Of a stretch of 45,388 nucleotides of DNA, positions 1 to 45,388 are shown piece after piece. Below the pieces are notes generated by a model. That model made no database searches. It worked only from the letters and a program-made list of their open reading frames with translations, and was not told the DNA's origin. The position numbers were made by a program, and so were the translations under genes. The stretch's first letter is position 1. Each line of letters starts with the position of its first letter. This DNA comes from Gallionella sp. (lineage in GTDB: Bacteria; Pseudomonadota; Gammaproteobacteria; Burkholderiales; Gallionellaceae), in contig JABEVF010000152.1 in the NCBI GenBank assembly GCA_013043965.1, forward strand, positions 1 to 45,388. Direction: 5' to 3'.

Positions 1-836
1 ATGCTGGAAAAATCACCGGAACGCGTCAAAAAATACTTCCAGGATCCACGGGTGAAATATGCCGCTTGATTCACGGATAAAAGTGGCCGGATCAATAACT
101 TGCATTCAACCAAGCTCTGAAGATCACGCATTCTAATTAGCCAATAGTCCGCAAACCGCACCGCTTCAGCATTTATTCCCGCTGCCGTTACACCTCCAGA
201 GATTGGCAAATATACAGTTCCGTCGGACATGAGTGTAAGGACGTTTACATTCTTCTTGCGCAGGGCCTTACGCTGCTCGGGAGCCCATGTTCCTCCGGTA
301 ACGCTCTTTGCACGGTACTTACTGATCAGCTCTGGCCAGTTCCTGTGAATGCTTTCTAGTACACTTTGATCCGTGAAATTTTTATGCGAAAGCACATTGA
401 TCGCACAGAAGGCATTGTCGGTTACCAGTGCATAGAGAAGGGAGCTTGTTCTACCTATGAAGGTCGGATTTTTTTGATCAGCGGTTATACCAAGATGAAA
501 ATGATGGACGCCCCATTCTGCCAGAAGGCCATCACTGTTCACTAACGAAGTGTGGTCCTTGCTGAGGTTTGGATTTATATTCAATCCCTTTCGCACCTTT
601 TCCTGAAGAGTATTCCATCCCTCTTGGTACTCCAGGGGACACACGAAATCGTCAGCGGCTTTGACGACTCGTGGTACGGTAAGAATTCTACGTCGGAGAG
701 AATCAAAATATCGGAAGCCCACGTTCATATCGTCTAAGGTAGACAAATCATTAGCAGACCATCCATGAACGTTTATCATTTGGCCTCTCAAATATAAAAG
801 CCAGTCGGCTTCAAAATTCGCTTTCAGTTTAGGCAT
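1..836 (-). CDS. Hypothetical protein, C-terminus beyond left edge
   Basis: An uninterrupted minus-strand frame of 278 codons runs from an ATG at 836 to the window edge, so it is partial at its 3' end. I do not recognise the family. Visible features are a WGVHHFHLG segment (three His in HHFH), an aromatic-rich N-terminus (DWLLYLRGQ) and a later IHRNWPELI segment. No signal peptide or membrane segment is seen. The same frame stays open upstream to the pth stop at 1026 and still reads like protein, so an upstream GTG/TTG start (for example a GTG near 928) is possible. Codon use is clearly more AT-rich than in the neighbours, which suggests an accessory or transferred gene. The HxH-like motif could be a metal site, but that is a guess. 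Confidence 0.75.
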   Translation of the reverse strand, partial: MPKLKANFEADWLLYLRGQMINVHGWSANDLSTLDDMNVGFRYFDSLRRRILTVPRVVKAADDFVCPLEYQEGWNTLQEKVRKGLNINPNLSKDHTSLVNSDGLLAEWGVHHFHLGITADQKNPTFIGRTSSLLYALVTDNAFCAINVLSHKNFTDQSVLESIHRNWPELISKYRAKSVTGGTWAPEQRKALRKKNVNVLTLMSDGTVYLPISGGVTAAGINAEAVRFADYWLIRMRDLQSLVECKLLIRPLLSVNQAAYFTRGSWKYFLTRSGDFSS

Positions 837-1025
837 TAGACGATACAGTCTGTCGAATTCTTTGTGTTTATGCGGATGGCTGCTTATTACGGCATTACGG
901 ACTATGCTGGGTAAACTGTCAAATGGCCGCACCGACAAACGGACGGTCGCAGTGCCACTCCTGACATTCTGCTCATGGCACTTAGCTTTCGTTGTTCGCC
1001 CGATAAAATCGCCTAGAATTTTCGC

Positions 1026-1601
1026 TTACGCGCTGTGCAGCTTCAACATCGCGGCTTCGGTCTTGCCTTCGATGACCAGATTTGCGACCGCCAGAGAACG
1101 CCGGATGGCCTCGTCTATCAGTTCGCGTTCCTCGCGGCGCGCTTGGTTCAACACGTAGTCGCTCACCTCGTTGCGCTCTCCGGGATGGCCGATACCGAGG
1201 CGCAAGCGCCAAAAGTCTTTGCTGCCCAAATGCGCGATGATGTCTTTCAAGCCGTTGTGTCCGCCGTGCCCGCCGCCCATCTTCAGGCGCGCCGCACCGG
1301 GCGGCAGATCCAACTCGTCATGCACCACCAGCATCTCGGCCGGGGTGATCTTGTAAAACTGCGCCAAGCTGCCTACCGCGCGACCGCTCACATTCATAAA
1401 GGTCTGCGGTTTCAACAAAATCAGCTCATGCCCATGCAACGCTCCGCGCGTGGTCAAACCGTGGAACTTGGCTTCGTTATTGAAGCTCAGCTTGTGTGCG
1501 CGCGCGAGCTCATCCAGCCACCGGAATCCGACGTTGTGGCGGGTGCTTTCATATTCTCGTCCGGGATTGCCCAGACCCACAATCAAACGTATCGCGACCA
1601 T
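1026..1601 (-). CDS. pth: Peptidyl-tRNA hydrolase
   Basis: Cytosolic enzyme that cleaves the ester bond of peptidyl-tRNAs released prematurely from ribosomes and so recycles tRNA. The 191-residue protein shows the family hallmarks: LIVGLGNPG at the N-terminus, the catalytic His in TRHNVGF, the substrate Asn in FMNVSG, HDELDLP, and GGHGGHNGLK. Length matches the family. I chose the ATG at 1601 (GGGAATT just upstream) over a TTG three codons earlier. It lies downstream of rplY on the same strand, the common ribosome/tRNA-maintenance pairing, with a terminator hairpin between them. Nothing is unusual. Confidence 0.97.
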   Translation of the reverse strand: MVAIRLIVGLGNPGREYESTRHNVGFRWLDELARAHKLSFNNEAKFHGLTTRGALHGHELILLKPQTFMNVSGRAVGSLAQFYKITPAEMLVVHDELDLPPGAARLKMGGGHGGHNGLKDIIAHLGSKDFWRLRLGIGHPGERNEVSDYVLNQARREERELIDEAIRRSLAVANLVIEGKTEAAMLKLHSA

Positions 1602-1617
1602 AATTCCCAAATGAAAA

Positions 1618-1652
1618 AACCCGCCATGCTTTTAACAGCACTGGCGGGTTTT
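1618..1652 (-). terminator. Intrinsic terminator after rplY
   Basis: A strong GC-rich hairpin, AACCCGCCA paired with TGGCGGGTT, is followed on the minus strand by a T-run (GGGTTTTTTC). It sits between the rplY stop and the pth start, so it probably ends or attenuates rplY transcription before pth. Confidence 0.8.
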
Positions 1653-1665
1653 GTTCTGTTGCGTG

Positions 1666-2328
1666 TTACTTCTTGGCGGCTGGTTTAGCTGCGGGTGCGG
1701 CTTTGGCAGCAGGTGCGGCGGCGGGTGCGGCTTCGGCAGCAACTTCAGCGGCAACCGCTTCAACCACACCGCGTGGCACTTGCACGGTTGCAACCGCGTC
1801 CGCGGCATGGTGATGGCCGGCGACTTCAACACCCTTGGGCAATATGACATCGGCGACGTGGATGGAATGACCCAGAGTCAAACCCGCCAAATCGATCTCG
1901 ATGAAAGCTGGCAGGTCTTTAGGCAAACAGGTCACTTCCAGCTCGTTCAACACGTGGCTGATCTTGCCGCCGGCCTTCACACCCGGCGCGATGTCCGCGT
2001 TCAGGAAGTGCAACGGCACTTTGATGTGCATCTTCTTTTGCAGATCCACACGCTGAAAATCGACATGCATCACTTGTTGGCGGAACGGATGCATCACAAA
2101 AGCACGCAACATCACGGGTTCTTTTTTGCCTTCCAATACCAGACTCAAAATGGAAGCATGGAATGCCTCGGAGCGCAGCTTGTGGTATAGCTCGTTGTGG
2201 TCGATGTCGATCATGCTGACATCACTCAAGCCATACACCACCCCTGGCACGCGGCCGGAGTGACGCAGACGGCGGCTCGCACCCGTACCTTGCGTTTTAC
2301 GATTTGTTGCATTGATTTCGATAGTCAT
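1666..2328 (-). CDS. rplY: 50S ribosomal protein L25 (long, Ctc/TL5 type)
   Basis: Binds 5S rRNA in the large ribosomal subunit. The protein has 220 residues: an N-terminal L25 beta-barrel (MTIEINATNRKTQGTGASRR, then SGRVPGVVYG) and the long C-terminal TL5/Ctc domain. It ends in a low-complexity Ala/Pro/Lys tail of about 30 residues (AAPAAAPAAKAAPAAK). The start at 2328 is set by GGAGAAG just upstream of ATG; a longer in-frame extension to 2382 is not supported. It follows prs, the usual order in Betaproteobacteria. The basic Ala/Pro tail is common in this group and may vary in repeat number. Confidence 0.96.
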   Translation of the reverse strand: MTIEINATNRKTQGTGASRRLRHSGRVPGVVYGLSDVSMIDIDHNELYHKLRSEAFHASILSLVLEGKKEPVMLRAFVMHPFRQQVMHVDFQRVDLQKKMHIKVPLHFLNADIAPGVKAGGKISHVLNELEVTCLPKDLPAFIEIDLAGLTLGHSIHVADVILPKGVEVAGHHHAADAVATVQVPRGVVEAVAAEVAAEAAPAAAPAAKAAPAAKPAAKK

Positions 2329-2408
2329 ATACTTCTCCAGAAACAGGATCGTCCGCGACCAGACGATCCAAAAATGCGCCAACCGACATGGTGGGCGCTA
2401 AAAAACTT

Positions 2409-3359
2409 TTACTCAGCGAACAGTGAACTCACCGACTCTTCGTTGTTGATGCGGCGTATGGTTTCCGCCAGCAATTCCGCGGTGCTCAACTGGCGTATCT
2501 TTTTACAGTTGCGCCCGGCCTCATTAAGCGGGATGGTGTCGGTCACAACCAGCTCATCCAAAGCCGACATCTCGATGCGCTCGATCGCCGAACCCGACAA
2601 AACGGGATGGGTGCAATAAGCCAGCACTCGCGTCGCGCCTCGTTCTTTCAGGGCATTGGCCGCTTCGCACAGGGTGTTTGCGGTGTCCACCATGTCGTCC
2701 ATGATGATGCAAGTGCGCCCCACCACATCGCCGATGATGTTCATCACCTTGGCCACGTTGGGCTTGGGGCGGCGCTTGTCGATGATGGCCAGGTCCGCAT
2801 CCAACTGTTTCGCCAGTGCCCGCGCCCGCACCACACCGCCCACATCTGGCGACACTACGATCAGGTTGGGGTAGTTGTGCTTCCACACATCGGACAACAG
2901 GATCGGGCTGGCGTAGATGTTGTCGACGGGGATATCAAAAAACCCCTGGATCTGATCGGAGTGCAGATCCATAGTCAGCAAACGGTTCACGCCCGCGCCG
3001 GTCAGCATATCGGCAACCACCTTGGCGGTGATCGCGACACGAGCCGAACGCGGGCGGCGATCCTGGCGCGCGTAGCCAAAATACGGCATCGCGGCGGTGA
3101 TACGTCCGGCGGATGCCCGCTTGAGCGCGTCCACCATCACCATCACTTCCATCAAACTGTCATTGGTCGGGGCACATGTCGATTGCAGCACGAACACGTC
3201 TCTGCCGCGGACGTTATCAATCAGCTCGACCATTACCTCGCCATCCGAGAAACGCCCGACCGAGGCGCGGCCCAGCGGAATATGGAGATGCTGCGTGACG
3301 GCTTCAGCGAGCTTCGGATTGGCATTTCCCGTGAATACCATCAAGCTGTCGTTGGACAC
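2409..3359 (-). CDS. prs: Ribose-phosphate pyrophosphokinase
   Basis: Makes PRPP from ribose 5-phosphate and ATP, feeding purine, pyrimidine, NAD and histidine synthesis (his genes lie at 35.8-40.6 kb). 316 residues, the normal length. Visible motifs: [20 protein letters not shown], the flexible-loop region [15 protein letters not shown], the Mg/ATP-binding [12 protein letters not shown], and the PRPP-binding loop [18 protein letters not shown]. The start codon is GTG at 3359, preceded by AAGGGAG. It sits between tRNA-Gln and rplY. Confidence 0.97.
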
Positions 3360-3455
3360 GTGCGCTCCCTTTTAATCAAAAACATTAAGGGCACACGCCC
3401 GAGAATTTAGCTGCGGCGATTCGCTGTAGCGAGTGCCTGCACCGATACTACGTAT

Positions 3456-3530
3456 TGGCTGAGGAGGTAGGGATCGAACCTACGAATGACGGGATCAAAA
3501 CCCGTTGCCTTACCACTTGGCGACTCCCCA
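3456..3530 (-). tRNA. tRNA-Gln (anticodon TTG)
   Basis: A 75-nt minus-strand cloverleaf with encoded CCA. The acceptor stem TGGGGAG pairs with CTCCTCA with one G-U. The D-arm region is GCCAAGTGGTAAGGC. The anticodon stem ACGGG/CCCGT encloses the loop TTTTGAT (anticodon TTG). The T-arm carries GGTTCGATCC. It lies between ispE and prs, the usual betaproteobacterial position, so co-transcription with the lolB-ispE block is likely. Confidence 0.96.
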
Positions 3531-3588
3531 ATAACTTCTAAAAACGCCTGCCAGCTGCTGCGAGCTACGGTCATAGGCATCTTTACTC

Positions 3589-4467
3589 TCACACCCAGTC
3601 ATGCAACGGATGCTTCATTAAACCTTGCGCGACCGCTCCGCGCACTTCGAACAAATCTTGCAACTCCCGCAACGCAACTTGCGCGGCATCGCGAGCCGCG
3701 AATCCGGCGAACACGCACGCCCCCGATCCGGTCATCGCCGCCGCCCCGTATTTACCGAGCAAAGCGATGTGGCGCGCCACTTCCGGGTAGAGTTCGCACA
3801 CCACGGATTGCAGGTCGTTGCGCAGTCGCGCTCCAGACAAATCAGCCACGTTCCCCAGCTGCCCTATCGAGACGGCGCGCATTGTGATGGAAACCGAATC
3901 GCGTGTCAATTCCGGATGCGTAAAAACTTTTGCGGTCGGCACATGCACGCGCGGGAACAGCACCACATACCAGGTCGCGGGCAACGGGAAAGCCTGCAAT
4001 TTCTCACCCACGCCTTCGGCAAAGGCATTCTCGCCGAACACGAACACCGGCACGTCCGCGCCCAGCTGCAACCCCAGCCGCATGAGTCTTTCGCGCGACA
4101 GGCCCAGCGACCACAAGCGGTTCAATGCGAGCAAAGTCGTCGCGGCATCCGAGCTTCCGCCGCCCAATCCGCCGCCCATCGGGATACGCTTTTCTACGCC
4201 TATGTCCGCACCCAGGCGGCAACCTGTCTCGCTTTGCAGCAGCCGCGCGGCGCGCACGCACAAGTCCTGATCCTCCTCTACTCCCTCGACCGCATTGGTG
4301 CGCCGCACCACCCCGTCGGCACGCAAATCAAAATGCAGCGTGTCGTGCAGGTCGATGAAGCGGAACAGCGTTTGCAGCGAGTGATAGCCGTCCGCCCGAC
4401 GGCCCGTGACGTGCAGGAACAGATTCAACTTGGCCGGCGCGGGACAACTCAAACGGGCAGGATTCAT
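3589..4467 (-). CDS. ispE: 4-diphosphocytidyl-2-C-methyl-D-erythritol kinase
   Basis: GHMP-family kinase of the MEP isoprenoid pathway; it phosphorylates CDP-ME with ATP. 292 residues. The N-terminal PAPAKLNLFLHVTGRRADGYH is typical, the glycine-rich ATP loop is PMGGGLGGGSSDAA, and the C-terminal motif is AAMTGSGACVFA. I placed the start at the ATG at 4467, which overlaps the lolB stop (ATGA), rather than six codons upstream; translational coupling to lolB is likely. Confidence 0.96.
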   Translation of the reverse strand: MNPARLSCPAPAKLNLFLHVTGRRADGYHSLQTLFRFIDLHDTLHFDLRADGVVRRTNAVEGVEEDQDLCVRAARLLQSETGCRLGADIGVEKRIPMGGGLGGGSSDAATTLLALNRLWSLGLSRERLMRLGLQLGADVPVFVFGENAFAEGVGEKLQAFPLPATWYVVLFPRVHVPTAKVFTHPELTRDSVSITMRAVSIGQLGNVADLSGARLRNDLQSVVCELYPEVARHIALLGKYGAAAMTGSGACVFAGFAARDAAQVALRELQDLFEVRGAVAQGLMKHPLHDWV

Positions 4468-5030
4468 TGCGGGTTCCATTCCCATTCGTCTATCACCAGT
4501 TGCACCTGCATATCCTCGCGACTGAGCGCGATGCGCGCGGGCAGGCTATCCGCACTGTCATCGACATAGCGCAAGTAACGCACTTCCCAGCCTGCCTGGC
4601 GCAACAGCGCGATGCGTCCCCGCTCATCGCGCTCGGTCTCGGCGGGACTCGCCGCGTCCGCCTCACCCAACAGCCAGTGATGCAAGACCGGCAGCGGCAA
4701 GCTCCAGCCCAACACTTGCTGCATCAGAGCCTCGACATCGTCGGCCTGATAACGCTTGCCGTTCCGCTCCAGGGAGGCCGACTGCGCATCGCTGACGATA
4801 CGTGCGGCGGTGATGCCCAACGGCCCTTGCAGCAGCAGCTCGTCACGCCGCATCTGATGCTGCCAGCGCAACCCGCCCGCATATCGCTGCTCCAGATGAT
4901 GCACCGACAACCGTCCGTTCAGGTTGAACGGCGCGTCGGCGCGTTCGGACAACGAGGCGGTGGGCTGCCCGTGCGGCGCGGAGGCGCAACCGCCCAACGC
5001 CAGAAGCAAAACCAAGAGCAGCCCGCGCAT
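4464..5030 (-). CDS. lolB: Outer-membrane lipoprotein insertase LolB
   Basis: Accepts lipoproteins from periplasmic LolA and inserts them into the inner leaflet of the outer membrane. 188 residues. A lipoprotein signal peptide with lipobox LGGC (MRGLLLVLLLALGGCAS) is followed by LolB-family features such as FNLNGRLSVHH, LLQGPLGITAARI and LGWSLPLPVLHHWLLG. It starts four bases after the upstream TPR gene and overlaps ispE by ATGA, the standard lolB-ispE arrangement. Confidence 0.94.
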   Translation of the reverse strand: MRGLLLVLLLALGGCASAPHGQPTASLSERADAPFNLNGRLSVHHLEQRYAGGLRWQHQMRRDELLLQGPLGITAARIVSDAQSASLERNGKRYQADDVEALMQQVLGWSLPLPVLHHWLLGEADAASPAETERDERGRIALLRQAGWEVRYLRYVDDSADSLPARIALSREDMQVQLVIDEWEWNPQ

Positions 5031-5033
5031 CTT

Positions 5034-6818
5034 TTACGGGATGAGTTTTTTGATGACGGCTTGCAACGGCTCGTTATCGGGATGCGCTTTCAGGCTGGTT
5101 TGCAGAATCTGCTGCGCTTCGGCTTTGTCACCGCGCATCCACAACACCTCGCCCAGATGCGAGGCGATCTCGGGGTCGGGATTGGCGGCGAACGCGCGGC
5201 GCAACATCTTCACGCTATCGTCCAATTTCCCGCTGCGGTAATAGCCCCACCCCACGCTGTCGATGATGGAGGCATCGTCGGGTGCAAGCTGCAAGGCTTG
5301 CTCGACCAAACCGACCGCTTCCGGGATACGCACGTTGCGTTCCAGCAGGCTATAGCCCAGCGCGTTGTAAGCGTTCGCATCCTGCGGGTTCATCTGGATC
5401 AACTTGCGCAGGTACTGCTCCGTCACATCATACTTGCCGATCTTGTCCGCCATCATCGCGGTCTCATAAAGCAGCACCGGATGATTCGGCAACTGCTCCA
5501 AGCCCTGTTGCAACACCTGGTAAGCCTCGTCATATTTCTGCGCGTCGCGCAACAACTGCGCCTCGACCAGCACCATCTGCGAGCGCTGCAGATTGTTGGC
5601 GGGTTGCAGCTGATGCAAGATTTGCCTTGCCTCGTCCAGCTTGTCGTGCTTGCTCAACAAATAGGCGATCCGCATCGTGGATGCAAACACATGCTCGCCC
5701 TCTTTCACCTCGCGGTAATGGGCGATGGCCTCGTCGTCCTGCTGCTTCGCTTCACTCAGTTGGCCGAGGTAATACTGCACCGTATCCTGATCTTTCTTGC
5801 CCTTGCCCAGCGCCTGTTTAAGCTCGGTTTCCGCGCCTTGCAGATCGTTCATCTGCAAGGAAAGCAGCGCGATGGCGAAGACCAGATCAGGATTGTCGGG
5901 GTTATGATCCGCGACACGCTGGAACTCGGCGCGCGCCGCCGGATATTGCTGTTGTTCCACCAAGACACGGGCGTACTGCAGCCGTATTTCATACGCGCTC
6001 GGGTGTTTCGCCAAATAATCGCGCAACACCTGCAAACTCTGCTGCGGCGCGGATTTTTGCAACAGTTCCGCCTCCAATGCCACCGCCAGATCCCAGTCGG
6101 GACGCAAGCTGCGCGCCTGCTTGGCCTCGCTCAAGGCAAGCGACACATCCCCGGCGGCGCGCGCCAGCCGCGCCACCGACCAATGCGCTTCGGCCATGCG
6201 AGGATAGGGCGCGGCCAGTTCGCGCATCATCGCCAATGCGGCCGGCTTATCGGGATAGGCCTCCAGTATTTGCTCGATCTGCAAAAACGTCTCGTTGGCA
6301 TTCGCCGCATCGTCTTTCAACACCTTGGCGAACTCCGCCTTTGACTGCTCCAGGTCGCCGCCGCGCAACCAGATCGAGGCCAGCATACGCGAGGGGATAG
6401 ACGCGCCCGGCTCGATCTCCTGCCAGAACTTGAAAGCGGCTACCGATTTTTCCATGTCGCCAGACTCGAACGCCAATTGTGCCGCGCGTTTCGCCAAACG
6501 CGGATCGCGGGTCTTGATCGCCAAGTCCTCGCTACCGTTCGCCGCCAGCGTTTTGTAGCCGCGCTGGCTGGCGATCTCGGACACCAGATACTCGTACAAC
6601 AGCGCGCCGGTCAATTCCTGTTTGGGCAGGTCCGCCTCGGACGGCTGCACCGTGGCGGACTGGTCGGGCGAATCGGGCTGCTCGTCATTGCCGGAGGGGT
6701 CGCTGACCGGCGCGGCATTCGCGGCGGAAGCGGACGGGACAGGCTCGGCCTGCTGCGGCACTTGCGCGCAAGCGGTGAGCAACAAACTGGCGACAATTAA
6801 ATATTTAGTGGAATTCAT
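5034..6818 (-). CDS. Tetratricopeptide-repeat lipoprotein
   Basis: 594 residues from the ATG at 6818, chosen because it gives a lipoprotein signal (MNSTKYLIVASLLLTACAQ); the 13-residue upstream extension would bury it. After a Pro/Ser/Ala linker (about residues 20-60) the rest is a run of TPR-like helical hairpins, for example LPNHPVLLYETAMMADKIGK, NAYNALGYSLLE and IDSVGWGYYRSGKLDDSV. It is the large TPR protein that commonly precedes lolB in Betaproteobacteria. It is probably a periplasmic-facing scaffold on the outer membrane; the exact partner is unknown. Confidence 0.9.
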   Translation of the reverse strand: MNSTKYLIVASLLLTACAQVPQQAEPVPSASAANAAPVSDPSGNDEQPDSPDQSATVQPSEADLPKQELTGALLYEYLVSEIASQRGYKTLAANGSEDLAIKTRDPRLAKRAAQLAFESGDMEKSVAAFKFWQEIEPGASIPSRMLASIWLRGGDLEQSKAEFAKVLKDDAANANETFLQIEQILEAYPDKPAALAMMRELAAPYPRMAEAHWSVARLARAAGDVSLALSEAKQARSLRPDWDLAVALEAELLQKSAPQQSLQVLRDYLAKHPSAYEIRLQYARVLVEQQQYPAARAEFQRVADHNPDNPDLVFAIALLSLQMNDLQGAETELKQALGKGKKDQDTVQYYLGQLSEAKQQDDEAIAHYREVKEGEHVFASTMRIAYLLSKHDKLDEARQILHQLQPANNLQRSQMVLVEAQLLRDAQKYDEAYQVLQQGLEQLPNHPVLLYETAMMADKIGKYDVTEQYLRKLIQMNPQDANAYNALGYSLLERNVRIPEAVGLVEQALQLAPDDASIIDSVGWGYYRSGKLDDSVKMLRRAFAANPDPEIASHLGEVLWMRGDKAEAQQILQTSLKAHPDNEPLQAVIKKLIP

Positions 6819-7141
6819 ATTTGACGTTGCTTTAGATTCGGGCGCACATCTTAGCAAAAAGCCTCCCGCTGCGGGGCGATGTCAAGCCGCCTGCATTTAT
6901 TGAAGAAAGCTTGGGAGCTTATACGTTTCCGATATCGCTGCCGCGCATAAGGCCAACGGACTGCTGCGCCCAATATTTGCGTGATGAAGACCGTGCCGTA
7001 ACAACGTAGCGCGGCGAAAGAATTGGCAATCAAGTCGTTGCGGGCAGGCGCGACGAATATTTGTAGCCGCTCAATGCTTTTTGATGCCACAGCGGATATT
7101 CGGTTATATTTAGCGCACTTCACAACCACGAGTCACACACT
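6819..7141. other. Divergent intergenic region, no gene seen
   Basis: 323 bases separate the TPR lipoprotein (leftward) from the ABC module (rightward). No convincing gene is present. It holds a candidate rightward promoter at 7081-7110 and a weak GC-rich hairpin near 6860-6880. No clear leftward promoter could be chosen by eye. Confidence 0.6.
7081..7110 (+). promoter_or_regulatory. Candidate sigma-70 promoter of the ABC module
   Basis: TTGATG and TATATT are separated by 18 bases, about 30 bases upstream of the first ABC gene. This is a visual match only. Confidence 0.4.
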
Positions 7142-8134
7142 TTGCCTAACGCCACTCCCGATCTCACGCTTACGGCGCTCAAGCTCACGCGCAGCTTCGG
7201 CAACCAAACTGTCATCCACGATGTCTCGCTGCGATTAAAACGCGGCGAGGTATTGGGTCTGCTGGGCCACAACGGCGCGGGCAAGAGCACCACGATGCAG
7301 ATGCTCACGGGATGCCTGCTGCCCGATAGCGGGACGATAGAGATCTGCGGCATCGACTTGCTGCGCCACCCCACCCAGGCCAAGGCGCACATCGGTTATC
7401 TGCCGGAGACCCCGCCGCTGTATCGCGAGCTCACGGTGCGCGATTACCTGATCTTCGCCGCCAGATTGCGCGGTATGCAGTCCGCCGACGTTCCGGCCGC
7501 ACTGGCGCTGGCGCTGCAACGCTGCGGCCTGACGGACAAGAGCAAGAAGCTGATCGGCACGCTGTCCAAGGGTTATCAGCAGCGCGTCGGCATCGCGCAA
7601 GCCATCATTCATCAGCCCGCCGTGATTATTCTGGACGAGCCGACGGTGGGCTTGGACCCGACACAGATACGCGAGATACGCACGCTGATACGCGAGCTGG
7701 GCAACCGGCACAGCGTGATCCTGTCCACGCATCTGCTGGGCGAGGTGGAAAGCATCTGCGACCGCGTGGAAATCATGCAGCACGGCAAACTCATCTACGG
7801 CGACACCAGCGCGCGCATGCAGCAGTACGGCCAGGTGTCCGGCTTCACCGTGAGCCTGCGCAACCCGCCCGCACTGAGCGCTTTGCAGGGCATCATCGGC
7901 GTGACGCGCGTCGAGCAGTTGACCGCCAACCAGTTCCGCGTGCTGCACAGCACCGAACAAAACCCCAGCGCCGAGCTGCTCACACTGGCCGCGCAACACG
8001 GTTGGCAGCTGGAACAACTCACCCCGCTGCAAGCCAGGTTGGAAGACGTGTTCGTGAAGATCACCGATGAAGATGCCGCGACCCTTCGACCAGCCCAAGG
8101 CTCAGCACGAACGATTGAGGGAGAAATAAAATGA
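7142..8134 (+). CDS. ABC-2 transporter ATP-binding protein, GldA-like
   Basis: 330 residues. ATPase of an ABC-2 type export module: Walker A GHNGAGKSTT, signature LSKGYQQRVGIAQA, Walker B VIILDEPTVGLDP and the H-loop STHLLGEVE. A C-terminal extension of about 100 residues resembles that of GldA/CcmA-like ATPases. The start is a TTG at 7142; no in-frame ATG precedes Walker A, so the exact start is uncertain. It overlaps the permease by ATGA and forms an operon with the two following genes. The substrate cannot be read from the sequence. Confidence 0.9.
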   Translation: MPNATPDLTLTALKLTRSFGNQTVIHDVSLRLKRGEVLGLLGHNGAGKSTTMQMLTGCLLPDSGTIEICGIDLLRHPTQAKAHIGYLPETPPLYRELTVRDYLIFAARLRGMQSADVPAALALALQRCGLTDKSKKLIGTLSKGYQQRVGIAQAIIHQPAVIILDEPTVGLDPTQIREIRTLIRELGNRHSVILSTHLLGEVESICDRVEIMQHGKLIYGDTSARMQQYGQVSGFTVSLRNPPALSALQGIIGVTRVEQLTANQFRVLHSTEQNPSAELLTLAAQHGWQLEQLTPLQARLEDVFVKITDEDAATLRPAQGSARTIEGEIK

Positions 8135-8874
8135 TCCGGCTCCTCGCCCTGCGCGAACTGCGCTCGCTGTTCTCCATGCCGTCCACCTGGTTCGTGCTGG
8201 CCGTGCTGCAATTCATCTTTGCCTGGTTCTTCCTGGCACGGCTGGACGCGTTTCTGGAGCTGCAACCCCAGCTCAGCCAAGTCGCCAACGCACCCGGTGC
8301 GACCGCCAGCATCGCAGCCCCCTTGTTCAATGTGATCGCGCTGCTGCTGATGATGCTGGTGCCGATGTTCACCATGCGTCTGATCGCCGAAGAACGCCGC
8401 AACCAGACGCTCACCTTGCTGCTCTCGTCGCCTTTGTCGGGCGCGCAGATCGTGCTGGGAAAATTCGCGGGGCTGATGCTGTTCTTGATGGTGCTGATGG
8501 CGACCACGCCGGTGATGCTCTACACCCTGCAACTGGGCACGCCGCTCGATAACGGTCTGCTGTGGAGCAACGTGCTGGGGCTGGTGTTGCTCGGGGCCTG
8601 CTACGCCGCGCTCGGCTTGTACATCTCCGCCCTCACCAGCCAGCCCATCATCGCCGCGATCGGCGCGCTGGCGGTGTTGCTGGGCCTGTGGCTGGCCGAC
8701 ATCGGCAGCAGCGCGCCCGATTCGCCGTGGCACCAGCTCTCGCCGCTGAACCATTTCCAGAACTTCAACTACGGTTTGCTGGACAGCGGCGATGCCGCTT
8801 ATTTCGTTCTGTTCAGCACCGTGTTCCTGCTGCTGGCCATGAAGCGTCTGAACAACAACCGCGTTTACGGGTAA
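8131..8874 (+). CDS. ABC-2 type permease, GldF-like
   Basis: 247 residues with about six hydrophobic segments (for example WFVLAVLQFIFAWFFLARL, LFNVIALLLMMLVPMFTMRL, LGLVLLGACYAALGLYISAL, IIAAIGALAVLLGLWLADI). Cytoplasmic-side features include the typical LIAEERRNQTLTLLLSSPLS of the ABC-2 permease family. ATG overlaps the ATPase stop. It is the inner-membrane channel partner of the upstream ATPase. Confidence 0.88.
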   Translation: MIRLLALRELRSLFSMPSTWFVLAVLQFIFAWFFLARLDAFLELQPQLSQVANAPGATASIAAPLFNVIALLLMMLVPMFTMRLIAEERRNQTLTLLLSSPLSGAQIVLGKFAGLMLFLMVLMATTPVMLYTLQLGTPLDNGLLWSNVLGLVLLGACYAALGLYISALTSQPIIAAIGALAVLLGLWLADIGSSAPDSPWHQLSPLNHFQNFNYGLLDSGDAAYFVLFSTVFLLLAMKRLNNNRVYG

Positions 8875-8877
8875 GCC

Positions 8878-10218
8878 ATGCTAGCGAAAATCTTTAAAAG
8901 TAACGCGTTGCGCAATGCGCTGTTCGCCCTGCTGTTATGCGGCACGGCGATAGGCTTGAATTACCTGGCGACGCATCATCGTCTGCAGCGCGATGTGACC
9001 TATACCGCCAGCAACAGCCTGTCCGCCAGCAGCGTGGACGTGCTCAGGCAACTGGCCGGGCCGGTCAACATCACGGTGTACGCCACCGAACAGGACGCGC
9101 GGCTGGGCGATGTGCGCAAAATCATCCGCGATTTCCTGTCGCTCTATCAACGCTACAAACCCGACATTGACCTGGTCTTCATCGACCCGGCAAAAGAACC
9201 GGCAAAAGCCCGCGAGGCGCGTATCCAGATGAACGGCGAAATGATCGTCGAATACGCCGGGCGCTCCGAACACCTCACGCAGATCAACGAACAACAGGTC
9301 TCCAGCACCCTGCTGCGCCTGGCCCACACGAAATCGCAACGGGTGATGTATCTGAGCGGGCACGGCGAACGCAGCCTCGACGGCGGTGCAAATTTCGATC
9401 TCGGCGTACCGTTCGGCGCGAAGCTCAAACAAAACGGCTATCAACTGGGCGCGCTGAATCTGGCTCTGGCACAGGAAGTGCCGGACAACGTCAGCGTGCT
9501 GGTCATCACCCAACCGCAAGCCGATCTGCTGCCCGGCGAAGTGGACAAACTGCTGCGCTATGTGGATAGGGGCGGCAACCTGCTGTGGCTCATCGATGCC
9601 GAACCGCTGCACGGCCTGGAACGCCTGGCCGAGAAGCTCGATCTGGTGCTCACCCCCGGCACCGTCATCGACCCCGCCGCCACCGAGATGCGCGCGCCCG
9701 CCACCTGGTCCATCGGCGCGAGCTACACACCGCATCCCATCACGCGCAATTTCAATCTGATCACAGCCTTCCCCGGCGCGCGCAGGCTGGCCTGGAACGA
9801 AGGCACCGACTGGCAACGCCACGCGCTGGTGGAAGTGGCGGGACGCGGCTGGGTGAGCCGCAGCGGCAAGCCAAAATTTGACAAGGCACACGACACGCCC
9901 GGCCCGGTGGTGATTGCCACCGCCCTGCAACGCGACATCCGGGACAGGGAACAGCGCATCGTCGTGGTAGGCTCCGGCGCGTTCCTGTCCAACAGCTACG
10001 CGGGCAACGGCGGCAACGTCGATTTGGGCGTGAACATGGTGAACTGGCTGGCCGGCGAGGAACGCCTCATCACCCTGCAACTGCGCGGCAGCAAAGACAG
10101 CAACCTGACCCTGAGCAAGACCCAGCTCGGCGTCATCGGCATCGGCTTCCTGCTCGTCCTGCCCATCGCCTTAACATGCTGGGGAATATTCCTGTGGTGG
10201 AAACGCCGCCGTGCCTGA
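8878..10218 (+). CDS. GldG-like ABC-type accessory protein (ABC_transp_aux)
   Basis: 446 residues. An N-terminal membrane anchor (about residues 11-31), a long periplasmic portion with DVTYTASNSLSASSVDVL and a ThiJ/GATase-like fold (VMYLSGHGERSL, VSVLVITQPQADLLPGEV, GGNLLWLIDAE), then a C-terminal transmembrane helix (LGVIGIGFLLVLPIALTCWG) and a basic tail. This matches the GldG/ABC_transp_aux family that accompanies GldA/GldF ATPase-permease pairs. Known in Bacteroidetes gliding; in Proteobacteria the role is unassigned. It starts three bases after the permease stop. Confidence 0.85.
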   Translation: MLAKIFKSNALRNALFALLLCGTAIGLNYLATHHRLQRDVTYTASNSLSASSVDVLRQLAGPVNITVYATEQDARLGDVRKIIRDFLSLYQRYKPDIDLVFIDPAKEPAKAREARIQMNGEMIVEYAGRSEHLTQINEQQVSSTLLRLAHTKSQRVMYLSGHGERSLDGGANFDLGVPFGAKLKQNGYQLGALNLALAQEVPDNVSVLVITQPQADLLPGEVDKLLRYVDRGGNLLWLIDAEPLHGLERLAEKLDLVLTPGTVIDPAATEMRAPATWSIGASYTPHPITRNFNLITAFPGARRLAWNEGTDWQRHALVEVAGRGWVSRSGKPKFDKAHDTPGPVVIATALQRDIRDREQRIVVVGSGAFLSNSYAGNGGNVDLGVNMVNWLAGEERLITLQLRGSKDSNLTLSKTQLGVIGIGFLLVLPIALTCWGIFLWWKRRRA

Positions 10219-10237
10219 ACACAGCACCACCGAACTC

Positions 10238-10308
10238 GTAGGGGCGCGATTCATCGCGCCCTTGCTTTATTCCATCGCAAATCAGGACGCAATAAATTGC
10301 GCCCCTAC
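10238..10308. repeat. Inverted pair of GTAG-type REP repeats
   Basis: GTAGGGGCGCGATTCATCGC at 10238 faces an inverted partner at 10285-10308 that reads GTAGGGGCGCAATTTATTGC on the minus strand. Each unit is itself an imperfect palindrome starting with GTAG, and the pair makes a BIME-like structure. The second unit matches the hisE-hisI repeat at 36160-36222. It fills most of the gap between the GldG-like gene and mutM, and its end is eight bases from the mutM start. Confidence 0.8.
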
Positions 10309-10316
10309 GAAAAACC

Positions 10317-11237
10317 ATGCCTGAACTCCCAGAAGTCGAAACCACCCGGCGCGGACTCGCAGAACATGTGGTCGGCGCGGTGATACGCGATGTCGTCATC
10401 CGCAATGCCAAATTGCGCTGGCCGATACCCGACCTGCCCGTGCAGGGTCGCACCATCCTGAGCCTCACGCGGCGCGCCAAATATCTGCTGATGGATTGCG
10501 GCAACGGCACCTTGATCCTGCACCTGGGCATGTCCGGCAGCCTGCGCATCCTGCCTGTCGGCACACCTCCTGCCGTACCCGCAAGGGGCATGTCCGGGGT
10601 GTCCCCGCAGCTACGCTGCGACCCTCCCGCTGTACCCGCAAGGGGCATGTCCGGGGTGTCCCCGCAGCTACGCTGCGACCCTCCCGCCACACATGATCAC
10701 TTCGATCTGATCTTGGAAAACGGCAAACTGATGCGCCTGCGCGACCCGCGCCGGTTCGGCGCGGTACTGTGGCATGCGGGCGATGTCCACACCCACCCGC
10801 TATTGGCCTCTCTCGGCCCCGAACCGCTGGAAGACGATTTCGATGCGCGCTATCTCTATCAAGCCACGCGCGGTCGCAGCATCAGCATCAAACAAGCCAT
10901 CATGGACAATCACCTCGTGGTCGGCGTGGGCAACATCTACGCCAACGAATCGCTGTTCCGCAGCGGCATCAAACCGCAATTGGCTGCGGGCAAACTCAGC
11001 CTGATACGCTGCGCAAAACTGGTCGCCGAGATACGCGCGACACTGGGCGAGGCGATCACCCAAGGCGGCAGCACCCTGCGCGATTTCGTCAACACCTCAG
11101 GCCAGCCCGGCTACTTCCAACAAAACTATTGGGTGTACGGCAGAGCGAACGAACCCTGCCGAAAATGCGGCGCGGCGATCAAGCAGATCAAGCAGGGACA
11201 GCGGTCAAGTTTTTACTGTGGAACTTGTCAAAGGTAA
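10317..11237 (+). CDS. mutM: Formamidopyrimidine-DNA glycosylase
   Basis: Bifunctional base-excision repair enzyme removing 8-oxoguanine and formamidopyrimidines. The N-terminus [14 protein letters not shown] supplies the catalytic Pro and Glu. Lys55 lies in RRAKYLL, the DNA-intercalating GMSG motif is near residue 71, the H2TH region contains [14 protein letters not shown], and a C-terminal zinc finger has CRKCG and CGTC. At 306 residues it is about 35-40 longer than usual. The excess is a duplicated 19-residue segment at about residues 86-123, inserted between ILPVGTPP and THDHFDL. The flanking family sequence is intact, so the enzyme may still fold. No Shine-Dalgarno is obvious because the REP pair abuts the start. 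Confidence 0.95.
10572..10685 (+). repeat. Tandem 57-bp repeat inside mutM, two copies
   Basis: Two near-identical 57-base units (10572-10628 and 10629-10685, differing by about two bases) lie in frame and encode [19 protein letters not shown] twice. Each unit holds two small palindromes, GGGGTGTCCCC and GCAGCTACGCTGC. A 12-mer, GGGCATGTCCGG, also occurs in the native GMSG codons at 10526, 60 bases upstream, so either local duplication or insertion of a palindromic element could explain it. Confidence 0.92.
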
Positions 11238-11421
11238 TAAAGAAAAATGTCGGATGGCGGATACAATAAAATCAGGCAATTGCCCCTCCAGCAAGTTAGA
11301 CGCGGAATTGGCGCAGCGTTATCCGGCGTTGAAAACAAACATCCTTCCGGCACATGCAATATCATTGCAACATTTTTGACGGATAGTGCTACGCACACCC
11401 ACCCTACATTTCTCAAATACC

Positions 11422-12249
11422 ATGCGCCATCTACTGACTCTCATCCTCGCTTTAACCCTCGCCCCCGCCGCACTCGCGGAACGCTTGCCGCAACCCGATC
11501 ATGTGGTGGTGGTGATCGAAGAGAATCGCGGTTTCTCGCAGATCATGAACATGGCGCATCTCGATTCCCACATCAACGCGCTCGCCAAGCGCGGCATGTT
11601 GTTCACGCAGGCTTACGGGGTAAGCCATCCCAGCGAACCGAATTATCTGGCTTTGTTTTCCGGTTCCACGCAGGGCGTGACCAGCGATGCCTGCCCTTAC
11701 AGCTTCACCGGGGACAACCTCGCCACGGCCTTGCTGGATAAGGGGTTGAGCTTCGCCAGTTATTCCGAGACCTTGCCGGCTATCGGCGACCTGAGCTGCA
11801 TGTCGGGCGCGTATCAGCGCAAGCATAATCCGGTGAGCAACTGGCAAGGCACGCGCTTGCCCGCCGGGATGAATCTGCGCTTTGGCGATTTTCCGCAAGA
11901 CTATTCCAAGTTGCCTACCGTGGCTTTCGTCATACCCGATCAAAACAACGACATGCACGACGGCAGTTTCGCGACGGCTGATGCCTGGCTTGCGACCCAT
12001 ATCACCCCTTATGCGGACTGGGCGTTCCAGCACCACAGCCTGTTGATCCTGACTTGGGATGAAGACGATGGCCAGGAAAACAATCGCGTCGTGACGTTGC
12101 TGGTCGGTCCTATGGTCAAGCAAGGCACGAGCGCGCAACACATCGATCACTACAGCGTGTTACGCACCCTGCTCGATTTTTACCAGTTGCCCGCCATCGG
12201 TGCCAGCCGCGATGCGCAGCCCATCAAAGGGGTTTGGAAGAAACATTGA
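11422..12249 (+). CDS. Secreted phosphoesterase (acid phosphatase / phospholipase C-like)
   Basis: 275 residues with a Sec signal peptide (MRHLLTLILALTLAPAALAE). It matches the PF04185 phosphoesterase family of the alkaline-phosphatase fold: VVVVIEENRGFSQIMN near the N-terminus, YGVSHPSEPNYLALFSGST with the putative nucleophile region, VIPDQNNDMHDGS, and a late LTWDEDDGQENNRV metal-binding segment. The true substrate is not readable. I chose the ATG at 11422, which gives a clean signal peptide, over one 12 codons upstream. It is followed by a bidirectional terminator. Confidence 0.85.
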   Translation: MRHLLTLILALTLAPAALAERLPQPDHVVVVIEENRGFSQIMNMAHLDSHINALAKRGMLFTQAYGVSHPSEPNYLALFSGSTQGVTSDACPYSFTGDNLATALLDKGLSFASYSETLPAIGDLSCMSGAYQRKHNPVSNWQGTRLPAGMNLRFGDFPQDYSKLPTVAFVIPDQNNDMHDGSFATADAWLATHITPYADWAFQHHSLLILTWDEDDGQENNRVVTLLVGPMVKQGTSAQHIDHYSVLRTLLDFYQLPAIGASRDAQPIKGVWKKH

Positions 12250-12314
12250 CCCGGATTGTTCGCGGGCGAAAAACGGCTTCTTTCAGTGCATTCCCAGCCA
12301 CCCATCAGGCAAAC

Positions 12315-12348
12315 AAAAAAAGCCACTCAGAAATCGCGTGGCTTTTTT
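12315..12348. terminator. Bidirectional terminator
   Basis: AAAAAAGCCAC and GTGGCTTTTTT form a stem with T-runs on both strands, between the convergent phosphoesterase and ferredoxin genes. Confidence 0.88.
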
Positions 12349-12360
12349 GTTGAGGTAGCG

Positions 12361-13208
<848 letters not shown>

Positions 13209-13288
13209 TCACCGCAACTCCGTTGTCGCTCATTCCTAGTCTATCAATCTGATATGCCTGCGTCATTCGCTGCGCGGCTCCTTGCGCT

Positions 13289-13810
13289 TCATCCCACAAA
13301 AGTGGATTTATTAACTTGCAGTAATTGGTAATACACCTGTCCCGCCTTGCCGGACTTCACGATTTCCCAGGGTTCGGGCGGGCTGACAGGGGTTCCCGAC
13401 TCGACATACAACACACCGTCGCCGGTCAGGCGTTGCGGCAACAGCTCAAACAATCCGGAGAAAAAATCGCTCTGGAACGGCGGGTCCAAAAAGATCACGT
13501 CATAGCGCTGCAGGTCGCGGGAGGCGAATTCTAGCCCATCTAGGCTGTGCACGGAAATGTTGGGCAACGCCAACTTCTTGATGTTGTCCTGCAGGGCGCG
13601 GCACACCCGCGGATTCTTCTCCACCATCGTCACACGCGCGGCACCCCGCGAGGCAGCTTCAAATCCGAGCGCGCCGCTGCCCGCAAACAGATCCAGACAA
13701 CTGCGTCCGTGCAACGTTTGCCCCAGCCAGTTGAACAGGGTCTGACGCACGCGGTCGGGCGTGGGGCGCAACCCTTCGGCATCGGGAAAGGTGATGACGC
13801 GGCTGCGCAA
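13289..13810 (-). CDS. rsmD: 16S rRNA (guanine(966)-N(2))-methyltransferase RsmD
   Basis: SAM-dependent methyltransferase acting on G966 of 16S rRNA in the 30S subunit. The SAM-binding LDLFAGSGALGFEAASRGA and catalytic FLDPPF motifs are clear, as is LRPTPDRVRQTLFNWLG. The coordinates use a TTG at 13810, the first usual start. However, family-like sequence (KLRINGGELRSR) continues in frame upstream to about 13834, so the real start is probably farther out on a non-standard codon (CTG at 13831 or ATA at 13840), overlapping the M16 gene end. No in-frame ATG exists there. Confidence 0.92.
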   Translation of the reverse strand: MRSRVITFPDAEGLRPTPDRVRQTLFNWLGQTLHGRSCLDLFAGSGALGFEAASRGAARVTMVEKNPRVCRALQDNIKKLALPNISVHSLDGLEFASRDLQRYDVIFLDPPFQSDFFSGLFELLPQRLTGDGVLYVESGTPVSPPEPWEIVKSGKAGQVYYQLLQVNKSTFVG

Positions 13811-13836
13811 CTCGCCACCGTTGATACGCAGTTTGT

Positions 13837-15210
13837 TTATTTCCCGGCTCCCTGGTGGAGAGTCGCCCCCCCATCCGGTTTGGCGGATAGCGGACTGTCT
13901 TCTGGTGCGCCCACCATCACCGTCGCCATGTGCTGCGGGTCGATATGGCGTTTGAACGCGTCGCGTATCTGCGCCACCGTGACATGTTCGACGCGGGCCG
14001 GGAAATCATCCAGGTACGTGAGCGGCATATCGTAGAAACCGATGACGCTCAGGTAGTCCAATATCTTGCGGTTGCTGTCGATGCGCAGCGGGAATCCGCC
14101 GACGATGTTTTGTTTGGCGGCCAGCAACTCTTTTTCGGTCGGGCCGTACGCGACGAAATCGGCCAGGGTATTGCGCACCAAGAGCAGCGCGTCATCCGCC
14201 TGCTCTTTTTTGGTTTGCAAACCGATCTGAAATGCGCCGGTCTGTTTGAGCGGCATGAAGTAGCTGTACACGCTGTAAGCCAGCCCGCGCTTCTCGCGCA
14301 CCTCGCTCATCAGGCGCGATACGAAGCCGCCGCCGCCCAGAATATAATTGCCCACGTACAAGGGAAAGTAGTCGGGATCGGTGCGCGACATGCCGGGCGC
14401 ACCGATCAGGATATGGCTTTGCGTGGCCGGATGCGCGATGCGTTGCTCGCTCGCGGCGATCTGTTTGGCGACCTCCGGCAACGCGGCGGGTGCATCGGCC
14501 TTGGGCAATTCGCCGGTCAATTGCTCGGCGATAGCCTCCGCCTGCGCGCGCGTCACGTCGCCCATGATGGCGACCACGGCACGCTGCGCGTTGTAATGCG
14601 CGCGATAGAAGTCCTGCAAGTCCTGCGCGGTGACCGCTGTCACGCTGGCGACTCCGCCCGACACCGGCAAGGCATAGGGATGCGCGCCGAACACGGCTTT
14701 CTGGAAGGCTTTATCCGCGATGTTCTCCGGCTTGGTCTCGGCTTCTTTCAGGGCCGAAATAACGCGGGTCTTTTCACGCGCCAGAATATCGGGTGCGAAT
14801 ACCGGGTGCTGCAACACGCTAGCCATGATAGACACGGCCTTATCGCGCACCGCCTGATCGCTCAAGGTGCGCAACGATACGCTGGCACGGTCCTGATCGA
14901 AGCTGCCACCCAATTGCGCCCCCAGGTCGGCGATGCCGCGCGCGATGTCGTCCTCGGACAGCCCCTGCGACCCCAGATTGAGCAGCTGCTGGGTCAGCCC
15001 CGCCGTGCCGGATTTCTGGGCCGTATCGAAGCTGCTCCCGGCCGGCACACTGACCGCCACATCCAACATCGGGATGTCACGATCCTCGACGAACAGCACT
15101 TTCGCGCCGCTGGAACTTTGCCAATGCTGGATGTTGGGCGTGGCGTAAGCCACGCTGTTGAGCGCGCAGACCACGACAGCCGCGCAAACCTTGAAGATGT
15201 TAGTGGACAT
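13837..15210 (-). CDS. M16-family peptidase homologue lacking the metal site
   Basis: 457 residues with a Sec signal peptide (start MSTNIFKV, cleavage near YAT), so periplasmic. It has the two M16 domains, including the C-terminal GGGGFVSRLMSEVREKRGLAYSVYS typical of the substrate-binding (alpha/beta-MPP-like) subunit. The position of the HxxEH zinc motif reads SGTAGLTQQLLN, so it is not expected to be catalytic. It overlaps the upstream catalytic M16 gene by 11 bases, so they are probably co-translated and work as a heterodimer. AAGGGAATTTCC precedes the chosen ATG. Confidence 0.92.
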   Translation of the reverse strand: MSTNIFKVCAAVVVCALNSVAYATPNIQHWQSSSGAKVLFVEDRDIPMLDVAVSVPAGSSFDTAQKSGTAGLTQQLLNLGSQGLSEDDIARGIADLGAQLGGSFDQDRASVSLRTLSDQAVRDKAVSIMASVLQHPVFAPDILAREKTRVISALKEAETKPENIADKAFQKAVFGAHPYALPVSGGVASVTAVTAQDLQDFYRAHYNAQRAVVAIMGDVTRAQAEAIAEQLTGELPKADAPAALPEVAKQIAASEQRIAHPATQSHILIGAPGMSRTDPDYFPLYVGNYILGGGGFVSRLMSEVREKRGLAYSVYSYFMPLKQTGAFQIGLQTKKEQADDALLLVRNTLADFVAYGPTEKELLAAKQNIVGGFPLRIDSNRKILDYLSVIGFYDMPLTYLDDFPARVEHVTVAQIRDAFKRHIDPQHMATVMVGAPEDSPLSAKPDGGATLHQGAGK

Positions 15211-16558
15211 GGAAATTCCCTTGTGCATGTTTTGGTTTATCGGACAGCGGCTGCGGATCGAGCACCGCGACAGTCAATGCGTCGTCCACAAGCACCTCTT
15301 TGGCGACTTGCTGCACTTGCCCTGCGGTAACCGCCTGTATCTTTTCCAGCATCAGCGGGATCGCCCGGTATCCCAGACCTATGCTTTCCATCTGGCCGAT
15401 TTGCATGGCGCGATAGAACGTCGAATCGAGTTTGTACACCTCGCCTGCCGTCACTTGCGCTTTGACGCGCTGCAATTCTTCGGCACTGACACCGTCTTGC
15501 ACCAATAGCGCGATCTCTTTACGCAAAGCGGCTTCGGCATCTTGTACGCTCTTGCCCGTTGTGGGCGTGGCTTCCAGCGTAAATAATCCGGGACCGCGCG
15601 CTGCCGGGTCGTAACCCGCGCCCACATCGCTGGCGATTTGTTGTTCACGCACCAGGTGCTTGTTCAGGCGCGCGGAATCATTGCCGTTCAAGATACCCGC
15701 CAACACTTCCAGCGCGTATGGCCGCCAGTCTTGGGCTGGATTTTGCAGCACCGGAGCCTGATAACTCATCACCAGTTGCGGCAGTTCGGCGGGGGCTTTG
15801 ACCACGAGCCGTTTGATACCGATCTGCTTGGGCTCGATGAAATCCCGGCGCACAGGCAGCGCGCGTCTGGGGATATTGCCGTAATAGCGTTGCGCCTGCG
15901 CAAACACCTCCTGCGCGTTGACATCCCCGGCGATCACCAAGGTAGCGTTGTTTGGCGCATACCAACGCTGGTACCAGGCCTGCGCATCGCCCACCGTCGT
16001 CGCTTCCAGATCGCTCATCCAACCGATCACGGGATGATGATAGGGATGCTCCTGATAGATCACCGCCATCATCTTTTCCTGCAACAACGCACGCGCATCG
16101 TCGTCCGTGCGCCAGCGACGTTCTTCCATGATGACCTTGATCTCCTTGGCGAACTCGGCGGCGGACAGGTTCAAATTGCGCATGCGGTCGGCTTCCAACT
16201 TCATCGCCAGCGGCAATTTTGATTTGTGCAGCTGCTGGAAATAGGCGGTGTAATCACTGCTGGTGAACGCGTTCTCGCGCCCGCCCGCAGCTGCGATGCG
16301 CCTGGAGAATTCACCCGCCGGAACCGCCTTGGTTCCCTTGAACATCATGTGCTCCAGCACGTGCGCGATGCCGGTCTTGCCTTCGGTTTCGTCGATGCTG
16401 CCAGCTTTGTACCATATCTGCTGCACCACGACAGGCGCGCGATGGTCTTCATCGACGACGACCTTCAAACCGTTCGCCAAAGTGTGTTCGTAGATCTTGG
16501 CGTGCGCCATCGGGGTCGTACCCAACAGCAAAACGATAACGAGTAGATAAGTTTTCAT
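15200..16558 (-). CDS. Zinc-dependent M16 peptidase (pitrilysin family)
   Basis: 452 residues. Signal peptide MKTYLLVIVLLLGTTPMAHA indicates periplasmic location. The inverted zinc motif HVLEH (His66, Glu69, His70) sits in GIAHVLEHMMFKGT, with a distal Glu in VIMEERR. It is the catalytic partner of the following metal-less M16 protein. An in-frame extension to 16627 is rejected because the ATG at 16558 has AGGA upstream and begins the signal peptide. It is divergent from ftsY, an arrangement common in Betaproteobacteria. Confidence 0.94.
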   Translation of the reverse strand: MKTYLLVIVLLLGTTPMAHAKIYEHTLANGLKVVVDEDHRAPVVVQQIWYKAGSIDETEGKTGIAHVLEHMMFKGTKAVPAGEFSRRIAAAGGRENAFTSSDYTAYFQQLHKSKLPLAMKLEADRMRNLNLSAAEFAKEIKVIMEERRWRTDDDARALLQEKMMAVIYQEHPYHHPVIGWMSDLEATTVGDAQAWYQRWYAPNNATLVIAGDVNAQEVFAQAQRYYGNIPRRALPVRRDFIEPKQIGIKRLVVKAPAELPQLVMSYQAPVLQNPAQDWRPYALEVLAGILNGNDSARLNKHLVREQQIASDVGAGYDPAARGPGLFTLEATPTTGKSVQDAEAALRKEIALLVQDGVSAEELQRVKAQVTAGEVYKLDSTFYRAMQIGQMESIGLGYRAIPLMLEKIQAVTAGQVQQVAKEVLVDDALTVAVLDPQPLSDKPKHAQGNFHVH

Positions 16559-16641
16559 AGTCCTAGCCCTAACAAGTGTAATCGGCATAAAATGCTGGGC
16601 GGCATTATCCAACATTTTCCAGCGCAACCCATCCTGAAATA

Positions 16642-17595
16642 ATGTTTAGTTTTCTCAAGAAAAAATCTACCAGTCCCGCATCATCCGACAGCAGCTGGCT
16701 CGCGCGCCTGACATCCGGGCTGGCGCGCACCGGCAGCCAGTTCGGCGAGCTGTTCGGCCGGGGCGGCAAGATAGACGATGAACTGTACGAAGAATTAGAA
16801 ACCCTGCTCGTCACCGCAGATGTCGGCATGGATGCCACCTCGGCCCTGTTGGCCGATTTGCGCCGGCGGGTCAAAGAACATCGTCTGACCGAGGCGGCCG
16901 AACTCAAACAAGCCTTGGCTGATTGCCTGCTAAAACTGTTGCAGCCCTTGGCGCAACCGCTGTTAGCCCATACCCACAAACCTTTCGTCATCATGATGGT
17001 GGGGGTCAATGGCGCGGGCAAGACCACGTCAATCGGCAAGCTGGCAAAATATCTGCAAGGCCAGGGGCTGTCGGTATTGCTCGCGGCGGGCGACACCTTC
17101 CGCGCGGCGGCACGCGAGCAGCTCACCACCTGGGGCGAGCGCAACAATGTCACAGTCATCGCGCAGCAAAGCGGCGATGCGGCGGCGGTGATCTACGATG
17201 CGGTGCATGCCGCACAGGCGCGCAACATCGATGTGGTGCTGGCAGACACCGCCGGGCGGTTGACCACGCAAGCGCATCTGATGGAAGAGATCAAGAAGGT
17301 TAAGCGCGTGATCGCCAAGGCCCTGCCCGATGCGCCGCACGAAGTGCTGCTGGTGCTGGATGCCAACACTGGACAGAACGCGCTGAGCCAGGTCAAAGCC
17401 TTTGATGCCGCGCTCGGCGTGACCGGTCTGATACTGACTAAACTCGATGGCACGGCCAAAGGCGGCGTGATCGCCGCCATCGCCAAAGCCCATCCCATCC
17501 CCGTGCGCTTCATCGGCGTGGGCGAAAGCCTGGAGGATCTGCGCCCCTTCGCTGCGGAAGATTTTGTGCACGCGCTCCTGGGGCTGGAAGCGTGA
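16642..17595 (+). CDS. ftsY: Signal recognition particle receptor FtsY
   Basis: GTPase that docks SRP-ribosome complexes at the membrane. 317 residues: a short basic/amphipathic N-terminus (FSFLKKK), an NG domain with P-loop GVNGAGKTTSIGKLA, the insertion-box region DTFRAAAREQL, DTAGRLTTQAHLMEE, TKLDGTAKGG, and C-terminal FIGVGESLEDLRPF. The acidic A domain of E. coli is missing, as in many Betaproteobacteria. First gene of ftsYEX; it overlaps ftsE by GTGA. Confidence 0.97.
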   Translation: MFSFLKKKSTSPASSDSSWLARLTSGLARTGSQFGELFGRGGKIDDELYEELETLLVTADVGMDATSALLADLRRRVKEHRLTEAAELKQALADCLLKLLQPLAQPLLAHTHKPFVIMMVGVNGAGKTTSIGKLAKYLQGQGLSVLLAAGDTFRAAAREQLTTWGERNNVTVIAQQSGDAAAVIYDAVHAAQARNIDVVLADTAGRLTTQAHLMEEIKKVKRVIAKALPDAPHEVLLVLDANTGQNALSQVKAFDAALGVTGLILTKLDGTAKGGVIAAIAKAHPIPVRFIGVGESLEDLRPFAAEDFVHALLGLEA

Positions 17596-18257
17596 TCAGC
17601 TTTAACCAGGTTCGCAAACGCTATCCGGGCGGATACGAGGCATTGAGCAATGTCTCTTTCGAGATCGCGCAAGGCGAGATGGCTTTCCTCACCGGCCACT
17701 CGGGCGCCGGCAAAAGCACGCTGCTCAAATTGGTCGCGGCCATCGAACGCCCCAACTCCGGCAGCGTGCTGGTCAACAATCAAAACGTCGGCGCGCTCAA
17801 AGCGGGCGCGTTGCCATTTTTGCGCCGCAATCTGGGCATCATTTTTCAGGATCACAAATTGTTGTTCGATCGCAACGTGTTCGACAACGTGCTGCTGCCC
17901 TTGCAGATATGCGGCTTCGATCATAAAGAAAGCGCCAAGCGCGTGCGCGCCGCGCTGGACAAGGTCGGCCTGCTCAAACGCGAGAGAGCCAACCCGATCG
18001 CGCTGTCCGGCGGCGAACAACAACGCTTGTGCATCGCGCGCGCCATCGTCAACCGGCCTGCTATTTTGTTGGCCGACGAACCCACCGGCAATCTGGATGC
18101 GGACTACGCGCAGGACATCATGGCGATCTTCAAATCGTTCCATCAGGTCGGCGTGACGCTGCTCATCTCGACCCATGATGCGGGCGTGTTGCAAGACACC
18201 AGAGTGCGTGTGCTCAACCTCCGGAACGGCGTATTGCAAACCGCCACCTCGCCATGA
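17592..18257 (+). CDS. ftsE: Cell division ATP-binding protein FtsE
   Basis: 221 residues. ABC ATPase of the FtsEX complex, which activates septal peptidoglycan hydrolases through periplasmic partners. Walker [13 protein letters not shown], signature [14 protein letters not shown], Walker [14 protein letters not shown]-loop STHD. The GTG start overlaps the ftsY stop; its own stop overlaps the ftsX ATG, so the three are translationally coupled. Confidence 0.97.
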
Positions 18258-19162
18258 AACACATCTTCGCCCAACATCTGAGTGTGCTGCGCACCGCCAC
18301 ACGGCGCATCTTCAATCCGCCGCTCGCGGGCCTGCTCAACATCATGGTCATCGGCATCGCGCTGAGCCTGCCCGCCGGCATGTATGTGCTGTTGCAGAAC
18401 GCGCAAGGTCTGGTGCAACAGCTTTCCGGCACGCCGCAGATCAGCGTGTTCCTGAGCATGGATGCGAAAGCCGACGATATCGAAAAGCTGCGCAAACAGC
18501 TAGCGCAACACCCCGCCGTCGAGCGTGTGGAATTTGTACCGCGTGACCAGGCTTTGCAACAACTCAAACAAAGCACGGGGTTGGCGGATGTCATCGGCGG
18601 GCTGGAGAAGAATCCGTTACCCGATGCCTTCGTTATCCACCCGAAACCGGGCAACGCGCAAACCCTGGACAAGCTGCGTACCGAGATCGGCACTTTCCCC
18701 AAAGTCGAACAAGCCCAACTCGATTCTGTCTGGGCCTACAAGCTGGAAGCCTTGCTCAAGTTCGCCACCCTCGCGGTTCTGATACTCGCCAGCCTGCTCA
18801 GCCTGGCCTTGATCGCCATCACCTTCAACACCATACGCTTGCAGATACTGACCCAGCGCGACGAGATCGAGGTGTCTAAACTGATTGGCGCGTCCAACGG
18901 CTTCATCCGCCGCCCTTTTTTATATTTTGGCGCGATGCAAGGCTTGCTGGGCGGCATCGCGGCCTACCTCATTATCACCGCGAGCCTGGCCTTGCTCAAC
19001 CGGCCGTTAAACACCTTGTCGCAGCTCTATGCCAGTCAATTCACGCTACACTCACTCAATCTTGGCGACAGCCTCTCGCTGCTGCTGTTCTCGCTGTATC
19101 TGGGCTGGCTGGGTGCCTGGCTCTCCGTAGCCAGACATCTGGCGCAGGTCGAGCCGCGTTAG
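18254..19162 (+). CDS. ftsX: Cell division protein FtsX
   Basis: 302 residues with four membrane segments (about residues 25-45, 170-195, 225-245 and 270-290) and a periplasmic loop after the first. It has the FtsX/MacB-type permease features LAVLILASLLSLALIAITFNTI-like TM2 and LTQRDEIEVSKLIGAS. Partner of FtsE. It ends the operon; rpoH, which often follows directly, is here 2.7 kb away. Confidence 0.96.
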   Translation: MKHIFAQHLSVLRTATRRIFNPPLAGLLNIMVIGIALSLPAGMYVLLQNAQGLVQQLSGTPQISVFLSMDAKADDIEKLRKQLAQHPAVERVEFVPRDQALQQLKQSTGLADVIGGLEKNPLPDAFVIHPKPGNAQTLDKLRTEIGTFPKVEQAQLDSVWAYKLEALLKFATLAVLILASLLSLALIAITFNTIRLQILTQRDEIEVSKLIGASNGFIRRPFLYFGAMQGLLGGIAAYLIITASLALLNRPLNTLSQLYASQFTLHSLNLGDSLSLLLFSLYLGWLGAWLSVARHLAQVEPR

Positions 19163-19248
19163 TCTTTGCACATCACCATGCCAGTGCTTCCAAAGCGTCT
19201 CATTCTCATGGGGGATGACTTTTAACTTTACCGCTGTTGCACCGGCTC

Positions 19249-19785
19249 CTACATTGGCTTACCGCCGCTCACCAAACGAACGTTAAGCATCTCCTTCTTG
19301 CTCTTATATTTCGCCCCTTCCGCGCCGAAGCTGATCGCATAGGCAAAGGCATCCATACCGGGTCCGCGTCGCGTGGTGGCTGTCCAGAAGTAGACGGTAG
19401 GCGTAGCCGGGAACAGCGTCAGATTAATACGCGGATTGGCACATTGACGCTCGGCGATCGTTGCCAACTCGGGGATGTGCGGCACTCGCCAATCAACATG
19501 CTGCGCATAACCGCCCTCATGATCGAGTTTGTTCGCCTCATCCTGCGCAGACTGCCAGGTAAAAGAACCCGGTGCGCCGGTACAAGTTGCGCCTGTCCAG
19601 ACTTGGCCCAACGAGCAGCGCATCCAGGTCAGTTTCGATTGGGTATCGGTCAGCGTGCCGTCACCATTATCCTTGAAGCGTTCGACCGGAGTCGACATCG
19701 GATAGGATTGGGTATCGCAAGCCTGTCCGGCCCAGGATGGTGAGCTGCCCAGTAACGGCAGAAATAAAAAAAATATTGTCTTCAT
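19249..19785 (-). CDS. Secreted DUF1566 (Lcl C-terminal domain) protein
   Basis: 178 residues with a Sec signal (MKTIFFLFLPLLGSSPSWAG). The body shows the DUF1566/Lcl pattern: RFKDNGDGTLTDTQSKLTWMRC, then WRVPHIPELATIAE and YFWTATT. Four or more Cys suggest disulfides. DUF1566 proteins are often surface or secreted adhesin-like modules; the role is unknown. GGAGCGGAAC precedes the ATG at 19785. It lies downstream of a terminator that separates it from the cytochrome gene, so it may have its own promoter. Confidence 0.85.
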   Translation of the reverse strand: MKTIFFLFLPLLGSSPSWAGQACDTQSYPMSTPVERFKDNGDGTLTDTQSKLTWMRCSLGQVWTGATCTGAPGSFTWQSAQDEANKLDHEGGYAQHVDWRVPHIPELATIAERQCANPRINLTLFPATPTVYFWTATTRRGPGMDAFAYAISFGAEGAKYKSKKEMLNVRLVSGGKPM

Positions 19786-19810
19786 TGTTCCGCTCCTTTT
19801 GCTTGGCATT

Positions 19811-19838
19811 AAAAAAGCAAGCGGGCGACCCGCTTGCT
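19811..19838 (-). terminator. Intrinsic terminator after the cytochrome gene
   Basis: AGCAAGCGGG pairs with CCCGCTTGCT around a short loop. On the minus strand it is followed by TTTTTT. It ends the metallophosphoesterase-cytochrome transcript. Confidence 0.9.
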
Positions 19839-19898
19839 CGAAGTTTTCCAGCTTATAAAATATTGGCCTGGGAGCTGCTATAACGGCGACCCGCCAGT

Positions 19899-20408
19899 TT
19901 ATTTGTCATAGCCGACACCGGAACCCTTCCATGGGTAACCGCGACCGGATTTCACCACGACAGGCGCGGTCTGTTTGGTCGCCAATCCCGGCTGGATCTT
20001 TTCACCACGGTACATATAGGTGGCATAGGCCTCCATCGCAACCATGTCTTCGCCGTTGACATCCAGTGGCTGCCCGCCTTGCGGCACCTGGATGCACCAA
20101 TTGATCATGTCCCGGATAGGAATCACCCGCCCCAAATCCGCCTGGAATTTAGGGAATGTTTGGGGGTTCGACCCTGCCGCATCGGGATGGCAGTTGCCGC
20201 AAGCCAACCCGTTAGTAGTCATCGACGGTTTGCTGCCATGCCACAAATCACGACCATGATCCACCACGACCAGTAACTCCTGCTCTTGATCCGCAAGTTC
20301 GGCCTTGGTAAAGGGCTCTCTGGCCTGCGCAGGATTGAATGCGAGCAACCCGAACAAGGCGACGGGTGTAACCAAGCCCATAACAGCATTTTTGATATTC
20401 GGTTTCAT
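19899..20408 (-). CDS. Periplasmic monoheme cytochrome c
   Basis: 169 residues with a Sec signal (cleavage near AQA at about residue 29). One heme site, LACGNCH (Cys70, Cys73, His74). Conserved-looking segments are FPKFQADLGRVIPIRDMINWCIQ, reminiscent of SoxA/TsdA-type cytochromes, and AMEAYATYMYRGEKIQPG. An extra Cys in MINWCIQ is also present. It follows the metallophosphoesterase by 12 bases and GGGGGAAGAGAG precedes the ATG. A redox partner for a periplasmic enzyme is likely; a thiosulfate role is possible but unproven. Confidence 0.88.
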   Translation of the reverse strand: MKPNIKNAVMGLVTPVALFGLLAFNPAQAREPFTKAELADQEQELLVVVDHGRDLWHGSKPSMTTNGLACGNCHPDAAGSNPQTFPKFQADLGRVIPIRDMINWCIQVPQGGQPLDVNGEDMVAMEAYATYMYRGEKIQPGLATKQTAPVVVKSGRGYPWKGSGVGYDK

Positions 20409-20420
20409 CTCTCTTCCCCC

Positions 20421-21440
20421 TTAAATTTTAAAGCCGTTTTTCATGGCCGGAGTCAACATATCCCCGAACGGGTCGTACTGCATCACACCGCTAAAGTTGC
20501 TCTCCAGATCGATATGCTGAGCACCATCACCATCCGTAAAGATGGCCGGATCGGAACGGTACATTTGCATGTCTGGATAGGGCAATTTAACGTCAGGGTA
20601 AGGCCACGGCCAGGAGGTGGACAGAGTGCCGACAGAGGACAGATTACCTATCTTGTTGTAGACAGTCTGGTGCACATGCCCGTGGAACGCCATCACCCGT
20701 TCGAATTTCGACAGGATTTGGCGAATCTCAGGAGCATCCTCGGTCTGAAAATTCCAGCGGGGGTAGTAGTCCCACAGCGGTGAATGGGTAAAGACGACGA
20801 CCGGTGTATCCGGCGCGAGCTTCTTCACATCTTTTTTCAGCCAGTCAAGCTGCTCTTCCCGCACACCCCATGGTCCGGCGATCGGACTTTCGAGCATTTC
20901 CATCACGCCCATTCTTTCTTCCGCTGACATACCCGCGGCCGTCCAGAAATCCCGCACCAGGATAGAATTCATTCCGATGAAATGCACGCCCTTGTGGTCG
21001 AATGACCAGGTCGGACTGCCGAAATGGCCGCGCCATGCAGCCCCCATGTCCAGATACCAGTCATGCTCACCGGGAATGTAATGGACGGGCATCGTCAGCT
21101 TGGAGAGTATCTTCATTCCCTTGCGCAACTGGTCGTCCTTTCCATTCTGGGCAATATCGCCGCAATAAACGACGAAATCAGGAAGCGGTTTCATGCTCAT
21201 GACCTTATCAACTGCATCGGCCATTTGGGCATCAAATTTATGGTCCGGCATACTGAATAGATGCGCGTCTGTCAGTATCGCAAACCGGAATGGGGTAACG
21301 TTACCCTTGCCGACTGCCGCTTCGGCCACGTGCACCATTCCGAAATTGACACCGACCGCACTCGCCATCAATGTGGCCAACCCCGCCTTGCCGCTGATTG
21401 TCAAAAAATCCCTTCTGCTTATCTTGTCAAAGTCAGTCAT
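20421..21440 (-). CDS. TAT-exported metallophosphoesterase
   Basis: 339 residues. Twin-arginine signal (KISRRDFLTISGKAG) from the ATG at 21440, which has GAGGGAG upstream. It is a calcineurin-like metallophosphoesterase: LTDAHLF, YCGDIAQNGK, a GEHDW block where GNHD is usual, FTHSPLWD and AFHGHVHQ supply the metal ligands. TAT export implies cofactor loading in the cytoplasm. It forms a two-gene unit with the downstream cytochrome c, an unusual pairing. The substrate is unknown. Confidence 0.9.
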   Translation of the reverse strand: MTDFDKISRRDFLTISGKAGLATLMASAVGVNFGMVHVAEAAVGKGNVTPFRFAILTDAHLFSMPDHKFDAQMADAVDKVMSMKPLPDFVVYCGDIAQNGKDDQLRKGMKILSKLTMPVHYIPGEHDWYLDMGAAWRGHFGSPTWSFDHKGVHFIGMNSILVRDFWTAAGMSAEERMGVMEMLESPIAGPWGVREEQLDWLKKDVKKLAPDTPVVVFTHSPLWDYYPRWNFQTEDAPEIRQILSKFERVMAFHGHVHQTVYNKIGNLSSVGTLSTSWPWPYPDVKLPYPDMQMYRSDPAIFTDGDGAQHIDLESNFSGVMQYDPFGDMLTPAMKNGFKI

Positions 21441-21786
21441 CACTTTTCTCCCTCTTGGCATAATGAATTAAACCCGCTAAGTGCCGGGTACCGAAAATAC
21501 CTTGCTTCCTCCAGAGTTCTGCCATATTTTTATGTTGATGAATCAAATTTCAACTTATCTCAGCCCATCAACGGGTGTGATTTAGAACCGAATGCGCGAA
21601 CGAATCTAATTGATTGTCTGAATCGACACCATTGATAAAACGAATGGTGTGCCGATGATCGAAAAAACGGTGGGCAATGGCTAACCTCTGCCAATATGCC
21701 CCTAAGGGACTGGGAGACTAATTGGTCATTATGCGTGGCATGGGGGTCGACATGCATGAAGCTAAGCTGCAAACGGTGGTGCATAT

Positions 21787-21844
21787 TTGCGGCCCAGCAG
21801 AACCAAATCATAATTTGGCACTCCGACCGAACGAGTGCTAAAAT
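21787..21844 (+). promoter_or_regulatory. Candidate rpoH promoters
   Basis: Two sigma-70-like matches: TTGCGG-16-CATAAT (21787-21814) and TTGGCA-18-TAAAAT (21815-21844). With the first, the CIRCE element falls in the early transcript; with the second, it overlaps the promoter itself, but that leaves a leader of only about 14 bases. Confidence 0.45.
21815..21841 (+). promoter_or_regulatory. CIRCE operator (HrcA site) upstream of rpoH
   Basis: TTGGCACTC-N9-GAGTGCTAA matches the CIRCE consensus TTAGCACTC-N9-GAGTGCTAA at 17 of 18 arm positions with the exact 9-base spacer. It ends 23 bases before the rpoH ATG. HrcA repression of the heat-shock sigma factor gene is inferred. Confidence 0.88.
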
Positions 21845-21864
21845 TAACCAGAGGAGGACTAACC

Positions 21865-22719
21865 ATGAACACCACAATGATGAACTTACCGATGCCGTCT
21901 GCCCTCGGCAGCTTGGAGAGCTATATTCAGGCGGTAAATAGATTCCCTATCTTGTCGCACGAGGAGGAGTTTGCTTTGGCGAAACGCCTGCATAACGAGA
22001 ACGACTTGGATGCGGCGCGGCAGTTGATTGTTTCGCACTTGCGCGTGGTGGTCAGTGTGGCGCGCGGTTATGCGGGCTACGGCTTGCAGCAGGCAGACCT
22101 GATCCAGGAGGGTAACATCGGTTTGATGAAGGCGGTAAAACGCTACGACCCCGAACGCGGCGTGCGCTTGGTGTCGTTCGCCTTGCACTGGATACGCGCG
22201 GAGATACACGAGTTCGTGGTGCGCAATTGGCGCATGGTGAAGATCGCCACCACCAAATCGCAGCGGAAGTTATTCTTTAACCTGCGCAGTATGAAGCGCG
22301 GTTTGGAGCCGCTAAAACCCCAGCAAGTGAGCGAGATCGCGCAGCAGCTCAACGTCTCCGAGCATGATGTCGTGGACATGGAGGCGCGTTTTTCAGGTCA
22401 TGAACTGGCATTGGAAGCGGGTAGCCATGACGAGGATGACGCTTACGCCCCCATCCAGTATCTGGCTGACAATCCCGAGCACGAACCCTCGCAGATTCTG
22501 GAAGCCAACCAACGCGAAAAACTCCAGTCGGCGGGATTGGCGAATGCCCTGGCCAGTTTGGACGAACGCAGCCGTCGCATCGTGGAAGCGCGCTGGCTGC
22601 GCGAAGAGGATGCTGCAACGTTGCACGAGCTGGCTGCCGAATTCAAGGTCTCCGCAGAACGTATCCGCCAGATCGAGCAAAAGGCTCTGGCTAAGATGCA
22701 CGCGTCTCTATCCCCATAA
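21865..22719 (+). CDS. rpoH: RNA polymerase sigma-32 factor RpoH
   Basis: 284 residues; directs RNA polymerase to heat-shock promoters. Region 2 (LIVSHLRVVVSVARGYAGYG, DLIQEGNIGLMKAVKRYDP, FALHWIRAEIHEFVVRNWRMVK), the RpoH box QRKLFFNLR, and region 4 (LDERSRRIVEARWL, VSAERIRQIEQKALAKM) are all clear. The start at 21865 is fixed by GAGGAGG seven bases upstream. It is preceded by a CIRCE-type operator and followed by a 41-base palindromic terminator. Confidence 0.97.
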   Translation: MNTTMMNLPMPSALGSLESYIQAVNRFPILSHEEEFALAKRLHNENDLDAARQLIVSHLRVVVSVARGYAGYGLQQADLIQEGNIGLMKAVKRYDPERGVRLVSFALHWIRAEIHEFVVRNWRMVKIATTKSQRKLFFNLRSMKRGLEPLKPQQVSEIAQQLNVSEHDVVDMEARFSGHELALEAGSHDEDDAYAPIQYLADNPEHEPSQILEANQREKLQSAGLANALASLDERSRRIVEARWLREEDAATLHELAAEFKVSAERIRQIEQKALAKMHASLSP

Positions 22720-22732
22720 CCGCCCGGTAGAC

Positions 22733-22773
22733 AGGCGTAAAAAAGCCGCAGACTCTGCGGCTTTTTTACGCCT
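22733..22773. terminator. Perfect 20-bp-stem bidirectional terminator
   Basis: AGGCGTAAAAAAGCCGCAGA and its exact reverse complement flank a single central base. The inner GCCGCAGA/TCTGCGGC stem with T-runs on both sides serves the convergent rpoH and sspB. Confidence 0.92.
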
Positions 22774-22785
22774 GGAACGGCGCTG

Positions 22786-23175
22786 TTATTTGACGATCTT
22801 CAATATGGGCGTTTGCGCAACCGGTTTGTCGGAACCCACCGGCCCGGAACCGGGTGGCGGGGCATCCTCGGGTTGAAACATCAAGCCCTGACCGGTTTCC
22901 TTGGCAAAGATGCCTATCACCGCACCGACGGGGACAATGACATTGAATGAAGCACCGCCAAACCGTCCAGCGCACGTGATGTATTCATTGCCCAACTCCA
23001 AATTACGCACGGCATTGACGCTCAGACTCAGAACGATTTCGCCATCTTTCACGTACGCAACCGGGACTTCAGTTTCCCCGTTCACCTTTACCGCGAGATA
23101 AGGGGTGAGCGCGCTCTCCACACACCATTCGTAAATTGCACGAATCAGATATGGGCGGGTGGACAACTCACTCAC
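22786..23175 (-). CDS. sspB: ClpXP protease specificity-enhancing factor SspB
   Basis: 129 residues. Delivers ssrA-tagged proteins to ClpXP. The N-terminal substrate-binding domain is TRPYLIRAIYEWCVESALTPYLAVKV, then IVLSLSVNAVRNLELGNEYITCAGRFGG. A flexible Pro/Gly linker leads to the C-terminal ClpX-tethering peptide PILKIVK. It overlaps sspA by ATGA. Confidence 0.95.
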   Translation of the reverse strand: MSELSTRPYLIRAIYEWCVESALTPYLAVKVNGETEVPVAYVKDGEIVLSLSVNAVRNLELGNEYITCAGRFGGASFNVIVPVGAVIGIFAKETGQGLMFQPEDAPPPGSGPVGSDKPVAQTPILKIVK

Positions 23176-23771
23176 TTACGCATCGCTCTTTCGGGTGAAG
23201 TCAGCGCGTCGATAAAGCCTTGGCGTGAAAAGATACGCTCGGCGTATTTCATCATCGGCGCGGCATCTTTGCTCATTTGTATGCCATAGCGATCCAACCG
23301 CCACAACAAGGGGGCGATCGCCACATCCAGCATGGAAAATTCGTCACCGAGCAGGAATTTTTGCTTGGTGAGTATCTGTGACAACTGCGTGAGATTGTCA
23401 CGGATGATAGCTCTCGCCTTATCCGCTGCCTTCGGCACGTTTTGCTCGATCACGTTGACATGGTTATAGAGCTCTTCCTCAAAACGGTGCAGGAACAAGC
23501 GGGTACGTCCACGCAATACAGGATCAGGCGGCATCAGCTGCGGATGGGGAAAACGCTCATCGATATATTCGTTGATGATATTGGCTTCATACAAGATCAG
23601 ATCGCGTTCGACCAACACCGGCACTTTGTTGTAGGGGTTGATCGCGGCGACATCCTCGGACTTGTTTTGCAAGTCCACGTCTATCACCTCGAAATCCATC
23701 CCTTTCTCAAACAACACGATGCGGCAGCGGTGGCTGTAGGGACAAGTCGTCCCCGAATACAATCTCATCAT
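23172..23771 (-). CDS. sspA: Stringent starvation protein A
   Basis: 199 residues, a GST-fold protein that binds RNA polymerase during starvation. The N-terminal MMRLYSGTTCPYSHRCRIVLFEKG is a thioredoxin-like domain, followed by NPYNKVPVLVERDLILYEANIINEYIDERFPHP-type GST sequence and an all-alpha C-domain. The ATG shares a base with the actF stop (TAATG), so it is physically joined to the act operon. Confidence 0.94.
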   Translation of the reverse strand: MMRLYSGTTCPYSHRCRIVLFEKGMDFEVIDVDLQNKSEDVAAINPYNKVPVLVERDLILYEANIINEYIDERFPHPQLMPPDPVLRGRTRLFLHRFEEELYNHVNVIEQNVPKAADKARAIIRDNLTQLSQILTKQKFLLGDEFSMLDVAIAPLLWRLDRYGIQMSKDAAPMMKYAERIFSRQGFIDALTSPERAMRK

Positions 23772-24823
23772 TACCATTTACCCCGAATCAATTGTGTGCG
23801 TTGCATCAACCCGCGCACCAGGAAATATCCTACCGTGGCGACCGCGCCACTGACCAAGACCGCAGCCAGCACCGGATAGGCACCAGTCCCGTTGATACCG
23901 CCGATCCAAAGATAACGCTCAAACAGAGTGCCGGTGATGATGCAGGCCGCTACCGCATTGATCGCGACCGGATTATGGCGCGTGGCGGGGAAACACAAAC
24001 TGGTAAACGGAATCACAAACTTCAGTGTCAGCATGGACCACCAGAGGAACGCATAGTCGCCATTCTGCATACCAAACACGGGGCCGGTTTCACCGGGCAG
24101 AGCACCGAAAATTCGGCCGGTTTCTTCCGGCAGGTTACCGTACCATACAATCAAATATTGATAAAACGTCGTGTATATCCACAACAGGGTAAATGCCAAC
24201 ATCATTTGTGCGAGGTAGTTGTATATCTTGCTCGGCACCGGGCGCAACAGGCGTTGGCGTGTGTTCAGCACATAAGTCCACACGACAAGAAATGCCAGGA
24301 ACATACCGAAGTTGCTGATGAAATGCTGCAAGGCGTACATCGAACTATGCCAGTGCGGGACCAGCGTCATTTCAAAATCCCAAGCCACCATCGTGCTGTA
24401 CAACACGAAGAAGAATGGAATCCAGGTCGCCACATGATGGAATCGCAACGCATCTTCCGGGCTGCGCTCGCTCACCGATTGGCGCTTGATGAACACCCAG
24501 TACAAGGCCATCATAAACAGCATGCCGATGACTTCGCGCGCGACCAACCAATGGGGCTGGTACCAGCCCGGCATGTGGTATTCGCTTGTTACCTCGCCGT
24601 TCCACCAGGGGAAAGTGTGCTCGCCGCCAAACAGCAAGACCAGCAGCAGCACAAAAGCCAAAGGGAACAGCGCGTACAAAGAACTGGCCAGGTGGCGGAC
24701 TTCAAAACGCCACTTCGCATTGACCAGATGCAGCACGGCGCACAACGCCACGCCACTCAATGCCAGCGATAAAACCACAACAAAATTCACGGTCAGGACC
24801 GCCCAATTACTGTATTCAAACAT
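23771..24823 (-). CDS. actF: Alternative complex III subunit ActF
   Basis: 350 residues, about ten transmembrane segments. NrfD/PsrC-like quinone-binding membrane subunit 2 of alternative complex III (quinol:cytochrome c oxidoreductase). Recognisable are the N-terminal LALSGVALCAVLHLVNAKWRF, WHSSMYALQHFISNFGMFLA and MLTLKFVIPF. It is shorter than typical Bacteroidetes ActF. Last gene of the act operon, 13 bases after actE, and its stop touches the sspA start. Confidence 0.9.
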   Translation of the reverse strand: MFEYSNWAVLTVNFVVVLSLALSGVALCAVLHLVNAKWRFEVRHLASSLYALFPLAFVLLLVLLFGGEHTFPWWNGEVTSEYHMPGWYQPHWLVAREVIGMLFMMALYWVFIKRQSVSERSPEDALRFHHVATWIPFFFVLYSTMVAWDFEMTLVPHWHSSMYALQHFISNFGMFLAFLVVWTYVLNTRQRLLRPVPSKIYNYLAQMMLAFTLLWIYTTFYQYLIVWYGNLPEETGRIFGALPGETGPVFGMQNGDYAFLWWSMLTLKFVIPFTSLCFPATRHNPVAINAVAACIITGTLFERYLWIGGINGTGAYPVLAAVLVSGAVATVGYFLVRGLMQRTQLIRGKW

Positions 24824-24835
24824 TTTCGTTGTCTC

Positions 24836-25390
24836 CTATTTCGCCTGAGTCGCAACCGCCACGGACGGAGCTTTTTGCAAGACTTTACGCACATAGTTCA
24901 CGACGGTCCAACGCTCAGCGGGTGACAAGTCATTGGCATAACTAGGCATCACCGCACCACCGAAAGTCATCATGCCAAAGATATAGCCGTCCGGATATTC
25001 CTTCGGATCCCATGAATGCAGGTCGTTGCTGTTGGTCAGGTTGAACGGCTTCATGATCAACTTCTGACCGACCAAACCGTCACCCGTGCCTGAGCTGCCG
25101 TGGCAGGGCGTGCAATAGATGGTGAATAAACGCCCCCCCATTGCGACCGATTTTTCATCTGCGGGGATGGGGTTGCTCATCTTGCGTGCCGCGTCGGCAT
25201 CCTTGACAAACACGGTCGTTCCTTTGACAGGCACGGAGCGCGCGGGGAACGGCTGCATCCCAGGATGATCGGGATCAACGCTTTCTTGAGGCTTGATACT
25301 GATATTGTTCGCCATATCCGTGGACCACGGCCAGGCTTGCGCGAACGATGGTAAAACGATCAAAACTACTGCTAAGGATAATTTCTTCAT
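24836..25390 (-). CDS. actE: Alternative complex III monoheme cytochrome ActE
   Basis: 184 residues with a Sec-type signal (MKKLSLAVVLIVLPSFAQAW). One heme motif, YCTPCHGSSGTGDG (Cys93, Cys96, His97), and a likely axial Met in GMMTFGGAVMPSYA. Periplasmic electron-exit heme of complex III. ATG overlaps the actD stop. Confidence 0.93.
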   Translation of the reverse strand: MKKLSLAVVLIVLPSFAQAWPWSTDMANNISIKPQESVDPDHPGMQPFPARSVPVKGTTVFVKDADAARKMSNPIPADEKSVAMGGRLFTIYCTPCHGSSGTGDGLVGQKLIMKPFNLTNSNDLHSWDPKEYPDGYIFGMMTFGGAVMPSYANDLSPAERWTVVNYVRKVLQKAPSVAVATQAK

Positions 25391-25917
25391 TTCCCTGCCT
25401 CTTCTTGAATTTCTAATGCATCGTGCTTGGTAAAAATTCCCTTCAACACCCCGGCGGATTCCTCATCCGTTTTGACCAGGATGCCGATCTGGTCTTCGGA
25501 AACTTTGGAGCTGTACAAAGGAGAGCGTCTGGCTGGCAATCCGGCACATATAAAAAATCCCAGAACGCTGATATAGACACCGCCCAAAATGAACATTTCG
25601 TAAGTCAACACGAAGTTGGGTGGAAATGGCACGACGGGTTTGCCGCCTTTAATTTGATCGAAGAAATTGGCTTGAGCACCAGATATCAAGAAGAACGCCA
25701 ACAGACCACCTGCCAGCGCACCCACCAAAGTGAACCATTGCACATAGACGGGTTTGGCACCGAGGAACTCTTCCACCTCGGGGTGTTCGATAGGCGATTT
25801 GACGACCAAGTCCTGACTCGCATCGAATCCCTTGATGGATGAACCGCGCAATTCTTTGACCGCTGCTTCAGCCTCGTCAAAATTGCTGAATATGGCCAGT
25901 AAATGACGTTTGCTCAT
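25387..25917 (-). CDS. actD: Alternative complex III subunit ActD (DUF3341)
   Basis: 176 residues. An N-terminal soluble domain (LLAIFSNFDEAEAAVKELRG) is followed by two membrane segments (about residues 59-82 and 101-123). A C-terminal cytoplasmic tail contains DQIGILVKTDEESAGVLKGI. DUF3341 is diagnostic of ActD. The start abuts the actC stop directly. Confidence 0.92.
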   Translation of the reverse strand: MSKRHLLAIFSNFDEAEAAVKELRGSSIKGFDASQDLVVKSPIEHPEVEEFLGAKPVYVQWFTLVGALAGGLLAFFLISGAQANFFDQIKGGKPVVPFPPNFVLTYEMFILGGVYISVLGFFICAGLPARRSPLYSSKVSEDQIGILVKTDEESAGVLKGIFTKHDALEIQEEAGK

Positions 25918-27297
25918 TTAGTGTGCTCCCTTTCCAGATTCTTGCATTCCCGTGACTTCGAGCTTCTTATTCGCCAGGCTGCGGTGATAAACCATTTCTT
26001 TCACTTCGTACATGGATACGGAAGGGAATATCTTACAGAACACCATGAACAACAAGGTGAACCAACCAAAGCTGCCGAACACGATGCCCCACTGCACGAA
26101 TGAAGGCCATTGATCGTGATCCCATGTCCAAGGGTAATAGCCGTCGGCGAACGTCGGCGCAACGATCATCCAGCGCTCCAGCCACATACCCAGGTTAAGC
26201 AATAACGAAACCACCATCATCACCGGGATGTTCGTTTGGAAACGCTTGAATGCCATGACCAGCGGGACGATAGAGCCGCAGAAGTTCATCATCCACCAGA
26301 ACGGCGCGTAAACGCCGGTAGCCTTCATGATCAGGACATGCTTGGATGCCTCGTCATGGCTATACCAAACCGTGGCGTATTCGATCAGGTTCAGGTAAGT
26401 CCAGACCATCGCAATCGCGAAAGTCAGTCGAACGACCTTCTTCAGGATAGGCAACGTCATGTATTCCTCAAACTTGAACACATAGCGCAAGATGATGAAC
26501 AGCGTGATGATCGCGGCACATCCGGAATACAAAGCACCCGCCACGAAATAAGGACCGAACGAGGTAATATGCCAACCGGGTTGCTGCGACGAAGCAAAAT
26601 CGGACGACACGATAGAGTGAACCGACACCGCCAGAGGAATCAGGAAACACGCGATCGTCAGATAAGTGATGCGGAAATTACGCCATTGTCTATCCGTGCC
26701 CTCCCAACCCAGCGACAGCAGGGTGTACAGCTTCTTGCGCCAGCCACTATGGATATTGTCGCGGCAAATCGCCAAATCCGGGATCATGCCCACGTACAGA
26801 AAAAGGATCGACGAACTCAGGTAGGTAAAGATCGCCATCGCGTCCCACAACAACGGTGACTGGAAATTCGGCCAGACCCCACGTTCGTTGGGGTAGGGCA
26901 ACGCATAGTAAATCTGCCATACGCGTCCCAAATGCACCGCCACGAACAAACCCGCCGTCATCAGCGAGAAAGTGGTCATCGCTTCGGCAAAGCGATAAAT
27001 CGGCTTACGCCAGTCGGCATGCATCAGGTGCAAGATCGCCGACAACAACGTGCCGGAGTGACTCATGCCGATCCAGAAAATGAAGGTGGCGATGTATAGC
27101 CCCCATACATGCGGGTTGTCCATGTTCGCCACGCCCATGCCGACGTTGTATTGATACACCTCACAACCTACTGCGACAGCGACCATGGCAATGGCAACCG
27201 TCAAAATGGCCCAATATAGCTTGCGGGGTGACTCCAGGCTCTTGAGCACGTCCTTATTGATCTTTGCCCAAGCGATGTCTTCGCGGATATCTTTCAT
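25918..27297 (-). CDS. actC: Alternative complex III NrfD-like subunit ActC
   Basis: 459 residues with about ten transmembrane helices; quinone-binding membrane subunit 1. Characteristic are YWAILTVAIAMVAVAVGCEV, FIFWIGMSHSGTLLSAILHL, and the conserved NRFAEAMTTFSLM-like stretch (YRFAEAMTTFSLM). The operon order and DUF3341 neighbour separate it from other NrfD/PsrC proteins. Confidence 0.94.
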   Translation of the reverse strand: MKDIREDIAWAKINKDVLKSLESPRKLYWAILTVAIAMVAVAVGCEVYQYNVGMGVANMDNPHVWGLYIATFIFWIGMSHSGTLLSAILHLMHADWRKPIYRFAEAMTTFSLMTAGLFVAVHLGRVWQIYYALPYPNERGVWPNFQSPLLWDAMAIFTYLSSSILFLYVGMIPDLAICRDNIHSGWRKKLYTLLSLGWEGTDRQWRNFRITYLTIACFLIPLAVSVHSIVSSDFASSQQPGWHITSFGPYFVAGALYSGCAAIITLFIILRYVFKFEEYMTLPILKKVVRLTFAIAMVWTYLNLIEYATVWYSHDEASKHVLIMKATGVYAPFWWMMNFCGSIVPLVMAFKRFQTNIPVMMVVSLLLNLGMWLERWMIVAPTFADGYYPWTWDHDQWPSFVQWGIVFGSFGWFTLLFMVFCKIFPSVSMYEVKEMVYHRSLANKKLEVTGMQESGKGAH

Positions 27298-27325
27298 TGT
27301 TATTCCCTAAACAAGTTGCAGCGAA

Positions 27326-28180
27326 TTAAATCGCGCTTTCGCGCACGCGTTCCATGTACATGACAGACGGGTAAGGACGCAACTCTTCCAAGATGCGATA
27401 ACCGCGCAAATCACTGCCACCCTCTTCTTTATCCTTCGTTTGCTCATCAACGGCCAGCTCGACACGCTGAGCCTTCCACTGTTGATGGACCTTGGACTCG
27501 GTATCGATCAGATTGCCGAATGTGATGGCATTCGTCGGGCACACTTGCTGGCAGGCTGTTTGCACTTCACCGTCACGCAGTACGCGACCTTCGTTCTTCA
27601 CGCTACGCTGACCCACACGGATGCGCTGTATACAGAAAGTGCATTTTTCCATCACACCTTTGCCGCGCAAAGTGATGTCGGGATTGAGCTGCTGCGTCAT
27701 CTCGGCCGGCCACACATTTTCTGTGGTCGGATAATCGTACCAGTTGAAATAACGGACTTTGAACGGGCAGTTCGCCGAGCAATAACGGGAACCGATGCAA
27801 CGGTTATATACCTGCGAATTCAGGCCGTCCGGGGTATGGTTGGTCGCACCGACCGGGCAAACGGTTTCGCAAGGTGCGGCTTCGCACTGCTGGCACATCA
27901 TCGGCAAAAATTGTGCGCCCTGATCCGGGAACTCACGATCGTCTTCCGGCCAGTATCGCTCGATACGCATCCAATGCATCGCCTGCCCGTGCGCGTACTT
28001 CTCCTTGCCCACGACTGGCAAATTATTCTCGGCGTAGCAGGCGACACTACATGCGTTACAACCGGTACACGCATCCAAATCGATGCTCATCGCCCATTTG
28101 TACGGGTCGTGCGGCACATCCTCTACCGGGTGTTTATGCCGAAACTCGGACCAATTCTCTAATAAGTTACTTACCGACAT
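27326..28180 (-). CDS. actB2: Alternative complex III iron-sulfur subunit ActB2
   Basis: 284 residues. Four ferredoxin-like Cys groups: CTGCNACSVAC, CQQCEAAPCETVCP, CIGSRYCSANCP, and CTFCIQ with CQQVCP. In many Bacteroidetes this is the C-terminal half of a single ActB; here it is a separate gene two bases after actB1. It carries electrons on the periplasmic face next to ActB1. No signal peptide is present, so it presumably rides out with TAT-exported ActB1. Confidence 0.93.
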   Translation of the reverse strand: MSVSNLLENWSEFRHKHPVEDVPHDPYKWAMSIDLDACTGCNACSVACYAENNLPVVGKEKYAHGQAMHWMRIERYWPEDDREFPDQGAQFLPMMCQQCEAAPCETVCPVGATNHTPDGLNSQVYNRCIGSRYCSANCPFKVRYFNWYDYPTTENVWPAEMTQQLNPDITLRGKGVMEKCTFCIQRIRVGQRSVKNEGRVLRDGEVQTACQQVCPTNAITFGNLIDTESKVHQQWKAQRVELAVDEQTKDKEEGGSDLRGYRILEELRPYPSVMYMERVRESAI

Positions 28181-28182
28181 GT

Positions 28183-30390
28183 TTAGACCTCCTCCGAAAG
28201 ATCAACCTGATCGCTGGACACGGACACAGCGATCTTCCTGCCCTGCTGGCTGCCGCCTACAGGACCTTCATCTTTAACCACGATGATGCGTTGGCCGGTT
28301 TTTCTGAGCTTAACCAGCGTTTCATGCATCGCCAGCTCTGCAGTTTCCTTGTCGAATACGCGATCCAGGATTTGGAATGGGTTCACACCATAACCCTTGG
28401 CATATCGGCCCATCGCTTCGTGCCCGCGCCCCAGGGGAATGGACACCGCATCGGGATGAATGCCGGGGAACAAATAAGCCTGCGCTTTGATCGAGCCGTT
28501 TCTGGACTCGACTTCAAGAATATCGCCCTCGACGATGCCCAATTCGGCCGCCTTCTTGGGATGGATCTCGACCCAGGAATCCCAAACGATAGTCGTCAAC
28601 GGATCGGGTGATTCTTGCAACCAGGGCTGATTGGTATGGCGGCCATCGCGCAAACTTGCGGTCACACTCGGAATCAGCGTGAACGGATAGTCCTTGTCGC
28701 GTTCGGGCGGCGGGGGCAACTGAATATTCGTACTGATTTTATCGACCAACTTGTTGACGTTTCCGCCCACATTGATGATGCCGGCACTCAACAGATCGTT
28801 CCAATAGACGTCTTCGTCAACCCCTGCTTCTGCGAACTCACCCTTGTTCTTCAGCAACGCAGTGCGCAGATAACTGTAGAAATCGTCAAAGGACTTATAT
28901 TCCTCGGCGCGACGCTGCTTGATCAAGGCCAATAAAATATCGCCCATGCCGCGCGTGTTCGGATACAACTTTTCCATCAGCGGCTGCTGCACGCCGATTT
29001 GCACGCCATCGGGTTGATATTCTGCAACAATAGTTCCCCAGTCTTCCAGCGCGGAGTCCAAAGGCAACACCAAATCGGCCTGCAAAGCGGTCTCGTCGAG
29101 ATAATGGGTAAAGGCAACCTTGAATCCGGCCTTGGCCATATTCTCTTTAAACTTCATTTCCGTCGGCGCGGTAAATATCGGGTTGGTCGCATAGGTGAAC
29201 AGCACTTTGCACTGCCCATCGGCCAAACGATTGTTCGCGAGACGCAGCGCGGCATAATTACCCGTAGCCGGAGCGATTTGCGGGAAAGGCACGGCACTTG
29301 AAGCTTCTATGGTTTTTCCGACGTTGCCCAACACGTGGTTGAGCAAGTTGATCGCAGCCGCGTTTTCGGATCCGTGCGCATAACCTTCTGCGGCACTGCC
29401 CAACAACACCAAACTCGGCGTGCGTTCTTTCAGAAGAGCCGCCAGCCTGGCCAGATGCTCGGTGCTCACACCGGTATCTTTACTGACGCGCTCTTTGTCG
29501 TAACCTTTCACCGCCGCAGCCACATCCGCCGGCAATTGCAGGCCGGCAGCGCCCAGGGCGTTGATCACACCCAAAGCCAATATACCTTCCGTGCCGGGGC
29601 GAACCACCAACCAACGATCGGCGTTCGCGCCGGTGATAGTCATTTTGGACTCGACTTGCACCAACACTCCGCGCTGACCATCCACGCCCTTGCGGAACTC
29701 TGCATACTGCTGGGAGAAATGCACCGGAGAAACCCATGCACCCAGAAAATCGGCACCGAACGACACGACGACTTTGGCCTTGTTGATACTGAAGCGCGGC
29801 ATTTCCATGCCATAAGACTTCATGTTGGCCGCGCGCTGCACGGCAGGAGAAACTGCCTCGTACACGAAGTGGTTCTCGCTGGACAGACTCTCCAGATAGT
29901 TACCCAGCAGGACCTTCAGGTGACCACTGACCGTCCCAGTCAGAAAATCGATCTGGTCGCCGCTCACACCGTTCAATTTTTCCGCGATCAATCCGTAAGC
30001 CTTTTCCCACGTGATCGTTTCGCCCTTGTCACCATTGCGCAACAACGGCTCGCGCACCCGATCCGGGTTGTAGTGGTGCTGCACACCCGCCTGACCCAGG
30101 CCGCACATCTTGCCCCGGTTGATAATAGAACTGGTGTTACCCTCCAGCTTCAATACCCGGCCCTCACGCACCCTGCCGTTGATACTGCAACCCGCTTCGC
30201 ACTGCGCGCATGTCGAGTTGAAATACACGGAAATGCCTGGAATCACATAGTCTGCCGCATGTACATAAGAGACCACAGTCTCCTTACCATCTTCTATCGA
30301 GGTATTACCACAGCCGGATAACGCTACCGCAGCCCCTCCCCAGCCCAATACCTTAAGAAAATCACGCCGATCAAAATCGTTGTCTATCAT
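28183..30390 (-). CDS. actB1: Alternative complex III molybdopterin-oxidoreductase-like subunit ActB1
   Basis: 735 residues. TAT signal (DFDRRDFLKVLGWGG) with an apparent lipobox (ALSGC, Cys27), so it may be a TAT-exported lipoprotein. The body is a molybdopterin-oxidoreductase fold: GGxxxP-like early domains, LGNVGKTIEASSAVPFPQ, DLVLPLDSALEDWG, and the C-terminal beta-barrel HPKKAAELGIVEGDILEVES. It keeps four N-terminal Cys (61, 64, 68, 96; CxxCxxxC-x27-C) that could hold a [4Fe-4S] cluster, which many ActB1 domains lack. I chose the ATG at 30390 (GAGG upstream) over a GTG one codon earlier. Confidence 0.93.
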   Translation of the reverse strand: MIDNDFDRRDFLKVLGWGGAAVALSGCGNTSIEDGKETVVSYVHAADYVIPGISVYFNSTCAQCEAGCSINGRVREGRVLKLEGNTSSIINRGKMCGLGQAGVQHHYNPDRVREPLLRNGDKGETITWEKAYGLIAEKLNGVSGDQIDFLTGTVSGHLKVLLGNYLESLSSENHFVYEAVSPAVQRAANMKSYGMEMPRFSINKAKVVVSFGADFLGAWVSPVHFSQQYAEFRKGVDGQRGVLVQVESKMTITGANADRWLVVRPGTEGILALGVINALGAAGLQLPADVAAAVKGYDKERVSKDTGVSTEHLARLAALLKERTPSLVLLGSAAEGYAHGSENAAAINLLNHVLGNVGKTIEASSAVPFPQIAPATGNYAALRLANNRLADGQCKVLFTYATNPIFTAPTEMKFKENMAKAGFKVAFTHYLDETALQADLVLPLDSALEDWGTIVAEYQPDGVQIGVQQPLMEKLYPNTRGMGDILLALIKQRRAEEYKSFDDFYSYLRTALLKNKGEFAEAGVDEDVYWNDLLSAGIINVGGNVNKLVDKISTNIQLPPPPERDKDYPFTLIPSVTASLRDGRHTNQPWLQESPDPLTTIVWDSWVEIHPKKAAELGIVEGDILEVESRNGSIKAQAYLFPGIHPDAVSIPLGRGHEAMGRYAKGYGVNPFQILDRVFDKETAELAMHETLVKLRKTGQRIIVVKDEGPVGGSQQGRKIAVSVSSDQVDLSEEV

Positions 30391-30432
30391 CACAACCTCA
30401 CTGAAAAATTCTCTAAACGCGCGCGCATCAAA

Positions 30433-31152
30433 TTAGTAATGGCACGACGAACAATCATTAGGGCCTTTGGCGACCACAACCCCGGCTGCATTGACGGCTG
30501 GCTTCTTCATGCTGTACCAATACGCCTGATCACCTACCGCCACACCAGTGGTGGAAAGAGGGCCCATGGGTGAAGCCTTATTCGCCTGATCATCAACCGG
30601 CATACCATCGGCGGCGGTCACAACGTGATCCTTTTCATGGCAACTGATACACCAACCCATGGACAATGGTTTTTGGCGGCGCGCAACGGTCATCTCTTTC
30701 ACGTCGCCATGACAAGCTCCGCAAACCTCCTGAACCGGACGATTTTGCTGGAACACAAAACGCTTGATGTGACGCTCGTGGTTGAAACGCACAAAGTCCG
30801 GCAAATCATGAACCTTCTTCCAGGGAATCGCCTTGTTGGCCTCCCAATACTCGAAGAGCTTCTTGATGCGCGGACTTTCACGTACAGACTCGATGCTTTG
30901 ATGACAGCCGATACATTTCTGTATCGGCGGAATCCCGGCAACAGAGGAACGACGCGCATAAGTGTGGCAGTACATGCAATTGATTTGCATATCTTTGGCG
31001 TGTCGAAAGTGCGGGAACTCTATGGGCTGCTCAATCGCGGGACCCAGATCATCGGCGGTGGTCAATGGAGCAAGCTGTGCTTCAGCCGAATAACTGCTGC
31101 TCGCAACAAACAAACCCATCAACAAGATAGAAAAACGAATAAAGCGGTGCAT
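30433..31152 (-). CDS. actA: Alternative complex III pentaheme cytochrome ActA
   Basis: 239 residues. An N-terminal membrane anchor/signal (MHRFIRFSILLMGLFVASS) precedes five CxxCH heme sites: CMYCH (59-63), CIGCH (80-84), CGACH, CISCH and a C-terminal CSSCH. First gene of the act operon. GGGGGAG lies upstream of the ATG at 31152; the seven-codon extension upstream is rejected. It sits on the periplasmic side and passes electrons to ActE or soluble cytochromes. Confidence 0.95.
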   Translation of the reverse strand: MHRFIRFSILLMGLFVASSSYSAEAQLAPLTTADDLGPAIEQPIEFPHFRHAKDMQINCMYCHTYARRSSVAGIPPIQKCIGCHQSIESVRESPRIKKLFEYWEANKAIPWKKVHDLPDFVRFNHERHIKRFVFQQNRPVQEVCGACHGDVKEMTVARRQKPLSMGWCISCHEKDHVVTAADGMPVDDQANKASPMGPLSTTGVAVGDQAYWYSMKKPAVNAAGVVVAKGPNDCSSCHY

Positions 31153-31185
31153 CGTTAGTGGCTCCCCCAACAAACAATTTAACCC

Positions 31186-31209
31186 ACGCCAATATTTGAA
31201 ATATGGCGT
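31186..31209 (-). promoter_or_regulatory. Hairpin in the act leader
   Basis: ACGCCAATATT and AATATGGCGT pair with one bulge. It is close upstream of the actA ribosome-binding site, so it may affect mRNA stability. No T-run follows in the operon direction. Confidence 0.4.
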
Positions 31210-31243
31210 GATAAAAAATAAAGCGGATTATTTTTGCTGCGGC

Positions 31244-31306
31244 GTGTCGCGTAATAATTATTATCTTGATTTACATTACATGCGGTAATGTTCAATACTG
31301 CGACAC
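31244..31306. promoter_or_regulatory. Nested inverted repeats between act and the divergent gene
   Basis: Outer arms GTGTCGC (31244-31250) and GCGACAC (31300-31306) enclose inner arms ACATTAC (31273-31279) and GTAATGT (31285-31291). The symmetry suggests regulator binding; no known consensus is assigned. Confidence 0.45.
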
Positions 31307-31445
31307 GGGGCGAATAATGTCGGCTCTAAAAAACAATGTCAACACCCTATACCCAATTAAATTACTAATGAATTAAAAAACTTATTAAACACATTAAGAT
31401 ACATTATTTACTTATATAGATTTAACGACACATTCAGGATATTTC

Positions 31446-32087
31446 ATGCAAGAAGAACAAGCCGTTTTAGAATTTTTCGCCCAACCAGAAAATCTGCCCT
31501 TAGCGTTATCCGTGGCAGAACAGACCGATCATTTGCGGGAACAGCTCAACAACCGATTCTGGGTAGACTTAACCCGACACCTGTCGGGCTTTATCCACCA
31601 CCACCACCTGGGATGGCAGCTTGCAGCCACAGAAGACCGCAACGCGCCGGATAGCCTGGTGGGGTTTCATTGCGTGCTGGACAGCGACCAGGCGCTGTAT
31701 TTGCGGCCGATGATGGAGCAACAAAACCTGGGCAAAGGATTGCAGATCTATTTTGGTTTGATGTGGAGCGGCACGCCCACCCCTGAACATTTGGCTTTGC
31801 CCGCCGTCAGCACACTGAGCGAAACACTGAAGGCCCTGGGATACAAAAACAATGCAAGTTTCATGGCTTGGCAATGGACCAAGCTGCATCCGCGCGGTAA
31901 AACTTTTTTGTTAAGCTACACACGACAACCGGAAATACTGCTCACCGAGATCGAGTCCGGTTTTGGCAAGCTGTTATTGGATAATCGCGAGCAAATTGAC
32001 CTGGCCAATGCCGCGCTGCGTTCCGCACCCCGCAGCATGACCATCTCCCTGGATCAACTGCGCGGCAAACGCGCTCCGAGTAGCTAG
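31446..32087 (+). CDS. Hypothetical protein
   Basis: 213 residues; I do not recognise the family. No signal peptide or membrane segment is seen, so it is likely cytoplasmic. The N-terminal part (LEFFAQPENLPLALSVAEQ) is followed by a His cluster (GFIHHHHLGWQL), a central LYLRPMMEQQNLGKGLQIYFGLMW, and a basic C-terminus. It has the AGGA-like CAGGATATTTC upstream of ATG. It is divergent from actA and convergent with nif3, overlapping the nif3 3' end by four bases. Confidence 0.8.
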   Translation: MQEEQAVLEFFAQPENLPLALSVAEQTDHLREQLNNRFWVDLTRHLSGFIHHHHLGWQLAATEDRNAPDSLVGFHCVLDSDQALYLRPMMEQQNLGKGLQIYFGLMWSGTPTPEHLALPAVSTLSETLKALGYKNNASFMAWQWTKLHPRGKTFLLSYTRQPEILLTEIESGFGKLLLDNREQIDLANAALRSAPRSMTISLDQLRGKRAPSS

Positions 32088-32830
32088 ACCGGGTTTTCCT
32101 GATTGAAGAACCGATGGTGCAACCCGAACTTTTCAGCCAGATGCGAGCCGAGAGCTTGTATGCCGAACTGTTCGGTGGCGTGATGGCCTGCGGCAATGAA
32201 TGCCACGCCGCTCTCTTGCGCCAGATGAAAGTTTTGTTCGGATATCTCGCCGGTGATGTAGGCGTCCACCCCTAGTGCAATGGCCTGCTCGAAATAGCCT
32301 TGCGCGCCCCCGCTGCACCAGGCCACGCGCTTGATTTGCCGACCATCCCCGGCGATGACTTGCGCCGCGCGCTGCAATTTGTGCTCGATGGACAGTGCGA
32401 ATTGCGCCGATGTCTGAGCGGTTTTTAAGTCGCCCACACTGAGAAGGTTCTGCTCGCCGTATCGCGCCGTCGTTTGCAAATCCAACACGACACCGAGTTG
32501 CGCGTTGTTACCCAGAGTCTCATGCGCATCCAAGGGCAGGTGGTAAGCCAGCAAGCTCACATCATGCTGCAGCAGTTTTGCGAGTCGGCATTTCTTGATA
32601 CCCACTATCGCGGCATCTTCATTGCGCCAAAAGAAGCCGTGATGTACCAACAGCGCGTCTGCCCCCCAGCCGACCGCCGCATCAATTACGGCTTGCGAAG
32701 CAGTCACGGCAGTCGCGATACGTTTGACCTCTGCCCGACCTTCCACCTGTACGCCATTCGGGCAGTAATCTTTGAACAAACTGGTTTGTAACAGGCTTGC
32801 GTTATAATCGCGCAGTTCGTAAAGCTGCAT
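32084..32830 (-). CDS. Nif3-like dinuclear metal-centre protein (YbgI/GTP cyclohydrolase I type 2)
   Basis: 248 residues. PF01784 family, toroidal hexamer with a two-metal site. Visible ligands: VHHGFFW, a mid HLPLDAHETLGNNAQLG, and a late GHHATEQFGIQALG. The function remains debated. It is divergent from the downstream serine protease gene, the usual pairing in Betaproteobacteria. Confidence 0.93.
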   Translation of the reverse strand: MQLYELRDYNASLLQTSLFKDYCPNGVQVEGRAEVKRIATAVTASQAVIDAAVGWGADALLVHHGFFWRNEDAAIVGIKKCRLAKLLQHDVSLLAYHLPLDAHETLGNNAQLGVVLDLQTTARYGEQNLLSVGDLKTAQTSAQFALSIEHKLQRAAQVIAGDGRQIKRVAWCSGGAQGYFEQAIALGVDAYITGEISEQNFHLAQESGVAFIAAGHHATEQFGIQALGSHLAEKFGLHHRFFNQENPV

Positions 32831-32870
32831 GCAAACTCCTTCATATTGATCAGATTGAATTCATCATACC

Positions 32871-34022
32871 ATGCGTAAACATTGGCTCTTGTTCACCCAA
32901 ACCATCACGATAGCACTCGCGTTGCTGTTCATCGTCAACACGCTCAAACCCGAACTGCTGCCGACCGCCGCGCACAACGGGGTCGTCACCTTGTATGAGA
33001 GTGCACCGACTTTGAACGAAACAAAACCAAGCGGGATGAGCCTGAACGGTGCGGCGCAAAAAGCCATGCCGGCAGTGGTCAATATTTTCACCCGTACGGA
33101 AGTGAAAACCCCGGTCAATCCTTTTAAAGACGATCCGCGTTTCAAGTTCTTTTTCGATGAGCAGGGAGATGCCGAACCGCAAAGCAACTCCAGTCTGGGG
33201 TCGGGCGTGATCGTGAGCCCCGATGGCTACATCCTCACCAACCAGCATGTCGTCGAGGCCGCCGATCAGATCGAGGTGGCTCTGTCGGATGGTCGCAAAG
33301 CCAGCGCGCACGTCATCGGCTCGGACCCTGAAACCGACCTGGCCGTAATCAAGATTGATTTGCCGGGAAAATTAGCGGCGATCACTTTTGCCCACGCCGA
33401 CCAGGCCCGTATCGGGGACGTCGTACTCGCCATCGGCAATCCTTTCGGCGTAGGCGAAACCGTTACCATGGGCATCGTCAGCGCGCTCAAGCGCGACCAC
33501 CTTGGACTCAACACGTTCGAGAATTTCATCCAGACCGATGCCGCGATCAATCCCGGCAATTCCGGGGGCGCGCTGGTCGATGTCAACGGCAATCTGATCG
33601 GCATCAACAGCGCCATCTATTCGCCGAATGGCGGCTCGCTGGGCATCGGTTTCGCCATCCCGGTCAGCACCGCCAAAAAAACCATGGAACAGATCATCCA
33701 ACACGGCTCCGTGACGCGTGGCTGGATCGGCGCGGGGGTACAAGAACTCACTCCCGAACTGGCGGAATCGTTCAAGCTTGGCGATGCGAAAGGAGTGCTT
33801 ATTACCGAGGTGATCAAAAACAGTCCGGCTGAAAAATCGGGCATCAAGACCGGCGACATTCTGCTGGCGATTGATGCCCAGCCCATCAGCGACTGGTCCA
33901 CCATGCTAGAAACGATAGCCAATATCGCCCCCGGCAAAATCATCGCGGTCGATTTGATACGAAACGGGGCCAGGCAGGACCTGCAGGTAAAAGTGGGGAA
34001 ACGTCCGCAAGCCAACCGCTGA
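32871..34022 (+). CDS. Membrane-anchored DegS/DegQ-type serine protease
   Basis: 383 residues. An N-terminal transmembrane anchor (about residues 8-24) precedes the trypsin-like domain with triad His126 (TNQHVVEA), Asp156 (DPETDLAVI) and Ser231 (NPGNSGGALV), then a single PDZ domain (about 285-375; GVLITEVIKNSPAEKSGIKTGD-like). A single PDZ and an anchor favour the DegS/AlgW class, so periplasmic stress sensing or quality control is likely. Confidence 0.93.
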   Translation: MRKHWLLFTQTITIALALLFIVNTLKPELLPTAAHNGVVTLYESAPTLNETKPSGMSLNGAAQKAMPAVVNIFTRTEVKTPVNPFKDDPRFKFFFDEQGDAEPQSNSSLGSGVIVSPDGYILTNQHVVEAADQIEVALSDGRKASAHVIGSDPETDLAVIKIDLPGKLAAITFAHADQARIGDVVLAIGNPFGVGETVTMGIVSALKRDHLGLNTFENFIQTDAAINPGNSGGALVDVNGNLIGINSAIYSPNGGSLGIGFAIPVSTAKKTMEQIIQHGSVTRGWIGAGVQELTPELAESFKLGDAKGVLITEVIKNSPAEKSGIKTGDILLAIDAQPISDWSTMLETIANIAPGKIIAVDLIRNGARQDLQVKVGKRPQANR

Positions 34023-34042
34023 CTTCTGCGCCCGAGCAGACA

Positions 34043-34060
34043 GCCGCCACGCTAGGCGGC
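34043..34060. terminator. Hairpin between convergent protease and tatC genes
   Basis: GCCGCC and GGCGGC flank a six-base loop, overlapping the tatC stop region. There is no T-run, so termination is uncertain. Confidence 0.4.
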
Positions 34061-34780
34061 AGACATCTCCGGCTTCTTTATCCAACTTGCCACCACGATG
34101 CCCACCTCGTAGAGCAACCACAGCGGCATCGCCAGCATGAGCTGGGACACCACATCGGGCGGGGTGAATACCGCGCCGACCACGAATGCCCCAACGATCA
34201 CATAGCGGCGAATATCGCGCAGCTTTTCCACCGTGACCAGCCCCATGCGCACCAGCACCACCACCGCGACCGGCACTTGGAACGTGACACCGAAGGCCAT
34301 GAACATGCCCAACACGAAACTGAGATATTTGTCGATGTCGGTCATCACCGCCACGCCTTGCGGTGCGCTGGCGGTGATGAACCCGAACACCACGGGGAAC
34401 ACGATGAAATAGGCGAAAGCCATGCCGCAGAAAAACAACACCGTGCTGGCCATGATGAGCGGCCAGACCAGGCGCTTCTCATGGGCATACAAACCGGGGG
34501 CAACGAACCGCCAGACCTGATAAAGGATGTAAGGCAGCGCGATCAGAAACGCCGCCATCATGGCGACTTTGAGCGGAACGAAAAACGGTGTGGTGACATC
34601 GGTCGCGATCATCTGCGCGCCTTTGGGCAACTTGGCCAGCAAGGGGTGCGCAAGCCAGGTATAGAGATTGGCCGCCCAGGGAAACAGCGCGATGAACACC
34701 AGCAACAGCGCCACAGCCGAATGCAATAAACGCGTGCGCAACTCGAGCAGGTGAGCGATGAAACTTTCGGTCGTGGTCAT
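34052..34780 (-). CDS. tatC: Sec-independent translocase TatC
   Basis: 242 residues, six transmembrane helices. Receptor for twin-arginine signals. SFIAHLLELRTRLLHS at the N-terminus and FFVPLKVAMMAAFLIALPYILYQ-type sequence are diagnostic. The true start is the ATG at 34780, overlapping the tatB stop by one base; an upstream in-frame extension runs through tatB and is spurious. Clients in this window include ActB1 and the metallophosphoesterase. Confidence 0.97.
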   Translation of the reverse strand: MTTTESFIAHLLELRTRLLHSAVALLLVFIALFPWAANLYTWLAHPLLAKLPKGAQMIATDVTTPFFVPLKVAMMAAFLIALPYILYQVWRFVAPGLYAHEKRLVWPLIMASTVLFFCGMAFAYFIVFPVVFGFITASAPQGVAVMTDIDKYLSFVLGMFMAFGVTFQVPVAVVVLVRMGLVTVEKLRDIRRYVIVGAFVVGAVFTPPDVVSQLMLAMPLWLLYEVGIVVASWIKKPEMSAA

Positions 34781-35160
34781 CAGGGTTTCGCGGGTGGTGG
34801 ATGATCGGCAGTCGTGGCGGGGGGTTCCTGCAAAGGCAGTTGCGCTTGCTGCTGCATCTCTTGCAGGGGCTGCGCAACCGCCGCATTGAGTTGCCGCGCC
34901 TGTTGCTCCAGATGCTGATCCAGCTGCTTGACCGATTGCTGTGCGGCTTCCGCCTCGGCTTGCACTTTCTCTTTCAACTGGCGGAATTCTTCCAGTGCCA
35001 TGTCGCGCGCGATGTCGGATTTCACGCCATTCACATAGCGCTGCGCACGCCCCCACAACAATCCCAGCGTGCGGGCGACTTTCGGCAGGCGTTCCGGCCC
35101 GATGACCACGAGAGCCACGACCATAATCACCACCAACTCCGAGAAACTGATCTCAAACAT
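34780..35160 (-). CDS. tatB: Sec-independent translocase TatB
   Basis: 126 residues. N-terminal helix MFEISFSELVVIMVVALVVI, then the conserved GPERLPKVARTLG hinge and a long amphipathic/coiled helix, ending in a Gln/Pro-rich tail. It lies between tatA and tatC in the usual order. Confidence 0.95.
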   Translation of the reverse strand: MFEISFSELVVIMVVALVVIGPERLPKVARTLGLLWGRAQRYVNGVKSDIARDMALEEFRQLKEKVQAEAEAAQQSVKQLDQHLEQQARQLNAAVAQPLQEMQQQAQLPLQEPPATTADHPPPAKP

Positions 35161-35187
35161 GATCTACCGCCTTATCGCGCGACATGC

Positions 35188-35406
35188 TCAGACGCTGGTG
35201 GTCTTCTTGTCTTTCACTTCGCCCTCGATGGTCTGCGCTTGGTCTTTGAGCTGCTTGCCAGCCTCATCTTCGGTGCGCATACCCTCTTTGAAACCCTTCA
35301 CCGCGCCGCCCAGGTCACCGCCGATGTTGCGCAGTTTCTTGGTGCCGAAAATCAACACGATGACCAGCAATACGATCAGCCAATGCCAAATGCTCAATGA
35401 ACCCAT
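35188..35406 (-). CDS. tatA: Sec-independent translocase TatA
   Basis: 72 residues. N-terminal helix [21 protein letters not shown] followed by the [20 protein letters not shown] hinge and amphipathic helix. It forms the translocation pore oligomer. Confidence 0.96.
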
Positions 35407-35438
35407 GATGCTCTCCTTAAAAAGAGTTTAAAGACTCT

Positions 35439-35786
35439 CTAGTCCCGTTTCACCATCGGGGGCAAGTGCCCGCCGCCGATGATGTGTATATGTAAATGAA
35501 ACACTTCCTGACCGCCGCCCTTGCCGGTGTTGATGACCGTGCGAAACCCGTTTGTCAATCCTTGTTCGCGCGCCAGGCGCGGAGCCAACACCATCATTCT
35601 ACCCAGCAAGGCGGCGTGCGTCTCGTCAGCCTGCATCAACGAGTCCAAATGCAGCTTAGGTATCAGCATGAAATGCACCGGCGCAGCCGGATGGATGTCA
35701 TGGAAGGCGAGCACCTCGTCGTCTTCATATACCTTGCGGCAAGGGATCTCACCGCGCGCAATCTGGCAAAACAAACAGTCGCTCAT
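35439..35786 (-). CDS. hinT: HIT-family nucleotide-binding hydrolase (HinT)
   Basis: 115 residues. N-terminal [20 protein letters not shown] and the histidine triad HLHIHIIGG. It hydrolyses AMP-lysine/phosphoramidate-type substrates. ATG overlaps the hisE stop; the hisE-hinT-tatA order is common in Betaproteobacteria. Confidence 0.95.
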
Positions 35787-36106
35787 GGCTTTCCCCGGTT
35801 GTTTTTTTCGGCGATGCCTGACAGGCCCTCGCGGCGCGCCAATTCATCCAGCACATCCTGCGCGCTCAGGCCGTGATGCGCCAGCAGCACCATGGAGTGG
35901 AACCACAGATCGGCGGTCTCATATACCAGATGCGTCTTGTCGCCTTCCTTGCTGGCGAGTATCACCTCGGTGGCCTCTTCCCCGATCTTTTTCAAGATGG
36001 CATCCTCGCCCTTGCCGAACAACTTCGCCACATAGGAAGTATCCGGCGAGGCGCGTTTGCGCGCCTCCAGCGTTTCGGTCAATCGTTGCAAGATGTCTGA
36101 CTGCAT
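35783..36106 (-). CDS. hisE: Phosphoribosyl-ATP pyrophosphatase
   Basis: 107 residues; second step of histidine synthesis. MazG-like helical fold with [15 protein letters not shown] and [14 protein letters not shown] chose the ATG at 36106 giving the family-typical N-terminus ([17 protein letters not shown]); the 16-residue extension upstream is unlikely. Confidence 0.94.
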
Positions 36107-36159
36107 ATGCGCTACGCTCACTTTATATAAATCTCGATAAGCAATTACAACCAAGCTCT

Positions 36160-36222
36160 GTAGGAGCGCAATTTATTGCGCGATTTTGTTGTGAGCTATC
36201 GCGCAATAAATTGCGCTCCTAC
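36160..36222. repeat. Inverted pair of GTAG-type REP repeats between hisE and hisI
   Basis: GTAGGAGCGCAATTTATTGC at 36160 faces an exact inverted partner at about 36199-36222 across a spacer of about 16 bases. Same family as the pair at 10238-10308. Its right end provides the TAG stop codon of hisI (36219-36221). Confidence 0.9.
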
Positions 36223-36611
36223 ATTTTTTTATAAATCTGGTCGGGTGATTTCAATACCTCATCGACCTCGACCCACTGACCGTTTTCCAGTCGGCTGAAA
36301 AAACAACTCGCGCGCCCGGTATGACAGGCAATGCCGCCTTGCTGCTCGATTTGCAGCAGAATCACATCGGCATCGCAATCCACGCGTATCTCTTTGACGA
36401 TCTGAAAATGACCGGACTCTTCACCCTTATGCCACAGCTTCCTGCGCGAACGCGACCAATATACCGCCTGCTGTTTCTGCCAGGTTAACCGCAATGCCTC
36501 GCGATTCATCCAGGCCACCATCAGCACGCGCCCGGTCGCCGCGTCTTGCGCGATGGCGGGGACTAAGCCGTCGTCTGACCAATTGATTTTATTCAGCCAG
36601 GTCTCGCTCAT
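36219..36611 (-). CDS. hisI: Phosphoribosyl-AMP cyclohydrolase
   Basis: 130 residues; third step of histidine synthesis. Zinc/Mg motifs [26 protein letters not shown] and a C-terminal [14 protein letters not shown]. The TAG stop lies within the GTAG end of the adjacent REP repeat, so the last one or two residues may have been set by the insertion. Confidence 0.95.
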
Positions 36612-36705
36612 ACACGCAGCTCCGACAGGTTACTGGCACCGCCAGCCATGTGCGGTAGGAGGTGCGATGCGGTTATTCCCGCACCCGTCGCTTTCGCGCA
36701 CCGTG

Positions 36706-37464
36706 TCATAGCCGCACCTCGATGCCTTGTTGCGCCATGAACCGCTTCGCTTGCGGCACGGTGTACTCGCCGAAATGGAAAATACTCGCCGCCAGCACCG
36801 CGTCCGCGCCGCCCAGTTTCACACCATCGGCCAGATGCTGCAGATTTCCCACGCCGCCACTGGCGATCACCGGAATCTCTAACGCGTCGGTGACCGCGCG
36901 CGTCAGGGCCAGATCGAAACCGTTCTTCTGCCCGTCCCGGTCCATGCTGGTCAGCAGGATCTCGCCCGCGCCCAATCTCTGCATCTTGCTTGCCCATGCG
37001 ACCACATCCCGTCCCGTGGCCTTGCGCCCGCCGTGGGTGAACACTTCCCACCGGTCCGGCGCGACCTGTTTCGCGTCTATCGCCACCACAATGCACTGCG
37101 AACCGTAACGCGCGCTTGCATCGGCCACCAATTGCGGATTCACCACCGCAGCGGTATTGATACTGACTTTGTCCGCACCGGCATTGAGCAGATTGCGCAC
37201 GTCTTGCACCTCGCGCACCCCGCCGCCCACAGTCAGCGGGATGAACACCTGCGAAGCGACCTGTTCGATGATGCGGAAGAGTATCCCCCGGTCGTCGGAA
37301 CTCGCGGTGATGTCCAAAAACGTCAGCTCATCCGCGCCCTGACCGTCATAGCGCTTGGCGATCTCCACCGGATCACCCGCATCGCGCAGCTCGACAAAGC
37401 TCACGCCTTTGACCACGCGGCCGGCGGTCACATCCAGACAGGGAATGATACGTTTGGCGAGCAC
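36706..37464 (-). CDS. hisF: Imidazole glycerol phosphate synthase, cyclase subunit
   Basis: 252 residues, TIM barrel. [15 protein letters not shown] (catalytic Asp), [28 protein letters not shown] (second catalytic Asp), and [12 protein letters not shown]. The start codon is GTG at 37464. It works with HisH. It is followed by a 94-base gap before hisI holding GTAGGAGG-like sequence but no gene. Confidence 0.96.
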
Positions 37465-37469
37465 GGGAA

Positions 37470-38231
37470 TTAACGCAGCGTGGAAAGCTTGACCGGGGTC
37501 AGCTCATCGGCCAACGCTTGCGCTGCGCGCAGATCCAGCGAACCCTCATAGATCGCACGACCCGTGATCGCGCCCGTGATTCCTTCCTGATACACCGCGC
37601 ACAGCGCGCGGACATCATCGAGATTGGTGATGCCGCCGCTGGCGATCACAGGCACATGCAAGGGTCTGGCCAACTCCACGGTGGCGGGAATGTTCACGCC
37701 GGACAACATCCCATCGCGGCCGATGTCGGTGTAAATGACCGCCTCCACGCCATAGTCTTCAAAGCGTTTCGCCAGATCGCCCACGTCATGCCCGGTCAGC
37801 TTGGACCAACCGTCCACCGCCACCTTGCCGCCCTTGGCATCCAGACCCACCATGATGTGGCCGGGAAACGCATCGCAAGCCTCGTGCAGGAAGCCCGGCA
37901 CTTTTACCGCCGCCGTGCCGATGATGATGTAGGTCACGCCCAGGTCGAGATAACGCTCGATGGTCGAAAGATCGCGTATACCGCCACCCAGTTGCACTGG
38001 GACATCCAGACCCACTGCTTCGATGATGCTCTTCACCGCCGCCTCATTCTTGGGCTTGCCGGCAAACGCGCCATTCAGATCGACCAGATGCAGCCGTCTC
38101 GCGCCTTGCGCCAGCCAGTGTTTCGCCATCGCGGCGGGGTCTTCGGAAAACACCGTGGCATCTTCCATCAAACCTTGTTTGAGGCGCACACAATGACCGT
38201 CTTTCAAATCAATCGCAGGGATAATTAGCAT
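37470..38231 (-). CDS. hisA: ProFAR isomerase HisA
   Basis: 253 residues, TIM barrel. [49 protein letters not shown], and [12 protein letters not shown]. Five bases upstream of hisF. Confidence 0.96.
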
Positions 38232-38267
38232 GGCAGTACGTTAAAAAAATAATTAATAAAGGACCCT

Positions 38268-38307
38268 AAAAATCCAACCACACCGTATCGCGATGCGGTT
38301 GGATTTT
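38268..38307. terminator. Strong hairpin between hisH and hisA
   Basis: AAAATCCAACC and GGTTGGATTTT, extended to a 17-bp stem with two mismatches around a short loop, have T-runs on both sides. It could attenuate or end transcription in the middle of the his cluster. Confidence 0.65.
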
Positions 38308-38316
38308 GAGACCTGC

Positions 38317-38949
38317 CTAAGGGTTCCAGCGGGTAAAATTTTGCAGCAACTGCAAACCGGCTGCATGGCTTTTTTCGGGATGGAATTGCACCGCGAAAAG
38401 ATTATCTTGCGCCACCGCGCACACGAAAGCCTGCGGGTAGTCGCTGGTCGCCTGGACCAGGCTCGCCTGCCCGGGCTGCACATAATAGCTGTGCACATAA
38501 TAGAAACGTGCGTCTTGTTCTATGCCATCCCACAAGGCGTGCTCGGGGGTAATGTGCCGCACCCGGTTCCAACCCATGTGCGGCACCTTCAACCGGTTGC
38601 CTTGCGCGTCATGCAATCCATGGGCAAAGCGCAACACCTGGCCGCGCAACAATCCCAACCCGGCGACATCGCCCTCTTCACTATGCTCGAACAACATTTG
38701 CAGGCCGATACAGATACCGAGGAAGGGTTTGCTGCGCGCGGCCTCCATCACCGCAGCGCGCAAATTGCGGGCATCCAGCTCGCGCATGCAATCGGGCATC
38801 GCGCCCTGGCCGGGGAACACCACGCGCGCCGCGTCGGCGATCACCCGCGCATCATCCGTGACCACCACCTCCGCATCGGGGGCGACTTTGCGCACTGCCT
38901 GTTCGACCGAGCGCAAGTTGCCCATGCCGTAGTCAACAATCGCGATCAT
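38317..38949 (-). CDS. hisH: Imidazole glycerol phosphate synthase, glutaminase subunit
   Basis: 210 residues, class I glutamine amidotransferase. The nucleophile Cys is in FLGICIGLQMLF, with His/Glu in AVQFHPEKS and the oxyanion segment PGQGAMPDC. It supplies ammonia to HisF. Confidence 0.95.
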   Translation of the reverse strand: MIAIVDYGMGNLRSVEQAVRKVAPDAEVVVTDDARVIADAARVVFPGQGAMPDCMRELDARNLRAAVMEAARSKPFLGICIGLQMLFEHSEEGDVAGLGLLRGQVLRFAHGLHDAQGNRLKVPHMGWNRVRHITPEHALWDGIEQDARFYYVHSYYVQPGQASLVQATSDYPQAFVCAVAQDNLFAVQFHPEKSHAAGLQLLQNFTRWNP

Positions 38950-38962
38950 AGGAGTCTCGAAT

Positions 38963-39550
38963 TTATAGCGAACCTTTGGTGGAAGGCATCATCCCGGCCA
39001 TGCGCGCATCCTGCTCCAACGCCATGCGCAGTGCGCGGCCAAAAGCCTTGAAGATGGTCTCGGCTTGATGGTGAGCATTATTGCCCGCCAAATTATCGAT
39101 ATGCAGCGTGACCAGGGCATGGTTCACAAAGCCCTGGAAAAACTCATGGAACAGGTCCACATCGAACTGGCCGATGCTGCCGCGCACGAAGTCGCAGTTG
39201 AACACCAGGCCGGGCCGCCCGGACAGATCCAGCACCACGCGCGACAACGCCTCATCCAGCGGCACATAGGCATGGCCGTAACGGCGCAAGCCCTTCTTGT
39301 CGCCCACGGCCTGATTGAACGCCTGCCCCAGGGTGATACCGATGTCTTCCACGGTGTGATGCGCATCGATGTGCAAATCACCTTTGGCCGCGATGCTCAG
39401 ATCCAACAAACCGTGCCGGGCGACTTGATCCAGCATGTGGTCGAGGAACGGCAGCCCGGTATCGAACCGGGCTTGGCCCGACCCGTCCAGATTCAGCTCC
39501 ACGCTGATTTTGGTTTCCAGAGTATTTCGTGTAACGCTTGCGCTGCGCAT
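38963..39550 (-). CDS. hisB: Imidazoleglycerol-phosphate dehydratase
   Basis: 195 residues, monofunctional IGPD (no phosphatase domain). Mn-binding motifs: [23 protein letters not shown], and a late HHQAE. The start at 39550 just follows the hisC stop; the in-frame extension into hisC is rejected. Confidence 0.95.
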
Positions 39551-39552
39551 GT

Positions 39553-40650
39553 CTATTCGCCTTGTGCGAGTTGAGTAATAGTTTCTTGCAATGCCGCGAT
39601 AAATTTTTGATTCTCTTCTGGCGTGCCCACCGTCACGCGCAAACAATTTTCCAGCATCGCATGACTGCCGTGCAGATTCTTGATCAGCACACCGCGCTGC
39701 TTTATGCCCTCAAAAATTTCTCTGGCGCGCGCGATGCGCAACAACAAAAAATTCGCGGAGCTCGGATACACTCTCACTCCCTTGATGGCACTCAACTGCT
39801 GCGCCAACTGGCTGCGGTCTTGTTTGATCTGTTCGGCTTGGGCCAACAACACGTCGTGGTGATCCAACAAAGTCCCGGCCACCAACTGCGGCAAAACACC
39901 GACATTATACGGCAAGCGCAACTTTTCCAACTCATTCAACCAAGCCGCGTTGCCCGCCAGAAATCCCAAGCGCAATCCGGCCATGCCGAGCTTGGAAAAA
40001 GTGCGCATCACCAACAGATTCGGATAGTCCGCCAGATGCGGGATGAAGCTATCGTCGGCAAACGCGTAATAGGCTTCATCCACCACGACCAAGCCCGGTG
40101 CGGCAGCGATGATCGCCTCGATCTGTTGCGCGGAAAATAGATTGCCGGTGGGGTTGTTCGGGTACGCCAAAAAAATCAGCGCGGGCCGCTCGCGCGCTAT
40201 CGCGGCGAGCAGCCCGCTCATGTCCAGCGAAAAATCACTGTTCAGCTGCACGCCCGCATAACGCATACCGAGAAAGGTCGCGATCATCTTGTACATCACG
40301 AACGACGGCTCGATGCTCATCAGCGTCCCGCCCGGCTTATTCACCGCCATCGCCAACAACTGGATCAACTCGTCCGAACCGTTGCCCAACACTATCCCCA
40401 TATCCGCATCCAGCCCGAGCAGCGCGCGGATCTTTTGCTTCAATGCTTGCGGATTCGGATCGGGATAACGGTTGAGCGCGGCCCGGCTCACCACCGCCGC
40501 GATCTCTTCGCGCAAAGCTGGCGGGACGAGATACGGATTTTCCATCGCATCCAGCTTGACGTAGCCCTCACTGACCGGCACATGATAGGCGTGCAGCGCC
40601 AGGATTTCGGGGCGGATCAACTGGCTGACTAATGCAGAAATGGACGACAT
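39553..40650 (-). CDS. hisC: Histidinol-phosphate aminotransferase
   Basis: 365 residues, fold-type I PLP enzyme. [32 protein letters not shown], and the PLP Lys in [16 protein letters not shown]. First his gene of this run; hisG and hisD, often upstream in Betaproteobacteria, are not in the window. Confidence 0.96.
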
Positions 40651-40758
40651 AAACTTATGTAAACGGGTTCACCACAAGGCTGCGGAGCTTACCACAGCGG
40701 TGCTTTGCCGTGACACGCGGCACAAAAAACAAGTGTGCTTTCATTTACCTCTCACCCC

Positions 40759-40853
40759 GTAGGGCGGATGCACCCTAAAGGATATATCCGCCGCATGTAT
40801 CGCTCCTCGCATCGTTTGCTTGGCGGATAACGCCTTCGGCTCATCCGCCCTAC
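40759..40853. repeat. Element with GTAGGGCGGATG inverted ends
   Basis: 95 bases bounded by GTAGGGCGGATG and CATCCGCCCTAC. Internal arms (ATATATCCGCC, TTGGCGGATAACGCC) give further pairing. It has no open frame and sits between hisC and the small coiled-coil gene. It resembles the GTAG-type REP/MITE-like repeats of Proteobacteria. Confidence 0.8.
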
Positions 40854-40867
40854 GCGAGCTGTTCGGG

Positions 40868-41110
40868 TTAATGCATCTTCGCCAGAATACCGACCAGCAA
40901 TGCGATTTGTGCCACACCCAAACCAACCATCCACTTGATCATATCCAGCTTTAATTCCAGTAAATCGTGCTTGGTGGCCAATTGCGAATCTAGTGCCTCG
41001 GAAAAAACATCACTCTGCGCCTCGGCTAACGCGATGGCAGTTTTTTCTTCCATCCCCGCCTTCTTTAAGCGTTCAACAAATTTCAACGTATCGAAAGTCA
41101 CGGCACTCAT
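40868..41110 (-). CDS. Small coiled-coil membrane protein (DUF1640-like)
   Basis: 80 residues. FDTLKFVERLKKAGMEEKTA followed by a helical SQLATKHDLLELKLDMIKW stretch and a C-terminal transmembrane helix (VGLGVAQIALLVGILAK). This matches the short DUF1640/CCDC90-type proteins often found near repeats and mobile DNA. AGGAGG precedes the ATG. The function is unknown. Confidence 0.8.
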   Translation of the reverse strand: MSAVTFDTLKFVERLKKAGMEEKTAIALAEAQSDVFSEALDSQLATKHDLLELKLDMIKWMVGLGVAQIALLVGILAKMH

Positions 41111-41169
41111 GATGGCCTCCTAACAAAATTTAATGGGTGAAGTATAGCAAACCTCCTAAATGCAAGCGC

Positions 41170-41198
41170 AAAAAACAGGGAGACTGATGCCCCCTGTT
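41170..41198 (-). terminator. Second hairpin with minus-strand T-run
   Basis: AACAGGG and CCCTGTT with TTTTTT on the minus strand, downstream of the terminator at 41254. A back-up terminator for the cytochrome-porin transcript. Confidence 0.55.
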
Positions 41199-41253
41199 CA
41201 TCACAACTAATCAATCTGGATCAAACTTGTGTCATTCGCCCCACGCTGAAAAT

Positions 41254-41282
41254 AAAAAAGGGGGAGCCTGAGCTCCCCCTTT
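41254..41282 (-). terminator. Intrinsic terminator of the cytochrome-porin gene
   Basis: AGGGGGAGC and GCTCCCCCT stem around CTGA, followed on the minus strand by TTTTTT, 50 bases after the stop. Confidence 0.9.
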
Positions 41283-41334
41283 AAGTTTCAGCCAGCTTGC
41301 GCCGACTTATCCGATTTTACTTGGACTAACTAGA

Positions 41335-42708
41335 TCAGAATCCAAACGCCAGATCCATCATGATCTGTTGGTTGCCCATGTATGCACCAGCAAGGTTTTG
41401 TTGAATTTGCTGTTGCGCCGCGCTGTACATACCACCGCTGTATCGGGAGTAAGTCAACTCGGCACGGACGTTCAGCGCAAACGCGTAAGTCGCGCCCAGC
41501 ATGACGGCATTGTCGGTCAAGTTCGCACCAGTGGCCGCATCTTGCACACCGCTGTACGCACGACGCAAACCGAACTGCACGGTCGCCACGTTAGGAATCA
41601 CGCCGAGTTCTGCGCCAAAGTTGGCCGAACGCCTGCTGAGATTGCTCGTGTTGAACAGGTTGACACTGGCGGCATTGGCTGATCCGGGTGCGTCCGCGAA
41701 GGAAGCAATCAGCGTCAGCGGCATACCGGCCACATCGCCCATCATCTGCGCATCGATTGCGGCTGCCTTGGTATTTACAGCACCATTGGGACTAACAAGT
41801 CCAGTAAAAGTATTGGGGCCAATAGCTCCAGCAGCATCTTGTACACTGGTTCCGCTCCAGCTCTGGAAGCCGATCGCGGAATCAAACCCGGGAATGATGC
41901 TGGTCAGATACGCGCCGCGAACATAGTTGGAAGTCGGCCCGCCGGAAGCGCCGACACCCTGGCTCGCGCCCCATCTTGCGACGTTGGCGAAGAAGCTGTC
42001 GTTCGACGCGACCAGTGCCGCACCGTTGGCAGGCGTGGCGGTACCGATGTACTGCTGGGCGGAGATCGCAGGCATGTCGCTCTGGTTGAAGGCATGAACC
42101 GCAACCGCACCGGTGTTCAACACTTCCATGCTGTCGGCTACACCCAGACCGGTACTGAAGGGGACGACACCGGCTTTCACGCCGGCCACGTCAAACACGA
42201 AAGGCATCTTGAACCGGATCAGACCCGTGCCGGTTGAGGTTCCCATGGTGGTGCCGGGACCCGCGATGTTGATTTCAGCCTCGAAACCGATGTTTTCGGC
42301 GACGCGACCACCCGCGAACAGGCTAACCTGTTGGGGTATCTGCAACGAACCGTTGTTGCTGGTCTTAGTCATCGCGGTGGTTGGTACCGCAGCACCATGC
42401 GGTACAGCAGGATTAGTCAGATTTGCCGGGCCATTGGTTTTCGCGTAGGACATATTGCCGACGAGAGCCAAATTCAGGTTGGCAGGAATGGAAAGACCTT
42501 CGCCTTCAATTTTTTCCTCAGCGCCCATCATCGTGAAGCCGCCTTCTTTGAAAGCGCGACCGAAGCCGTTGATAACCGGGAAGTGTTGGTAGTGACATGC
42601 CGAGCAAGCCATGCCCGTTTGGCGGGCAAACGCTGGGATAGCCGATGCTTCTGGCGCAAACGCCACAGCAGCCATCACGCCGGCCAGTGAGAGAACGATT
42701 TTCTTCAT
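41335..42708 (-). CDS. Outer-membrane monoheme cytochrome-porin, Cyc2-like
   Basis: 457 residues. The Sec signal (MKKIVLSLAGVMAAVAFAPE, cleavage after ASA) is followed at once by PAFARQTGMACSACHYQHFP with one heme (Cys35, Cys38, His39) and FGRAFKEGGFTMMG. The rest has amphipathic beta-strand character and ends in Phe (DLAFGF), typical of outer-membrane barrels. The layout, one N-terminal heme fused to a barrel, is that of Cyc2-type Fe(II)-oxidising proteins, but related cytochromes of unknown role share it. The start at 42708 is set by GAGGAAAACACA. Confidence 0.75.
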   Translation of the reverse strand: MKKIVLSLAGVMAAVAFAPEASAIPAFARQTGMACSACHYQHFPVINGFGRAFKEGGFTMMGAEEKIEGEGLSIPANLNLALVGNMSYAKTNGPANLTNPAVPHGAAVPTTAMTKTSNNGSLQIPQQVSLFAGGRVAENIGFEAEINIAGPGTTMGTSTGTGLIRFKMPFVFDVAGVKAGVVPFSTGLGVADSMEVLNTGAVAVHAFNQSDMPAISAQQYIGTATPANGAALVASNDSFFANVARWGASQGVGASGGPTSNYVRGAYLTSIIPGFDSAIGFQSWSGTSVQDAAGAIGPNTFTGLVSPNGAVNTKAAAIDAQMMGDVAGMPLTLIASFADAPGSANAASVNLFNTSNLSRRSANFGAELGVIPNVATVQFGLRRAYSGVQDAATGANLTDNAVMLGATYAFALNVRAELTYSRYSGGMYSAAQQQIQQNLAGAYMGNQQIMMDLAFGF

Positions 42709-42799
42709 TGTGTTTTCCTCTGAATTTATAAATTTATAAAGGTGACCAGAAACAATCCTGTCGTGCCAATAAGACCTCCCTACCGACACTGGGGCGGAC

Positions 42800-42827
42800 T
42801 GTATAGAAGCATGCAAGGCGGTGTCAA
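42800..42827 (-). promoter_or_regulatory. Strong sigma-70 promoter of the cytochrome-porin gene
   Basis: TTGACA and TATACA with a 16-base spacer on the minus strand, about 90 bases upstream of the ATG. The -35 is a perfect consensus. Confidence 0.7.
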
Positions 42828-42842
42828 AGTGTTTTAGCTGAT

Positions 42843-42860
42843 TGTTGCATTTTTGCAACA
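42843..42860. promoter_or_regulatory. Palindrome upstream of the cytochrome-porin promoter
   Basis: TGTTGCA-TTTT-TGCAACA, a perfect dyad 16 bases upstream of the -35 element. It could be an activator site or part of the kinase 3' end. Confidence 0.45.
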
Positions 42861-42946
42861 CGACTTGCATCACGTGGAATTCCTGCGCCGCTCACTCCCG
42901 GTGCCCCATCGATTCTCACTACGTTTTGACAGCCGGCCCGACAAGC

Positions 42947-44710
42947 TTATCCGCGCAATTCGAAGCACACTTTGCCGTTTTGATTGCCTGCCAACGTCAG
43001 GCGGTAACCGAATTGCTCCGCCCATTTCGCGGCCTGATACAGCCCTATGCCCAGCCCTTGTTGGGAGCTGACCACGGCGCGCAACAAATTGGGGAGGCTG
43101 CCGCCGGGAACGGGCTGCCCGCTATCGCACACGCGTATGACCAATTCCGCCGCACGTTCCAACCCAAATAGCTTGTTGCTAGATGCTTGCTCGCGAACGG
43201 AATTCGCGAGCAGGCTCGCTCCCACAGGTGATTCTTGACCCAGGCCCAGTTCTACCCCGATCAAAATGTCCGGCTGAAATTGCCGCTTGCGCAGTGCGTT
43301 ATCCAGCAGGTTATCCAGCACACAATCGAACAGGGCCGCGGGGATTTTTTTATCGGGGATGATGTGTGGCGCGTGCCATGCGATTTGCAGGTGCTGGTTG
43401 CGCTGGCGCAGGCTGTCCCACCATGCCGGGAGCGGCAACATGGATGCGTCGCTGTCTTCGGTTTGCGGCTGTTGCAGCTTGCTCAAGGTCTGCTCGATAC
43501 GCTGGGTCAGGGAAGGGAGCTGCTGCTGCAAGAGTTGTTGCGCGCGGGCATCGCTGCTTTGCGCGATCACGGTCAGCGAGAACAGGGATTGCAGCATGTT
43601 CTTCAAATCGTGGGTCAGGCGAGAACCGGTTTCATAGACGGCTTGCATACGCGTGATGTCACGCAGGCTTTGTTCGCGCTGCTTGGCCTGGTAAAAATAG
43701 CCCACCAGCTGGCTGAGCAAACGCACATGCAACACCACGGTGGGGCTGAGTGCCTGTTTGGCATAGACCGTCAAACGCAGATCGGCCTCGTGCATCGCCA
43801 CCGCGTGCGGGCTGAACTGGCCGAGCTGGCCCGCCTTGTCGGGTGTCTGCCAGGACAGCCCGGACAGCCAGTGCAGATCGGCCAACAAGGCCATCGCGGA
43901 GGCCAGATAGCTTTCCGCGTCCGGCTCATGCTGCGCAACATCGGCGAGCCGCGTCAACCAATCCTCAAACGGCGTGCCGATGTTCAGCAAATATCGCGAG
44001 AATACCACTTGCAGGCCATTGAAGCCAAACAGGGGGTTCCACAACCCGCCCAGGGCCAACAAGACCAATCCCATCAGAAACAAGGTGCGCAGCAGGGCAT
44101 CGAGGTAATCGGTATGCGCCAAAGTCATGAACGCCAGACTACCCAGCACCACCAAAGCCAACAGCATGAACAACAACAGGCTATAGAAAAAATCGATGGT
44201 CTGGGTCGTGTCGGCCCCGCGGTCGTCCGAGGGCAACAACAACAATGCGGGCAACAGCACGGGCAGCACATAACTGAGGAACAAGCGACCGATCTCGATG
44301 CTGTGTTCGGCCGCAAACAAATTGGGCACCACCCAAAGCAGCAGCAGCGTCAACAGATAGACCATCTGGGTCAGGCTGAACACGCGCGCCCAGATCGAAC
44401 GGTGCGCCAGCACGCGCCCGCCCACCAAGCCGAACAACCCGATCAGCCAGAACGCCATGACCCACCAATTCAGCGAGAACATCACCACCAGAGCGGCAAC
44501 GGCAATGAACACCATCGCGCGGATACTCAGCTGCCCGTCGCCCCGCCACAGCGGCTGCCAGATCAGGAACAGCCCCAGATGGGCGAGCATCAGCGGATGC
44601 GCCCACGGGCTGTTCACACCGACCAGCAAAACACCGTGCAAGACCAGGAGCATCGCCAGCAACAACCAGCGACCCGCGCGCAAACGATTGCCCAAATTAA
44701 GCGTCAGCAT
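42947..44710 (-). CDS. Membrane sensor histidine kinase
   Basis: 587 residues. About eight to nine hydrophobic segments fill residues 15-230, with no obvious periplasmic sensor domain. A cytoplasmic linker leads to the dimerisation His in SRLTHDLKNML (about residue 367) and an HATPase domain with DNLLDNALRK, VCDSGQPV and GLGIGLYQAAKW. A translated REP repeat adds about 24 residues (near 494-517, SPVGASLLANSV) inside the ATPase domain. The start at 44710 has AGGTGGGTGATGG upstream. No response regulator is adjacent. The HDLKN His box resembles that of PrsK-type kinases. Confidence 0.88.
   Translation of the reverse strand: MLTLNLGNRLRAGRWLLLAMLLVLHGVLLVGVNSPWAHPLMLAHLGLFLIWQPLWRGDGQLSIRAMVFIAVAALVVMFSLNWWVMAFWLIGLFGLVGGRVLAHRSIWARVFSLTQMVYLLTLLLLWVVPNLFAAEHSIEIGRLFLSYVLPVLLPALLLLPSDDRGADTTQTIDFFYSLLLFMLLALVVLGSLAFMTLAHTDYLDALLRTLFLMGLVLLALGGLWNPLFGFNGLQVVFSRYLLNIGTPFEDWLTRLADVAQHEPDAESYLASAMALLADLHWLSGLSWQTPDKAGQLGQFSPHAVAMHEADLRLTVYAKQALSPTVVLHVRLLSQLVGYFYQAKQREQSLRDITRMQAVYETGSRLTHDLKNMLQSLFSLTVIAQSSDARAQQLLQQQLPSLTQRIEQTLSKLQQPQTEDSDASMLPLPAWWDSLRQRNQHLQIAWHAPHIIPDKKIPAALFDCVLDNLLDNALRKRQFQPDILIGVELGLGQESPVGASLLANSVREQASSNKLFGLERAAELVIRVCDSGQPVPGGSLPNLLRAVVSSQQGLGIGLYQAAKWAEQFGYRLTLAGNQNGKVCFELRG
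43188..43227 (-). repeat. Pseudomonas-style REP repeat inside the histidine kinase gene
   Basis: On the minus strand GTGGGAGCGAGCCTGCTCGC is followed by inverted arms TGCTCGCGAA and TTCGCGAGCA with a five-base spacer. The sequence class is that of intergenic REPs, but here it is in frame and open, encoding PVGASLLANSVREQASS. Confidence 0.88.
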
Positions 44711-44833
44711 TCCATCACCCACCTGTTGAAATTTCGTCAAAGCCTCTTAAATATCTCAAATATTGGAGCTCAACAAGGGCGCCAGCATCCCTCATCCCCA
44801 CCTGCTCGAAACTCAAACAAAGAAACTATCCGG

Positions 44834-44861
44834 TTGATACTGAATAATATTCGGCTATAAT
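44834..44861 (+). promoter_or_regulatory. Sigma-70 promoter of the prepilin gene
   Basis: TTGATA and TATAAT with a 16-base spacer, about 85 bases upstream of the ATG. Confidence 0.65.
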
Positions 44862-44945
44862 TCCGCTGATTCAAAGAATCGTTCTGGCGTTGCATGGCAC
44901 AACACTTGCTGTGTGTTCAGCACAATACAACAAGGAGAATACATC

Positions 44946-45388
44946 ATGAAACGCAATCAATCCGGCTTTACCTTAATCGAAATCGCCATCGTGCTGGTGA
45001 TTATCGGCCTGCTGCTGGGCGGCGTGCTGAAAGGTCAGGAGCTCATCAATAGCGCCAAGGTAAAAAACCTCGCCACCGATTTCCGCAACATCCCGGTATT
45101 CATCTATGGCTATCAGGACAAGTTCAAGGCCTTACCGGGCGACGATCCTACCATCGGCACCGCAACCCCTCATTTGCCGGCACCTGCCGCAACGTGCGCC
45201 CCACTTAATACTCCTGGGAAATGCGTCCTGGGCAACGGTTTGATCGACGGCAACTGGAACGACACCAGTGCTGCCAGCGAGAGCTACGTATTCTGGCAAC
45301 ATGTGCGTTTGGCGGGTTTGACAACCGGTTCTACCGACACCACTACCGCTACACCTGCGGCTGTTTATCTGCCCGTCAATGCGGCAGG
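44946..45388 (+). CDS. Type IV prepilin-like protein, partial
   Basis: 147 codons are visible; the gene runs off the right edge. The prepilin signal is KRNQSGFTLIEIAIVLVIIG: a short basic leader, cleavage after Gly, Phe+1 and Glu+5, and a hydrophobic helix. Then comes GGVLKGQELINSAKVKNLATD and a Cys pair (CAPLNTPGKC). It may be a pseudopilin or a minor pilin of a type II secretion or pilus system. GGAGAAT precedes the ATG. Confidence 0.88.
   Translation, partial: MKRNQSGFTLIEIAIVLVIIGLLLGGVLKGQELINSAKVKNLATDFRNIPVFIYGYQDKFKALPGDDPTIGTATPHLPAPAATCAPLNTPGKCVLGNGLIDGNWNDTSAASESYVFWQHVRLAGLTTGSTDTTTATPAAVYLPVNAA

Follow-up and report, generated by a model that had tools for sequence, protein, structure and literature searches.

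The mutM gene in a window of 45,388 nucleotides from a Gallionella sp. genome (G000; the other G numbers used here denote genomes of relatives, and L numbers denote their loci) carries an in-frame insert that is very probably a head-to-tail dimer of a dispersed 57-bp palindromic element, one that occurs in most of the family (probably Gallionellaceae) and lies inside genes almost as often as expected by chance. To our knowledge, palindromes that code for protein have been described chiefly in Rickettsia and Wolbachia, which are host-bound bacteria. A prolific betaproteobacterial counterpart, with many genomes, clean pairs of filled and empty sites, and repeated hits at a single MutM site, makes the origin and the cost of such insertions directly testable, and it provides a natural series of loop insertions in conserved enzymes (MutM, UvrD, RecJ, NadA, QueA, and MurE). 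The element is also relevant to annotation, since it is easy to misread its inserts as segments specific to a lineage.

The mutM gene listed in Table 1 is the only MutM match in G000. The original prediction, that two in-frame 57-bp units add 38 residues to MutM before the THDHFDL motif, was borne out: the units stand in tandem and are identical at 55 of 57 positions, and a comparison with relatives, which gives the limits of the insert to within about one codon, places ATHDHFDL directly after it. The insert is not universal, as the alignment of MutM from relatives revealed a clean empty site in G036 and in G167, the latter having the closest MutM by identity (91% after the insert). The insert starts 14 residues past Met 72 of the GMSG motif, in a loop that we take to lie near the intercalating Met-Arg-Phe set of MutM, and ends two residues before the HDH motif, whose histidines (H126 and H128) are invariant across 54 aligned MutMs. 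The match to solved structures breaks at the insert in both alignments printed, and for E. coli Fpg (1k82) the break falls at chain residues 85-86, directly before KHDH. Comparison of the host MutM of G000 with that of G036 gave a dN of 0.129 and a dS of 1.01, indicating purifying selection.

TABLE 1 Features of mutM and its insert, with positions in the window
Feature	Position	Strand	Basis or remark
mutM (formamidopyrimidine-DNA glycosylase), 306 aa	10317..11237	+	Pfam Fapy_DNA_glyco, H2TH, zf-FPG_IleRS
Native GMSG codons with the 12-mer GGGCATGTCCGG common to the element	10526..10537	+	GGGCATGTCCGG recurs in both units
114-bp in-frame insert at MutM site A, 38 codons (codons 86-123)	10572..10685	+	Filled/empty comparison
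Unit 1 of the 57-bp element	10566..10622	+	Direct-repeat register; covariance-model register 10574-10633
Unit 2 of the 57-bp element	10623..10679	+	Direct-repeat register; covariance-model register 10631-10690
CCTCCTGCC, 5' flank resembling the element's own 3' end	10566..10574	+	Read from sequence; flank trend
CCTCCCGCC, 3' end of unit 2, near-direct repeat of 10566-10574	10680..10688	+	Read from sequence
Hairpin of unit 1, CGCAGC-TAC-GCTGCG, 6-bp stem	10606..10620	+	Both-side changes across copies; kept in and between genes
Hairpin of unit 2, CGCAGC-TAC-GCTGCG, 6-bp stem	10663..10677	+	Both-side changes across copies; kept in and between genes

A search for the repeat beyond mutM found it at other loci of G000, some of them inside other genes, in line with the earlier view of the unit as a mobile element. 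The 141 bp around the insert match two other places in G000 (E values of 1.1e-9 and 1.6e-4) and gave matches in 27 of the 61 genomes searched, G000 included, all of them in its own genus; in view of these matches, the mutM repeat is not a product of chance. From 24 copies picked by a strict pattern (alignment A1), we built a covariance model (R1), which at an E value of ≤0.01 matched 35 of the 61 genomes, comprising 33 of the 37 genomes of the genus together with 2 of the 24 from elsewhere in the order, the latter two with rough E values of 0.005 to 0.01 that are near chance. At an E value of ≤0.001, R1 matched 83 of 120 genomes of the family, distributed over 14 of 15 genera. The assignment of this family to Gallionellaceae is probable in that the best named relative, a Gallionella MAG, is placed within the genus by the MutM trees. 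Within G000 there are at least 11 matches at an E value of ≤0.1, of which five are strong (E ≤ 3e-11) and fall at four loci, and chance matches may be among the six weaker ones; the highest count in the family was at least 42, in G143. These copy numbers may be lower bounds, as part of the first-look candidates was scored. Tandem dimers with a spacing of exactly 57 bp occur in G000, G036, G001 (scored as intergenic), G158, and G115. An exact 30-nt pattern had no match in viral contigs.

Some copies sit inside other repeats. In G097, which belongs to another genus, six identical copies (L349 to L354) each lie within another palindromic repeat (CCCCT^CAGGGG) and share their flanks, with alignments of 86 to 181 bp. 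Given that each is found in a copy of that repeat and that the flanks are shared, the six may have multiplied together with the surrounding repeat. In some other genomes of the family, too, copies lie inside another palindromic repeat, there as in G097 apparently at its tip.

The consensus of the element, drawn by eye, is approximately GYACCCGCAAGGGGYAYGYCCGGKGKGTNCCCCGCNGCTWCGCNGCGACCCTYCCGCW. Each unit had been predicted to contain two hairpins, and of these, one was upheld: a 6-bp stem (columns 33-38 and 43-48) that, across the 24 aligned copies, is paired in 94% of cells and shows changes on both sides at four of its six pairs. Over the whole tested structure, 27 cells were changed on both sides, against a shuffled mean of 6.9. 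Since the copies come from one repeat family and were selected by a strict pattern, this covariation indicates that the palindrome is kept rather than that it acts as RNA. The stem retains on average 5.88 of its six pairs in 57 in-gene copies and 5.77 in 31 intergenic copies. The second hairpin is unsupported; the CCC-GCAA-GGG stem measures 3 bp, with two pairs invariant and the third unpaired in 4 of the 24 aligned copies, the outer GGG/CCC stem has one pair unpaired in 13 of them, and neither stem covaries in this alignment. The insert stretch folded no better than its dinucleotide shuffles, either as RNA (131 nt, z score of -0.63) or as DNA (71 nt, z score of -0.65). By eye, the ends of the element are weakly alike as inverted repeats, and the filled/empty pairs leave a few ambiguous bases.

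In its six frames, the element is poor in stop codons beyond what base composition accounts for. The mean number of open frames per copy is 5.31 of 6, compared with 4.24 in shuffles, and 47 of 100 copies are open in all six frames, compared with 13% of shuffles (the copies are related, and a P value is therefore omitted). The element would thus be read through in host genes as a predicted peptide of 19 residues, in many frames and in both orientations. A longer form, in which a shared extra peptide (GSSP-NIVAP---CFER) interrupts the element at one and the same point, was observed in MutM of G003 (L035) and in ygjP of G010 (L386) and G015 (L184); the last of these is a single ygjP gene with two separately placed copies of the element, which point in opposite directions and of which one is interrupted.

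All strong copies of G000 lie in open reading frames, namely, two in MutM and the others in Exo_endo_phos (antisense), in a squalene/phytoene synthase (SQS_PSY; HpnD-like), and in FtsW, where the copy stands a few codons after the predicted start and was scored as overlapping the gene end. Among 131 distinct copies, 71 are inside predicted genes, 13 run across gene ends, 44 are intergenic, and 3 are near contig ends; nearly all come from the genus, and the set is a sample led by the best-scoring matches rather than a census. Genes were called by our own procedure from open reading frames and codon usage, under which copies that break a gene would not count as inside. At 46 non-homologous sites, 30 copies were inside genes, 12 between genes, and 4 across gene ends, which, relative to 1,820 of 2,342 random control positions inside genes, amounts to a slight avoidance (P = 0.05). 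When all 128 copies away from contig ends are counted, genes are clearly avoided (odds ratio of 0.36, P = 8e-8). The 71 in-gene copies use all six combinations of frame and strand (24, 10, and 9 antisense; 15, 9, and 4 sense).

Scanning 29 host open reading frames with Pfam placed 28 above the family cutoff, the exception being L207 (VTT, 25.5 bits versus 33.9). The hosts include RecJ (two), UvrD (at two places), YgjP (at two places), RarA/MgsA, a Competence (ComEC) protein, QueA, two Mur ligases, PrmC, an HflX-type GTPase (our naming), alanine and Asp/Glu racemases, NadA, two NuoG-like proteins, and DegT. For QueA, copies were noted at four loci (L186, L193, L225, and L282), as judged by a common flanking peptide, with the Pfam assignment made on L186.

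Comparison of filled with empty sites puts the length gained with the element at exactly 57 bp (19 codons) for HpnD and NadA and at 54 bp for MutM of G015. In HpnD, G000 and G011 are exactly 57 bp longer than 13 empty sites (30 loci compared, 15 of them off-pattern); in NadA, the same exact difference separates G026, G033, G015, and G019 from 18 empty sites (31 loci, with 7 off-pattern and two that repeat filled loci). At site A of MutM, which lies between LRILP and the invariant HDH, the insert measures 54 bp in G015, 57 bp in G158 and G078, and 114 bp in G000.

MutM itself is a repeated target. We read 34 MutM open reading frames of the genus (the other 3 of its 37 genomes gave none or a fragment), and 10 of them contain some insert. 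Within this set, site A is filled in G000, G003, G015, and G021 and empty in 30, with the copies of G003 and G021 interrupted by further in-frame sequence. Site B (CGN^TLILHLGM) is filled in G010, G011, and G015 by another repeat, which has similar DNA at other loci; site C (EPLE^FDARYL) is filled in G013, G033, and G034 and has a short insert in G029; and site D is filled in G034. The extra peptides at sites C and D (L213 to L215 and L056), such as TLTLPLPLQGGG and STGSGQTDLSTH, look like translated repeats. Further in-frame sequence was also seen nested in the MutM inserts of L034 (G021), L036 (G015), and L054 (G011), and part of the nested sequence at site B of G015 matches many other loci.

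A family-wide search gave MutM matches in 149 of 158 genomes, and the best few of these MutMs, which were read, added G158 and G078 (other genus), so that site A is filled in six genomes (G000, G158, G003, G015, G021, and G078). On an insert-free MutM tree of 35 rows, the site A label requires at least five changes, be they gains or losses, and the filled G000 and G158 form a single four-row clade with the empty G167 and G036. When the two halves of MutM were treated separately, the N-terminal half joined G000 with G036 (96/94) and the C-terminal half left G000 unresolved. The site A copies belong to two subfamilies, one (PARGTP...) in G021 and G078 and another in G000, G158, G003, and G015. 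Given that these subfamilies differ and occur in different lineages, we infer at least two insertions into the site A loop; beyond the two subfamilies, gains and losses in MutM cannot be told apart.

A serious possibility, albeit one that we consider somewhat improbable, is that each site received a single old insertion, which then passed down by vertical inheritance and was lost precisely on many occasions, the element not having moved recently; as to what the element is, this overlaps with our preferred explanation. It agrees with the picture at ygjP, where, among 31 loci, some copies are intact, others have shrunk to remnants, and further sites are cleanly empty, and where tree neighbors differ by the element at the same spot (G031 empty beside G007 filled, and G020 empty beside G018 filled). 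The remnants, together with the clean empty sites, suggest that an old insertion has been lost at some of the empty sites. Similarity is also mostly higher among copies at one site (means of 0.90 to 1.0) than between these and the other copies (means of 0.71 to 0.81), and G000 and G158, which fall in one clade with G167 and G036, have elements that are identical except at 1 of 57 positions. The two subfamilies in different lineages at MutM site A are, however, difficult to reconcile with a single old insertion, and the closest counterpart of the QueA copies lies at a different site (similarity of 0.95 to 0.96), with NadA nearly so (0.87 to 0.93).

The divergence of the element also argues against old neutral inserts, in which such low values far below those of flanking synonymous sites would not be expected. 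Copies at one site have a pS of 0.10 and a pN of 0.08, whereas host codons reach a pS of 0.45 and 0.54 over the nearest ten codons on the two sides and of 0.29 to 0.51 further out, so that the synonymous difference of in-gene copies is 3 to 5 times below that of adjacent host codons. Part of this low divergence is detection bias, as detection drops with random change (of 34 copies, 29 were detected at 15% change, 21 at 20%, 13 at 25%, and 4 at 30%). Coconversion of the flanks as the cause of the similarity was considered and not seen, the flanking pS (0.45 and 0.54) contrasting with the value inside the element. The dN/dS ratio was 0.80 in the element and 0.22 in 60 downstream host codons (seven groups, two of them without synonymous change in the element). 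In-gene copies thus seem to be conserved at the level of the DNA and not of the peptide, or else to be renewed by reinsertion. Tentatively, and as a suggestion more than an expectation, the 57-bp element might be a mobile element tuned to genes, with a length divisible by three, stop-poor in all six frames, gained and lost precisely at recurrent sites, and conserved as DNA and not as protein, with the host gaining, and able to lose, a tolerated peptide of 19 residues.

Under our preferred explanation of a dispersed element, it would be small, non-autonomous, and mobile, perhaps traveling as a hairpin of single-stranded DNA, and would land preferentially after sequence resembling its own 3' end (CCGCW). 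Landing beside such own-end-like sequence would generate head-to-tail dimers at the exact 57-bp spacing, and slippage between the near-direct repeats could remove a copy exactly; in MutM, the enzyme would tolerate the peptide in its loop and be little affected by it. The five letters 5' of the element agree with CCGCW at a mean of 2.27 of 5 positions, compared with 1.57 of 5 at random (0 of 5,000 resamples; 45 sites), a weak preference that is to be read as a description rather than a test, since these sites also supplied the consensus. The flank likeness, the dimers, and the seat within palindromic repeats would fit a hairpin or single-strand route.

The alternative that the element is a REP moved by a RAYT (Y1 HUH) transposase appears unlikely. 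It would suit a small palindrome that forms tandem dimers, sits in another palindromic repeat, and leaves no long target duplication, and PF01797 has matches in 32 of the 37 genomes of the genus, with one full-length, IS200-like match in G000. Against it, GTAG or CGTC, the end tag of GTAG/CGTC REPs, was found near the ends of none of 100 full-length copies; no strong copy stood beside the 21 same-genus Y1 loci scanned of 30 (two weak matches, 19 and 11 bits); and the element carriers G006, G021 (83% complete), and G036 have no PF01797 match at an E value of ≤0.001. The PF01797 search found no transposase tied to the element. REPs as surveyed in 2013 (PMC3733652) resemble the element in being short palindromes that are often dimers, with some intragenic and many of these in repair genes, uvrA, uvrB, and recB among them, but they are mostly intergenic, unlike the present element with its 30 of 46 non-homologous sites in genes. 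Gallionella and Sideroxydans are absent from the main text of that paper.

Likeness to the palindromic elements of Rickettsia (RPEs), which had been proposed for the MutM insert, holds for behavior, in that the element is dispersed, palindromic, and in-frame within genes. By analogy, the element seems to behave like RPEs (PMC3767692, PMC2229807, and PMC10969869), the likeness drawn here being one of behavior. Features of the RPE and Wolbachia (WPE) kind that we found are a dispersed family in one genome, a kept palindromic stem, and in-frame insertion absent from orthologs. According to PMC3767692, the Rickettsia and Wolbachia elements are likewise small palindromic repeats of several families that lie in-frame in conserved genes, and QueA (tRNA ribosyltransferase-isomerase) carries inserts in Rickettsia as it does here. 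For a guanylate kinase that contains an RPE, translation and activity are reported, along with an altered affinity for its substrate (PMC2229807). RPEs are about 105 to 150 bp, whereas the present element is 57 bp, GC-rich, and found in all six frame/strand combinations and in tandem 57-bp dimers; its hosts, a betaproteobacterial family of inferred free-living iron oxidizers, are also unlike those of RPEs. Bacterial MITEs (RUP, ERIC, Correia/NEMIS, and Nezha), as presented in PMC10969869, are similarly non-autonomous, dispersed, and sometimes part of in-frame fusions, but neither clear long terminal inverted repeats nor a target duplication was seen for the present element, a parent insertion sequence having been sought via PF01797 only. 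In the open-license PMC literature, we found nothing on this topic under Gallionellaceae or Sideroxydans, and in PMC4886054, a paper listed for Gallionella, "palindromic" refers to CRISPR. We file the element among the protein-coding palindromic elements rather than as an RPE or a RAYT-type REP.

It is very unlikely that the insert was recruited to MutM function, for example, to bind lesions or partners. Its position between Met 72 and HDH and the repeated hits on this site would speak for such a role, yet 30 of the 34 MutMs read from the genus have an empty site A, and the inserted peptide evolves with a dN/dS of ∼0.8 against 0.22 in host codons of the seven host groups. Even less probable is an assembly artifact: the genome is in 157 contigs and tandem repeats are prone to misassembly, but the two units differ at two positions, single-unit inserts occur at site A elsewhere, and dimers are present in four other genomes. 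The 12-mer GGGCATGTCCGG common to the element and the GMSG codons was indeed observed, its copies being spaced 60 and 57 bp apart, but the local triplication of native codons once read into it is rejected, since the GGGGCAYGTCCGGGG core is present in element copies in an unrelated gene (ygjP) of other genomes, so that the 12-mer belongs to the element and the GMSG match is a coincidence.

A second palindromic repeat, CGTAGGGGCG ... GCGCCCCTACG, was noted at 10237-10309 (10236-10314 of the window), stopping seven bases upstream of the mutM start codon. The single Rfam match, at 10235-10289, scored 21.7 bits, under its cutoff of 51. At an E value of ≤0.001, the palindromic repeat upstream of mutM has 15 matches at about 11 places in G000, itself included.
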